Below, one piece after another: positions 1-47,082 of a DNA stretch of 47,082 nucleotides. Below the pieces are notes generated by a model. The model was not told the DNA's origin and did not search any database. It was given only the letters and a program-made list of their open reading frames with translations. A program made the translations under genes and the position numbers. How positions within the stretch are numbered: the stretch's first letter is position 1; every line of letters begins with the position of its first letter. This DNA is from Polyangium sp. 15x6 (GTDB lineage Bacteria; Myxococcota_A; Polyangia; Polyangiales; Polyangiaceae): contig NZ_JASBQE010000092.1 in the NCBI RefSeq assembly GCF_029960785.1, positions 1-47,082 on the forward strand, in the 5' to 3' direction.

Positions 1-199
1 CGCCGGTGCCGCCGGTGCCGCCGGTGCCGCCGCTGCCGGCGGCGCCGCCGCTGCCGCCGGCGCCGCCGCTGCCGCTGGGGTCCGGCGGGATCTGCGAGGA
101 ATAGGCGGTCGCGTCCCCGCCCGTGCCGCAGGATGCCGTCCCGAGCATGCAGGGCAGGAGCGCGAGCGCGCCGGCCAGGCCGAAAAATGAATGTTTCAT
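1..199 (-). CDS. Gly-rich-linker lipoprotein, 3' part outside window
   Basis: Only the first 66 codons are in the window; the gene runs off the left edge. The protein begins with a lipoprotein signal peptide (MKHSFFGL, hydrophobic core, lipobox TASC with Cys at about residue 24). A short Asp/Ser-rich piece follows, then a spacer made only of Gly, Ala, Ser and Thr, which accounts for the CCGCCG-type repeats at the very start of the window. The start at 199 is supported by a GGAGG ribosome site at 206-210. This architecture, a lipid anchor plus a flexible glycine spacer, recurs in several genes here; the functional domain lies outside the window and is unknown. Confidence 0.75.
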   Translation of the reverse strand, partial: MKHSFFGLAGALALLPCMLGTASCGTGGDATAYSSQIPPDPSGSGGAGGSGGAAGSGGTGGTGGTG

Positions 200-223
200 A
201 AGGATCCTCCAGGAAACGAGCCC

Positions 224-247
224 CGAGGGCACATTCGCGTGCCCTCG
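224..247. repeat. Perfect inverted repeat upstream of the first lipoprotein
   Basis: CGAGGGCAC (224-232) and GTGCCCTCG (239-247) are perfect 9-bp arms around a 6-nt centre. The repeat begins 25 bp upstream of the minus-strand start at 199, so it could be a 5'-leader hairpin or an operator. No T tract follows on either strand, which argues against a simple terminator. Confidence 0.5.
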
Positions 248-343
248 AAACGCAAGCGTGACGTCTGAACGCGTGTGACAGCGACCCAGACTACACGATT
301 CGGATGCTAGTCGCGCTCCTCTCTCGTTGTAAATGTGCGCTGG

Positions 344-367
344 GTGCCGTAAACGTGCTTACGGCAC
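344..367 (-). terminator. Possible terminator hairpin after the carotenoid oxygenase gene
   Basis: GTGCCGTAA (344-352) and TTACGGCAC (359-367) form a perfect 9-bp stem with a 6-nt loop, 40 bp beyond the stop of the minus-strand gene ending at 408. There is no T run after it, so factor-independent termination is uncertain; it could equally be a regulatory palindrome or stabilise the 3' end. Confidence 0.35.
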
Positions 368-407
368 GTTCAGCAAATCAGGCTGAAGGTCGAGCTCGAG
401 ACGGGGT

Positions 408-1763
408 TCACGAGGGCGCGTGCGCCGCGGGGACCCACGACCCGTGGAATCCGAAGGGGACGCGCTGGGGCAATCGGACGCGCGCCACCGGTGGAGCGCC
501 GAAGTTCTTGGCGTCCAGAACGACGAGATCGCTGCCGTCGCGCTCGCCGTCGTAGACGATGCTGAGCAGAAAGCCCGCATCTTCGGTCGGATCGTCGCCC
601 CGAGGGGCGAAGACGCACTCGCCGGGCACTTGCCGCGGGCCGAGGTCTTGCGCGACCGAGCCGCCCGTCGCCGCGTCGTACTGGCGCAAGACCGTGCCCG
701 TCGGGACGCCGGCCACGAAATCCCGCATTTGGACGACGTACGTGTAGCGATGTGGTTCTCCGGTGCGGCGGTCGTCGATGCGAGGAAAATCGACCACGCG
801 CTCGTCGATCGCCCCTTCGCGGGTGCGGCCGGAATCGAGGTCGATCTCCCAGCGGTAGAGAACCGGCGGGCTCACCTCGAAGCGCGCGGAGCGGGCGCCC
901 GTGAGGACGAGCGTTCCATCGCGCTCGAATGCATTGGCGGTGTGACTGAGATACGCGGGCTCGAACTCGAACCAGCGCGCTGCCCCTCCCGCGCGCGGCA
1001 CGACGCCGATACGCGTCCTGTGGGTATCGCTCCACGCGAAGGGCATTCCATCGCCCCAGTCCCGCGTCATCCGGAGGGGGGAATCGAAGAACACCGCGTA
1101 TTGCTCCGTGATGGCGAAGTCGTGCATGAGGGAGGGACCGTCGACCTCGATCTCCCGCTTCGCGATCACCCGGCCCGCCGCGTCGGCGATGTAATATGTC
1201 AAATAGGGCTGTATCGGCTGGTAGCCGAAAAAGTGGAGCTCGCCGGTCCGGGGACAACGTTTCGGGTGCGCCGTCATCGGTGTGTCCAGGGCCCCGTCGA
1301 AATCGAAGGGCCCGACCGTCGACAGCTCCCGATCGAGCTGCATCGGCAGCGCGGCCTCGACCAGCGAGAGGATGCGGCCCGCGTGCTCGATGACGTGGGT
1401 ATTCGACGTGCCGCCGCCGCGGAGACGCCTCGCCCGGGCCACGCTCGCATCCTCGCCGTCCTTGGGGCCGAGGTCCGTCCCGTGAAACCTTGCGGTCCGT
1501 ACGTAGCGATTTCGGTACCAGCATGCCTTTCCGCCTTCGAGGTGGACGCCGTGCACCATCCCGTCGCCGAACCACCAATGGGGGGAGGTCCCGTTCTTCG
1601 GATTGGGGCCGTTGCGTAGATACATACCGCCGAGCTCGCGCGGTAGCTCGCCCACCACGGGCAGATCGTACGTGGTCACCTCATCGGCGACCGGGGCGAA
1701 GGGGCCGCGCAGCCAGAACGGCTGCACAGGAGAGCTGGCATCGCTCTCTTCATGCGTGGACAT
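408..1763 (-). CDS. Carotenoid oxygenase family dioxygenase
   Basis: A 451-aa protein of the carotenoid cleavage oxygenase / lignostilbene dioxygenase family, which cleaves C=C bonds of apocarotenoids or stilbenes with one non-haem Fe(II). The N-terminal box MYLRNGPNP (47-55) is typical. Four iron-binding His sit in family contexts: H166 (TAHPK), H214 (MHDFAIT), H274 (SHTANAFE) and H440 (GFHGSW). The length is near the bacterial norm, and no signal peptide is seen, so it should be cytoplasmic. The start at 1763 has AGGAGA about 7 nt upstream. It is divergent from the MarR gene at 1859, with two matching palindromes between them, so repression by that MarR protein is likely. The exact substrate cannot be told. 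Confidence 0.93.
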   Translation of the reverse strand: MSTHEESDASSPVQPFWLRGPFAPVADEVTTYDLPVVGELPRELGGMYLRNGPNPKNGTSPHWWFGDGMVHGVHLEGGKACWYRNRYVRTARFHGTDLGPKDGEDASVARARRLRGGGTSNTHVIEHAGRILSLVEAALPMQLDRELSTVGPFDFDGALDTPMTAHPKRCPRTGELHFFGYQPIQPYLTYYIADAAGRVIAKREIEVDGPSLMHDFAITEQYAVFFDSPLRMTRDWGDGMPFAWSDTHRTRIGVVPRAGGAARWFEFEPAYLSHTANAFERDGTLVLTGARSARFEVSPPVLYRWEIDLDSGRTREGAIDERVVDFPRIDDRRTGEPHRYTYVVQMRDFVAGVPTGTVLRQYDAATGGSVAQDLGPRQVPGECVFAPRGDDPTEDAGFLLSIVYDGERDGSDLVVLDAKNFGAPPVARVRLPQRVPFGFHGSWVPAAHAPS

Positions 1764-1858
1764 GCGTTTCTCTCCTGGCAGTTGGTTGAGTTCTCAACTA
1801 ACATCCGTGCACGACCTCCGCAAGGGATTTGTTTGAGGACTCAACAAAAGAGAGGGGC
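1764..1858. promoter_or_regulatory. Divergent promoter region with two MarR-type operators
   Basis: Two palindromes share the core TTGAG-NN-CTCAA. Site 1 is GTTGAGTTCTCAAC at 1785-1798 (6-bp arms, with further outer TT/AA matches at 1782-1783 and 1800-1801). Site 2 is TTGAGGACTCAA at 1833-1844. Their centres are 47 bp apart; one lies near each start codon, as expected if the MarR product at 1859 represses both itself and the oxygenase gene. Confidence 0.7.
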
Positions 1859-2281
1859 ATGTCTGCCTACCACTTGACGTTCCTGTTCGACCTGAACCGG
1901 GCACACGCGACCACGATCCGCCGTTTCGACGCCTCGCTCGGCCAGGTGCACGGTATCGGCCTCAACGATCTGCACCTGCTCCAGGTGCTCGACCAGGCGC
2001 CCAGTCGCAGGCTCAGGCGAATCGATCTGGCCCAGCAGCTCGGCGTGACGGCCTCGGGCGTGACCTGGATGCTCCGCCCGCTGACGCAGCGCGGCCTCAT
2101 CTCGAGCCAGCCGAGCGAGGACGATGGTCGCGTCACGTTCGCGGTGCTCACCGAAGCCGGGCGTCAGCTCATCGCGGATGCCGTGCCGACAGCACGACGG
2201 ATTGCGGCCGATCTTCTGGGCCCGGAATCCAGCAAAGAGGAGCTCGCGAGGGTGGCGGTCGCGATTGCGCGGCTTTCGTGA
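1859..2281 (+). CDS. MarR family transcriptional regulator
   Basis: A 140-aa winged-helix regulator of the MarR family, which binds DNA as a dimer and is usually released by small phenolic or lipophilic ligands. The recognition region is RRIDLAQQLGVTASGVTWMLRPLTQRGLI, written here only to its flanks: RRIDLAQQ (about 57-64) through QRGLI; the wing contains SEDDGRVTFAVLTEAG. The start at 1859 is chosen because GAGAGGGG lies just upstream; an in-frame ATG at 1829 would place the start inside the operator zone. It is divergent from the carotenoid oxygenase gene and separated from it by two TTGAG-NN-CTCAA palindromes, the probable binding sites. The inducer is unknown, possibly the oxygenase substrate or product. 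Confidence 0.88.
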   Translation: MSAYHLTFLFDLNRAHATTIRRFDASLGQVHGIGLNDLHLLQVLDQAPSRRLRRIDLAQQLGVTASGVTWMLRPLTQRGLISSQPSEDDGRVTFAVLTEAGRQLIADAVPTARRIAADLLGPESSKEELARVAVAIARLS

Positions 2282-2358
2282 GCCGAACCCCGAGAGCCGC
2301 GCACGAATCCATCCCACGAAAAATCCCACGAACGCGCGGCGGTGCGGTACCCTGGGGC

Positions 2359-3912
2359 ATGCGCCGTGTACCGCTTTTTGCTTCCACCCTCGCCCTCGTC
2401 CTCGCTTCCGGCACCGCTCTTGCGGTCGTCACCGAGCCCAATGGCCTCGTCGTGCCGCTCGATTCGGCCAACGCCGAGGTGCAGCTCTACACCTTCTTTC
2501 AGAACCAGAACGACCCCGTCGACTGGAAGGCCGACGCGCACACCACGCCGAACGCGTTCTCGCCGCTCTGCGGCTTCACCGCGACCTTCGTGCTGAACGA
2601 GGCCGGTTCGCACTTCGGCCTCGCCTGGTACAACGAGACCGGGCAGAAGCCGCCGGCTGCGGATCTGCACGTCCTCGTACCGCCGAACTCGCCGGTCGGC
2701 ACCACGTTCAACGGTACGTCGATCAAGAACGACCCGGCCTACGCGGGCGGGCTCGTCGGCTTCGCGCTCGTGGGCGGCGAGACGCACTACTCGAACCCGG
2801 CATACAACAACCTCTGCTCGGCCTGCAACCCGCCGGCGCCGTGGATCACGGCGGTGATTTATGCCTCGAAGACCACGGCGAACGCCTATTACATCGCCTT
2901 CGAGGACGGCGCGACCACGGCCTCGGGCTGGAACAACGACGGCGATTTCAACGACGACGTCTACTTCCTGACCGGCATCACGTGCTCCGGCGGCGGCCAG
3001 CCCTGCGATACGGGCAAGCCCGGCGTCTGCGCATCGGGCGTGACGCAATGCACGTCGAACGGCGTCGTCTGCCAGGACCTCTCGCAGCCGAAGGGCGAGA
3101 ACTGCAACGGGATCGACGATGATTGCAACGGGACGGTCGACGAGGGGGACATCTGTCCGAGCGGGTACGTTTGCGACAAGGGCACCTGCGTGCAGAGCTG
3201 CAAGGGCGGCGAGTTCGACTGCCTGCCCGACCAGGCATGCAACAGCAACGGTTATTGCGTGGACGCGGCGTGCAAGGACGTGACCTGCGAGGCCGGCAAG
3301 GTCTGCATCGGCGGCACCTGCAAGGGCCCGTGCGACGACGTCGCTTGCCCGTTCCCGCAGGTTTGTCGCGTGGGCGCGTGCGTCGATCCGTGCGCCGGCG
3401 TGACGTGCGAGAGCGGCCAGGTATGCGACGGCGGCGTGTGCGTCACGCGCTGCGATTGCCTGCCTTGTGCCGGCGGCGAGGCGTGCGAGACGTCGAGCGG
3501 CCTGTGCATCGAGCCTTCCTGCATTGGCGTGACGTGTGACGCGGGGACGCACTGCGCCGGCGGGACGTGCGTGGACAATTGCATGGGCGCCGTGTGCCCG
3601 ACGGGCCAGGCGTGCATGGCGGGGCAATGCGTGGAGGCGCCGAGCAGCTCGGACGCGAGCAGTAGCTCGTCGGGGATCTTCGGCTCCGGCGGCGAGGGCG
3701 GCGCGGCCGGCGGCGGGATGGGTGGCGCCGCGGCGAGCGGCGGGAACAGCGGGAGCGGCGGTGCCGGCAGTGGCAATGCCGGGAGCGAGGGCTCGTGCGG
3801 GTGCCGGGTGGTGGGCAATGACGACGCGACGGGGGCCGCGTGGGCGGCGCTCGGGATGATGGGGCTCGCGGCGATGCGGCGGCGGCGACGCGCTCCTCAA
3901 CCGGCCAAATGA
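2359..3912 (+). CDS. Exported Cys-rich protein with MopE-type motif and MYXO-CTERM tail
   Basis: A 517-aa secreted protein. Residues 1-22 are a signal peptide (MRRVPLF...GTALA). Residues about 25-215 form a globular domain ending in an Asp-rich loop (NDGDFNDDVYFLTG) that resembles DUF4114-type calcium-binding surface domains. At about 249-263 is CNGIDDDCNGTVDEG, the Asp/Cys motif of MopE-like metal-binding proteins. Then come six or more Cys-rich repeats (pattern CxxGxVCxGGxC), a Ser and Gly spacer, and a MYXO-CTERM-like end: CGC, a short hydrophobic stretch and RRRRR. That tail is thought to direct cleavage and surface display. The ATG at 2359 follows GGGGC and opens directly into the signal peptide. 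Its 3' end overlaps the convergent gene by 16 bp. Confidence 0.85.
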   Translation: MRRVPLFASTLALVLASGTALAVVTEPNGLVVPLDSANAEVQLYTFFQNQNDPVDWKADAHTTPNAFSPLCGFTATFVLNEAGSHFGLAWYNETGQKPPAADLHVLVPPNSPVGTTFNGTSIKNDPAYAGGLVGFALVGGETHYSNPAYNNLCSACNPPAPWITAVIYASKTTANAYYIAFEDGATTASGWNNDGDFNDDVYFLTGITCSGGGQPCDTGKPGVCASGVTQCTSNGVVCQDLSQPKGENCNGIDDDCNGTVDEGDICPSGYVCDKGTCVQSCKGGEFDCLPDQACNSNGYCVDAACKDVTCEAGKVCIGGTCKGPCDDVACPFPQVCRVGACVDPCAGVTCESGQVCDGGVCVTRCDCLPCAGGEACETSSGLCIEPSCIGVTCDAGTHCAGGTCVDNCMGAVCPTGQACMAGQCVEAPSSSDASSSSSGIFGSGGEGGAAGGGMGGAAASGGNSGSGGAGSGNAGSEGSCGCRVVGNDDATGAAWAALGMMGLAAMRRRRRAPQPAK

Positions 3913-4691
3913 AAACGCAGAAACCCGAGCATCTGCCGGATCCGCTCCCGCGACGTCTCGCTATCGTCGACGATGTCGAACGCATGCGGCGCGGTCGGGT
4001 CGTTGCTCAGGGTGATCGGCAGATTGCGCGAAAGCGCCGCCGCGACGAAACGATCGAGCGCGGTGTTGAGGCCGGCGTCGTCACGGCCGGCGCGCACGAG
4101 AAAGAGCGGCACGTCGGCGCGGAGATCGTCCATCGACTTGCCGGCGGCCGGCGTCGCGAAATGGTATTGCTTCGCGGCGTCGGCCACGTGCGTCGCGCCG
4201 TCGAGATCGAGCGTATGGCCGTACGCGAGCACGGCGCACGCGACGCGGACCTCGGCGTCGCGCAAGAGCAGCGATAACGCATTGGGGACGTTGCCCGAGG
4301 ACGCCCACACCCCGATCCGATCCGGATCGATCCCGAGCGTCGCGCCGTGCGCGCGAAGATGCCGCATCACGAGGGCCACGTCCTCGGGCTGCCGATTCGC
4401 GTAGGTGACCGCGATCATCCCCGACGCCGCCACGAGTTTCGCCCAGGACACGTACGACGCCATGTCCTTGAGCTTGCATCCGAGCATCATCTCGAATCCC
4501 GGATCCGGGTATCCCGAGACGAACACGACGGCGGGCCGCAGCCCGCCGCCGCCCGGCGGTGTATACACGTCGAGGGTCGGACCACCGGCGTCGATGTCGG
4601 CCCGGACCGTCACCTCGTGCATGCCGGGAAGCTCGAGGACCACCGGCTTCAGGGTCATCGGGTTGCGCGGAGCACGCGTGGGTTCGCTCAT
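3897..4691 (-). CDS. Alpha/beta hydrolase (dienelactone-hydrolase/acyl-peptidase-like)
   Basis: A 264-aa soluble alpha/beta-fold hydrolase. The oxyanion region is VVFVSGYPDPG (about 54-64), the nucleophile elbow is GVWASSGN (about 127-134, a GxSxG variant with Ser before GN), the acid is in VRAGRDD and the catalytic His in APHAFD near the C-terminus. This order matches the dienelactone hydrolase / prolyl-oligopeptidase-type group that acts on small esters or amides. No signal peptide is seen. Its stop overlaps the stop region of the + strand gene at 3912 by 16 bp. It lies 60 bp downstream of the SRPBCC-cupin gene on the same strand and could share its transcript. The substrate is unknown. Confidence 0.82.
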   Translation of the reverse strand: MSEPTRAPRNPMTLKPVVLELPGMHEVTVRADIDAGGPTLDVYTPPGGGGLRPAVVFVSGYPDPGFEMMLGCKLKDMASYVSWAKLVAASGMIAVTYANRQPEDVALVMRHLRAHGATLGIDPDRIGVWASSGNVPNALSLLLRDAEVRVACAVLAYGHTLDLDGATHVADAAKQYHFATPAAGKSMDDLRADVPLFLVRAGRDDAGLNTALDRFVAAALSRNLPITLSNDPTAPHAFDIVDDSETSRERIRQMLGFLRFHLAG

Positions 4692-4751
4692 GGTCGAGGG
4701 TTCCTTTCGGGGGACGAGCGTATCAGGAGCCGCAAAGCCGCGCCAGACGCC

Positions 4752-5570
4752 CTACGCCCCGCCCCGCCCGAGGTTCCGTCCTGAAACAGCATGCATCGTC
4801 CGCGTTCCCGCGGAAAACCTCCCCGACACACGAGCGCCCCTTGGGATGACGAACTCCCGCCCCGCGCCGAGCTCCATGTCCATGCCATTGATGCGCAGCA
4901 CGTAGCTACCTTCCAGCACTGCCAGGTACTCGTCGAAGTCGCGCCACTGCTCGTCCGTATTCGCATCCGTCTTCGCGTGGCAAAGCAAGAGCTCGGTGCC
5001 ATCCGCGCCGGTGAACGCGTACGCCTCGACGCCCGGGATGCGCAGGGCGCCTTCCGCGACGCGGTTTGCCTCGCTCGTCATGAAGGCCGGGAAGCTGCCG
5101 AGCCCGAAGCGCGCAGCGTACTCCGCATTGAGCGCGGAGAAGCGCTCCTTGTCGAACCCTGCGGCCGGCGTTCCGTCGACCGCCGCCTCCAGGTTGTCGA
5201 GACAGAAATGCCAGCCCGTGGCGTCGCGCGCGACGTTCGCGCGGTCTGCCGGGATCGTCGTGAAAATCAAGAGGCAGCCCGTGCCCTCGGGCGCGAGCTC
5301 CCACCGCAGGACGTCTCCCTCCCACGTGTATTCGAGCACGCGCGGCGGATCGAAGACGGAGATCTTTCCCTTGCCGGGCTCGCCTTCCGCGAAGAAGAAC
5401 CGCAGCTCCGCGCCGACCTCGCGCGCGCCCTCGATGCGCGCGGGAAACCAGTGGGCGAGCTCCTGGCTCTCCGTGAGCGCGCGCCAAACCTTTTCGGGTC
5501 GGTGGGCGAGGCGCCGTTCGAACCGGAGCTCGACGTGATTGCCTTTCGTGATCAACGTCCCGTTTTTCAT
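4752..5570 (-). CDS. SRPBCC (AHSA1-like) domain fused to a cupin-like domain
   Basis: A 272-aa protein. Residues 1-150 are an AHSA1-type SRPBCC domain (RRLAHRPEKVWRALTESQELAHWFP; later YTWEGDVLRWEL), a helix-grip fold that binds hydrophobic ligands. Residues about 175-265 look like a cupin barrel (GTELLLCH, EYLAVLEGSYVLRING, REFVIPRGARVSG). The start at 5570 overlaps the upstream ArsR stop in an ATGA junction, so the two are translationally coupled. ArsR-SRPBCC pairs are common in bacteria and usually autoregulated. The added cupin half is unusual: it could bind the same small molecule or carry enzyme activity, but metal-ligand His residues are sparse, so catalysis is uncertain. Confidence 0.8.
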   Translation of the reverse strand: MKNGTLITKGNHVELRFERRLAHRPEKVWRALTESQELAHWFPARIEGAREVGAELRFFFAEGEPGKGKISVFDPPRVLEYTWEGDVLRWELAPEGTGCLLIFTTIPADRANVARDATGWHFCLDNLEAAVDGTPAAGFDKERFSALNAEYAARFGLGSFPAFMTSEANRVAEGALRIPGVEAYAFTGADGTELLLCHAKTDANTDEQWRDFDEYLAVLEGSYVLRINGMDMELGAGREFVIPRGARVSGRFSAGTRTMHAVSGRNLGRGGA

Positions 5571-5923
5571 CGTTTCCTCCTCGGGGTCGGGCTCCGGCGG
5601 GAGCTTTCGGGCGGTTCGTCCGTCATCGTGTCCAGGTGGCGCTCCAGCGCGTCGAGCCGCCGCGACCAGAGCGCTCGATACGGCGCGAGCCATGCGTCGA
5701 GCTCCTCGAGGGGCTCCGGGCGCAGGCCGTACAGCCGACGCTGAGCGTCCTGCTCCACATCCACGAGCCGCGCCTCCTTGAGCACGCGCAGGTGCTTGGA
5801 CACGGTGGGCTGCGTCAGCCCGAGCCGGTCCGAGAGCTCCCCGACAGGACGGCGCCCCTCGCGAAGGAGATCCAGGATGCGGCGGCGGTTCGGCTCCGCC
5901 ACGACTTCGAACGCGCTCAGCAT
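5567..5923 (-). CDS. ArsR family transcriptional regulator
   Basis: A 118-aa winged-helix repressor of the ArsR/SmtB family without visible metal-site Cys. The family opening EVVAEPNRRRILDLLREG is at residues 5-22; the recognition helix lies in LGLTQPTVSKHLRVLKEA; the tail is basic. Two in-frame ATGs compete. I prefer 5923 because neither has a Shine-Dalgarno sequence, 5923 starts the conserved core, and the candidate promoter (TTGACA at 5960-5955) and operator boxes cover 5941. In that case the message may be leaderless. The upstream start would add six residues. The stop overlaps the SRPBCC-cupin start by 4 bp, giving a two-gene operon. Confidence 0.85.
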   Translation of the reverse strand: MLSAFEVVAEPNRRRILDLLREGRRPVGELSDRLGLTQPTVSKHLRVLKEARLVDVEQDAQRRLYGLRPEPLEELDAWLAPYRALWSRRLDALERHLDTMTDEPPESSRRSPTPRRKR

Positions 5924-5967
5924 GGACGCGTATATGCCCATCGAGGTATATGCTTGTCAAGGCATAT
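5924..5967 (-). promoter_or_regulatory. ArsR promoter/operator with repeated ATATGC boxes
   Basis: On the + strand GTATATGC occurs at 5930-5937 and 5946-5953 (16 bp apart), and the inverted GCATAT lies at 5962-5967, making the palindrome ATATGC-N8-GCATAT with the second copy. The minus-strand -35 candidate TTGACA (5960-5955) sits inside that palindrome, and a weak -10 (CATATA, 5936-5931) lies in the first box. Binding by the ArsR product would block its own promoter. Confidence 0.55.
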
Positions 5968-6036
5968 TCATCGATGGCCTCGCCTGGTCGTGTGTATGTG
6001 CGTTGCGTTGTGGACGGAATGTGCGTAGGAGGCGAG

Positions 6037-7440
6037 TCAGGCGGACGCGCGCCGTCGACGTCGCATCACCGACCCGAGCCCGAGGAACAGCGCGAGCCCG
6101 AAGGACCCTGCACCGCGCGCCCCGCCCGTCGCCATCGCGCACCCGCTCTCGCTGCCCGGGTCGCTCCCAAGGCCGCCGCCGTTTCCGCCCGCGCCGCCCG
6201 CGTCGCCCGCGTCGCCCCCGCCATTTCCACCCGCGCCGCCCACACCGGCGCCGCCCGCGCCCATGCCGGGCACCACTTCGAAGAGACCTTCGAGCTGCGC
6301 ATCCGGCGGGCCTCCCTGACCCGGATCACTGAACCAGGTGACGCCCTCTTGCACGAGACCAAAATGCTCGTCGTACACGCCCGTCTCCAGGGGCGCGTGC
6401 AACGTAAAGGTGAACTTGTACGTCCCGCCCGGCGGCACCGTGCCCTCGACGCGCGCATAACGATTCGGCCCCGGCCATTCCGGGCCGGCGAAGGGGCTCG
6501 TCCGGTCCCGCGGCTCCGTGGTCGCGAGCAATGTATTGCCATCCCACGCCTTCGTGCCGACGTTCAGCATCTCGATGTACGCCTCGAGCGTCCCGCCCGC
6601 TTCCACCTGCAAGGGGCCTTCACTCGCATACGGGAACGATTGGCTCACGAACTTCGCAGCATATTCGGGCCCGCTGTTCGCGAAGGCCATCAGATCGGCC
6701 AGGCTGCCGTTGAACGCATTCCGATCCACGTTGCCCGCGACGCCAGGCACCGAACCGCTGTCGGTGTACTGGAACAGGATCCATTGGTCCCAGTAGTTGT
6801 CGGGCAGGTTCGGGCAATCGAAGCTGTAGTTCGGGATCCAGAGCGGGTAGTCGCCGAAATCGTAGCTCGCGACGTTGTCCTGCCAGAAATACTTGCCCGT
6901 GTAGATGATCGGCTTCGCGCCCGTGGCGGCCTCGACGTGGGCGAGCCATTGCTTCATCTTGCTCACGACCGTCGATTTGCTCTGCCCGGCCATGTCCTCG
7001 ACGTCGAGGACCGGCGGCAGATCTCCCGGGCCGAGCTCGCCCATCGCGTCGATCATGAGATCGGCCTGGGCGATGGCGTCCTGGTGCGGCAGGAAAAACT
7101 GATACGCGCCCCGTACGAGCCCCGCGGACTTGATGCCGCTCCAGTTCGTATCGAACCAGGTATCCTTGCTGGTCCCGTAGCTGACGCGGGCGATGGCGAA
7201 CTCGATGCCCGCGCCTTTCACCTGGTCCCAGTTCACCTCGGCCTGCCATACCGAGACGTCGATTCCCTCGACCGTATCGCCGTCGGCGCACACGGTGAAG
7301 GCCTGCTCGGTCTCGGCGAGCGGACCCTCGGACGAATCGAATGCATCCGCGCCACACGCGGGCAGCACGAGCGCGGCGAGGGGCAAGAGAGAAGCGCGGA
7401 ACAGGTGTAGGCTGGACGAAGTATGCATGGTCGAACGCAT
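6037..7440 (-). CDS. GH25-family lysozyme, lipoprotein with MYXO-CTERM-like tail
   Basis: A 467-aa exported muramidase-type protein. The signal peptide ends in a lipobox (VLPAC, Cys29). The GH25 catalytic domain spans about 57-245, with EGIDVSVWQ (Asp61), FAIARVSYG, the DxE pair in VLDVEDM (Asp146, Glu148) and PLWIPNY. GH25 enzymes cut MurNAc-GlcNAc bonds in peptidoglycan. Residues about 260-390 are an immunoglobulin-like beta domain (GTLEAYIEMLNVGTKAW, TVPPGGTYKFTFTL), then a Gly/Asn spacer and a Cys-hydrophobic-RRRRR tail. It may be used in predation on other bacteria. Starts at 7440 or 7428 are both possible; neither has a strong ribosome site. Confidence 0.87.
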   Translation of the reverse strand: MRSTMHTSSSLHLFRASLLPLAALVLPACGADAFDSSEGPLAETEQAFTVCADGDTVEGIDVSVWQAEVNWDQVKGAGIEFAIARVSYGTSKDTWFDTNWSGIKSAGLVRGAYQFFLPHQDAIAQADLMIDAMGELGPGDLPPVLDVEDMAGQSKSTVVSKMKQWLAHVEAATGAKPIIYTGKYFWQDNVASYDFGDYPLWIPNYSFDCPNLPDNYWDQWILFQYTDSGSVPGVAGNVDRNAFNGSLADLMAFANSGPEYAAKFVSQSFPYASEGPLQVEAGGTLEAYIEMLNVGTKAWDGNTLLATTEPRDRTSPFAGPEWPGPNRYARVEGTVPPGGTYKFTFTLHAPLETGVYDEHFGLVQEGVTWFSDPGQGGPPDAQLEGLFEVVPGMGAGGAGVGGAGGNGGGDAGDAGGAGGNGGGLGSDPGSESGCAMATGGARGAGSFGLALFLGLGSVMRRRRRASA

Positions 7441-7643
7441 CGGCGCGGGGCCTGCGCAATGCTCGTGCCAGCGCGCACGGCCCTCTCGCGTGGGGCCTTT
7501 CCGCGGTGAATCGAGACCCTTACCCGCGCGAGGGTGAAGCTTCAAGGATCCAGTTGGATCGCGGGCGCACCAGGTGGCCGTTCCGGGAAGAAACGACGTG
7601 TCGGATCGTTGACACGGGCGCGAGCGTACGATTTGCTGGTCCG

Positions 7644-8375
7644 ATGGACGAGACGACCGAGATCGAAACCATGGGGGATGTCACGATCACCCTCCGGCGA
7701 CCCAGGAGCAGGCTCGCGGAGCTCGCGGGCCGGGTTCGCGAGGTGCTCGGAAAAGATCTCCCCGACGACGTCGCGGCATTTTATGAAAGGAGCGACGGCC
7801 TCGTGTTTCGCGCCACCCGCGGCGGCGTGCCCCTCGGCGAGGAAGCCTCGATCTGCGGGCTCGAAGCGGCGTTCGCGGGGTTTCGTCCGCACCGGCAATA
7901 TCGAAGCATGAGGGACCACGAGAACGACGTGGAGACGGGTGACCTTTACGCCCAGCCGTTTTGCGAGGAGCTCTGGAGCGACGGATTCGAGGTGGAGTCG
8001 AGGCGCGATCTCGATCGCCTGAACACGCTCAAGCGGTCGAAGCTCCTCGTCTCCGTCCCCGGCGAGTCCGTGTGGCTCACGATCGACCACTTCGATCCGA
8101 AGGGAGCCCCCTATCGGATCGGTATCGCCGAGGACGGTTGTGATCTCTTCCCCCTCGACCTCTCGTTCTCGGACTTCGTCGCGTACTTTCGCCGGTTCGG
8201 GGCGGCGCGCTGGTACCTCGCCTTCGCCGGCAAGAAGGCCGAGAAGGCGAAGAACATCGACTTTGGGGCCGAGATCGAGCGGAGCCTCGAAGGCCACGCG
8301 GCCGCCTTCCCGGCGGAGGTCGCGGCGCTCATCCAGCGGGTGGATCCGCGGCGAAAACCAAAGAAGTCCGGTTGA
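7644..8375 (+). CDS. SMI1/KNR4-like protein, first gene of a radical SAM cassette
   Basis: A 243-aa cytoplasmic protein. The N-terminal part LAGRVREVLGKDLPDDVAAFYERSDGL (about 28-54) matches the opening of SMI1/KNR4 (SUKH) domains, which often act as immunity or scaffold proteins. SFSDFVAYFRRFG-like residues near 175-190 fit the SUKH C-terminal helix. The C-terminus is Lys-rich (RRKPKKSG). There is no ribosome site before the ATG at 7644, but TTGACA occurs at 7609-7614, and a start close to the transcription start is possible. The gene ends 23 bp before the radical SAM gene on the same strand, suggesting one transcript. SUKH assignment is tentative. Confidence 0.7.
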   Translation: MDETTEIETMGDVTITLRRPRSRLAELAGRVREVLGKDLPDDVAAFYERSDGLVFRATRGGVPLGEEASICGLEAAFAGFRPHRQYRSMRDHENDVETGDLYAQPFCEELWSDGFEVESRRDLDRLNTLKRSKLLVSVPGESVWLTIDHFDPKGAPYRIGIAEDGCDLFPLDLSFSDFVAYFRRFGAARWYLAFAGKKAEKAKNIDFGAEIERSLEGHAAAFPAEVAALIQRVDPRRKPKKSG

Positions 8376-8398
8376 CTCGAGTCCGTGGGTCGAGAACC

Positions 8399-9679
8399 AT
8401 GTACGGTATGGAATCCTTCATCGCCTTCATCCCGCTCTCGAACTGGCTGCGGGGCTTCGACCGCTACGGGATGTGTTATTCGAAGGCGTCGATCGGCGAA
8501 TCGAGGTTTCCCGACGCGTTCTACATGCTCAAGGAAGACGAGCGCTGGGCGCCGGGGCTCGAGAAGGCGCGGCGGCTCGTGGCGAAGCTCGGGCGCCAGA
8601 AGGATCGCGTGGTGGCGCTGCGCGCGCGGCTCCCGGTCGGGCCCGAAGGCATGCGCCCGAACGACGTGACCGGCACGGGCATCGGCTGGCGCTGGCCCGC
8701 GAGCGAGATCCCCTTGAGCGGCGTGGCGTGGGTCGACGAAAAGGACACGCTCGTCCCCACGAGGCACGAGGAAATCACCGCGGAGGCCTTCCGCTTGGGC
8801 GACGACGGGCTCGTCGAATGGGCGAAATGCCGGCCGCGCAGCGTGTCGGTCCTGCCGGTGGCGAAGGCTTGTCAGGCGCGTTGTGCATTCTGCTTCTCGA
8901 AGGCGAGCGTCTCCGATCTCGCACGCCAGCGGAGCGGCACGCTCGACCAATGGCTCGCCTGGGCGAAGCTCGCGAAGGAGCGCGGCGCCGAGCGCGCCGT
9001 CATCACCGGCGGCGGCGAGCCGACGCTGATCGAACCCGAGAAGCTTCACGCGCTCGTGCGTGGCCTCGCGGGGTTGTTCTCGAAAACCCTGCTCATCACG
9101 AACGGGGCGCGACTCGACCTCACCGAGCTCGAAGGCCTCCGGGAAGCGGGGCTCACCACGCTCGCGGTGAGCCGGCACGGCGTGACGCGCGAGGACGACG
9201 CGCGAATCATGGGGATCGCAGTCGACTCCGGGGCATTCGGCCGCGCGCCGGGCCTGCGCACGCGGGCCATTTGTGTGCTCCAGCGAGGCGGGGTCGACGA
9301 TGCGGCGAAGGTGCGCGCGTACCTCGAACGGAGCGCTGCCGACGGCTTCCAGGAGGTTTGTTTCAAAGAACTCTACGTATCGAGCCTCTCGGAGAACCCG
9401 TGGGCGCCGAGCGCGGCGAACCAGTTCTGTGAGATGAACCAGGTGCCTCTCGCGCTCGTGCTTCGTACGCTCGCCGAGCTCGGCTTCGAGAAGCGCGAGG
9501 CGTTGCCCTGGGGGAGCCCGGTGTTCGAAGGTGAAATCGGCGGCCGCGTGCTCCGCGTGGCCGCGTACACGGAGCCCTCGGTCGGCTGGGAGCGGACGCA
9601 TGGCATCGTGCGCTCGTGGAACGTGATGGCCGATGGAACCTGCCTCGCCTCGCTGGAAGATCCGAGCTCGACGTTATGA
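8399..9679 (+). CDS. Radical SAM enzyme of unknown subfamily
   Basis: A 426-aa radical SAM protein. The iron-sulfur motif is CxxxCxxC (Cys158, Cys162, Cys165; KACQARCAFC) and the SAM-binding GGE-type motif is ITGGGEPTL (202-210); later strands (TLLITNGARL, AVSRHGV, RAICVLQRGG) fit the TIM-barrel core. Before the core is an unusual 145-residue N-terminal extension (FIPLSNWLRGFDRYGMCY...) without recognised cobalamin-binding motif. The C-terminal part carries only scattered Cys, so a second cluster is not evident. Its stop overlaps the next gene's start (ATGA at 9676-9679), so it is coupled to a PLP enzyme. ATG 8399 is chosen; 8408 is an alternative. The reaction is unknown. Confidence 0.85.
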   Translation: MYGMESFIAFIPLSNWLRGFDRYGMCYSKASIGESRFPDAFYMLKEDERWAPGLEKARRLVAKLGRQKDRVVALRARLPVGPEGMRPNDVTGTGIGWRWPASEIPLSGVAWVDEKDTLVPTRHEEITAEAFRLGDDGLVEWAKCRPRSVSVLPVAKACQARCAFCFSKASVSDLARQRSGTLDQWLAWAKLAKERGAERAVITGGGEPTLIEPEKLHALVRGLAGLFSKTLLITNGARLDLTELEGLREAGLTTLAVSRHGVTREDDARIMGIAVDSGAFGRAPGLRTRAICVLQRGGVDDAAKVRAYLERSAADGFQEVCFKELYVSSLSENPWAPSAANQFCEMNQVPLALVLRTLAELGFEKREALPWGSPVFEGEIGGRVLRVAAYTEPSVGWERTHGIVRSWNVMADGTCLASLEDPSSTL

Positions 9680-10629
9680 ACCACGAAACCTTCCTCGCGC
9701 GCCGCGCGGAGCTTCGGGCCACGCGCCCGGCGCTCGTCGATCTCGCGGAGCTCAACGTCTACCGGAGCCTCGGGCGCGCCTTTGCCGCCATTGCGCCCTC
9801 GACGCACCCCGAAGCGCCTTATCGTTGTCACCTCGCGGAGCGCTTCCTCGCGCACCTCGAACTCCCGCAGGCGCTGAAGCCGCGCACGCAGGTGAGCCAC
9901 GGTGTTCGGCGTTCGCTCCGCGCGCTCCTCGGGCTCCTCGCCAAGCGGAATGCGCGCGTCGGCGTGCCTGCCGACGTGTACCCCGTCTATCTGCAGCTCG
10001 CGGCGGAGGCCGGAGCGACGGTCGTCCCGTGGGAGGCGCGTGTCGGTCTTCCCGAGCTCGACGCGCTCGACGCGCTCCTCGTCTGCGAGCCGCTGAAACC
10101 CTGGGGTTCGTCGCTGACGTCGTTCGACGTGGAAGAGCTCCGGCGCTGGGCACGCGTGGACGAGCGGCGCATGTTGATCCTCGATTCGGTCTATGCGACG
10201 CCGCCGACGGCGGCCTCACGGGCATTGCTCGAAGACGAGAGCGCCCTTCTCCTCGCGTCGCTGTCGAAGGGCTGGCTCGTCCCGGATCACGCGGGGATTT
10301 GCATCGTGCCCGAGCGTTTTCGGAAAGAGACGCGGGACGCGTTCGCGGAGCTGCCGAAGGACGAGCCGAGGCTCCGCATCGGATACGCGGCCCTCACCGA
10401 GCATGCCGCGCGTCCCCGAGAGGTCTCGGCCGCTTTGCGCGAACGCGCGCGCAGGCTGGACGAGCTCACGAGCGCGAGACCCGAGCTCGGAGCGTCCTCG
10501 TGCATCGGCTACTTCGCCACATCGTCGAGGTCGTTCGACGCGCTGCTCGAAATGGGAATCCTCGGCGTCCCTGCCACGGTCTTCGGCGGACCCGAGGGCC
10601 TCAGCGTGCTCTCGAGCCTCGAAGCCTGA
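9676..10629 (+). CDS. PLP-dependent aminotransferase-like enzyme
   Basis: A 317-aa protein with the order of fold-type I PLP enzymes: Asp170 and Tyr173 in LILDSVYATPP (pyridine nitrogen and phenolate contacts) and the Schiff-base Lys198 in SLSKGWLVPDHAG. It is shorter than usual class I/II aminotransferases (about 380-400 aa) and has PDHAG where they have PGxRxG. The start ATG at 9676 overlaps the radical SAM stop by 4 bp, so the two products are made together and probably act on one pathway. A natural reading is amino transfer to, or from, a product of the radical SAM enzyme; this is inference. Confidence 0.8.
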   Translation: MNHETFLARRAELRATRPALVDLAELNVYRSLGRAFAAIAPSTHPEAPYRCHLAERFLAHLELPQALKPRTQVSHGVRRSLRALLGLLAKRNARVGVPADVYPVYLQLAAEAGATVVPWEARVGLPELDALDALLVCEPLKPWGSSLTSFDVEELRRWARVDERRMLILDSVYATPPTAASRALLEDESALLLASLSKGWLVPDHAGICIVPERFRKETRDAFAELPKDEPRLRIGYAALTEHAARPREVSAALRERARRLDELTSARPELGASSCIGYFATSSRSFDALLEMGILGVPATVFGGPEGLSVLSSLEA

Positions 10630-10671
10630 ACCACCGCTCGCCGGGGATGACGTCCATGGGGTCGGGGCTCC

Positions 10672-11520
10672 ATGACGATCCCAGACGCCGTGAGCTCGTA
10701 CCGACCATTGCCGGCATTCGCCGCACTCGTGCTCATCCTCTCGACTGGCGCTCGGGCCTCAGCCGTCACGCCGCCGCCGGCCTCGGCGCGGGCGGGCACG
10801 GCCAGGGTCGATCGCAGCAAACCGAGCGGACCCACGCCCATGGTGCAGCGCGGGCTCATCTTGCCCCAGGGGCTGCTCGATCCCTACGTGAGCCCTTTCG
10901 TCGAGCACCCCATCGGGGAAGACTATTACCGCATGGGGACGAGCTTCGGCACTCTGTGGGGCTTCGCCCCCGAGATGCACGTCGACATCCAGATCGGCCC
11001 CTATTACATCGGTCAGGAGCCGCCTCCGGGCACGAACCGCGTCACCATCACGGGCCGCTACCTCAAAACCCCGCCCGTCGACCTCGGCGCCTCGTTCATG
11101 GCCGTGCTCGACCCGAACCCCAGGCACCCGTTCGTCAGCTACATTCAGCCGGGGCTGCCCGCCATCATCCGCCCGAACAAGCACCTCCGTATCGACTCCG
11201 GCGTCTATGTCCCCTGGTATCCCACCACGGATTCACATCTCGGCCTTCGCGTCCCGCTGAACGTTTACGTCCAGATCGCGGACCGCTTCCATGTCGGCGG
11301 GACGAGCGCCCTCGTCGTCTCGGACCTCCGCGATCCCCATGGGACCACGTCCATCCCGTTCGGTCTCACCGGCGGCTACAGCGCGGGCCCCGAGCTCGAC
11401 TTCCTGGCGCTCACCCCGTACGTGACCTGGACGCGCTTCTATTCGACCGCGACAGGCGCCCTGGACACGCGCTCGTTCGTCGCCGGACTCATCGCCGACT
11501 TCATCATCGACCTTCGGTGA
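10672..11520 (+). CDS. Exported protein, probable outer-membrane beta-barrel
   Basis: A 282-aa protein with an N-terminal signal peptide (core FAALVLILSTGARASA, about residues 15-31). The mature part alternates polar and hydrophobic residues with many aromatic and Gly residues (HVDIQIGPYYIG, RVPLNVYVQIADRFHVGG, FLALTPYVTWTRFY) and ends with LIADFIIDLR, a pattern seen in outer-membrane barrels. No family was recognised. The ATG at 10672 follows GGGGCTCC. It begins 42 bp after the PLP gene on the same strand and could be read from the same transcript, but nothing in its sequence ties it to that pathway. Confidence 0.72.
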   Translation: MTIPDAVSSYRPLPAFAALVLILSTGARASAVTPPPASARAGTARVDRSKPSGPTPMVQRGLILPQGLLDPYVSPFVEHPIGEDYYRMGTSFGTLWGFAPEMHVDIQIGPYYIGQEPPPGTNRVTITGRYLKTPPVDLGASFMAVLDPNPRHPFVSYIQPGLPAIIRPNKHLRIDSGVYVPWYPTTDSHLGLRVPLNVYVQIADRFHVGGTSALVVSDLRDPHGTTSIPFGLTGGYSAGPELDFLALTPYVTWTRFYSTATGALDTRSFVAGLIADFIIDLR

Positions 11521-11586
11521 GCCTCCTATCACGGCAGGCGTGACGTGGCTCGGGTTTCCTCCTATCCTCGGGACCGGAGGTTTGCC

Positions 11587-12561
11587 ATGCATTTTCTTCA
11601 CCGCTCCTTGCAATTCGTAGTCCCTGCGGTGCTCGTCCTTTCCGCCTGCGGCGTCACGCCCAGCGGCGGAGGTCCTTCCGGGAATGGCGGCGACGGAGGC
11701 GAATCGAGCGGCGGGCTCGGTGGAAGCGCCGAGGCCGGCGGGATGGGCAGCGGGAACGCCGGTTCGGGCGGCGAGGGCGGAGATCTTTTCGGCGACGGCG
11801 GACTCATGGGCGCAGGCGGCGGATCCGGCGACGACGGCTGCGCGGACGAGGCGAAGCTCGTCTACATCATCGGCCAGGACAACGAGCTCTACAGCTTCAA
11901 CCCACCCACGCTCGACGTGAAGCTCATCGGCGTGATCGACTGCCCCACGGGCGGCCTTGGCACGCCGTTCTCGATGGCCGTCGACCGCAAAGGGACGGCG
12001 TGGATCCTCTTCAGCGACGGCCGCATCTACCACGTCGACGTGAAGACGGCGGCCTGCGCGGCGACGACCTACGCGCCGGGGCAGCAGGGTTTTACCACGT
12101 TCGGAATGGGCTTCGTCTCCAATACGTCGGGCAGCGCGGAGGAGACGCTCTACGTCGCCGACTACAACGGCAAGGGGCTCGCGCGGATCGACACCCAGTC
12201 GCTCACGCTCTCCTTCGTCGGCCCCTGGGACCAACTCTCCGGCGCGGCCGAGCTCACGGGCACGGGCGACGCGCGGCTCTTCGGCTTCTTCAACTACAGT
12301 CCGATCATCATCGCCGAAATCGACAAAGCCTCGGGCAAGATCCTGAGCCAGGCCCCGCAGCCGAGCGTATCGATCGGGAGCGGCTGGGCGTTCGCGTTCT
12401 GGGGCGGCGATTTCTGGCTGTTCACGAGCCCCACGGGCGACTCGCAGATCCAGCAGTATCGACCCTCGACCGGGACGACGACCGTGGTGAAGACGGGGCT
12501 CGGTACGAACATCGTCGGCGCGGGCGTCTCCACGTGCGCGCCGGTCGAGCCGCCGAAATGA
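11587..12561 (+). CDS. Gly-rich-linker lipoprotein with propeller-like repeats
   Basis: A 324-aa lipoprotein. The signal peptide ends at LSAC (Cys about 21), followed by a Gly/Ser/Glu spacer to about residue 80. The C-terminal 240 residues contain repeats typical of beta-propellers (ELYSFNPPTLDVKLIG; TAWILFSDGRIYHVDV; TLYVADYNGKGLARIDTQSL; FWLFTSPTGDSQIQQY). It is probably a surface-anchored binding domain; no catalytic residues were seen. The ATG at 11587 has GGAGG five bases upstream. It is convergent with the CAP-domain lipoprotein, with 3 bp between the stop codons. Confidence 0.82.
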   Translation: MHFLHRSLQFVVPAVLVLSACGVTPSGGGPSGNGGDGGESSGGLGGSAEAGGMGSGNAGSGGEGGDLFGDGGLMGAGGGSGDDGCADEAKLVYIIGQDNELYSFNPPTLDVKLIGVIDCPTGGLGTPFSMAVDRKGTAWILFSDGRIYHVDVKTAACAATTYAPGQQGFTTFGMGFVSNTSGSAEETLYVADYNGKGLARIDTQSLTLSFVGPWDQLSGAAELTGTGDARLFGFFNYSPIIIAEIDKASGKILSQAPQPSVSIGSGWAFAFWGGDFWLFTSPTGDSQIQQYRPSTGTTTVVKTGLGTNIVGAGVSTCAPVEPPK

Positions 12562-12564
12562 GCG

Positions 12565-13254
12565 CTACTGGAAGTTTATCGCGATCCAGCCGCCGGCGGA
12601 GCTGAATCCACACGCGACCTTCGAGAAGTACTTCGCGCTCATGTTCACGTAATGCCCACAGACGTCGCCCGTGGATTGCCCGTAGAAATCACAATTCGGG
12701 CAGTTCGGGTTGTACCCTTCATTGCAGGCGTCACAGCCGGAGCAGCCGGTCTGATCTCGCTCGGCCCACATACCATCGAGGCAACCCGCGACGTTCTCGG
12801 CCCCGTGGCCCAGGCACTCGTTCTGGCCGCTGCCATTGCAGGTCGGGTAGAGGCCCATGCCCCACGAGCCGTGCGCCTTGTTGTTCTGCTGATCCCACGT
12901 CGCCTGCTGATCCACGCAGGGCTCCGCTTCCTTCCAGCGCGCGTAGGGCGGGAGCCCCATCGTGGCGCGGTGCGCGTTGATCGTGTCGACGCACGCTTGC
13001 CGGGCCGCCTCGTACGGATCGGACCCGCCGCCGCTGCTGCTCGTCGTGCCGCCGCCGGCGCCGCCCTGGCCGTTGCCGCCGCTGCCGCTCGACGCGCTGC
13101 TGCTCGGCATCCCTCCTTGTCCGGCCGCGCCGCCGCTCCCGTCGCCGCCCGCCCCGCCATCACCGCCGCTCCCTTGCGACCCCGCGTCCGAACACGCGAC
13201 GACGCCGAGCGCCAAAAGACCCAGAAAAACCCGGTAGGCCATCTTCATCCACAT
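12565..13254 (-). CDS. CAP/SCP-domain lipoprotein
   Basis: A 229-aa lipoprotein. The signal peptide is MWMKMAYRVFLGLLALGVVAC with the lipobox Cys at 21, then a Gly/Ser spacer to about 80. The rest is a CAP (SCP/PR-1) domain: CVDTINAHRATMGLPPYARW, HGSWG, CLGHGAENVAG and VCGHYVNMSAKYFSKVACGF, including the paired His residues of the CAP cavity. It contains many extra Cys (CSGCDACNEGYNPNCPNC), which suggests a disulfide-rich insert stable outside the cell. The start at 13254 has AAGGAG eight bases upstream. CAP proteins bind sterols or lipids or act as toxins or proteases in eukaryotes; the bacterial role here is unknown. Confidence 0.88.
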   Translation of the reverse strand: MWMKMAYRVFLGLLALGVVACSDAGSQGSGGDGGAGGDGSGGAAGQGGMPSSSASSGSGGNGQGGAGGGTTSSSGGGSDPYEAARQACVDTINAHRATMGLPPYARWKEAEPCVDQQATWDQQNNKAHGSWGMGLYPTCNGSGQNECLGHGAENVAGCLDGMWAERDQTGCSGCDACNEGYNPNCPNCDFYGQSTGDVCGHYVNMSAKYFSKVACGFSSAGGWIAINFQ

Positions 13255-13342
13255 GGGGAAGCTCCTTGTTACCCCATCGAGTGTAGAGGACGACAACGGG
13301 CGCCTGGTATGGAAAACGACCGGGACGGGCGTCAAACCCGTT

Positions 13343-14545
13343 TCATGTGGACGGGGCAGGGGAGCGGCGTGGCTTCACGGCGCGGCGCTTCATGACGAAC
13401 CGGAGCGCCTCCTCCAGATTCCCGAGCGTCATGACGCTCCCGAGATCGACCCCGAGGCCCACGAGCGCCGTGGCCACGCCGGGATTGACGCCCGTGACGA
13501 GCGCCGTCGTGCCGAGCAGCCCGAGCGCGCGCAGCACCTTGAAGAGGTGATCGGCGGTCGTCGCGTCGACCTCGTCGATGCCCGTCATGTCGAGGATCAC
13601 GTAATGCGCTTGCTCGCTCACGACCGCGTCGAGCAAGGTGGCGAGGATGCGCTCGGCGCGCGCCGCGTCGATCGTCCCGACGAGCGGCAGCGCGAGCACG
13701 CCGTCCCATACCCGCACGATCGGCGTGGAGAGCGTGCGAATCGCGCCCTCTTGCTGCGCGATGAGGTCGAGCTGCTGGCGGAGCGTGCGTTCGGCTTCGA
13801 TGCGCTCGGTGACGTCCATCGCGACGCCGAGCACACCCTCGACGGGGTCGCCGTCGCCGCCCCGGATCGGGATGTATCGGCATTCCCAGGAGGCGCCGCC
13901 TGCATGGGCGAGAGTGACCTGGTGGGTGCCGCCGAGGGCGGCGCGGATCGCGGACAGGATTTCGGGGACGTCGCGATAAAGATCGAAGGCGCTCATGCCG
14001 ACGACCTCGCCGGGCGCGAAGCCGAGCGCGTGCAGCCCGGCGCCGTCGGAGAGCGTGAAGACGCCCTTTTCGTCGGTGGCCCAAAGCACGAGCGGGGTAT
14101 TGTCGAGCATGCGCCGGATGAACCTGCGTTCGGCGGCGAGCGTGGCGCGCGTTTCGGTGGCCTCGGTCGTGTCACGAACGAAAGCGGCGCGGCCGAGGAG
14201 ATCTCCGTTTTCGTCGCGCAGGGCGCGGAGTTGCCATTCGCAATGAAATCGCGCGCCGTCCTTCCGGGCGCACGGGGCCGAGAAGGACGGCGGGCTTTGC
14301 GTGTCGAGCTCGGCGAGGAGCGCGCCCGGGTCGACCTCCGCGTCGGGGCCGAGCAGGTCACGTATCGTTTTTCCGATGACCTCGGTCGCGCCGTAACCGA
14401 ACACGCGCTCGGCGCCCGGGTTCCACGCCACGATGGCGCCGCTCGCGTCGAGGCCCACGATGCCGATCGGCGCCTCGCGCGCGAGCGCGCGTAGCATCTT
14501 TGGATCCTCGAAATAAGCTGACGCAGTCCGTTCGTGAATACCCAT
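13343..14545 (-). CDS. PAS-PAS-STAS regulator (RsbR-like)
   Basis: A 400-aa cytoplasmic protein. Residues about 15-130 and 140-255 are two PAS domains (PIGIVGLDASGAIVAWNPGAERVFGY; TPLVLWATDEKGVFTLSDGAG), each closing with the D(T/V)TE linker. Residues about 275-390 are a STAS domain of the RsbR group: PIVRVWDGVLALPLVGTID, then LDMTGIDEVDATTADHL with two candidate phosphorylatable Thr. RsbR proteins form the core of stressosomes with RsbS and RsbT, which are not in the window. PAS modules may sense haem, flavin, redox state or ligands. The gene stands alone, with a 165-bp gap before the start. Confidence 0.88.
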   Translation of the reverse strand: MGIHERTASAYFEDPKMLRALAREAPIGIVGLDASGAIVAWNPGAERVFGYGATEVIGKTIRDLLGPDAEVDPGALLAELDTQSPPSFSAPCARKDGARFHCEWQLRALRDENGDLLGRAAFVRDTTEATETRATLAAERRFIRRMLDNTPLVLWATDEKGVFTLSDGAGLHALGFAPGEVVGMSAFDLYRDVPEILSAIRAALGGTHQVTLAHAGGASWECRYIPIRGGDGDPVEGVLGVAMDVTERIEAERTLRQQLDLIAQQEGAIRTLSTPIVRVWDGVLALPLVGTIDAARAERILATLLDAVVSEQAHYVILDMTGIDEVDATTADHLFKVLRALGLLGTTALVTGVNPGVATALVGLGVDLGSVMTLGNLEEALRFVMKRRAVKPRRSPAPST

Positions 14546-14710
14546 CCAACCCCGTGTACCAAAAGTGTCGCCGCACGGAAAGCACCCTTATCCTGAGGAA
14601 GTACGCGCGGTTACGGGATTGTCGGAAATGGCCCACTGCGTCAGTGATATGACAGTGGTCCGCGTTTCAGCGGCGCGCGCGGAGGTTTGGCGAAGCGAGC
14701 GCGCTCGCTT

Positions 14711-15955
14711 TCACGAAGCGGTGGGCTGGGTCGAACGGCGAGGCGACCGCGCCGCATGGCCACGCCCCTGCTCGACGAGCGCCTCGCCGGCCGGGCGGAG
14801 GACCTGCGCCGCCGCCTGCCGCCGCAGCGCGGAGACCTCCTCGGCGGGCAGGAAGCCGTGTTCGCGGGGCGGCTCGTCGCCCGGGACCGTCGCTTCCTTG
14901 CAGGCCATCCGGAGCGCCTTCTCCAGGGTCGTCGCGACCTCGGCCGCGAGCGCCGCGCCGCCCGTGCCGATCGCCCAGCGCACGAAGGCCCATCCGAGCT
15001 CGGCGTGGCGCATCTCGTCCTCGGCGATCTCCAGCAATGCAAGGCGAACCGCCCGCGGACCGGCCTCCTTTGCCGCCGCGGCCGCCTCGATGGCCGCGAG
15101 CGTCTCGCCCACGCAGCCCTCGACCACCGTGGCGAGCGTGGCCGCCGTGAGCGAGCCGAGATCCTCGAACGCGCCGTCCACCGCGAGCGGCCCGAAGCCG
15201 AGCGGCTCGCCTCCATACGCGGATGCGAGCGACATGGCGAGGCGCGCGTGCCGCACCTCGTCGAGCGCTGCTCGATGGGCCGCCTCGACGAGCGCCGGCG
15301 GCGCGCCGAGCGCCATGAGCGCCATCGAGAATCGGGCGAACGAGGCCACGGACGCATGCTCGTTGCGACCTCGCTCGGCCCAGCGCCGCGCGAGGAGCGC
15401 GCGCACCTCGGCCGGGAGAGCGGCCGTATCGAGATCGCGGAGGGCGGCATTGAATTCGCGGAGCGCCTGCCCGCGATCCGCGGGCACGTCCGGCGGGCTC
15501 GACCAGGCGCTCGGCCCTTCGCGCACGTCGGCGAGCCTGGGTTTTCCTTGTACGAGGAGGGGGCGCCCATCGCAGCCGATCGAGCCGACGAGATAACAGC
15601 AGCTCTCGGCGCTGCCTTGGTTTTCACTGGCATACGGCCCGCGGAGCGGCTCGCATTCGCATTCGCCGGAGCCCGGCGGCCGACCCTTGAGGACGACCTC
15701 GTTCGCGCCGGGACACACGCCGTTCACGGGCGCGGTGCAAAGCGTGATGTCGCAGCACTGGCCGTGATAGCCGAAATCGTCGTCGTACACGGGCCCGTAG
15801 CAGGCGGGCGCCGGCGCGGGCTCGAGGTTCTGGGCAGGAGCGGCCGGGCCGGGGGCGCCGGGAGCGCTTTCGACGTCGGCCCCGCACGCCGAGGCCAGGA
15901 GGAGGCTTGCGCCCCATTGAGAAGCGACGAGAAGGCGATGAAGGAAGACGCGCAT
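14711..15955 (-). CDS. Lipoprotein with ferritin-like diiron four-helix domain
   Basis: A 414-aa lipoprotein: signal peptide with lipobox ASAC (Cys24), a Pro/Ala spacer, a Cys-rich segment (residues 50-130, at least ten Cys), and a helical domain from about 165. That domain has diiron-type ligands in order: E199-H200, E233xxH236, E284 and E314xxH317, as in ferritin-like proteins. A periplasmic or surface diiron oxidase or iron sequestration role is plausible. The Cys-rich part could bind a second metal or form disulfides. ATG 15955 gives a compact signal peptide; ATG 15979 adds eight residues. It is divergent from rsmG with 115 bp between the starts. Confidence 0.78.
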   Translation of the reverse strand: MRVFLHRLLVASQWGASLLLASACGADVESAPGAPGPAAPAQNLEPAPAPACYGPVYDDDFGYHGQCCDITLCTAPVNGVCPGANEVVLKGRPPGSGECECEPLRGPYASENQGSAESCCYLVGSIGCDGRPLLVQGKPRLADVREGPSAWSSPPDVPADRGQALREFNAALRDLDTAALPAEVRALLARRWAERGRNEHASVASFARFSMALMALGAPPALVEAAHRAALDEVRHARLAMSLASAYGGEPLGFGPLAVDGAFEDLGSLTAATLATVVEGCVGETLAAIEAAAAAKEAGPRAVRLALLEIAEDEMRHAELGWAFVRWAIGTGGAALAAEVATTLEKALRMACKEATVPGDEPPREHGFLPAEEVSALRRQAAAQVLRPAGEALVEQGRGHAARSPRRSTQPTAS

Positions 15956-16050
15956 GAGGGGCCATTGGGCAATTCGCATGCCGATGGCCGCGCCCGTGTT
16001 TTTCGCGAGGATGTGCTCCAGGGGCTGTGCCGGGTTGTGCCGAGCGCTCC

Positions 16051-16065
16051 GGGCGTGCTACGCCC
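16051..16065 (+). promoter_or_regulatory. Small hairpin just before rsmG start
   Basis: GGGCGT and ACGCCC (16051-16056, 16060-16065) form a 6-bp stem with a 3-nt loop ending five bases before the GTG at 16071, where a ribosome site would normally be. It could reduce initiation. The short length makes a chance match possible. Confidence 0.3.
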
Positions 16066-16070
16066 TCGAC

Positions 16071-16790
16071 GTGACCAAGGCCGCCCGTCCTCCCCTCCCG
16101 CTGCCGAGCTCCACGCCCCTCGCGCCTCCCGACGGCTTCGAGGCGCGCCTCGTGGAGATCGGCGTTCGCCTCGACGCGCCCGTGCTCGCGACGCTCGGCG
16201 ACTACCTCGCGCGGCTGCTCGCGATGAACGAGCAGATGAACCTCACCGCCATCAAAGATCCGAGCGACGCCTGGGAAAAACACGCGCTCGACGCGCTCAC
16301 GCTCGTGCCCTTGCTCGGGGACGCATCCCCGGGATCGCGGCTCGTCGACGTCGGCTCGGGCGGCGGTTTGCCCGGCATTCCGATCGCGATCGCGCGGCCC
16401 GATCTCCTGGTCACGCTGGTCGAGGCGACGCAGAAAAAAGCGGCGTTTCTCTCGGCCGTCGTCGCCGCGCTGGGCCTGCCGAACGTTACTGTGCGCGCCG
16501 AGCGGGCCGAGCAGGTCGGGGCCGGGGAGCTTCGTGGGGTGTTCGACGTCGTGACCGCGCGCGCCGTGGCGCGATTGAACCTGCTCGTGCCGCTCACCGC
16601 GCCGCTCGCGAAGCCGGGCGGGCTCGTGCTGCTGGTGAAAGGGCAGCGCGCCGAGGAGGAGCTCGCGGAGGCCAAGCGCGTGCTCGCCGAGCAGGGGACG
16701 ACCCACGAAAAGACGGTCGCGACGCCGACGGGGCGGATCGTCGTGCTTCGACGAGGCGCGGGGGAGGCGCGGCGCAAGGCGAAGCGGTGA
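16071..16790 (+). CDS. rsmG: 16S rRNA (guanine527-N7)-methyltransferase
   Basis: A 239-aa RsmG/GidB enzyme, which methylates N7 of G527 in 16S rRNA using SAM. The signature segments are present: LLAMNEQMNLTAI (about 49-61), KHALDAL, the SAM motif DVGSGGGLPGIPIAIA (91-106), TQKKAAFL, and the late block VTARAVARLNLLVPLTAP. The C-terminus is basic (RRKAKR). The GTG at 16071 gives the normal length and avoids overlap with the divergent lipoprotein gene; there is no clear ribosome site. In many bacteria this gene is next to parA/parB or mnmG, but here it stands alone. Confidence 0.93.
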   Translation: MTKAARPPLPLPSSTPLAPPDGFEARLVEIGVRLDAPVLATLGDYLARLLAMNEQMNLTAIKDPSDAWEKHALDALTLVPLLGDASPGSRLVDVGSGGGLPGIPIAIARPDLLVTLVEATQKKAAFLSAVVAALGLPNVTVRAERAEQVGAGELRGVFDVVTARAVARLNLLVPLTAPLAKPGGLVLLVKGQRAEEELAEAKRVLAEQGTTHEKTVATPTGRIVVLRRGAGEARRKAKR

Positions 16791-16801
16791 GGGGAGGCGC
16801 C

Positions 16802-17602
16802 TCAGAATTCGAATGTCGATTGCACGATCGGATTGCCGTAGTCGTCGACGTTCGGCGGCCAGCCCCCCGTGCGGACCACGAGGTTCGGCGCGGCCTCGAA
16901 CACGCCTTGCCCGTGCGTGTGCCCGCAAAGCACGGTGATCCGTGTCGCTGGATGGTTTGCCGCGTACTCGGCGAGGACCTCGCCCGTCGAGACACACGTG
17001 AACCACGGGAGCCACTCCGGCGATGATTGCGCACCAGCGTACCAGCAGGCCTGGGGGAACGGCGGGACGTGCGTCAGGACGAACAGCTCTTCGGCGTCGG
17101 GCGCGCGGGCGAGCTTTTCACGCAGCACGCGGGCCTCATCGGCGCCGAGCTTTTGGAGCAGCTCGATCCGGCCGAAAGGATCCATGCGCACGTCGAAAAA
17201 ATCCGTGATCAGGTGCCAGTCGGAGAGCTGGATGGGTGAGTCGAGATCACCGCATCGCGCGTCGCCCCAGCCGTCGACGCCGAGCAAGACGACGCGGTCG
17301 TCGAGCCGCACCGGATCGACGCCGGGGAGCCAGGTCGCGAGCTTGGGGATACGCGTGACCTGCTCGCGGACGTGGCGAATGCTCGATCGGTAATAGTCGT
17401 GGTTCCCGAGCACGAAATACACCTTCGCGCCGGTCTGCGTCGCGATCTCGTCGACGAAATGCACGACCGAGTCGGACTCGGCGATGTCGCCCGAAAGGAG
17501 GACGATGTCCGGCGCTTCCGCCTCGATGGCCTCGTAAAACTGCCGGAGCGCTCGAGGGAGCGGGAAGTTCAAGTGGATGTCGGTGCACCACGTCGCGCGC
17601 AT
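16802..17602 (-). CDS. Metallophosphoesterase (calcineurin-like)
   Basis: A 266-aa phosphoesterase with all motifs of the dimetal superfamily: DIH (TDIHLN, residues 6-11), GD (LLSGDIAE, about 35-42), GNHDYY (about 66-71), the middle His in LTHVPPF, and GHTHGQG near the C-terminus. It is cytoplasmic with no signal peptide. The substrate could be a nucleotide or phosphoprotein. The start could be 17602 or 17617; neither has a clear ribosome site. It begins 40 bp after the response-regulator stop on the same strand, so it may be the last gene of the GTPase operon, though sequence alone does not show this. Confidence 0.87.
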   Translation of the reverse strand: MRATWCTDIHLNFPLPRALRQFYEAIEAEAPDIVLLSGDIAESDSVVHFVDEIATQTGAKVYFVLGNHDYYRSSIRHVREQVTRIPKLATWLPGVDPVRLDDRVVLLGVDGWGDARCGDLDSPIQLSDWHLITDFFDVRMDPFGRIELLQKLGADEARVLREKLARAPDAEELFVLTHVPPFPQACWYAGAQSSPEWLPWFTCVSTGEVLAEYAANHPATRITVLCGHTHGQGVFEAAPNLVVRTGGWPPNVDDYGNPIVQSTFEF

Positions 17603-17642
17603 GACGAGCGGAAGCATACCACGCCCGCGGCGCCCTCGTCGC

Positions 17643-18371
17643 TCACGCCGATCGGACGGAAAGGGTCGAGAGTTGCTCCTCGATCTGCGCGATCAACCAC
17701 CCGATGAAATCCTCTTTCCGCATGACACGCGAGACGTGGAGCCCCGACCAGATCGGGGAGCGGACCGCGGAGGTGTCGCAGCTCTGCACGACGACGGGCA
17801 GATCGCGCATGCGGGCGTCGCTCCGGATGGCGCGGACGAGCTCCACTCCGTTCATCACCGGCATGTGGATGTCCGTGATGACCAGCGCGACCGGGTGCGT
17901 CGCGAGCAAGGAAAGCGCGTCGCGACCATTCTCGGCCTCGAGCACCTGGAATTTTGGCTCCAGCACCGAGCGATACACGCTACGCAAAAACGAATCGTCC
18001 TCGACGAGCAAGATGGCCCCGCCCGTGGCCCCGCCGAGGACGCGCTCCACCACCGCCCGGAGCTCTCCCGCCGTGACCGGCTTCTCCACGTACCCCGAGA
18101 CGCCCTGGAGGATGGCCTCGGCCTCGCGCTTCACGACCGTGACGAACATCGTGGGGATGCCATGGCTCCGGAGGACGCGGTTGACGGCGAACCCGTCCAT
18201 TTCCGACATCAAGACGTCGACGATGGCGAGGTCCGGTCGCCACGTCGAGACGACCTTGACCGCGTCGCGACCGCTCGGGCTCATGCGCACCTCGTGCCCG
18301 ACGTCGGCGAGCGCGGTGGCCATCCAGAGCCTGGTTTCGTCGTCGTCGTCCACGATCAAAAGCTTCGCCAT
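17643..18371 (-). CDS. Response regulator with two receiver domains
   Basis: A 242-aa protein made of two REC domains and no output domain. REC1 (1-113) has the acidic pair in LIVDDDD, phospho-acceptor Asp52 (LAIVDVLMSEMDG) and Lys97 (YVEKPV). REC2 (118-235) has LLVEDDS, Asp167 (LVITDIHMPVMNG) and a less typical Lys region (VMRKEDF). Such stand-alone dual receivers work as phosphate sinks or protein-binding switches. It is 25 bp downstream of the histidine kinase gene and is presumably its partner. As no DNA-binding or enzyme domain is attached, its target is likely another protein, such as the GTPase or the OmpA-type membrane protein of the same operon. Confidence 0.9.
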   Translation of the reverse strand: MAKLLIVDDDDETRLWMATALADVGHEVRMSPSGRDAVKVVSTWRPDLAIVDVLMSEMDGFAVNRVLRSHGIPTMFVTVVKREAEAILQGVSGYVEKPVTAGELRAVVERVLGGATGGAILLVEDDSFLRSVYRSVLEPKFQVLEAENGRDALSLLATHPVALVITDIHMPVMNGVELVRAIRSDARMRDLPVVVQSCDTSAVRSPIWSGLHVSRVMRKEDFIGWLIAQIEEQLSTLSVRSA

Positions 18372-18396
18372 GGCCGGTCCTTCCTCGCTCTGTCCT

Positions 18397-19524
18397 TCAC
18401 GCCGCCAGGGTCCCTGTCGAGCTGGGGGGCTTGCGGAGGCGGAACCAGAACCGGGCGCCTCCCTCGGGAGGCGCGGCGTACCCGATCGAGCCGCCCCAGC
18501 GCTCGACGGTGATGCGGCAGAAGTAGAGCCCGAGCCCCGTGCCCGCCTCGGGCCCGATCCCCCGGCCGAAGCGCTGGAACAGGCGCGTCGCGAGCGAAGG
18601 TGGCACGCCGGGTCCCTCGTCCTCGACGCTCACCTCGACGCTCGTGTCCTCCTCGCGCACGCGGACGCGCACGTGGCCCCCGACCGGGCTGTGGCGGACC
18701 GCGTTGTCGAGCAGGTTCGCGAGGACCCGCAAGAGCCGCGGTTCGTCCGCGACGACGAGGCTCGGGAGCGGCGGCACGTCCCGCTCGATGCGCACGTTGC
18801 GGCCGCGCGCGGTGAGCTCGTGCTCGGCGACGACGCGGAGGATCCCGGCGCGTAGATCGGAGATCGCGGTCTCCTCGTGCGTGGTGTCGAGGTCGCCGTG
18901 CTCGGACGCGAACACGCTCAGGATCTCGCGGATCATCCGGCGCTGTCGGAGCGCCGCGTCGAGCGCGAGGGCGATCATGTCGCCGTCCTCGCCGGGCGGA
19001 TGTCGCTCGTCGAGGGACGAGAGCACGCCGAGGATCGTCTGGAGCGGGTTCGCGAGATCGTGGACGATGCAATGCATGAGGATGTCCTTCTGCTCGATCT
19101 CGCGGGCGAGCGCGTCATGGGTGATGCGCAGCTCGCGGGCGCGCTGCAGGACCAGGCGCCGCTCGTGGAAGAGCTCGTCGCAGCGGGTGATCACGAGCAG
19201 GCGGCAAGGGCCCACGAGGAGCGCGGTCGCCGCGAGAGGCAGCTCCTCGCCGCTTTCGGCGGTCTCGCACCAGAGGTCGGAGTCGAGCCGCGTCAGACCT
19301 CCGCTCTCTGCCTGCCAGACGGCCTCTGCCTCGGGCAGGAAGACGGAGAGGAACGGGAACATGCACTCCACGCGGATGGGCGTGTTCGCGCGGAGGACGC
19401 CCCGCAGCATGCGCGAATACCAGTCGGGCGCGCTTCCGCGTTGCAAGAACGTGCCGTCTGGCTGGCGTTCGAGGACGACCTTTTCGAGGGACGCGAGGAT
19501 CGAGCTGGCAATCGAGGTCTCCAT
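18397..19524 (-). CDS. Soluble sensor histidine kinase
   Basis: A 375-aa kinase without membrane segments. The N-terminal 120 residues form an unrecognised sensor region; DWYSRMLRGVLRANTPIRVE and a conserved-looking FPFLSVFLPEAEAVW stand out. A coiled region (120-148) leads to the H-box HDLANPLQ with His155. The ATPase has the N-box LANLLDNAVRHSP, G1 EDEGPGVP, F-box FQRFGRG and G2 GTGLGLYF. It lies 14 bp after the GTPase gene and 25 bp before the dual receiver, so kinase and receiver are a likely pair within a GTPase operon. The start at 19524 is fixed by this spacing. Confidence 0.9.
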   Translation of the reverse strand: METSIASSILASLEKVVLERQPDGTFLQRGSAPDWYSRMLRGVLRANTPIRVECMFPFLSVFLPEAEAVWQAESGGLTRLDSDLWCETAESGEELPLAATALLVGPCRLLVITRCDELFHERRLVLQRARELRITHDALAREIEQKDILMHCIVHDLANPLQTILGVLSSLDERHPPGEDGDMIALALDAALRQRRMIREILSVFASEHGDLDTTHEETAISDLRAGILRVVAEHELTARGRNVRIERDVPPLPSLVVADEPRLLRVLANLLDNAVRHSPVGGHVRVRVREEDTSVEVSVEDEGPGVPPSLATRLFQRFGRGIGPEAGTGLGLYFCRITVERWGGSIGYAAPPEGGARFWFRLRKPPSSTGTLAA

Positions 19525-19538
19525 GGCAGGCCTGCCCT

Positions 19539-20042
19539 TCAGCGCTGGAGCAGCGCGTGGCCGAGCGCGCGGAACGCTTCTTCGACGCCCGCGCCGGTCT
19601 TCGCGCTCGCCTCGAAGACGGAAAAACGCGCGGTGAGCTCCCGCTCGTAGGCGTCGTCGAGCTCCCAGAAGGCGCGCAGATCGGCCTTGTTCAGCACGAG
19701 GACACGAGGCACGTCGCCCACGACTTCCGCGGCGACGTGGTGGAGGGCGATCGCGGTCTCCACCGTGGCGCGGCGGGTCCCGTCGGCGACGAGCAGGTAG
19801 CCCGCGGCGCCGCGCAGGTACGAGAGGCGGACGCGCTGGAACTCGTCCTCGCCGCTGAGATCCCAGAGCACCAGGACGAGCTCGTGATCGCCGTAGGTGA
19901 GGTGCTTCGTCTCGATCTTCGTGCCGATCGTGGTCAGGTATTGATCCGAGAAGATGCTGCGGACGAAGCGCATGACGAGGCTCGTCTTGCCGACGCCCGT
20001 CGCGCCGAGCAGGCAAACCTTCCGCTTCTCCAGCGTGTTCAT
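19539..20042 (-). CDS. Ras/Rab-like small GTPase
   Basis: A 167-aa small GTPase with every Ras-fold motif: P-loop GATGVGKT (13-20), switch I Thr in TTIGTK (37-42), switch II DLSGEDEF (61-68), NKAD (118-121) and SAK (146-148). It resembles eukaryotic Rab/Ras more than the usual bacterial Era/Obg group. The position of Ras Gln61 is Glu65 here (DxxGE), so hydrolysis may depend on a partner protein. The start ATG at 20042 overlaps the stop of the OmpA-type gene by 4 bp (ATGA), and the kinase gene follows after 14 bp. It could be a polarity switch as MglA is in Myxococcus; no MglB-like gene is visible nearby. Confidence 0.92.
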   Translation of the reverse strand: MNTLEKRKVCLLGATGVGKTSLVMRFVRSIFSDQYLTTIGTKIETKHLTYGDHELVLVLWDLSGEDEFQRVRLSYLRGAAGYLLVADGTRRATVETAIALHHVAAEVVGDVPRVLVLNKADLRAFWELDDAYERELTARFSVFEASAKTGAGVEEAFRALGHALLQR

Positions 20043-21769
20043 GACCCCTCGCTCGCCGGCGAAAGGCGCACGTGGAAGGTCACCTTGCGCGCGGCCAGAT
20101 CCGCTTCGCCCACGCCCCGCACGGAGAGCCGATCCGAAGCGACGCCGCGCGCGTCGAGCTCGGCCGCCACGCTCGAAGCGCGCTCCTCGCTGAGGTGCTG
20201 GTATTTCTCGGGTGTGCCCGTCGCGTCGGCGTGCCCCACGATCTCGATCCGCGCGGAGAGGCCACCCCGCGGGGCGGCGTCGAGGAGCGCCTGCACGGCG
20301 CGCGCCGCGGCGTCGAGGCGGGCGCGCTCGGCAAGAAGCGGACTTGCCGAGCCGGGCGGGAACGAGATCTGGAGGCCCTCCAGCGTGGCCGCCGCGGCCC
20401 TCGCGGACGTGATCGCCTCGGCCTCGAAGAGGCGCGTGTCGTCGAGCGCCGTGACGCCTGGGAGGCTCGTGGCGAGCAGACGCGCCCGGTCGATCCACGC
20501 GCGCTCGGCGACGCCCGCGGCCACGAGCGTCCCTCCCGCGAGGCGCAGCGAGACGTCGGGCGGAGGCCGCAGCACCTGGAACGCGCGTCGCTCCGTGAGT
20601 GGAGGATCCAGCGAGTAAACCGGCTTGAAGCGCAGCTCGACGTCGGACGCGCGCAGGCCGTGGGGCGCGAGCAGGGCGGCGGGGTCCTGCGCGAGCGGAT
20701 CCCCGAGCCCTTCGACGAAGCGGCGTCCTCCGTCGCGCCCCGTCCGCGTGACCGTCAGGCCGGGCTCCTCGCCGAGCGCCTCCAAGTACGCGTCGAACCG
20801 CGCGTTTCGGTCGTGCACGACCTTCCACCCGATCCCGGCGCCGACCAGGGCGAGGACTGCGATCGCCGCGAGCGCGAGGGTGCCGCGGCGGCGGCTCTTC
20901 GGCTTCTGAATGCGCTCCTCGCGCATGCACCCGACGAGCGCGTCGCGGGTCGGCTCGAACGTGGCCACATCGCCTTTGAACTGCTCGAGCGGGGCCGCGT
21001 AGGTTCGGTGGATCTGCTCCAGCGTCTCGGCGAGTGATGCCTCCACGTCCTTCGTGGCGACGCCGCGGACGATGGCGACCAGCATGGCGCGTGGCCCGTG
21101 CTCGACGACGCCCGTGAGCCCACCGACGCAGAAGCGTGACAGGCCCGCCTCTTTTTCTTCGCGAAACGCGTCCCGCGCGAAATCGTCGATGGCCGCGAGC
21201 ATCGCCGACACCTGATCGGGATCCTCCGCCGCCACGTTCTCCGCCGCGACGTGCTGCAAGACGAGCCCACTCTCGCGATGCACCAGGAACACGTGCTCCA
21301 CCCGATAGGCGAGGTTGTGGAGCATCACGACCTCGACGAACGGCCGGCCGGTGCGGGCCGCCTCGATGCGCCAGCGCAGGCTCTCCAGCGTCATCGTCTG
21401 CTGCACCATGTCGTCGACCCGCTGGAGGAGCCCTTCGAGCGCGGCGCGGGCGGCCTTCCGGACGGCCGGGCCGATCGAGGGGAAGATGGCGTCCGCGAAG
21501 AGCTCCGGGTTTTTCCGGACGGTCTCGTGGATGCTCGACAGCATGAGCGGCTGCATCGCGGACGAGAGCTCCTCGCCGCGCTTCTGGCTCGCGACGGCGG
21601 CCTGGGGCAGCACCTCGCCGATGGCCTCGGCGAGGGCCTCGGGCGTCTCGAGCTTGTGTTCGAGGGACTTCAGCCGCTCCTGTTCGGGTTTCACGAGGAA
21701 CGGGCGCAGGTCGTCGAGGGTGTAGTCGTGTTCTCGCCGCCGCGCCCGCGCGCGCAGGCGGGCGCTCAT
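20039..21769 (-). CDS. Inner-membrane protein with C-terminal OmpA domain
   Basis: A 576-aa protein with one membrane helix at about 297-316, preceded by Lys/Arg residues (KPKSRRR), which puts residues 1-295 in the cytoplasm. The cytoplasmic part has a helical region and then a sheet-like stretch (PFVEVVMLHNLAYRVEHVFLVHRESGLVLQHV) that recalls sensor or Roadblock/longin-type folds. The periplasmic part has a domain at 325-440 and an OmpA/MotB peptidoglycan-binding domain at about 465-570 (EIVGHADATGTPEKYQHLSEERASSV); the usual Asn after Tyr is Gln. It overlaps both neighbours by ATGA junctions. It probably links the cell wall to the cytoplasmic GTPase. Confidence 0.85.
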   Translation of the reverse strand: MSARLRARARRREHDYTLDDLRPFLVKPEQERLKSLEHKLETPEALAEAIGEVLPQAAVASQKRGEELSSAMQPLMLSSIHETVRKNPELFADAIFPSIGPAVRKAARAALEGLLQRVDDMVQQTMTLESLRWRIEAARTGRPFVEVVMLHNLAYRVEHVFLVHRESGLVLQHVAAENVAAEDPDQVSAMLAAIDDFARDAFREEKEAGLSRFCVGGLTGVVEHGPRAMLVAIVRGVATKDVEASLAETLEQIHRTYAAPLEQFKGDVATFEPTRDALVGCMREERIQKPKSRRRGTLALAAIAVLALVGAGIGWKVVHDRNARFDAYLEALGEEPGLTVTRTGRDGGRRFVEGLGDPLAQDPAALLAPHGLRASDVELRFKPVYSLDPPLTERRAFQVLRPPPDVSLRLAGGTLVAAGVAERAWIDRARLLATSLPGVTALDDTRLFEAEAITSARAAAATLEGLQISFPPGSASPLLAERARLDAAARAVQALLDAAPRGGLSARIEIVGHADATGTPEKYQHLSEERASSVAAELDARGVASDRLSVRGVGEADLAARKVTFHVRLSPASEGS

Positions 21770-22332
21770 GACTGCTCGGCGCGAGGCTCCGGGGTGCGTG
21801 TGGCCTCGACAACCCCGCTCGCGGGGCCGCTGGCCTCCGAGGGCTCGCCGGTGTACAGGGCGAGCTCACGCTGGAGCGTGGACATGAGCTCGTCCCTGAG
21901 GGAGCGTGATTGCTCGACGAACCCCTTGGCTTCGTCGAGGATCTGTTGTCGGAAATCACGCTGCGCCCGGATCAGCCCGTCCTCGAGCTTCTTGATGCGC
22001 TGGTCGAGCTCGGCGACGGCGTCCCGCGCCTCGCGCGCGACGTTGTTCAGCGCGGCCATCTGGGCGGTGCGGTCGGATTCCCGCTGCGCGTTCTGCGCGT
22101 CCGTTTCGCGCTTCACGTGGGCTTCGAGCACGTCGATCATGCGCCTCGTATCGGCGCGGAGCTCTTCGCCCTGCGACGCGACCAGGCCCTCGATGCGGGC
22201 GATCTTTCGCTCGAAATCGCGAACGTAGGCGCCGAACAGGATCTCGCGCACCTGATCGAGGCTGTTCGCCGGTGACGGCGCGGCGTGCGTGGTCCCCCTG
22301 CTTTCGAGCTCGGCTCGTGCACTCGGGTTCAT
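21766..22332 (-). CDS. Coiled-coil protein, first gene of the GTPase operon
   Basis: A 188-aa, mostly helical protein of unknown family. Residues 25-50 (SLDQVREILFGAYVRDF...) form a compact block that looks conserved; residues about 45-155 are heptad-rich coiled coil (charged, few Pro or Gly); the tail is Pro/Glu-rich and probably disordered. There is no signal peptide or membrane helix. The start at 22332 has AGGGGA in front, and the upstream in-frame Met codons lack one. The stop overlaps the OmpA-type gene's start (ATGA at 21766-21769). It is likely a cytoplasmic adaptor or scaffold between the membrane protein and the GTPase. Confidence 0.8.
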   Translation of the reverse strand: MNPSARAELESRGTTHAAPSPANSLDQVREILFGAYVRDFERKIARIEGLVASQGEELRADTRRMIDVLEAHVKRETDAQNAQRESDRTAQMAALNNVAREARDAVAELDQRIKKLEDGLIRAQRDFRQQILDEAKGFVEQSRSLRDELMSTLQRELALYTGEPSEASGPASGVVEATRTPEPRAEQS

Positions 22333-22507
22333 GGCTCCCCTCGTCGTGGACGGCCTCTCGCGTGGATTTGGCCGCGAGCGTTCCGGGCCGCCTTGTCGTC
22401 CAGATGCGCTGGAATCCATAGGAAATGACTCCCTTGGCCGCAGCGGATCCATAAAGCGGTGGACGCTCATCGCCACCCCGCGGCGCCGTGCGCACCCGGC
22501 CGGCTGC

Positions 22508-24418
22508 TCAGAACTGCTGCTCGATCTCGATCAGCCGCTCCTCGAAATCCATCTTCTTGCGAGGGGCGGCGGGGCTCGGCGCGTGCGGCGCTTCCATTTG
22601 TTGCTTGCGCCGCACGTCGAACACGAGGGACGGCGGGTATTCGACCTGGTACGACACGCGGAACTCGCGCTCCTCGCGCGGCGCGAGCGTCACCTTGAAG
22701 CGAACGATCCCTCTCGCGTCCGGCTTCTCGTTCGGCGTGATCTTGACGTTGCTCACGCGAATGTCGCTGTTCTCCGAGACGGGGATACGCTCGGCGAGGA
22801 CCACCGTGACGGGGCGATCCGAGAGGTTCTTCGCTTTGCTCACGAACGAGAGCTGCATGCGATTTCGCGCATTGCGCTGGAGCGAGCTCTGGTGTTTGTC
22901 GAGCTCCCGCGTCAGCTTGACCTGGTCGGCGACGCTGAAGAAAACGGAAAAATCCTCGTCTTTCGCGACGAACTCGATGTCGGTCATGCCGAGGAACGCG
23001 CCGTCCTGGTACCGCGCGACGCTGCCGGGCAGGAGCGGCTGGCTCGTCTTGTTGGCCATCTCCAGGGTGATGGCGGCATTGAGGGATTCTTCCGGGGCGG
23101 CGATGATGTGGCGCTGGGCCTTGATGCGGCTCGAGCCGATGCGCAGCCGGATCGAACGACCGTCCGAGCGGACGATCGCCGGATCCTTCGCGATGAAATG
23201 CGCCGTCGTGCCGCGCGTCTGCAGGCCCTGGAAGATCTGCACCGTCTTGCTCTGCACGCGCTCGAGCAGCGCCAGGTTCGACGAATAGGATTGCTCGAAC
23301 TGCTCCACCTCGGAGATGCGCTGCGACGTCGCCTGGTTCATCCGGTTCCAGTGGCGGTTCTGCTCCTCGAATTTCTTCTGCGCGGAGCTGAACGACGTCA
23401 CCTGCCGCGTCACGCTCCGGGTGACCTCCTGGGTCTTGCCGAGCGCCAGCATTTCGAGCTCGGGGATGCGCTCGCTGTCGGAGGAGGATTGCGTGGAGAA
23501 CGAGAGCTCCGCGTGGCTCCAGTCTTCGCCCGTCGTCTGGGTGACCACGGCGAACGACGTGAGCTCCACCCAGTCGGGATCGGCCGCGCTCGCGCGCACC
23601 TCGTGCATCGGCTCCCACGTGGCGCCGGGCGTCGCGTACGTCAGCGTCAACGCCGCATTGCCGGCGGCGCTGCCTTGCACCGTCACGAGCACGGTCGTCT
23701 CTTCCAGCTTGGTCAGGCGGCGGAGCTCCTCGAGATTGCGGGCGCTCGCCTCCACGTCGGGGGCGAGCTGCTCGCGCGCGGCCTGCACCTCGCGCCGCGA
23801 CGCGCTCGTCTTGCGAAGCGCCCCGGAGACGAAATCGATCACTTGCCCGTACGTATCGACCTTGATGTCGCGGGTGACGGCGTCCCCTTCGAGCTTCTGC
23901 ACGGAAAACACCTTGATCGATTCGACGTGCTCTTGCTGCGCGTCCAGGATCGCGAGCTCGTCGTCGAGCGCTTGCAGCTTCCGGAGCAGCGCCTTGTGTT
24001 TTTCCTCGACCTTGCGAAACCCGTCATCGGTCGATCGTGCCAGAAAGCGCCGCTCGACGGCCACGTCCACGATCTTGCCGGCGCTCGTCGACGCCCGCAC
24101 GGAGCCTTCGTCGACCCAGCCGGGCAGCTTCTTGAAACGAAAGACCGTGGGCTCGGTCGTGAGCGCCACGGCGGCCTCGCGGCTCACGAGCGCCCGATCG
24201 GAGTACACGGTCACCTTCGTGATACGCGACGCCACGCCTCGGTCGGCGGGGTCCTCGGCCGTATCGGCGACGGTCGCCGCCAGGGCGAACAAGGGTGGCG
24301 TGCTCGGCGGCGGATTTTCCGCGCGTGGCGTCACGGGCGAGGGCGTACTCGTGCACCCGAGGGCCGCGGAGAACAGGAGGGAGAGGGCGATCCACTTCGA
24401 AGGGAGGGGCAGCGTCAT
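22508..24418 (-). CDS. MuiA-like (DUF4139) lipoprotein
   Basis: A 636-aa lipoprotein of the mucoidy-inhibitor MuiA group. The signal peptide ends at ALGC (Cys22) and a Pro-rich spacer follows. Residues about 60-125 (ITKVTVYSDRALVSREAAVAL) are the N-terminal DUF4140 part; about 130-170 is a coiled coil; the beta-sandwich DUF4139 part begins with LTLTYATPGATWEPMHEVRA and includes GEDWSHAELSFSTQ, ending with the typical LAPREEREFRVSYQVEYP. The role of this family is not well known. It may act at the outer membrane or periplasm. It is followed after 175 bp by the GTPase operon on the same strand, and a link is possible but unproved. Confidence 0.9.
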   Translation of the reverse strand: MTLPLPSKWIALSLLFSAALGCTSTPSPVTPRAENPPPSTPPLFALAATVADTAEDPADRGVASRITKVTVYSDRALVSREAAVALTTEPTVFRFKKLPGWVDEGSVRASTSAGKIVDVAVERRFLARSTDDGFRKVEEKHKALLRKLQALDDELAILDAQQEHVESIKVFSVQKLEGDAVTRDIKVDTYGQVIDFVSGALRKTSASRREVQAAREQLAPDVEASARNLEELRRLTKLEETTVLVTVQGSAAGNAALTLTYATPGATWEPMHEVRASAADPDWVELTSFAVVTQTTGEDWSHAELSFSTQSSSDSERIPELEMLALGKTQEVTRSVTRQVTSFSSAQKKFEEQNRHWNRMNQATSQRISEVEQFEQSYSSNLALLERVQSKTVQIFQGLQTRGTTAHFIAKDPAIVRSDGRSIRLRIGSSRIKAQRHIIAAPEESLNAAITLEMANKTSQPLLPGSVARYQDGAFLGMTDIEFVAKDEDFSVFFSVADQVKLTRELDKHQSSLQRNARNRMQLSFVSKAKNLSDRPVTVVLAERIPVSENSDIRVSNVKITPNEKPDARGIVRFKVTLAPREEREFRVSYQVEYPPSLVFDVRRKQQMEAPHAPSPAAPRKKMDFEERLIEIEQQF

Positions 24419-24502
24419 GGAGATCCCTACTGTACGAACGAGACGTGCCCAGGATCTATCCGAATGTGTGACCCGACCACCTGCACCGGCTACGATGCCG
24501 CC

Positions 24503-25030
24503 ATGCTGCTACCGACGCTGCGCTACCAGCTCGACGTGTCGTGGTCCCTTTTGGCCCTTCACCTCGACGGCTTGACCGACGAAATGTGCCTGTGGGAGCT
24601 GGCGCCCGGGGCGTGGACGGTCCGGACGACGAACGGACGCTGGGTCGCCGATCTCGTCTTGCCCGAGCCGGATCCTCCGCCCACGACCACCATCGGCTGG
24701 GTGACCTGGCACATCGGCTGGTGGTGGACGGGGGCGCATGCCCATACGTTCGGCGCGCGACGCGGCGAGGCGCTCGACATGATCGAGCACGCGAAGACCG
24801 TGGACTGGCCGGGCAGCGCCGCGGGCGCCGCCGCGTGGCTGACCCGCCTGCGGGATCAATGGACGCAGGCGCTCGACGGTCTCACCGAGGCCGACCTGGA
24901 CCAGCATATCGCGTGGTTCGACAAACCCTTGAGCCACGTGATTGCCTGGGCAAACATCGAGCTCATGAAAAATGCCGCCGAGATCGGCCAGCTGAAGCTC
25001 TTGTACAGGGCGCGAAACGGCCGCGCTTAG
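24503..25030 (+). CDS. DinB-like (DUF664-type) protein
   Basis: A 175-aa four-helix protein of the DinB superfamily: LRYQLDVSWSLLALHLDGLTDE, WVTWHIGWWWTGAHAHTFG (His70) and NIELMKNAAEIGQLKLLYR. Members bind Zn or Ni by three His and include thiol-dependent S-transferases. The C-terminal helix normally carries a His pair before AEIG, but here it reads MKNAAEIG, so the metal site may be incomplete. The start at 24503 is chosen to match the family; ATG 24464 would add 13 residues. The gene is divergent from the MuiA-like gene and overlaps the next convergent gene by 4 bp at the stop codons. Confidence 0.8.
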   Translation: MLLPTLRYQLDVSWSLLALHLDGLTDEMCLWELAPGAWTVRTTNGRWVADLVLPEPDPPPTTTIGWVTWHIGWWWTGAHAHTFGARRGEALDMIEHAKTVDWPGSAAGAAAWLTRLRDQWTQALDGLTEADLDQHIAWFDKPLSHVIAWANIELMKNAAEIGQLKLLYRARNGRA

Positions 25031-26064
25031 TTGGCGAACCAATCGCTCGGCCGCTGCCGCTGGGTCACGACGATACGCGCTTTCGTCCACTGGCCCGCGG
25101 TGGGCGCGAGGGTCCCCGAGCATTCGATGGGCCGACTCGACGAATGCTCGTACTCGTCCATGAGGTAAAGCCAGGCGGAGAACCCGCTTCCGCCCTTCCG
25201 CTCGACGTTGTGCGCTCCGTAGCCCGTCAGGCTGACGTCGACCGTCTGCGCTCGGCTCCCGCGGGAGCAGGCGACGCTGCCGCTGACCTTGAAATTCGAG
25301 CCGCTCGTCGTCCCCTCGTCGACCACGAGCCAGACGTTGTTGAACGCGTACCCCGTGCCGTCCCATTTGAACTGGACCTTGAAGGGTTTGTCCGGCTCGA
25401 CGGCCACGCTCGCGACCTCGGTATCGGGGACGTGTAGTCCGCGGCCCTCCTCCTGATAAAGGAGATATCCGCCGACGCTCAACACGAAGAGGACCAGGGT
25501 GAAGCAGCCGGCGCCGAGGAAAAGGCCGACCCGGTTCACTTTCCCGGACGTGGCCGGCCGGACGCCTGGAAACGGGGCGCCTTGCGGGCCGGGAGGCGCT
25601 GCGCTGCATTCCGCGGCGGCCGCGGCGAGGAACGTCTCGGGGCTCATCATAGGGAGATCGGCGCCCCGGATGCGCATGAGCCCTCCGCCCGGCGCCTGCC
25701 GCCATTCGGCCCAGTAGGCCCGCTGCGCGCCGCCCTCGCCCTCGATTCCCCGCTCCATCACGAAGTAACGGGGCGGCTGGCCGCCCGCGCGCACGAGGGC
25801 GACGTAATGGCATTCCGTGGGCGCCTGCGGAGGCGGCAGGGGGATGAGGAGCGCCTCGACGCCGGGCGCGGGGTACATCGGCGTGATCGCGAGCGCCGAA
25901 CCGTCAACGCGATCCTCGGGCCCGAGGCCCTCGCCGGCGGCGGCCCATGCTTGCTGCAGCATCGCGTTTCCCTGCGCCGCCGCGGCCGCCCACCACGCGG
26001 ACGGGTCACGCAGCACGGCACTCATCAAGACCTGATGCGCAAAACGGTAGTGTTGTTGTCTCAC
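25027..26064 (-). CDS. Single-pass membrane protein, unknown
   Basis: A 345-aa protein with a cytoplasmic N-terminal region of about 180 residues (AWWAAAAAQGNAMLQQAWAAAGEG; HYVALVRAGGQPPRYFVMERG), one membrane helix (VGLFLGAGCFTLVLFVLSVGGYLLY, quoted in part: GAGCFTLVLFVLSVGG) and an outer domain of about 130 residues with beta-sheet character and paired Cys. I do not recognise a family. GTG at 26064 has GGAGG seven bases ahead and is preferred; ATG at 26025 is the next option. It shares its stop region (4 bp) with the DinB-like gene. Its role is unknown. Confidence 0.7.
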   Translation of the reverse strand: MRQQHYRFAHQVLMSAVLRDPSAWWAAAAAQGNAMLQQAWAAAGEGLGPEDRVDGSALAITPMYPAPGVEALLIPLPPPQAPTECHYVALVRAGGQPPRYFVMERGIEGEGGAQRAYWAEWRQAPGGGLMRIRGADLPMMSPETFLAAAAAECSAAPPGPQGAPFPGVRPATSGKVNRVGLFLGAGCFTLVLFVLSVGGYLLYQEEGRGLHVPDTEVASVAVEPDKPFKVQFKWDGTGYAFNNVWLVVDEGTTSGSNFKVSGSVACSRGSRAQTVDVSLTGYGAHNVERKGGSGFSAWLYLMDEYEHSSSRPIECSGTLAPTAGQWTKARIVVTQRQRPSDWFAN

Positions 26065-26396
26065 CGCGGACCTCCTCCGAGCCGTACGTTGGCGCCCCTG
26101 AGGTCTCACGGGCCGGCCGTCGCGTCAATGGTTGCCATCGAGCGAACGGTCGGTCCGGGCAACACGCGGCTTCGAGGGCGCTGGAAATTCAAATAATGTG
26201 CGTTCTCGCGGCCAGGGCAACGGACCTCCGACGGGAATGTGCTTCTTTCACGAGGCAGGCGACCTTTTTTCGGACATCGGGCATCCTCCTCGTGAGGAGG
26301 GACGCCGCGGGACCGGACGATCCCCCCAGGGGATGCAACGGAGCCCGCTTCGCAGGCCCATGCGCGGCTGAGTCCCACCGCGATCACAGGACGACC
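26065..26396. other. 332-bp intergenic region between divergent genes
   Basis: No gene is supported in this stretch. It holds two divergent promoters by position, but no clear -35/-10 pairs. The notable element is a perfect inverted repeat, CCTCCTC (26285-26291) and GAGGAGG (26294-26300), with a 2-nt centre, about 97 bp before the methyltransferase start; it could be an operator. A T-rich stretch (CTTTTTTC) lies near 26264-26271. Confidence 0.4.
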
Positions 26397-27218
26397 ATGA
26401 CGACCGACGAAAAGGTAACTCTGCGCGAGGAGAAAGAGACCCTCCTCCTCACGGTGTACGGCAAGGCGGAAGAGAGCCGCATGCCCGATTCCCTCCTGCG
26501 TGATCGTTTCGCCGCGGAGGCCATCCGCCGGGTCGACTACGATTTCTCGAAGCTGAAGGTCCGCCGGGACGACATGATCTCCCTGGCGATACGCGCGCAC
26601 ATCCTGGATGGCTGGACGCGCGAATTCATCGCCCGCCACCCGGACGCCACCGTGCTGCACCTCGGATGCGGGCTCGACAGCCGGGTCTTCCGCGTCGACC
26701 CGCCCGCGAGCGTCCGCTGGTTCGACGTCGACTATCCGGAGGTCATCGCGCTGCGCCGTCGTCTTTATCCCGAGCGTCCGGGCTATACCCTCCTCGGCAC
26801 GTCGCTCACGGATCCGCAATGGCTCGACGCGGTGCCGTCGGATCGTCCGGCGATGATCGTCGCCGAGGGCGTCCTCCCTTATCTCCGCGAGGACGAAGTG
26901 CCCCGCCTCTTCGATAGGCTCACGTCGCATTTCCCGGCGGGCGAATTCGGATTCGACTGCTACAGCCGCCTCGGTGTGCGGCTCCTCCGGCGACACCAAT
27001 CGATCAAGGCAACCGGCGCCTCCGTGCACTGGGCCCTCGACGATCCCCACGAGCTCGAAGCTCGCATCCCGAAGCTCGTGTTCCTGGCGGAGGTCAAGAG
27101 CCACGATCCCGCGCAGCTCGCCAGGATGTCGAGGGGAATGCGCCTCATCAACCGCGTCTTCATGGCGATTCCGGCCCTCAGGAAGGTCGGACGGATGGTG
27201 CGATACAAGTTTGGCTAG
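26397..27218 (+). CDS. Class I SAM methyltransferase, LCM/polyketide O-methyltransferase type
   Basis: A 273-aa methyltransferase resembling leucine carboxyl methyltransferase and the TcmP group of polyketide O-methyltransferases. The SAM motif is LHLGCGLDSRVFR (about 86-98), followed by WFDVDYPEVIALRRRLYPE with the acidic ribose contact, and AEGVLPYLREDEV (motif IV). The ATG at 26397 follows ACAGGACGACC. No polyketide or peptide synthase gene is present in the window, so the substrate is unknown. The gene is alone on the + strand, with a 332-bp upstream region containing a palindrome. Confidence 0.9.
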   Translation: MTTDEKVTLREEKETLLLTVYGKAEESRMPDSLLRDRFAAEAIRRVDYDFSKLKVRRDDMISLAIRAHILDGWTREFIARHPDATVLHLGCGLDSRVFRVDPPASVRWFDVDYPEVIALRRRLYPERPGYTLLGTSLTDPQWLDAVPSDRPAMIVAEGVLPYLREDEVPRLFDRLTSHFPAGEFGFDCYSRLGVRLLRRHQSIKATGASVHWALDDPHELEARIPKLVFLAEVKSHDPAQLARMSRGMRLINRVFMAIPALRKVGRMVRYKFG

Positions 27219-27403
27219 ACAAGCTAGAACCACGCCACGGCGTCGATGTCCTCCGCGCCGGCTCCTGGTTCGATTACGTCCCCCGCGACGAACGATCGTC
27301 CCTCCGTCTCCACAACGAGCCGGAGACTCGCCTATCCCGGCTCGGCTTCCGGTGCGCAGCAACCGCCACGTTGTCACGAGCGAATCGTGGTAACATCGGC
27401 GTC

Positions 27404-28756
27404 ATGCGTGTGCAATCGTATCATCTTTTTTGGATAGGGGTCGTCACGCTCGCCGCCGCTGTGGGCTGCGGCGGGCAGACGAACGAAGTGGACGCGACAT
27501 CGGTGGGCGCCGGCGGGGCTGGCGGAGGCGGGAACGGTGGGGCTGGCGGAGGCGGGGCCGGCGGAGCGGGAGGCGAGACGTGCGACGCGCTCGTTCCCCT
27601 TGGCGAGCCGGTCGTCGTCGATGGGCCATTGGACCAGTCCGCGCTCTCCCCGAAGCTCGTGCGATCGGGCCTCGACGCGAAGACCGTGGTGCTCGCTTTC
27701 GTGGGCGCGCCGGTCGGGGGGCCCGCGGGCGCTTTGAACGACATTCACCTCCGCTTTCTTCTGGATCCCTGGAGCACGTGGCCGCCGACCGAGGGGTCGA
27801 ATGTCGCGCTGGCCGACGCGCAAGGGCCCTTCGTGATATCCGAGGGCGCAGGCATCGAGGTCGCCACACTCCGCGGCACGAGCGCTGGGCCCGTGCGATA
27901 TCAGGTCATCCCCAGCCTGGACATGGGGTTCCCGTCCTTCCCGTCCTCCTCGCTCCCGCCCGACGCGACCCAGGCAGCCCTCCTCCGAATGCATCCCGGG
28001 GGGCACATCGTCGGATATGGGCGCCCCCACGCCGGAGATACGATAGAGCTCCTCGTCGGGCTCGGCCATCACGACCAGAAGCCCACCGCGGAGGGATTCA
28101 CGCCCATCGGCTGCACGAAAACCTCCGTGCTGATGGACGCCGTCCATACGGAGAAAGGGACGCTCGTCGGCTTTGCGAGCAATGACGAGTCGCCGAGCGC
28201 CAAGGGCTGCACGGGCTCGCTCGGGGCCGCGACGAGGGTCGCCGTCGCCCGCGTCACCGATGGGAGCCCGGTCGGCACCGAGCTCGCCGCGACGACGCCC
28301 GACAATCCGGCGTGGATCATGGGGCTCGCCATGGCAGGCCGCAACGACGGCGCGTGGGTGACCGTGGGGCGATCGGGTTGGATTGAGGCGACGGCCACGA
28401 TCCTGGCGCACTTGCTCGACGCGGCAGGGGCCTCGGTGGCAGCGCCGTTCAACTTGGCGGGATCGAGTGACCTCAATCCGGATTCCGTCGGCGCCAGCAG
28501 CATGGCCGGCGATCTCGTCGCCGCGTGGTCCTACGGCGGGCTGCCGCCCGACCGTATCGAGGTGAAGCGCATCAACGCCGCGGGCGCGGTCGTGGCCACC
28601 GCGATGATCGAAGCAAACCCCAGCCTCTCCCAGCCGATCGCCGTCCTTGGATCCCCCACGGGCGACGCCGTGCTCCTCGCGTATTCGTCGATCTCGCCGG
28701 TGGACCAGACTGCACGTATCCATCTCCAGCGGCTCGGTTGCGTTCCTGCGCCCTGA
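27404..28756 (+). CDS. Gly-rich-linker lipoprotein, beta-rich
   Basis: A 450-aa lipoprotein. The signal peptide MRVQSYHLFWIGVVTLAAAVGC has its lipobox Cys at 22, and a long Gly/Ala spacer (about 33-55) follows. The remaining about 390 residues are beta-rich with repeated AVARVTDG / LAHLLDAAGA / VKRINAAGAVV units like WD40-like or integrin-type surface propellers; only a few Cys. No enzyme motif was found. ATG 27404 lacks a clear ribosome site but opens directly into the signal peptide. It is ended by a strong terminator at 28759-28786. Confidence 0.78.
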   Translation: MRVQSYHLFWIGVVTLAAAVGCGGQTNEVDATSVGAGGAGGGGNGGAGGGGAGGAGGETCDALVPLGEPVVVDGPLDQSALSPKLVRSGLDAKTVVLAFVGAPVGGPAGALNDIHLRFLLDPWSTWPPTEGSNVALADAQGPFVISEGAGIEVATLRGTSAGPVRYQVIPSLDMGFPSFPSSSLPPDATQAALLRMHPGGHIVGYGRPHAGDTIELLVGLGHHDQKPTAEGFTPIGCTKTSVLMDAVHTEKGTLVGFASNDESPSAKGCTGSLGAATRVAVARVTDGSPVGTELAATTPDNPAWIMGLAMAGRNDGAWVTVGRSGWIEATATILAHLLDAAGASVAAPFNLAGSSDLNPDSVGASSMAGDLVAAWSYGGLPPDRIEVKRINAAGAVVATAMIEANPSLSQPIAVLGSPTGDAVLLAYSSISPVDQTARIHLQRLGCVPAP

Positions 28757-28758
28757 GC

Positions 28759-28786
28759 GCGCCCCCAGGCGGGCGCATTTTTTTTT
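28759..28786 (+). terminator. Rho-independent terminator
   Basis: GCGCCC (28759-28764) and GGGCGC (28771-28776) form a 6-bp GC stem with a 6-nt loop, followed by A and nine T residues (28778-28786). It lies directly after the stop of the lipoprotein gene ending at 28756. Confidence 0.85.
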
Positions 28787-28868
28787 GCTATCCTCCTCCT
28801 CGGTGACCGTTGTAGAGAAGTCACAATGGTCGCGGGGGCTCACTCCCGCGGAGCGAGGGACAGCCGCA

Positions 28869-30287
28869 ATGAACACGTTCAATTTCACACAAGCCGACGG
28901 CTCGTCACGGGCCGTCGTCGGATATCGGTATGCGCCGCCCAAGGCTGCGGCGAAGCGTTACGTCGCCGGCCGCGGCAATCTCTCGCGGTTGCCCCCCAAG
29001 GTCGATCTCCGGCCGTTCATGTCGCCGATCGAGGATCAGAAGAACACGAACAGCTGCGCCGCCAACGCCACGGCGGGCGCCTACGAGTACCTCGTCAAGC
29101 GCCACCTGGGCGAAGACGCCTACGACGTGAGCCGCCTCTTCATTTATTACAACGGCCGCGCCGTCGACGACCCCGAGAACATCGAGGACGAGGGCAGCTT
29201 CCTGCAATCCGTCATCGCGAGCCTCGAGGCGCACGGCGCGTGCTCGGAGGAGACCTGGGCCTTCGATGTCGAGGCCGTCAACGAGCAGCCCTCGGACGAG
29301 GCGTACCAGGAAGCCGCGCACTTCCGCATCGAGGACACCGAGCTCGTCCCGACGAACCTCGAGGCCTGGAAGACGGCGCTCGCGGAGGGGCACCCGATCA
29401 TCTTCGGCGTCAAGCTCTTCTCCTCGTTCGACAAGCACAAGAAGGCGGGCCTCGTCCCCGTCCCGACCCCGCGGGAGACCGGGCGCGAGAGCCACGGCGG
29501 ACACGCGATGCTCTGCGTCGGTTATTCGGACCCGGACCAGGTCTTCATCGTCCGCAACTCCTGGGGACCGGAATGGGGCGACAAGGGATATTGCTACATC
29601 CCTTATCGGTACCTCATGAACGAGGAATACAACTTCGGCGACTCGTGGATCATCAAGCGTATCGACGTCCTGCCGCCCGACGAGGAGACCTGGTCCGACG
29701 ACGAGGAGTCCGTGCTGGAGGACGTATCGAGCGTCCTCGCCCAGCTCGACGAGGACGAATATACGAGCCTCCTCGACCGCATGGGCGACGTTCCGCTCGA
29801 AGTGCGGCTCTCGCTCCTCTTCTTGTGCGCCGCGGGCGCGGACGGGGACATCGCGGATGACGAGCTGCGGGCCACGGCGGAGTACGTCACGCCCGTGCTC
29901 GAGCAACTCGGCTCGCGGCAAAGCGCGGAGAAGGTGCTGCGCAATGCGCTGCGCCGCCTCGATGACGAGCAGCTCGTGGAGGAAACCATCGAGATCCTCG
30001 GCGAGGTCTTCTCGCAGGAGGTGCTCGCCTCGATCGCGTCCCAGCTCCAGGAGATCGTCGGCTCCGACGACGACGTCTCCGAAGAGGAGCAGGGCTTCGT
30101 CGACGCCGTCGTCGAGCGCTGGCAGATCGAGCCCGCGGAGGACGAGGGCGACGAGGACGACGAGGAGGAGGACGAGGGCGACGAGGACGACGAGGACGAC
30201 GAGGAGGAGGACGAGGAGGACGAGGGCGACGAGGAGGAAGACGAAGGCGACGAGGAAGAGGACGAGGACGAGGAAGAAGACGAGTAG
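28869..30287 (+). CDS. Papain-like (C1A) protease fused to TerB-like domain and acidic tail
   Basis: A 472-aa protein. Residues about 40-265 are a C1A peptidase: Gln57 (oxyanion), Cys63 (NSCAAN), His212 (GGHAMLCVGYS) and Asn230 (VRNSWGPEWGDKGY). It starts with a short propeptide-like piece but has no signal peptide. Residues about 298-420 are helical with the acidic LFLCAAGADGDIADDELRA motif of TerB-type domains. The last 50 residues (423-472) are almost only Glu and Asp with a few Gly. ATG 28869 follows GAGGGACA. The acid tail may bind calcium or basic proteins. It is probably a cytoplasmic protease, or one exported by another route. The neighbours do not explain it. Confidence 0.88.
   Translation: MNTFNFTQADGSSRAVVGYRYAPPKAAAKRYVAGRGNLSRLPPKVDLRPFMSPIEDQKNTNSCAANATAGAYEYLVKRHLGEDAYDVSRLFIYYNGRAVDDPENIEDEGSFLQSVIASLEAHGACSEETWAFDVEAVNEQPSDEAYQEAAHFRIEDTELVPTNLEAWKTALAEGHPIIFGVKLFSSFDKHKKAGLVPVPTPRETGRESHGGHAMLCVGYSDPDQVFIVRNSWGPEWGDKGYCYIPYRYLMNEEYNFGDSWIIKRIDVLPPDEETWSDDEESVLEDVSSVLAQLDEDEYTSLLDRMGDVPLEVRLSLLFLCAAGADGDIADDELRATAEYVTPVLEQLGSRQSAEKVLRNALRRLDDEQLVEETIEILGEVFSQEVLASIASQLQEIVGSDDDVSEEEQGFVDAVVERWQIEPAEDEGDEDDEEEDEGDEDDEDDEEEDEEDEGDEEEDEGDEEEDEDEEEDE
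30137..30284 (+). repeat. GAG/GAC low-complexity tract (acidic tail)
   Basis: About 148 bp composed nearly only of GAG, GAA, GAC and GGC codons encode the acidic end of the protease-TerB protein. Such tracts vary in length by slippage and leave long spurious open frames on the opposite strand. Confidence 0.8.
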
Positions 30288-30306
30288 CCAGCCCGAGACC
30301 ACGCTC

Positions 30307-30382
30307 GGCGAAAAGTGAACGCCTCGTTCACTTTTCGCCACCCCATCCTTGACGTCGTCCTAAAGTGAACGTACGGTTCACT
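30307..30382 (+). promoter_or_regulatory. TetR promoter with two GTGAAC-N5-GTTCAC operators
   Basis: Site 1: GGCGAAAAGTGAAC (30307-30320) and its exact complement 30326-30339, a 14-bp perfect stem with a 5-nt centre. Site 2: AGTGAAC (30364-30370) and GTTCACT (30376-30382), also with a 5-bp centre. Centres are 50 bp apart. A -35 TTGACG (30349-30354) with a 17-bp spacer leads to a -10 at 30372-30377 (TACGGT) inside site 2, so the TetR protein likely represses its own operon. Site 1 may also act as terminator of the upstream protease gene. Confidence 0.72.
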
Positions 30383-30398
30383 CAACAGGGCGGACGAC

Positions 30399-31019
30399 GT
30401 GGCACGACAGCTCAACGAACAGGTACGCGAACGGGTATTTCGCGCGGCGGCGGAGGTGTTTGCCGAGGCCGGGTACCAGGGCGCGACGATGGCGGCCATC
30501 GCCACCCGCGCCGGGGTCTCGACCGGCAATATCTACCGGTATTTCGAGCACAAGGATGCACTGTTTTACGCGGTGCTGCCGGACGAGTTCGCGGCGCAAT
30601 TCCTCCGGCTCACCCGCAGGCGCGTGCAGGCGCTCGTGCGCGCGCCCGTGCCCACCGAGCTCGATGCGGGCGCGGAGGAGCGCGGCGAGGAGCTCCTCCG
30701 TTTCTGGATCGAGCATCGATTGAAGGTGATCACGCTGCTCGACCGCGCCCAGGGCTCACGGCACGAGGGATTCGCCGAGGCATTCGTGCGGGAGCTCATG
30801 CGCCCCTCGCTCGCCAAGCTGCGCGTCGATGCGCCAGAGAGGCGGGTGAGCCCCATCGCGCGTTTCGTCCTCCAAACCATCTTCCGCAACACGGTCCGCA
30901 CGATCGTGTCGATCCTCGAAGCCCACGCGGACGAGGCGCAGATCCGCAAGGCGTTTCAAGGGTTCTGGAGTTATCAGCTCGCCGGTTTGTCCGGATTTAC
31001 CAAATGGGTACAGTCATGA
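30399..31019 (+). CDS. TetR family transcriptional regulator
   Basis: A 206-aa TetR repressor. The N-terminal helix-turn-helix is RVFRAAAEVFAEAGYQGATM to GVSTGNIYRYFEHKDALF (about 12-55), and the helical C-terminal ligand domain follows (FWIEHRLKVITLLDRAQGS). GTG 30399 is the start, shortly after operator site 2. The stop overlaps the amidase start (ATGA at 31016-31019), so the regulator and enzyme are on one transcript, and the regulator probably responds to the amidase's substrate or product. Two strong operator palindromes upstream fit this. Confidence 0.9.
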   Translation: MARQLNEQVRERVFRAAAEVFAEAGYQGATMAAIATRAGVSTGNIYRYFEHKDALFYAVLPDEFAAQFLRLTRRRVQALVRAPVPTELDAGAEERGEELLRFWIEHRLKVITLLDRAQGSRHEGFAEAFVRELMRPSLAKLRVDAPERRVSPIARFVLQTIFRNTVRTIVSILEAHADEAQIRKAFQGFWSYQLAGLSGFTKWVQS

Positions 31020-32440
31020 GCCAAGATCTCTGGGAGCTCGACGCGGTCGGGCAGGCGGCCCTCGTGAAGTCGGGCGAGGTGAGCGCGCTCGATCTCGTGG
31101 ACGCGGCCATCGCGCGTATCGAGAAACTCGAACCCGTCGTCCACGCCGTGGCCAGCGTGGACTTCGACGCGGCCCGCGAAAAGGCCCGATCACGGCCTTC
31201 GGGGCCGCTCGGCGGCGTGCCGTTCCTCATCAAGGACGTCCTCGCGTATCCCGGGCACAAGTTCACGTTGGGCTCGCGCCTCTTCCGCGATTACATCGCG
31301 CCTGCGGGGTCGCCTTATACCGATCAGCTCGATGCCGCGGGGCTCGTCACGCTGGGAAAAACCACGACGAGCGAGTTCGGCCTCCTCGGCAGCACGGAGA
31401 CGCTCCTCGCGGGGATCACCCGCAATCCGTGGGATCTCACGAAATCGGCCCTGGGCTCGTCCGGCGGCGCCGCGGCCGCGGTCGCGAGCGGAATGGTGCC
31501 GATGGCGCACGCGAGTGACGGCGGCGGATCGATCCGGATCCCCGCGTCCGCCTGCGGCCTCTTCGGCTTCAAGCCGGGGCACAGGCGCTGCGTGACCACG
31601 GGGCAGGTCGACACGTTCGAGCTCGTCATCGATCATTGCGTGAGCCGAACCGTGCGCGACAGCGCGCTCCTGTTGTCGCTGACGGAGGACCCGGACGCGC
31701 ATCCGCGGGTCGGATACGTGGATCGCCCGCTCGATCGAAAGCTGCGCATCGGCGTGTATTCGACGACGCTCCTCGGCCGGGCGCCCGATCCCGAGGTGAT
31801 GCGTGCTCTCTCGCAGACGATGCGGCTCTGCGCCGACCTTGGGCACGAGGTGGTGGAAGCGCCGCCGCCGCCCGTCGACGGCGTGCTGCTCTCCGAGGCG
31901 TTCTTCGATTCGGCCGGCGCCGCAATGCACGAGATCGTCCGCTCCATGGAGAGCATGCTCGGCAGGTCCATCGGCGAGGACGACCTCGAGCTCTTCACCC
32001 TCGCGCTGATCCACCATTCTCGCAGCTTGCCCGAGGGCGCCGAGGCGCGCGCGAAGGCCACGGTTGCCCACGCGTCCGCGCGAATGCTCTCCTACATGGA
32101 AAGCTACGACGTCCTCCTGTGCCCGACCCTCCCCGTGGCGCCGTACGATCTCGGCACGCTCGCGCCGCATCTCGATCGTGAGCTCCTCATTCGCCGCACG
32201 GAGGTGCTCGCGGGGTACACGCCCATCTACAGCATGGCGGGTGTCCCGGCCATGTCCGTGCCGCTCGGCTCCTCGGAATCGGGCCTGCCGCTCGGCAGCC
32301 ATTTCGCCGCGCCGCTCGGACAGGAGGCGACCCTGCTCGGCCTCGCTTATCAGCTCGAAGCGGCCGCCCCGTGGCGGCATCGCTGGCCCGCCGTGACGAT
32401 CGCGGCGCGGGAGCGCGCCTCCGCGGCCGTGCTAGGGTAG
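31016..32440 (+). CDS. Amidase signature family hydrolase
   Basis: A 474-aa amidase-signature enzyme (Ser-Ser-Lys triad) that cleaves C-N bonds of amides. Lys is in GVPFLIKDV (about 63-71), the cis Ser in [11 protein letters not shown] (about 166-176) and the nucleophile region in [13 protein letters not shown] (about 142-154). There is no signal peptide. The start overlaps the TetR stop by 4 bp, and the next gene, a 2OG dioxygenase-like protein, begins 5 bp after its stop, so the three form an operon for uptake or breakdown of an amide or cyclic compound. The substrate is unknown. Confidence 0.9.
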
Positions 32441-32445
32441 CGCCC

Positions 32446-33258
32446 ATGTCGCCTGCCGAGTTCGAACCGCCGATCACCCCAGCCTCCGACATCGTCGAGA
32501 CGGTGCGAAGACAAGGGTTCGCCGTCGCGAGTTCGTCCTGGGCCCAGGGCCTCACCGGCGCGCCGCGCCCCGATTGGGCAAAGATAGCCGCGGAATGGGA
32601 CGACATGCCGCTCGACCCGTACCTCAAGGACGGCGGGCACTACCGACGGCGCCGGCACGCCTCGTTCATCGTCGACGAGGCGTCTTGCCGGCTCGTCCCG
32701 CACCGCGCGCACTTTCAGCCTCTGCAATACAATGCGCTCCACGGCGGCATGGAGCGCTGGTTCGAGCCGATGCGGCAAGATATGATCGGGCAGCCGTTCT
32801 GGTCCGACTTGCTCACATCCCTCGCGCGGGTTTGCTCCGAGATCAAGCGTCCTTCTTCCGTTCCACGCTCGGGGGCTACGCTCGGACAAGCCGAGCTACG
32901 CCCCCGAACCCCCTGGTACGTCGAAGCACACCAGTTCCGGATCGACACGAGCGAGGGAATCGGGCGGCCCACGCCCGAGGGCGCGCATCGCGACGGCGTC
33001 GACTTCGTCGCGCTCTTCCTGATCGGGCGCCACGGGATTCGCGGCGGCGAGACCCGCGTCTTCGATGCGCGTGGCCCGCAGGGGATCCGCTTCACGCTCA
33101 CCGAGCCCTGGTCCTTCCTCTTGCTCGACGACGAACGCGTGATCCACGAGTCCACGCCGATCCAGCCGCTCCTCGGCGGAGAATCGGGGACGCTGCCTCA
33201 CGGGCATCGCGACACGTTGGTCCTCACGTACCGCAGGAATGGGTTTCAGGACCGGTGA
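32446..33258 (+). CDS. 2OG-Fe(II) dioxygenase-like protein
   Basis: A 270-aa protein resembling the PF10014 2OG-Fe dioxygenase group. The metal site HxD is in EGAHRDGVDF (His181, Asp183), distal His234 is in ERVIHES, and an Arg for 2-oxoglutarate is in HRDTLVLTYR. The TetR-amidase pair precedes it with 5 bp between genes, so it is likely the third gene of the operon. Residues 135-155 are a Pro/Ser/Arg-rich stretch encoded by a palindromic DNA element (32871-32905) that looks inserted. Hydroxylation of a free amino acid or a small amide product is plausible but not shown. Confidence 0.82.
   Translation: MSPAEFEPPITPASDIVETVRRQGFAVASSSWAQGLTGAPRPDWAKIAAEWDDMPLDPYLKDGGHYRRRRHASFIVDEASCRLVPHRAHFQPLQYNALHGGMERWFEPMRQDMIGQPFWSDLLTSLARVCSEIKRPSSVPRSGATLGQAELRPRTPWYVEAHQFRIDTSEGIGRPTPEGAHRDGVDFVALFLIGRHGIRGGETRVFDARGPQGIRFTLTEPWSFLLLDDERVIHESTPIQPLLGGESGTLPHGHRDTLVLTYRRNGFQDR
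32871..32905. repeat. Palindromic repeat inside a coding region
   Basis: GGGGGCTACGCTCGG (32871-32885) and CCGAGCTACGCCCCC (32891-32905) pair over 12 of 15 positions with a 5-nt loop. The centre also has GCTACGC as a direct repeat in both arms. The stretch adds about 12-20 residues to the oxygenase without breaking the frame. It looks like a mobile or interspersed palindromic repeat; no second copy was seen in the window. Confidence 0.5.
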
Positions 33259-33273
33259 ACCCGCGCGCGCCTC

Positions 33274-33300
33274 TTGACAGAGGCGGCCCTGTTCGATTCT
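33274..33300 (+). promoter_or_regulatory. Candidate promoter of the AraC gene at 33310
   Basis: TTGACA (33274-33279) is an exact -35 sequence; a weak -10 such as GATTCT lies at 33295-33300. This makes the TTG at 33274 a poor choice of start codon for the downstream AraC-type gene; ATG 33310 follows ten bases later. Confidence 0.4.
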
Positions 33301-33309
33301 CTTGCGTGC

Positions 33310-34314
33310 ATGGGCGCGGGTAACGCGAGCGGAGATCTGCCGGCGGCGTACGCGCTGCACCTGGTCGATCTCGCGGCGCGATGGGGCGTCGCGCCCGACG
33401 AGCTGCTCTCCGGCCTCGGGCTCACGCGTGATTCCCTGACGAACCCGGCGGCTCGGATATCCCTGGAGACCACGGGCACGCTCGTGAAGCGGGCGACGGC
33501 GCTCACCGGAGAGCCGGGGCTCGCCGTTTTCATGGGCCTGCAGATGCGCCTCTCGTCGCACGGGTATCTCGGCTTCGCCGCCATGACGGCCGGGACGATC
33601 CGCCAGGCGATCGCGCTCGCCATTCGTTTCGTCCCCACCCGCACCACGGCGCTCGCCTTCCACCTGCACGTCGAGGGCGATACGGCGTCCCTCGTCTTCG
33701 AGGAGCGCGCGCCGCTCGGCGAGGCGCGGGAGTTCATTCTCATCGCGCTCATGATGGGCATTGCCCGGATCGGCCGGGACATCACGAAGCAGGAGCTCGG
33801 GGGGGACGCGTACTTCGCGTTCGCCGAGCCCTCTTATTTTTCGCGGTTTTCACACCTCGCGCCGGGGCGGATTCATTTCGGGCAGCCCTCGAACCGCATC
33901 GTCTTCGCCTCCTCGGTGCTCGATTTGCCCCTCGACATGGCCGATCCGGTGGCGATGCAGCTCGCGCGCGAGCAATGCGAGCGGGAAATGCAGGCCCTCG
34001 GGCGGGATGATCGGACGGCGGCGAAGGTCCGCGAGCTCTTGCCGCTGCCGGAGGGATATCGCTCGCTCGAGGAGATCGCGCAGCACCTCGGCGTCTCGCC
34101 GCGCACGCTCAAGCGGCGCCTCGCCGACGCGAATACCTCCTATTCAGAGATCCTCGACGAGCTCCGGCAGGAGCGCGCCATGCTCCTCCTCCGGGACGAG
34201 AGCCTCTCGCGCGAGCAAATCGCCGAGCGGCTCGGCTACTCCGACGCGGCGAACTTCGCGCGCGCCTTCCGGCGCTGGACCGGACGAACCCCGGGCATGC
34301 TCCGCAAACCGTGA
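33310..34314 (+). CDS. AraC family transcriptional regulator (OruR-like)
   Basis: A 334-aa regulator. Residues 1-200 look like the arabinose-binding-type N-terminal domain found in OruR/ArgR-like AraC proteins (LPAAYALHLVDLAARWGVAPDELL; GLQMRLSSHGYLGFAAMTAG). The C-terminal 100 residues have the two helix-turn-helix units (LEEIAQHLGVSPRTLKRRL; REQIAERLGYSDAANFARAFRRWTG). ATG 33310 is chosen because the earlier TTG at 33274 looks like a -35 box. It is convergent with the PF10118-like gene, with 3 bp between stop codons. The regulated genes are unknown. Confidence 0.9.
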   Translation: MGAGNASGDLPAAYALHLVDLAARWGVAPDELLSGLGLTRDSLTNPAARISLETTGTLVKRATALTGEPGLAVFMGLQMRLSSHGYLGFAAMTAGTIRQAIALAIRFVPTRTTALAFHLHVEGDTASLVFEERAPLGEAREFILIALMMGIARIGRDITKQELGGDAYFAFAEPSYFSRFSHLAPGRIHFGQPSNRIVFASSVLDLPLDMADPVAMQLAREQCEREMQALGRDDRTAAKVRELLPLPEGYRSLEEIAQHLGVSPRTLKRRLADANTSYSEILDELRQERAMLLLRDESLSREQIAERLGYSDAANFARAFRRWTGRTPGMLRKP

Positions 34315-34317
34315 CCT

Positions 34318-35136
34318 TTACGGCGAGGTCGCGGCTCGATACGAGGCCTTCCAGCGATCGAGCTCCTCCCTGTTATCCATGTCCCAGGGATGGAAGCTAG
34401 GCCGGTAGTAATCGAGGTAATGCAGAAACAGCTTGAACATGCCGCCCGGGCGGAAGAATAGGAAATCGACGAGCGACACCCATTCCCGGGCCGAGAAGAG
34501 AATCCCGTTTTCGTGCATGAGCCGCGCCTGGTGCTCGATCACCTTCGCCCAGAAGATCAGGGTCGTCGGGATCATCAGGGCACAGCGCTCGAACGCGTGG
34601 CCGCCCGACGCGAGGTAGACGTCGAATGCGACGGCCTTGTGCTCGTTCTCTTCGGCGGCATGCCAGCGCCAGAGCGCGGCCATCTCCGGGTGCGCGCCTT
34701 CGAGGAGGCGCGGATCACCGAGGATGAAATGCCCCATCAGCGCGGTGAAATGCTCGAGGTTACACGTCACCGCGAGCCGCCAGCGCGGAGGCAAGAGCTT
34801 CGTCGCGCGGCGGAGGATGCGCTCGACCCGCTTCTCCATCGCGTCGATCGGATACCCCTCCTTGCGCAGCATCTCGTTGTACCGGTCGTGCTCGCGGCCA
34901 TGAATGCCCTCCTGGGCGACGAAGGCTTTGATCTCCGCGAGGAGCCGGGGATCTCGGACCCTGTCCCGATGGGCCTTCACGGCCGCGATGAAGAATCGCT
35001 CGCCCGCCGGGAAGAAGATGGAGAGGTTGTCGAAGAAGAGCGTGACGGCCCGCCGCTCTCCGTGCCAGAAACGCGGGATCCGCTCGTCGGTCTCGAACCG
35101 CAGGTTCCGAACCTCGATCGTCGGGGAAACGGACAT
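34318..35136 (-). CDS. Predicted metal-dependent hydrolase (PF10118-like)
   Basis: A 272-aa helical protein similar to the PF10118 group of predicted metal-dependent hydrolases. Motifs include FIAAVKAHRDRVRDPRL, the ligand-like QEGIHGREHDRYNE, LEHFTALMGHF and EENEHKAVAFDVY, i.e. several ExxH pairs as in ferritin-like diiron proteins. No signal peptide is seen. The start at 35136 has GAGGTG before it. Upstream at 35163-35222 lie two perfect inverted repeats that could be operators. The convergent AraC gene may or may not act on it. Function is unproved. Confidence 0.88.
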   Translation of the reverse strand: MSVSPTIEVRNLRFETDERIPRFWHGERRAVTLFFDNLSIFFPAGERFFIAAVKAHRDRVRDPRLLAEIKAFVAQEGIHGREHDRYNEMLRKEGYPIDAMEKRVERILRRATKLLPPRWRLAVTCNLEHFTALMGHFILGDPRLLEGAHPEMAALWRWHAAEENEHKAVAFDVYLASGGHAFERCALMIPTTLIFWAKVIEHQARLMHENGILFSAREWVSLVDFLFFRPGGMFKLFLHYLDYYRPSFHPWDMDNREELDRWKASYRAATSP

Positions 35137-35162
35137 GGCTCACCTCGTACCGGGACATGCGG

Positions 35163-35222
35163 ATCGTGACACGATGCGCCAAGCGTCGGCAGGTTCGCGC
35201 GTGCCAGATCCGTGTCATCTGG
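35163..35222. promoter_or_regulatory. Two inverted repeats in the 35137-35314 intergenic region
   Basis: ATCGTG-A-CACGAT (35163-35175) is a perfect 13-bp palindrome 26 bp from the PF10118-like start. CCAGAT (35204-35209) and ATCTGG (35217-35222) form a second with a 7-bp centre. They may be binding sites for regulators of the divergent genes at 35136 and 35315. Confidence 0.4.
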
Positions 35223-35314
35223 GGCCACGGCGGAAGGTCGGCGGCAAGCTGGCTTGCGAGACGGAGCGCTTCGCCGGGGTTTCGTGGTAGGGTCGCGTGC
35301 ACGGAGGTCTTGTC

Positions 35315-35845
35315 ATGAAATTGCTTGCGTTCGCCATTCCTCTCGCCGTTGCCTTCGTCCTCGCCCCGCGCGCCGCGCACGCCGGCTGCCCCCAGGCTGC
35401 CGGTGATGGATGCGATGCCATCATCAAGATCGAAGCTCGCCTCGAAGGCGCGCCCGCCTGCGCCCGCCTCGACCAGATCGAGCCCGAGAACGGCTGCGTT
35501 TGTCACGGCACGGTCTCCTTCGTGAACAATTGCGCCTTCGACATCGTGGCCCAGGATTTCTCGTTCGGCAGCGACAAGACCCTGATCCTCGCCGGCGAGA
35601 CGGCCTTCCTCAACGTCGAGGGGAGCCCCTCGGACGACGCCGTGGGCGGACCGCCGGGCGTCCATCACGACGAGCTGAACCTCCAGGCCGACGGGCAGGC
35701 CTTCAAGCTGATCGTCGATTACACCGTCGAGCACCGCGTGCTCGAGACCGGGTGCAGCGTGTCCGGCGCCGATCGGCCGGGCCTCGCCGGCGCGGGTCTG
35801 GGCCTCGCCGCGCTTCTTTTCGCGCGTCGCCGCCGGGCTCGTTGA
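35315..35845 (+). CDS. Small exported protein with MYXO-CTERM tail
   Basis: A 176-aa secreted protein. The signal peptide is MKLLAFAIPLAVAFVLAPRAAHAG (quoted only for its core LAFAIPLAVAFVLAP), followed by a Cys-containing domain (GCPQAAGDGCDAIIKIEARLEG; ENGCVCHGTVSFVNNC) and a MYXO-CTERM-like end (GCS, hydrophobic LAGAGLGLAALLF and ARRRRAR). This suggests surface display. The ATG at 35315 has GGAGG at about 35303-35307. The domain is not recognised; the eight or so Cys probably form disulfides. Confidence 0.83.
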   Translation: MKLLAFAIPLAVAFVLAPRAAHAGCPQAAGDGCDAIIKIEARLEGAPACARLDQIEPENGCVCHGTVSFVNNCAFDIVAQDFSFGSDKTLILAGETAFLNVEGSPSDDAVGGPPGVHHDELNLQADGQAFKLIVDYTVEHRVLETGCSVSGADRPGLAGAGLGLAALLFARRRRAR

Positions 35846-35869
35846 GGCTGCGGAGGAGGGACGGGCACC

Positions 35870-36949
35870 ATGCGAATCGGAATGCGCATCTTCATGATCG
35901 CGCTGCTCCTCGTCGCGGCGCAGGCCACCGCCGGCTGCTCCGGCGGCGGGAACAGCGGAACGGGAGCGGGCGGCGCCGGAGGAACGGGCGGGGTTGGTGG
36001 AATGGGCGGCGCCGGCGGCATGGGAGGCGTGGGCGGCGCCGGAGGAACGGGCGGGGTTGGTGGAATGGGCGGCGCGGGGGGCGGTGATCCCGGGCCGAGC
36101 GTCGATACGACGAATCCGCAGCTTTACAAGGTCTCCTTCAAAGCGGACCAGGCGGATGCGGCGGCGACGCAGGCCCTCGGCACGCAGCTCGCGCACCTCG
36201 ATACGCGGGTCACGCCGCGGGGGCAGCTCGTCGTGTATCTGCACGGCGCGGGCGCGCCTTCCACGTGTGGATCGAATGCCCACGGCGAGGTGCTCGCGGG
36301 CCTCGGCTTCCACGTGCTCGGCCCCTGCTACCTCAGCGATTACGGCGTGGGGAACTGCGGCGACGACATCGAGGGATGCCGCCTCGAAGCGTTCGACGGC
36401 ACGGATCACCACCCGTTCGTCGACATCGCCCCGCCGGACAGCATCGAGACGCGTATCGTCAAGGGGCTCGCCTATCTCGCCGAGCAAAACCCCCAGGGCG
36501 ACTGGACGTATTTCGTCGACGGCGACAAACCCCGCTGGGACAAGATCGTCATCTCGGGGATTTCCCACGGCGCGAGCACGTCCGCGGTCATCGGAAAACA
36601 CAGGCTCGTCCACCGCGTGGTGAGCCTCTCCGGGCCGCTCGACAGCAACCAGGCCTGGCTGAAAGCACCGTCACTCACGCCCATCGATCGGTTCTATGCC
36701 CTCTCCCACACGGCCGATTCGCAGCACCCGGGGCATTTGAAATCCTTCGAGGATCTCGGCCTCCCCGGCATGCCGATCTCCGTCGACGGAGCGATGCCGC
36801 CCTACGGGGACAGCCATCGCCTCCTTTCGTCCGCCGAGACGAGCGACGGCCACGTCTCCACGCAGGCCGGCGGCCCCTCGCCGAAGGACGCGGACGGGAA
36901 CTACGTGTTCCTGCCAGTCTGGACCTACCTTTACACCGGATCGCCCTGA
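35870..36949 (+). CDS. Lipoprotein alpha/beta hydrolase with Gly-rich linker
   Basis: A 359-aa lipoprotein. The signal peptide ends at TAGC (Cys about 23), and a Gly/Met spacer (24-73) contains a 45-bp direct repeat. The C-terminal domain is alpha/beta hydrolase: GQLVVYLHGAG (oxyanion), GISHGAS (nucleophile Ser), with Asp and His candidates near PGHLKSF and SDGHVSTQ. It resembles the BPSS1187-type secreted hydrolases. A ribosome site GGAGG lies before the ATG at 35870. It overlaps the convergent GH88-like gene by 19 bp. The substrate is unknown. Confidence 0.83.
   Translation: MRIGMRIFMIALLLVAAQATAGCSGGGNSGTGAGGAGGTGGVGGMGGAGGMGGVGGAGGTGGVGGMGGAGGGDPGPSVDTTNPQLYKVSFKADQADAAATQALGTQLAHLDTRVTPRGQLVVYLHGAGAPSTCGSNAHGEVLAGLGFHVLGPCYLSDYGVGNCGDDIEGCRLEAFDGTDHHPFVDIAPPDSIETRIVKGLAYLAEQNPQGDWTYFVDGDKPRWDKIVISGISHGASTSAVIGKHRLVHRVVSLSGPLDSNQAWLKAPSLTPIDRFYALSHTADSQHPGHLKSFEDLGLPGMPISVDGAMPPYGDSHRLLSSAETSDGHVSTQAGGPSPKDADGNYVFLPVWTYLYTGSP
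35968..36075 (+). repeat. 45-bp perfect direct repeat in the Gly-rich spacer
   Basis: The 45 bp at 35968-36012 recur exactly at 36031-36075, 63 bp (21 codons) apart, in the Gly/Met spacer of the lipoprotein hydrolase. The spacing keeps the reading frame, so copy number can change without breaking the protein. Confidence 0.8.
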
Positions 36950-38436
36950 GCGTTCCTGCCACATCGACGCGCCTCGCCCGCCCGCGTCTCGAGCGCGAGG
37001 CAGCGTCGCATGGCCTCCAGGAAATATCGATCTCCGAACGAGAGGGATTGCTGCGGCCCTCCGTAGGACGTGGATCCGCGCGCCAGAATGCCTCGGTGGG
37101 GAGAATCCACCGCGAGATAGGCGAGCTTGCCGTCGGGGGCGCGGAAGGTGAGCAGGGAATGCAGGATGTTCTCGGCGGCGCCGAGATACCGCTCCCGCAG
37201 GCCGGGATCGTCGACGAGCGCGCCGAGTTCGAGCAGACCCGAAGCCGCAATCGCGGCAGCGGACGAGTCCCGCGCCGTGAACGCATGCGTGCCCGGCCGC
37301 CGGTCGCCGAGGACGCCGTCGCCGTTCGCGTCGTTCCAGGGCCCCTCGGGCTCCCCGAGCGCCGCGTCGAAATCGCTGGGCGGAACGAAGTCGCTGGGGA
37401 CGTGGTTGTAGGGATCGCGCGTGTCGTTCGGCAGGTGCGCAAGGAAATAGTCGGCGACGCGTGTGGCCGTTTCGAGGAACCGTGCCGGCTCGACCGAGGG
37501 ATCGTCCCTGGTGAAGCGATAGACCGTGGTGAATCCGTGAAGGGCCCATGCCTGACCGCGTGACCACGTGGATTCCGCGGCAAAACCTTGAACACTGATT
37601 TTCTTGTGGATCCGACCCGCCCCCGGGCCCGCGCCCTCCCCGTGCTGGACGATGTGGTAGGTGCTGCCGTCGGTGCGAATGTTCTCGGCCATCACCGTCT
37701 TCGCGTGGGTCACCGCGTGCTCGTAGAGCATGCGCAGCGGCCCGGACCCGGGACGACCGGCGAGGTCCCAGGCGAGCAAGGGAAGCTCGACGTTCATCAT
37801 GCTGTCGATGTACACGGGGTAAGGCGCGAGGTAATCGTTCGAGAGCGGGAACGCTCGGTAGGCCCCGACCTTCGTGGAGCCCGCGTCGAAGAGCCGATCC
37901 AGCGAGAACGCGCTTCGCTCGATTGCGGTCCGCGCGCGTCCCCGCCAAACCCCGCCCGGATCGTCGCGCTCGTCCAGCACGGAGAGCGCCTCGCCGAACG
38001 TCGAGAGGAAACGAAAACCGAGATCATGGTCGATCGCGTCATTTTCCAGCGTCGCCATGTGAGACGTCCACGCGAGCGCCGCTTGTCGCATCCGCGGATC
38101 ACGCCCGTGGCGATAGAGCTCCCACACCACACCCGGGAAAAAGCCGCTGCGCCAATCCTCGACGGGCTTCTGCACCCAGCTCCCGAGGTTGGGCGGCGAA
38201 GGCTTGGTCACGACTGGGTAAAGCGAGGCGAAAGAATCGGGAGCCGCGCCCGCGAGCTCGTCGATCGTGGCGCGCGTCCGTTCCTGGGCGAAGACGAACG
38301 CGTCGTCGATTCGTGGGCGAAGCGGAGATGCGGCAGATTCGCTCGGCGGCTCCTCGGGCACGCACGTCGGGAGCGTGAGGCATAACGCGGCGATGACCGG
38401 GAAAATCCGACGGAGCCGGCCTTGGGGCTCGTGCAT
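36931..38436 (-). CDS. GH88-like unsaturated glucuronyl hydrolase, lipoprotein
   Basis: A 501-aa exported protein with a signal peptide and a possible lipobox (LPTC, Cys25). The body fits glycoside hydrolase family 88: WRSGFFPGVVWELYRHG, LENDAIDHDLGF (catalytic Asp region), YPVYIDSMMNVELPLLAW and STWSRGQAWALHGF, the family hallmark WSRGQAW. GH88 enzymes release unsaturated uronic acid from lyase products of glycosaminoglycans or pectin. It overlaps the convergent lipoprotein hydrolase by 19 bp. No lyase gene was found nearby, so the true substrate is uncertain. Confidence 0.86.
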   Translation of the reverse strand: MHEPQGRLRRIFPVIAALCLTLPTCVPEEPPSESAASPLRPRIDDAFVFAQERTRATIDELAGAAPDSFASLYPVVTKPSPPNLGSWVQKPVEDWRSGFFPGVVWELYRHGRDPRMRQAALAWTSHMATLENDAIDHDLGFRFLSTFGEALSVLDERDDPGGVWRGRARTAIERSAFSLDRLFDAGSTKVGAYRAFPLSNDYLAPYPVYIDSMMNVELPLLAWDLAGRPGSGPLRMLYEHAVTHAKTVMAENIRTDGSTYHIVQHGEGAGPGAGRIHKKISVQGFAAESTWSRGQAWALHGFTTVYRFTRDDPSVEPARFLETATRVADYFLAHLPNDTRDPYNHVPSDFVPPSDFDAALGEPEGPWNDANGDGVLGDRRPGTHAFTARDSSAAAIAASGLLELGALVDDPGLRERYLGAAENILHSLLTFRAPDGKLAYLAVDSPHRGILARGSTSYGGPQQSLSFGDRYFLEAMRRCLALETRAGEARRCGRNAQGDPV

Positions 38437-38491
38437 GCCTCATGTCTCGTGCTCCGGGGGGCCGGCGTAAAGCCGCCGAGTGCCTCACGAA

Positions 38492-39451
38492 TCAGCGAGA
38501 AATCGCGGCGCTCTGCCCGGAGCCGAAGGTATCCGCCCCTGCGCGTCGCGCCGCGTGCGCGAGCCTGTGCTCCCGCGGGCCCTGGCCGTGGGCGCGCGTA
38601 AAAGCCCGCGTGAAGGCCGCTTCGCTATCGTAGCCGACGCGCGCCGCGATCACCTTGATGGGCAGCGTCGTCCCCGCGAGCAGCGCGGCCGCGCGGTCGA
38701 GGCGCAGGCGGCGCACGTAGCTCCCGAGCGGCTCGCCGAGCAGGGCGGTGGCGCGCGCCGCGAACGCCGAGCGCGAGAGGCCGACCCGACGCGCGAGCTC
38801 TCCGAGCTCCCAGTTCTCCTCGGGCGCGGCCCGCACCTCGGCGAGCGCGGCCGCGATGGGCTCGTCCTGCAGCGCCTCTCGGCCGGGAAGCGGCGAGGCC
38901 AGCGTGCGGAGCGCGCAAGCAAAGAGCGTGTGCCCGAAGGCCTCCACGATTCCGTCGCGTAGCGGCGGCGAGAGATCGGGCGCCTCGGCGAGCAAATGCA
39001 AGGTCTCACCGAGCCACCGGGACAACCCCGGATTCGAGCCCTGGAGGTGCACGAGCGAGGGCAGGAGCGAGAGCCACGGCGCGCCCGCGGCGTCGAAGCG
39101 TAGATCCACGATGACGAGGCGCGTCTCGGGCGGCGCCTCGGTGCGTATCGTGGTCGGGCCCGTGGGCCGGAGGGCCTTGCAATAAACGTCGGAGAAGCCC
39201 GAGAGCGAGGTCGTGGGTTTGTCGCGGATCGAATGCGCGTCGCCGCGGGGCAAGAAGACGAGCTCGCCCTCGCGGAGCGCGAGCCGCTGATCCTTCTGGC
39301 CGACCCAGCCGCCCCCGCGCAGGGCCGCGTAGACGCGCGCCTTGCCTTGCGAGGGGAGCTGTTTTCCCCATCGCTCGCCGAGATCGGCCTGCTGCACCTC
39401 GGTTCCTTGCAGGCGGAGCGTCCGTGCCAGCTCGTCGAAGGCTGCCGACAT
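38492..39451 (-). CDS. AraC family regulator with N-terminal cupin-like domain
   Basis: A 319-aa regulator. The N-terminal part (about 35-180) has a cupin-type sensor (RVYAALRGGGWVGQ; REGELVFLPRGDAHSI), the C-terminal 100 residues have AraC helix-turn-helix units (LGELARRVGLSRSAFAARATA; IKVIAARVGYDSEAAFTRAF). It is divergent from the SnoaL/NmrA pair; the 124-bp region between has two direct repeats 21 bp apart, a spacing typical of AraC half-sites. It probably controls that pair. ATG 39451 is chosen as the start; upstream in-frame codons lack family features. Confidence 0.88.
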   Translation of the reverse strand: MSAAFDELARTLRLQGTEVQQADLGERWGKQLPSQGKARVYAALRGGGWVGQKDQRLALREGELVFLPRGDAHSIRDKPTTSLSGFSDVYCKALRPTGPTTIRTEAPPETRLVIVDLRFDAAGAPWLSLLPSLVHLQGSNPGLSRWLGETLHLLAEAPDLSPPLRDGIVEAFGHTLFACALRTLASPLPGREALQDEPIAAALAEVRAAPEENWELGELARRVGLSRSAFAARATALLGEPLGSYVRRLRLDRAAALLAGTTLPIKVIAARVGYDSEAAFTRAFTRAHGQGPREHRLAHAARRAGADTFGSGQSAAISR

Positions 39452-39491
39452 GCCGGGGAGCCTAGCGTGGAGGCGCCGGGACGTCACGCGT

Positions 39492-39522
39492 GGACGCGCG
39501 GGCATGTGATCCGGACGCGCGG
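39492..39522. promoter_or_regulatory. AraC-type direct-repeat binding sites
   Basis: GGACGCGCGG occurs at 39492-39501 and again at 39513-39522, a 21-bp period equal to two helix turns. Both are in the region between the AraC gene and the SnoaL-like gene, as expected for a dimer of an AraC regulator. Confidence 0.5.
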
Positions 39523-39575
39523 CAAAGCCCTCTGCCGTTACCTTCTGGGCATCCCTCGAACGGAGGAGGTTTCCC

Positions 39576-40019
39576 ATGACGAGTATCGGACATCGTGACG
39601 CCGCGCAGGCCCTCGACGAGCACCTCGCGCTCATTTCCCAGGACATCCAGCGCTGGATCGATCTCTTCGCGGACGACGCGGTGGTCGAGTTCCCTTACGC
39701 CCCGCCCGGGCTGCCGGCGCGCCTCGAAGGCAAGGCGGCGATCGACGCGTATTTCCGCCCCACGCCGCAGACCTTCGTTGGCCTCACGTTCAGCAACCTG
39801 CGCCGGTACGTCACGACGGACCCCGACGTGGCGCTGGCCGAGGTGCACGGCACGGCGTTCCTCCCCGCCACTGGTAAGCGATACGAGCAGGACTACATCA
39901 TGGTGCTGCGAACGAAGGAGGGGAAGGTCGTTCATTATCGCGAATACTGGAACGTCGGGCTCGCGCTCGAATCGTTTGGCGGGACGGACGAGGTGCGCAA
40001 GGCCGTGGGTGCGCCATGA
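39576..40019 (+). CDS. SnoaL/NTF2-like protein
   Basis: A 147-aa NTF2-fold protein of the SnoaL-like/ketosteroid-isomerase-like type (RWIDLFADDAVVEFPYAP; HGTAFLPATGKRYEQDYIMVLRTKEGKVVHYREYWNVG). Such proteins act on or bind small hydrophobic ketones, often as dehydratases or isomerases. ATG 39576 has GGAGGAGG in front. The stop overlaps the NmrA gene by 4 bp (ATGA), so the two are coupled. The divergent AraC gene likely regulates both. Confidence 0.87.
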   Translation: MTSIGHRDAAQALDEHLALISQDIQRWIDLFADDAVVEFPYAPPGLPARLEGKAAIDAYFRPTPQTFVGLTFSNLRRYVTTDPDVALAEVHGTAFLPATGKRYEQDYIMVLRTKEGKVVHYREYWNVGLALESFGGTDEVRKAVGAP

Positions 40020-40858
40020 GCGGCCATATTCTGATCACGGGCGGGACCGGGAACACCGGTCGTCGGATTGCAGCGCGCCTCGGCGAACTCGGTGTGTCCG
40101 CGCGCGTGGCGAGCCGCGCGGCCAGCGGCGGCAATCACGTCGTGTTCGACTGGGCCGACCCCTCGACCCACGGGCCCGCGCTTTCGGGCGTGGATCGGGT
40201 GTATCTGATCGCGCCGGGGATGGTCGAGGATCCTTCCACGCTGATGCTGCCGTTTCTCGAACGTGCCCTCGCGAGTGGGGTCGGGAGGTTCGTCCTTTTG
40301 AGCTCGTCCGCCATTCCCGAGGGCGCTCCGGGGCTCGGCACGGTGGAGCGATTTCTGCGCGAACGCGCGCCGGGCTGGGCGATCCTGAAGCCCTCGTGGT
40401 TCATGCAGAATTTCGTCGATTCGCGACACCCGCACGGGGCGAGCCTGATCGGCGAGGGAAAGGTGGTCACCTCGACGGGCGCGGGGCGGGTCGGATTCGT
40501 GGACCCGGACGATATCGCGGAGGTCGCCGTGCGCGCGCTCGTGGACGAGGTGTCGCATGACACGGCGCACGTGATCACCGGGCCGGAGGCGCTCGCTTAT
40601 GCGGACGTGGCGGCGATCCTGGAGCGCGTCACCGGCAGGCCGATGCGGCACGTACACGTGGACGACGACGAGGCCCGGCGCCGGCTCACGGCCGCAGGCA
40701 TGCCGGAGCCGTATGCCGCGCTGCTGATCGGGCTCGACGTTGCCATCCGGGGAGGCGCGGAAGGCCGCGTCACGGATACGGTCCTCCGCGTCACCGGGCG
40801 GGCGCCGCGTTCGTTCGAGGCGTTCGCGCGGGCGCACGCGCAGGTCTTTCGGGGCTGA
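40016..40858 (+). CDS. NmrA/SDR-type NAD(P)-binding oxidoreductase
   Basis: A 280-aa atypical short-chain dehydrogenase of the NmrA-like group. The nucleotide-binding motif is ILITGGTGNTGRRIA (5-19); other segments are VYLIAPGM, FVLLSSSAIPEG, WAILKPSWFMQNF and VDPDDIAEVAVRAL, as in quinone- or flavin-related reductases and redox sensors of this group. It lacks the SDR YxxxK pair, so it may be a sensor or quinone reductase. Its start overlaps the SnoaL-like stop by 4 bp. Confidence 0.88.
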   Translation: MSGHILITGGTGNTGRRIAARLGELGVSARVASRAASGGNHVVFDWADPSTHGPALSGVDRVYLIAPGMVEDPSTLMLPFLERALASGVGRFVLLSSSAIPEGAPGLGTVERFLRERAPGWAILKPSWFMQNFVDSRHPHGASLIGEGKVVTSTGAGRVGFVDPDDIAEVAVRALVDEVSHDTAHVITGPEALAYADVAAILERVTGRPMRHVHVDDDEARRRLTAAGMPEPYAALLIGLDVAIRGGAEGRVTDTVLRVTGRAPRSFEAFARAHAQVFRG

Positions 40859-40909
40859 GCCACGAGGGCGGGGCAGGTCGACAATCGGCTTCAATCGAGC
40901 GGGCACGTC

Positions 40910-41410
40910 GTGAGCGCGGCGAAGGCGCACGCGGAGCAGGTGGCCGCGAGGCTCGCGGCGCGCGCGGTCTCCGTGCAAGGGGCGGATACGAAAGCGACGA
41001 AGGATCTTTTCCTCGTCCTCTTCGAGTTTTTGTCGGATGCCCTCTGCGCCTCGGCCCAATCGCTCGACGTGGCCGAGCTCCGCGTCGTCGCGGCGCGCGC
41101 CGACGACGTGGGCCTGCGCGAGGCGCGCGACATCAAGAAGGCCAATACGCGGGCGAAGGCGCTCGCCGACATGCAACGGGAGGAGCTGGAGCTCGCCGAT
41201 CAGCTCGGCCGGCGCGATCAGCAAGTGCTCGCCTGGGTGGAGGACCATCAAGGCATTGCCGATACGCTGATCGGGCTCTTCCGGCTCGCTGGCCGAAAAG
41301 ACCTGGCCGAGCGCGTGAGGCCGACGAGCCGGGCGCTCGCCGGAGAGGAAATCACGCCGGCCGAGACGACGACGAGCGAGGAGCCGTCGGGCGGGCCTGT
41401 GCCGGGGTGA
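40910..41410 (+). CDS. Small helical protein, unknown
   Basis: A 166-aa protein with a GTG start at 40910. It is rich in Ala, Glu, Arg and Leu and is mainly helical (AKAHAEQVAARLAARAVSVQG; LFLVLFEFLSDALCASAQSLDV; KKANTRAKALADMQREELELADQLGRRDQQVLAWVEDH). The C-terminus is Thr/Glu/Pro-rich and likely disordered. No signal peptide is seen and no family was recognised. The ribosome site is weak, so existence as a gene is supported mainly by codon bias. It is 51 bp after the NmrA gene on the same strand. Confidence 0.55.
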   Translation: MSAAKAHAEQVAARLAARAVSVQGADTKATKDLFLVLFEFLSDALCASAQSLDVAELRVVAARADDVGLREARDIKKANTRAKALADMQREELELADQLGRRDQQVLAWVEDHQGIADTLIGLFRLAGRKDLAERVRPTSRALAGEEITPAETTTSEEPSGGPVPG

Positions 41411-41513
41411 AACGGGGGCCGGTGACCCAGAGCGATCGTTGTATTGCCGCCCCGGGGCTGCTCGCCCCATTTCCGGGGTCCAGTCCATCGCGGGGACGGG
41501 GCTCTGCGTGGGC

Positions 41514-42830
41514 TCAAGGGCGAAAACGGACGGCCTCGCCCCGCCGGGTGGGGCCGTAGCTCGCCGCGGCGACGAGCGTGTTCCGGTCATAAAGGAGGAT
41601 GGTCCCGCCGCGATTGCCGAGCGCCATGCCCCCGTCGACGTCGCGGCGCAGCTCGACCTCGAGGTCCTCGCCCGCACCGAGCGTCCCTCCGAGCGGCGCG
41701 GAGCGCGCCATGCGATCCCGCAAGGCCCAGCCCGAAAGCTCGATTTCCTCCGAAGACACGTTGCGCAGGCGAATCCATTCCGTCCCGCTGTCCGGGTGAG
41801 GCATCGCCTCCTCGATGACGACCGGCCCCTCGTTGCGCAGAGCTGCTCCCACGGGCCGGATCACGACAGGGCCTTCCTCCAGCGCGTCGGCCCTGCCGTC
41901 CCCGACGAAGACCGGATAAAGCGATCGAATGTGGTCGCCGGGGGAGCCGTCTTCACGGATGTTGCGGCAAAGGACGAGATCGTAGGTCTCGTCATGGATC
42001 CGGATGCGCCGCCGGATGCCCTCGAAGAGGCCGGCCACGCTCTCGTGGAAAGCGACGGCGCCGATGGCGAGGTCGAACGCGGGGCTCGTGCCGACGAAGA
42101 ATCCGCCGATCTTCTTGAACAGCTCGGCCCGCATCGTCCCCGATAGGTCGAAATAGTACGAGAGCATCTGGAGCGTCACCGAGCTCGGCGCCGAGCGAGG
42201 GTCGGGGTGGCGCACGCCGCACTGATACCCCAGATAGTTCACGCGCCGGTGGGACTCGTCCAGGTAAAACTTGATCCACGAATGGTACCCGGAGAGCTCG
42301 CCCAGCGCCTGGGCGTCGCGGCGTGGATCGTACCGGCCTTCCCCCACGAAGACGTGCTCGAACCCGGAGGCGTCCGAAAGGACACGGCCGCCGTAATGGT
42401 TCGTGTAGGTCCGAAACCACAGGTCCCGCAGGTGTTCCTGGAGAGACGCCTCGGAAAGCGCGTGCCCGAGCTCCTCGCGAATGTACACGAGCGCGCGCTG
42501 CATCACGGGCGTCTGGGCGATGGTTCGAAGGAAATCGTGGATCTCCCGCCCTTCTTCCGGCGTCTCGATCTCCGGGGCGTACGGGTCGGGGATGTAATTG
42601 TCGAGGAGAGTGACGAACGCCGCATACGTCGGCCTCTGGAGGACGGTCGGATCGACGTAGGCGAAGAGCGGGCGCGTCGCGAGATCGATGTGGCGCTTGC
42701 CGGATGCGCAGCCCTGGAGATCGAGCTTCACGTGGGCGTCCTCCGGGATCCACGTGTCCTCGGCCGTTCGGGCCGCGACGCGGCATCCCTCGTGCGCCTG
42801 ATCGAGATCCCATAACTCCTCGTAGATCAT
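41514..42830 (-). CDS. XendoU-type EndoU endoribonuclease with C-terminal lamin-tail domain
   Basis: A 438-aa protein. Residues 1-310 match the eukaryotic XendoU/EndoU family of poly(U)-specific endoribonucleases: GFEHVFVGE (Glu158, His159, Glu164), GYHSWIKFY (His183) and KKIGGFFVGTSPAFDLAI (Lys239/240), corresponding to the catalytic His-His-Lys set. Residues about 335-435 form a lamin-tail (LTD) domain (EWIRLRNVSSEEIELSGWALRD). There is no signal peptide. The start at 42830 has AGGGGG five bases before it. EndoU of this type is rare in bacteria and differs from the EndoU toxin domains of CdiA. A role in RNA turnover or as an antibacterial or anti-phage nuclease is possible. Confidence 0.85.
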   Translation of the reverse strand: MIYEELWDLDQAHEGCRVAARTAEDTWIPEDAHVKLDLQGCASGKRHIDLATRPLFAYVDPTVLQRPTYAAFVTLLDNYIPDPYAPEIETPEEGREIHDFLRTIAQTPVMQRALVYIREELGHALSEASLQEHLRDLWFRTYTNHYGGRVLSDASGFEHVFVGEGRYDPRRDAQALGELSGYHSWIKFYLDESHRRVNYLGYQCGVRHPDPRSAPSSVTLQMLSYYFDLSGTMRAELFKKIGGFFVGTSPAFDLAIGAVAFHESVAGLFEGIRRRIRIHDETYDLVLCRNIREDGSPGDHIRSLYPVFVGDGRADALEEGPVVIRPVGAALRNEGPVVIEEAMPHPDSGTEWIRLRNVSSEEIELSGWALRDRMARSAPLGGTLGAGEDLEVELRRDVDGGMALGNRGGTILLYDRNTLVAAASYGPTRRGEAVRFRP

Positions 42831-42934
42831 AGAGCCCCCTCGGAAATATCTATGGCCGAGGAGGCCCGGCGGCCATCCCACCCGAGCGCCCGTCCCGCGC
42901 TGGAATTACGAGAGATCCTGGCGGGACCACGCGT

Positions 42935-44131
42935 TCAGGCGGAATGCAGCACGATCGGGAGCGAGCCGGGGCCACGCACCAGAAGCGTGCGGTGCCAGGC
43001 CATGGGCTCGGGGCCGGGCGAGATGCCGCGCGCGCGATCGAAGAGCGCCTCCAGGGCGAGGCGCCCTTCCATGCGCGCGAGCTGCGCGCCGAGGCAGAAG
43101 TGCACGCCGTGCCCGAAGGGCAGGTTTTTCGGGCCGGGCCGCTCCAGGTTGAATTGGTCGGGGTCCGGGAACTGGGATTCGTCGCGGTTCGCCGAGCCCG
43201 TCATGACGAGCAGCGGCGCGCCTTTGGGCAATTTCACGCCGGCGAGCTCCACCTCCGTGGTCGTCGTGCGCGGCACCGCGTGGAGCGGCGGCTCGTACCT
43301 GAGCACCTCGTCGATGAACGCGGGGATCCGCGAACGATCCGCGCGGAGCTTCTCCCAGAGCTCCGGCCGTTCGAGGAGGACCACGAGCGACGCGCCGAGC
43401 ATGTTCACCGCGGTCTCGATGCCGCCCACGAGGAGCAGGGTCATGAATGCGATGAGCTCGTCCTGCGTGAGGGCCTCGCCGTCGACCTTGGCCGCGAGCA
43501 GGTCACTCACGAGATCCTCGGCGGGCGCGCGCCGGCGCTCCTCCAAAAGCTCGCCGAAATACCGCCGCAGGTCCGCCACCGCGCCCCGCGCGAGATCTTT
43601 GCGATCGTGTTCGTCCGGACGCACCGTGGTCACGCCGCCGGTGATGAGGTCCGCCCATCGCTTGAGGCGCGCGTGCAGCGAGGGGGGAAGCCCCATCAGG
43701 TCGCCGATGACGAACGCCGGGATTCGCAAGGCGTAGGGCGGCATGACGTCGACGGGCTCTCCGAGCGGCAGCTCGGCGACTGCCTGCTCGGCAAATGCTC
43801 GCACGCGCGGCTCCATTCGCGCCATGGCGAACGTGCCGAAGGCCCGCGAGACGAGGGCTCGCAGCCGCCCGTGCTGGGGCGGATCCATGGTGATCATCGA
43901 ATCGGCAAACGGGTTTCCGCCGAGCCACGGCGGGTTCACCGCCAGGCCAAAGCCGCGTGAGGAAAAGAGCTCGGGATTCTTGAGCACGAAGATGACGTCC
44001 TCGTGCCGCGTGACGGCCCACATGCCGCCCGGATCCACTTGACACACGGGAGCGTTGCGGCGCATGTCCGCATAAACCGGATAAGGATCGTTCCTGAACT
44101 CCGGGGAGAGCACGTTGTAACGAACGGTCAT
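42935..44131 (-). CDS. Cytochrome P450
   Basis: A 398-aa bacterial cytochrome P450. The haem-binding Cys346 is in PFGHGVHFCLGAQLAR (338-353), the ExxR motif is Glu275-Arg278 (DEVLRYEPP), and the I-helix is LLVGGIETAVN (234-243), where the usual Thr pair is only one Thr. The N-terminus has the soluble class I layout without a membrane anchor. A ferredoxin or reductase gene is not next to it. GGAGG before 44131 supports this start. It lies 104 bp upstream of the EndoU gene on the same strand. The substrate is unknown. Confidence 0.93.
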   Translation of the reverse strand: MTVRYNVLSPEFRNDPYPVYADMRRNAPVCQVDPGGMWAVTRHEDVIFVLKNPELFSSRGFGLAVNPPWLGGNPFADSMITMDPPQHGRLRALVSRAFGTFAMARMEPRVRAFAEQAVAELPLGEPVDVMPPYALRIPAFVIGDLMGLPPSLHARLKRWADLITGGVTTVRPDEHDRKDLARGAVADLRRYFGELLEERRRAPAEDLVSDLLAAKVDGEALTQDELIAFMTLLLVGGIETAVNMLGASLVVLLERPELWEKLRADRSRIPAFIDEVLRYEPPLHAVPRTTTTEVELAGVKLPKGAPLLVMTGSANRDESQFPDPDQFNLERPGPKNLPFGHGVHFCLGAQLARMEGRLALEALFDRARGISPGPEPMAWHRTLLVRGPGSLPIVLHSA

Positions 44132-44266
44132 GAAGTCCTCCGAAGAAGGGGGGCCCATGATACCGCGCCAGGGCGTTCTGGGTCGGCGAAAACGTGCGTT
44201 GCGAGGGCATGGGCGCGCGCCCACGTGGTTCGGAAGGGGAACGGGTCGCTACGCGTTGGCGCGGCG

Positions 44267-44893
44267 ATGAGCGAGCCCCGCCGGACCGGAGACCCCACGA
44301 AGACGCTCGTCGCGCTGGCCGCCGCGTTTGCCCTGGCCGCGAGCGCCTGCTCTCGCCCTGCGTCGCGATCCGACGACGTCGCGGTCGCGCCCGAGCCCGT
44401 CGCGTCCGCGGAGGTGCCTGCGCCGCCTCCCGAGGTTTCTCGGGTCACCGACAACCGCATCCTGCTGCACGACCTCGCGTCCGGACAAACCAGCGAGATC
44501 GCCAGGAATGGCACGTGCCTGAGCTTGTGGTCCCCGGTCTTCGCGTTCGACGATCTCGTCCTGCTCGACGCGCGTGGGTACGAGATCCCGCGGTATACCC
44601 ACACGAGCGTCTGCGGCGTCGACCTCCGGAAAAAATCGCCCGTGGTGAACACCGTCGCGAGCGGGACCGATTGCGTGACGGCCATTCGCTCCGGGCCCCA
44701 CCGGGGCCACCTCTACGCCGAGGGGTATCGTAGCCCCGGCCCCACGGAGTATTTCGCGATCGTCGATCGCTCCGGCCGCGCCGTCCGCGAGCTCGAAGCT
44801 TCGGCCATCACCGAGGATCCCCCCGAGGGCCCGGTCGCCCAGACCGGGGCTTTCTGTCGTCCTCCGCGGCGGCTCGATTTCGAGAAAAAGTGA
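44267..44893 (+). CDS. Small lipoprotein, unknown
   Basis: A 208-aa lipoprotein: signal peptide MSEPRRTGDPTKTLVALAAAFALAASAC with the lipobox Cys at 28, an Ala/Pro/Glu spacer, and a small beta-rich domain (about 60-195) with LLHDLASGQTSEIARNGTCL and paired Cys. No enzyme motifs are seen. ATG 44267 is the only start that opens directly into the signal peptide. It is followed by a second lipoprotein gene after 24 bp, likely in one transcript. Confidence 0.75.
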   Translation: MSEPRRTGDPTKTLVALAAAFALAASACSRPASRSDDVAVAPEPVASAEVPAPPPEVSRVTDNRILLHDLASGQTSEIARNGTCLSLWSPVFAFDDLVLLDARGYEIPRYTHTSVCGVDLRKKSPVVNTVASGTDCVTAIRSGPHRGHLYAEGYRSPGPTEYFAIVDRSGRAVRELEASAITEDPPEGPVAQTGAFCRPPRRLDFEKK

Positions 44894-44917
44894 GCCCGCC
44901 GTGATAGAGTGCGGACG

Positions 44918-45721
44918 ATGCTCCGCCACCATCGCCTCGTTCTCGGCGCCGCGCTGTCCGCATTTTGTTTGAGCTGCAACGTCATCTCGCCACCGCCGCT
45001 TTTGCCGAATCTCGCGCGGGTCGCGCCGAACGAGCCCGGCGACACGCGGATCATGCTCGTCGTGGGGCTCGGGGCGGGGGTCTGGGTCGACGGCGGGGTC
45101 GGTGCCGAGCTCAGGGTCGAATCGCAAGTGAACGAGTGGGCGACCGTGGGCGGCGGGCTCTCGGGCGCGCTGAATCTGGAGCACGACGAACCCGAGCCCG
45201 GCTTCATCGTACGAGCGCGGCACAGCCATCCGCGCTGGCTTTATGGTCTGCGGACGTGGGGGCGGTTCAATCCCGGCGAGCTCGATTGGCTCGCGCTGAA
45301 GGCAGGCGCGGGGATCGCGGGCACGAACAAGGGGACGGTCGCGTTGACGCTCGATGGAGCCCCGCTGTTTGGCCATTCGTTCGAGGTCGGCGGCGAAGCG
45401 GGGAGCGCGCCCTGGCAGGTGAGCCCGTATGGCGGGCCCGTCGTGGCCCTGTCGGTGCCTTTGCGGCAGGGGGAAAACATCATGAACCAGCGGATCAATC
45501 TGGGGCTCGGGCCCGATATGCACACGACGAGCCATATCGAGCCCATCCCCTTCACCACGACGTTTTTCGTGGGCGCGCAAGGAGGGCTCGCCGTGGACGC
45601 GCCCGGCGCCCCTGCCTGGACAGGGGCGCTCGAGCTCCTCACGTTGCTCGGTATCTCCGACACCCACGCTGCGGTGCTCATGGGCATTGCCACGGGGCAG
45701 GGCGTGCGCGTGCGCCCGTGA
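44918..45721 (+). CDS. Lipoprotein, probable outer-membrane or surface barrel
   Basis: A 267-aa lipoprotein with signal peptide MLRHHRLVLGAALSAFCLSC (lipobox Cys at 20). The mature part has beta-barrel-like alternation (IMLVVGLGAGVWVDGGVGAELRVESQ; AGAGIAGTNKGTVALTLDG) and a Gly-rich turn pattern. Family not recognised. It starts 24 bp after the previous lipoprotein gene, and the two may act together. It is convergent with the Pro-rich protein at 45734, with 12 bp between the stops. Confidence 0.75.
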   Translation: MLRHHRLVLGAALSAFCLSCNVISPPPLLPNLARVAPNEPGDTRIMLVVGLGAGVWVDGGVGAELRVESQVNEWATVGGGLSGALNLEHDEPEPGFIVRARHSHPRWLYGLRTWGRFNPGELDWLALKAGAGIAGTNKGTVALTLDGAPLFGHSFEVGGEAGSAPWQVSPYGGPVVALSVPLRQGENIMNQRINLGLGPDMHTTSHIEPIPFTTTFFVGAQGGLAVDAPGAPAWTGALELLTLLGISDTHAAVLMGIATGQGVRVRP

Positions 45722-45733
45722 GCGGGCGAGCCT

Positions 45734-47082
45734 TCAGCGCTTCGGCCGGCCCGCCACGGTGCGCGCGAGCGCGAGCACGCGGAGCGCGACGATCTGCGAT
45801 TCGCTCTGATCTTGCTGCGGCACGGCCTCGACGATGAGGCGGGCCGAGAACCTCGAAAAGAGCGGCAGCTTCTTCGAGAGATCGAGCGGCAGGTAGGTCG
45901 GGATGCCCTTGTCCGCCATCGGGCCGTGGAGGAGCGCACGGATCCATTCGGCGCCCGAGAGCTCGCGTTTCTGGTACTTGCGTTGTTCGAGCAGGACCCG
46001 CCGTGAATGCACGTCGAGGTAATCGGGCGGGAGCATGCGGTTCGCCTTGGCCCACGCCTCGCGCACGCGGAGCGACAAATTCGCCGCCACGTCGGCGGAG
46101 CTCCCGAGCGGCGTGCCGAGCGCCTCGTTCGCGAGATCGAGCGTCTCCTTGAGCTTCTTGTCGCCCACCGCGAGCGGCGCGGCGGCGCTCGAGAGGACCT
46201 TGAGGACCTCGATCTCGTCGAAAGGCAATTCGAGCTCCCCCGCCACGACGAGGAGCGGAGGTTCGAGCACGCCGTCGTCGTTGACCGATGAGAAGAGCGC
46301 GTTCTCCACGTCGAGCGTGGGGATTCCGCGCGTGAGGACCCTCGAGACGCGGGATTTGTCCTCCTTCGCTTTTTCTTCCGGGGTCTTTTCTTTCTTGCGC
46401 TCGGGCTTCTTGCGAGGCTTCGGCGGCGGAGCTTCCAGGTCCTCGTCGTTCCACGGGTCCTCGGACGCTTCGCTTTCGGGTTCTTCGGGCGCCGCGGGCG
46501 CCGCCGGCTCGAAGAGCGGCTTCCACGCCTCGTTTTCGGGAAGACGCGGGGGAAGCTCGGCGGCGAACCACAGGAGATCGACGAGAAAACCCGCGGGCGC
46601 AGGTGTAGCTGCGGGTGGCGTGATTGCGGGTTTGTCGCGCCGCTCTCTTTCGCGGTCGTCCTCCGTGGGCGCCGTGGCGGCGGCATTGGAGGCCTCGGCC
46701 GCGCCGAGGAAGGCAGCCGTGGCGAGGACGCGTGGATCACTCTTCCCGGGGCGGGGACGATCCTTTTCGAGTGGCGCCGGCGGAGCCGCGGGCGGCGGGG
46801 GCTCGGGCGCGGGGCGCGCCTTTTGCGCCGCGAGCACCGCCGCTTGTCCCACCGTGGTCCCGGATGGCCGCGTGACGGGCGGCGGCTGTATCGGGAGGGC
46901 GGGCGCGGGCGGCGCCGAATGCGGGACGACGACGCCCGGGAGCGACGGGACCTGCGGGCGCGGCGGCGCGGGCGCGAGGTGCGTCTGCGGCGGCGTCGGA
47001 ATGGGCGGCGGCGCCACGATGGGCGGCGGGGCCGGGGCCGCAGGTTCGGCCGGGCGCCGGAGCTGCGTCATCGGCGGCGGCG
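45734..47082 (-). CDS. Pro-rich protein, C-terminal part (possible DUF2169/T6SS-type), N-terminus outside window
   Basis: At least 449 codons without a clear start: the Met at 47071 is inside the Pro/Ala-rich stretch and the frame continues past the right edge. Residues 1-150 of the visible part are Pro/Ala-rich and disordered; then FLVDLLWFAAELPPRLPENEAWKPLF recalls the WxDP-type block of DUF2169-like proteins found near type VI secretion genes; an acidic and Lys-rich linker and a C-terminal domain of about 190 residues (GIPTLDVENALFSSV; RRVLLEQRKYQKRELSGAEWIRALLHG) follow. The assignment is tentative, and no other T6SS gene is visible. Confidence 0.6.
   Translation of the reverse strand, partial: PPPMTQLRRPAEPAAPAPPPIVAPPPIPTPPQTHLAPAPPRPQVPSLPGVVVPHSAPPAPALPIQPPPVTRPSGTTVGQAAVLAAQKARPAPEPPPPAAPPAPLEKDRPRPGKSDPRVLATAAFLGAAEASNAAATAPTEDDRERERRDKPAITPPAATPAPAGFLVDLLWFAAELPPRLPENEAWKPLFEPAAPAAPEEPESEASEDPWNDEDLEAPPPKPRKKPERKKEKTPEEKAKEDKSRVSRVLTRGIPTLDVENALFSSVNDDGVLEPPLLVVAGELELPFDEIEVLKVLSSAAAPLAVGDKKLKETLDLANEALGTPLGSSADVAANLSLRVREAWAKANRMLPPDYLDVHSRRVLLEQRKYQKRELSGAEWIRALLHGPMADKGIPTYLPLDLSKKLPLFSRFSARLIVEAVPQQDQSESQIVALRVLALARTVAGRPKR

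Follow-up and report, generated by a model that had tools for sequence, protein, structure and literature searches.

The five closely packed genes on the minus strand of contig NZ_JASBQE010000092.1 of the soil myxobacterium Polyangium sp. 15x6, within an analysed stretch of 47,082 nucleotides (the window), almost certainly represent a newly recognized Group 1 Rup GTPase system, and at a rough probability of 0.6 they constitute a signalling module in which a cell wall signal would be conveyed via a small GTPase to an output enzyme. Comparison among genomes shows four apparently co-inherited parts, a predicted coiled-coil protein, an OmpA membrane protein, a Rab-like GTPase and an output enzyme, with the conserved unit consisting of these four genes and the gene for a protein with two receiver domains being lineage-specific. 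This kind of gene set has already been published; in the present analysis it was tested as a single unit whose output enzymes can be exchanged.

Layout of the locus

The DNA bears out all five reading frames (Table 1) and their tight spacing: neighbouring genes share an ATGA at 21766-21769 and at 20039-20042, and the two other junctions measure 14 bp (19525-19538) and 25 bp (18372-18396). The packing that led a previous sequence-only reading to propose a five-gene operon is thus real, but the conserved unit ends with the fourth gene. The identities assigned there (coiled-coil protein, OmpA membrane protein, GTPase, histidine kinase, dual receiver) agree with the domain matches, whereby the coiled coil and the solubility of the kinase are likely only. 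The start of gene 1 is ambiguous, at 22332 or farther upstream to 22476, and conservation favours the predicted start at 22332. A promoter scan found none; a terminator scan with six sites versus a mean of 3.2 in shuffled sequences is given no weight.

Table 1. Position of the five genes and of selected encoded features in the window
Feature	Position	Strand	Remark
Five-gene block	17643..22332	-	Polyangium sp. 15x6 contig NZ_JASBQE010000092.1
Gene 1, likely cytoplasmic coiled-coil protein	21766..22332	-	188 aa
Gene 2, membrane protein	20039..21769	-	576 aa; cytosolic domain, one TM helix, periplasmic spacer, OmpA
Conserved part of gene 2 cytosolic domain	20954..21388	-	aa 128-272
Gene 2 transmembrane helix	20813..20887	-	aa 295-319; Kyte-Doolittle 19-residue maximum 2.16
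Gene 2 periplasmic spacer domain, one copy	20390..20800	-	about aa 324-460; profile built in this analysis
OmpA domain	20084..20257	-	aa 505-562; PF00691 2.7e-10; motif GHADATG...LSEERA
Gene 3, Rab-like (Group 1 Rup) GTPase	19539..20042	-	167 aa
G3 motif D61-L-S-G-E65 (WDLSGED)	19848..19862	-	Glu in catalytic Gln position
Gene 4 (output), histidine kinase	18397..19524	-	375 aa
Codon of Q127	19144..19146	-	glutamine common to outputs of different enzyme classes
Gene 5 (lineage-specific), protein of two receiver domains	17643..18371	-

Two flanking genes are observed as well. The MuiA gene upstream (22508-24418) is kept in 6/6 Polyangium loci, had no match in the other loci compared for it, L047-L052 and L053-L056, and is not counted as part of the module. 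The metallophosphoesterase gene (16802-17617) 25 bp downstream adjoins the block in two of the five other Polyangium loci.

Assignment to the Group 1 Rup systems

The Group 1 Rup neighbourhood was described by comparative genomics in 2014 (Wuichet and Sogaard-Andersen; PMC4316618). In the passages of that paper considered here, the GTPases are single-domain members of the Ras superfamily of 150-240 aa that lack the G3 glutamine and are uncoupled from MglB, while their neighbours encode a coiled coil, a protein combining an unknown domain, a transmembrane helix and OmpA, and an output with an N-terminal invariant glutamine (PMC4316618). The figures of that paper include a member from Sorangium cellulosum, indicated in Fig. 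3 and shown as a model in Fig. 4A (PMC4316618), and the group has been placed near the eukaryotic Rab/Ran/Ras/Rho group (PMC4316618, PMC4915359). Five published features, GTPase size and family, the G3 motif, the absence of MglB, the neighbours and the output glutamine, recur in the Polyangium block, so that the earlier designation of the system as not described has to be given up. The published passages mention neither the two-receiver gene added in Polyangium nor several features of the relatives: further outputs of the class III nucleotide cyclase and HD types, adaptors apparently arranged in tandem, and a spacer copy number that ranges from one to four. According to a statement in the 2014 paper, no Rup protein had been experimentally characterized (PMC4316618), and an experimental study of a Group 1 Rup module was not found in the literature searched, which covered few subscription papers.

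The product of gene 3 consists of a single Ras family domain (PF00071, 7.9e-30), with Rabs as its best solved relatives by sequence. The G3 glutamine is absent in all 35 GTPases read by pattern, the match of L110 being doubtful, and the 36th, L109, has an alanine at this position as read by eye. A C-terminal cysteine that could carry a lipid tail is absent. TBC-type GAPs of eukaryotic Rabs supply a glutamine in trans; different from the Rab/TBC pairs, the Polyangium GTPase lacks the prenylation cysteine and the candidate glutamine sits in the effector itself.

As in the MglA/MglB/RomR system of Myxococcus, a small GTPase is linked to receiver proteins, but the Polyangium GTPase is Rab-like and not MglA-type. 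The locus has no Roadblock/MglB neighbour and no coupled pair of Roadblock GAP and MglA-type GTPase; at E 0.001 the genome yields two Roadblock matches, neither of them on this contig. An mglBA-like pair resides on contig C203, with TVPGQVF in the G3 region of its GTPase, which scores 35.7 bits against the Rup profile compared with 250.8 for the gene 3 product. Two other GTPase matches in the genome (1.9e-7 and 5.1e-4) are not close. A closer partner such as MglB, which the sequence-only reading had named as a potential objection to its system, has therefore not emerged. Actinobacterial conservons (Cvn) equally join a small GTPase and a histidine kinase in one operon; in the sources considered, however, their GTPase is of the MglA type and accompanied by an MglB homologue, none of their four proteins is an OmpA protein, and their kinase spans the membrane, whereas the Polyangium kinase is probably soluble.

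A conserved unit with interchangeable outputs

The order of the block is kept in all six Polyangium genomes, each with one module copy, and at 12 of 20 GTPase-anchored loci the genes for coiled-coil protein, membrane protein and GTPase follow each other in this order on the same strand. The full order is not shown in the other eight, as L101 and L102 are cut by a contig end, L103 pairs the GTPase with a kinase but has neither the coiled-coil nor the N-domain gene, the membrane protein is missing at L104, L109 and L110 present the GTPase alone, and the parts of L111 and L112 are rearranged. The expectation that relatives keep the gene order is consequently borne out for the majority, but not for L104, L111 and L112, where the parts lie split or rearranged. 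With its order preserved, the four-gene core turns up again in distant Myxococcota and on plasmids, three from Rhizobiales and one from Nostoc. At the output position, histidine kinase, class III cyclase, GGDEF and HD proteins replace each other among loci, and outputs of these four enzyme classes share the same N-terminal region.

Co-occurrence leads in the same direction. In the sampled Myxococcota genomes, the N-domain of the membrane protein is present in 14/377 (E up to 1e-8) and the Rup-type GTPase in 21/377 (E up to 1e-20), the two draws being taken as identical on the basis of agreeing handles and counts. All 14 genomes are among the 21, with a hypergeometric P of 1e-20, or 2e-15 by genus, values which ignore phylogeny and treat related genomes as independent. 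Distances of GTPase and N-domain correlate with r 0.92 over 78 pairs, partly reflecting species history, and in G308, the one genome with two full modules in the comparison, the parts stay matched. With the whole membrane protein as query, a search of the phylum gave matches in 105/282 genomes; beyond the own genome, only six have a match reaching the N-domain, whereas all others match in the OmpA domain or close to it. A scan of viral contigs for further relatives found none.

Might a two-component pair simply have come to lie beside an OmpA-GTPase pair in a chance or housekeeping neighbourhood? Relatives without the two-receiver gene, with the GTPase alone or with split parts would be in line with this idea, but the same order in Myxococcota and on Rhizobiales and Nostoc plasmids, the strict co-occurrence of N-domain and GTPase in the sampled genomes and the glutamine common to outputs of unrelated catalytic classes make it very improbable.

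The coiled-coil and membrane proteins

The gene 1 product, with sub-threshold Pfam matches to helical families only, is likely a coiled-coil protein by its composition and these weak matches. It is 82-94% identical in the five other Polyangium loci, and in 11 homologues R29 and G34 are invariant and L32, F33 and E48 nearly so.

The gene 2 protein has a single transmembrane-like stretch on the Kyte-Doolittle scale. Its spacer domain is present in four copies in the three Rhizobiales homologues. The OmpA pattern is matched in 20/31 membrane proteins; some others have divergent ends, and those of L051, L111 and L112 apparently lack the domain.

The cytosolic domain of the Polyangium sp. 15x6 protein matches no Pfam family above its cut-off. 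It might be a divergent Roadblock/longin domain, an unlikely alternative in which GTPase and membrane protein would form an MglAB-like GTPase/GAP pair, the GAP being part of the wall-anchored protein, and the glutamine of the outputs would serve another purpose. The core of the alignment can be read as helix, two strands, helix, strands, helix, the best alignment to the MglB profile pairs the expected helix-strand-strand region with a score of 20.1 versus 14.9 for reversed MglB, and MfpD of the mfp conservon has been reported, in the part of the source considered, with a Roadblock-like fold (PMC13015309). That MglB alignment, though, has a probability of 1.3% and a P of 0.039, and one of 40 column shuffles scored higher (21.4). 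Moreover, Pfam and solved structures gave no Roadblock match, AlphaFold models supplied with three Polyangium sequences as relatives are of very low confidence (pLDDT 38 and 46), and Foldseek with the latter model found no match at E <=0.001, the best being REV7 complexes at 0.12.

The output kinase, its adaptor and the receiver protein

The gene 4 product possesses HATPase_c (5.1e-27) and HisKA (1.9e-6) domains with the phospho-acceptor H155, the N-box N270, D302 of the G1 and G328 of the G2 box, and the gene 5 product two receiver domains with acidic-pocket and aspartate motifs, as detected by Pfam and motif reading, so that the features of a two-component pair are present. The kinase is probably soluble; this is likely rather than proved because of a hydrophobic stretch at residues 94-113, with a Kyte-Doolittle maximum of 1.79 versus 2.16 for the gene 2 helix, which we read as strands of the N-terminal domain.

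The N-terminal region of the kinase, the putative adaptor, matched no Pfam family, and its identity to the other adaptors is 14-52%; a common adaptor is therefore inferred from one column and weak similarity. In this column, the equivalent of Q127 is present in 30/31 aligned outputs, with arginine in the GGDEF output of L051 as the exception. L105, L110 and L111 were left out of the alignment since the gene that follows encodes no output, and L109 and L112 had no output. Only gene 4 matches the adaptor closely in the Polyangium sp. 15x6 genome, with one partial match elsewhere (6.1e-4). Against solved structures the adaptor profile gave four matches with E values of up to 1; phytochrome kinases came first and second, aligned at positions 128-168 beside the kinase core (E 0.006). 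A PAS fold, suggested by the strand pattern, is not claimed, since Pfam gave no family.

Proposed signal flow

The OmpA domain would hold the peptidoglycan in the periplasm, and the state of the wall or envelope would alter the cytosolic domain, aided by the coiled-coil protein. The cytosolic domain would then recruit the GTPase, which is expected to depend on such docking because it lacks the cysteine for a lipid tail, and set its nucleotide state. Subsequently, the GTPase would bind the adaptor at the N-terminus of the output and switch this enzyme, in Polyangium a histidine kinase with the two-receiver protein as the likely next phospho-acceptor. As Pfam found no DNA-binding domain in the latter, it would act by protein contact. 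Direction, signal, GAP/GEF roles and phenotype of the module we infer. The previously suggested path from peptidoglycan through the GTPase to the kinase fits this anatomy, but it is not new, being close to the published Group 1 Rup hypothesis as far as the passages considered convey it (PMC4316618), and at other loci the place of the kinase is taken by other enzymes; the suggested control of polarity, motility or envelope stress finds no support in the results.

The direction from membrane protein via GTPase to output is slightly favoured. The reverse wiring, with the kinase as sensor and the GTPase as an output on which the two-receiver protein would act in the way of RomR on MglA, is rather improbable. 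It is consistent with the position of the two-receiver gene after the kinase in the Polyangium lineage and, in the passages considered, with the view that conservons use an MglA-type GTPase as output of the kinase system and with the interaction of the response regulator RomR with MglA in Myxococcus (PMC4316618). On the other hand, an adjoining two-receiver gene was not found at many kinase-type modules, and in relatives the kinase gives way to enzymes that make or break second messengers (nucleotide cyclases, a GGDEF protein, an HD protein) and that are natural outputs, not GTPase regulators.

With the signal running from the membrane protein to the output, the adaptor glutamine may complete the GTPase active site, whereby docking would both signal and end the signal. 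This supply in trans by the output is a tentative proposal, and its generalization, a plug-and-play relay in which a Rab-like switch drives any adaptor-bearing enzyme, the effector doubles as GAP and a single docking event triggers the signal and also sets its duration, is more doubtful still. With its clear order, one copy per Polyangium genome and swappable outputs, the module is a good entry point to the function of bacterial Rab-like switches and may show how a GTPase without the catalytic glutamine is turned off.

EF-Tu has a histidine at the position of the G3 glutamine. The sole output without the glutamine, that of L051 with its arginine, pairs with the sole GTPase having a histidine at G3, which, as a single case in 31 outputs, provides a hint for the trans-glutamine relay.

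Results and discussion

By its sequence, the five-gene block is an already described kind of system, the neighbourhood of a Group 1 Rup GTPase, a group of Rab-like bacterial GTPases. In the sections of the defining study drawn on here (PMC4316618), such neighbourhoods comprise a coiled-coil protein, a protein with an unknown domain, in many cases with a membrane helix and an OmpA domain after it, and an output enzyme with an invariant glutamine in its N-terminal region, and the GTPase lacks the G3 glutamine and shows no coupling to MglB; a Sorangium cellulosum member is marked among these systems. All 5 of the 5 published features examined are found in the window block, whose suggested signal path the sequence-only reading could assign to no nameable standard system. 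The gene overlaps and gaps of that reading were confirmed on the sequence, and its OmpA, Ras-like GTPase, histidine kinase and dual-receiver assignments are backed by Pfam. The closest solved relatives of the GTPase in a sequence search are Rabs (Rab35, 3.2e-22; a Thorarchaeota Rab, 5.5e-21). A search of the open-licence literature found no experimental study of a Group 1 Rup-type module.

Table. Genes of the block and other genes noted in the window
Feature	Position	Strand	Basis or detail
Coiled-coil protein (likely), 188 aa	First gene, block from 22332	-	Reading frame
Membrane protein with OmpA domain, 576 aa	Second gene of block	-	Reading frame; OmpA by Pfam
GTPase, 167 aa	Third gene of block	-	Reading frame; Ras by Pfam
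Histidine kinase, 375 aa	Fourth gene of block	-	Reading frame; HisKA/HATPase by Pfam
Two-receiver-domain protein, 242 aa	Fifth gene, block ends 17643	-	Reading frame; receivers by Pfam
MuiA-family protein	22508-24418	-	DUF4139/DUF4140, TIGR02231; directly upstream of block, position kept in 6/6 Polyangium loci
XendoU endoribonuclease and lamin-tail domains, one protein	41514-42881	-	
TerB domain fused to papain-family protease domain	28647-30287	+	
PAS domains, then STAS domain, one protein	13343-14545	-	
RPE65-family protein	408-1763	-	1.4e-117

Conservation and spread

The source genome measures 13.4 Mb. The membrane protein occurs in all six Polyangium genomes searched (74-91% identity in the five others) and at 82-90% identity in three named Polyangium records. 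Altogether 37 loci were examined: the window, 15 found through the membrane protein or on plasmids (L042-L056, a set biased towards the module by the way it was found), 20 anchored on the GTPase (L094-L113), and also L184. The sequence-only reading had proposed, as a check, that the block be kept in order in other myxobacteria; this holds for all five genes in the 6 Polyangium genomes and for coiled coil, membrane protein and GTPase on one strand at 12 of the 20 GTPase-anchored loci, and the full order is missing from the other 8. Among the GTPase-anchored loci, the order is interrupted by the contig end in L101 and L102 and rearranged in L111 and L112. At L103 the GTPase is paired with a kinase, but coiled coil and N-domain (the conserved cytosolic part of the membrane protein) are lacking; the gene ahead of the pair instead encodes an OmpA protein of beta-barrel type (OmpA domain 4.4e-24) that also has TSP_3 repeats. 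L103 and the truncated L102 are second GTPase loci, each with a histidine kinase, in two genomes where a cyclase is the output of the full module; possibly a single sensor serves two output arms there. L104 combines coiled coil, GTPase and kinase without the membrane protein, and at L105 of the same genome the coiled coil, the membrane protein and the GTPase stand without an output gene, which looks like a module split across two loci. In L109 and L110, from 4.2 Mb genomes of one genus, a related GTPase stands by itself, no module genes having been found nearby; its G3 region is altered (WDYEGA in L109).

A search of 289 genomes of the class returned 40 places, spread over 33 of the genomes; 28 of these places were examined. 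The module is sparse, since in the Myxococcota phylum sample of 377 genomes the N-domain was detected in 14 and the GTPase in 21; all 14 N-domain genomes also have the GTPase, and the remaining 7 belong to one genus. Beyond the phylum, the GTPase is found on 4 of 72,556 plasmid records (three Rhizobiales, one Nostoc), all of which also encode the membrane protein, with a coiled-coil gene ahead and an output gene behind, annotated as an adenylate/guanylate cyclase on a Mesorhizobium plasmid. The other 18 plasmid matches of the membrane protein, from Vibrio, are confined to the OmpA domain.

The two-receiver gene looks like an add-on of the branch that includes Polyangium, to judge from its distribution. 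All 6 Polyangium loci have it, and so do L108 and three loci of a related genus (L096, L097 and L098); receiver matches in L055, L100 and L103 are weaker, and no strong match was found in L094, L095 and L099 of another genus or in more distant loci.

Outputs and probable signal flow

The N-termini of 31 outputs were aligned, after L105, L110 and L111, where the next gene is not an output, had been dropped; L109 and L112 had none. By domain these are 22 kinases, 7 class III cyclases, 1 GGDEF and 1 HD protein, with some members assigned by the author from per-family domain totals and the frame-broken L047 called a kinase from tblastn alone. The column of Q127, a glutamine of the window kinase in this shared adaptor region, holds Gln in 30 of 31 outputs and Arg in L051, the next most conserved column being a glycine (27/31); when 17 of these outputs were aligned separately, Q127 was the sole nearly invariant position besides the start Met. 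By eye, L104 and L184 (the latter outside the 31) appear to have two adaptor-like regions in tandem.

Among 13 representatives (78 pairs), distances of GTPase and N-domain correlate with r 0.92, and those of other part pairs with 0.68-0.84. One genome, G308, has a cyclase-type and a kinase-type module. Its cyclase-type module resembles that of another genus (GTPase 73%, N-domain 65%, coiled coil 63%, adaptor 52%) more than its own kinase-type module (49%, 41%, 40% and 10%, respectively). As all parts are nearer to the module of the other genus, this argues for a module that evolves as one unit, output included.

The signal would likely flow from the wall through the membrane protein to the GTPase, the output adaptor and the enzyme, which in Polyangium is a kinase, with the two-receiver protein as its likely partner. 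Reverse wiring, as proposed for the conservon, an actinobacterial kinase/GTPase operon, is less favoured because different outputs interchange behind the same kind of GTPase. The idea that the adaptor glutamine may act in trans follows a speculation of the defining study (PMC4316618). L051, the sole output without this glutamine, accompanies the single GTPase with His at the G3 position, a pairing that hints at a glutamine in trans as one case, not as proof.

On the periplasmic side, 29 of 31 membrane proteins have a spacer domain that separates the membrane helix from OmpA; it was not found in L052 (broken frame) or L055. The window protein and most others have one copy, L049 and L050 one and a partial copy, and the Rhizobiales proteins (L053, L054, L056), about 1,020 aa long, four each; the copy number might determine how far the protein reaches towards the wall.
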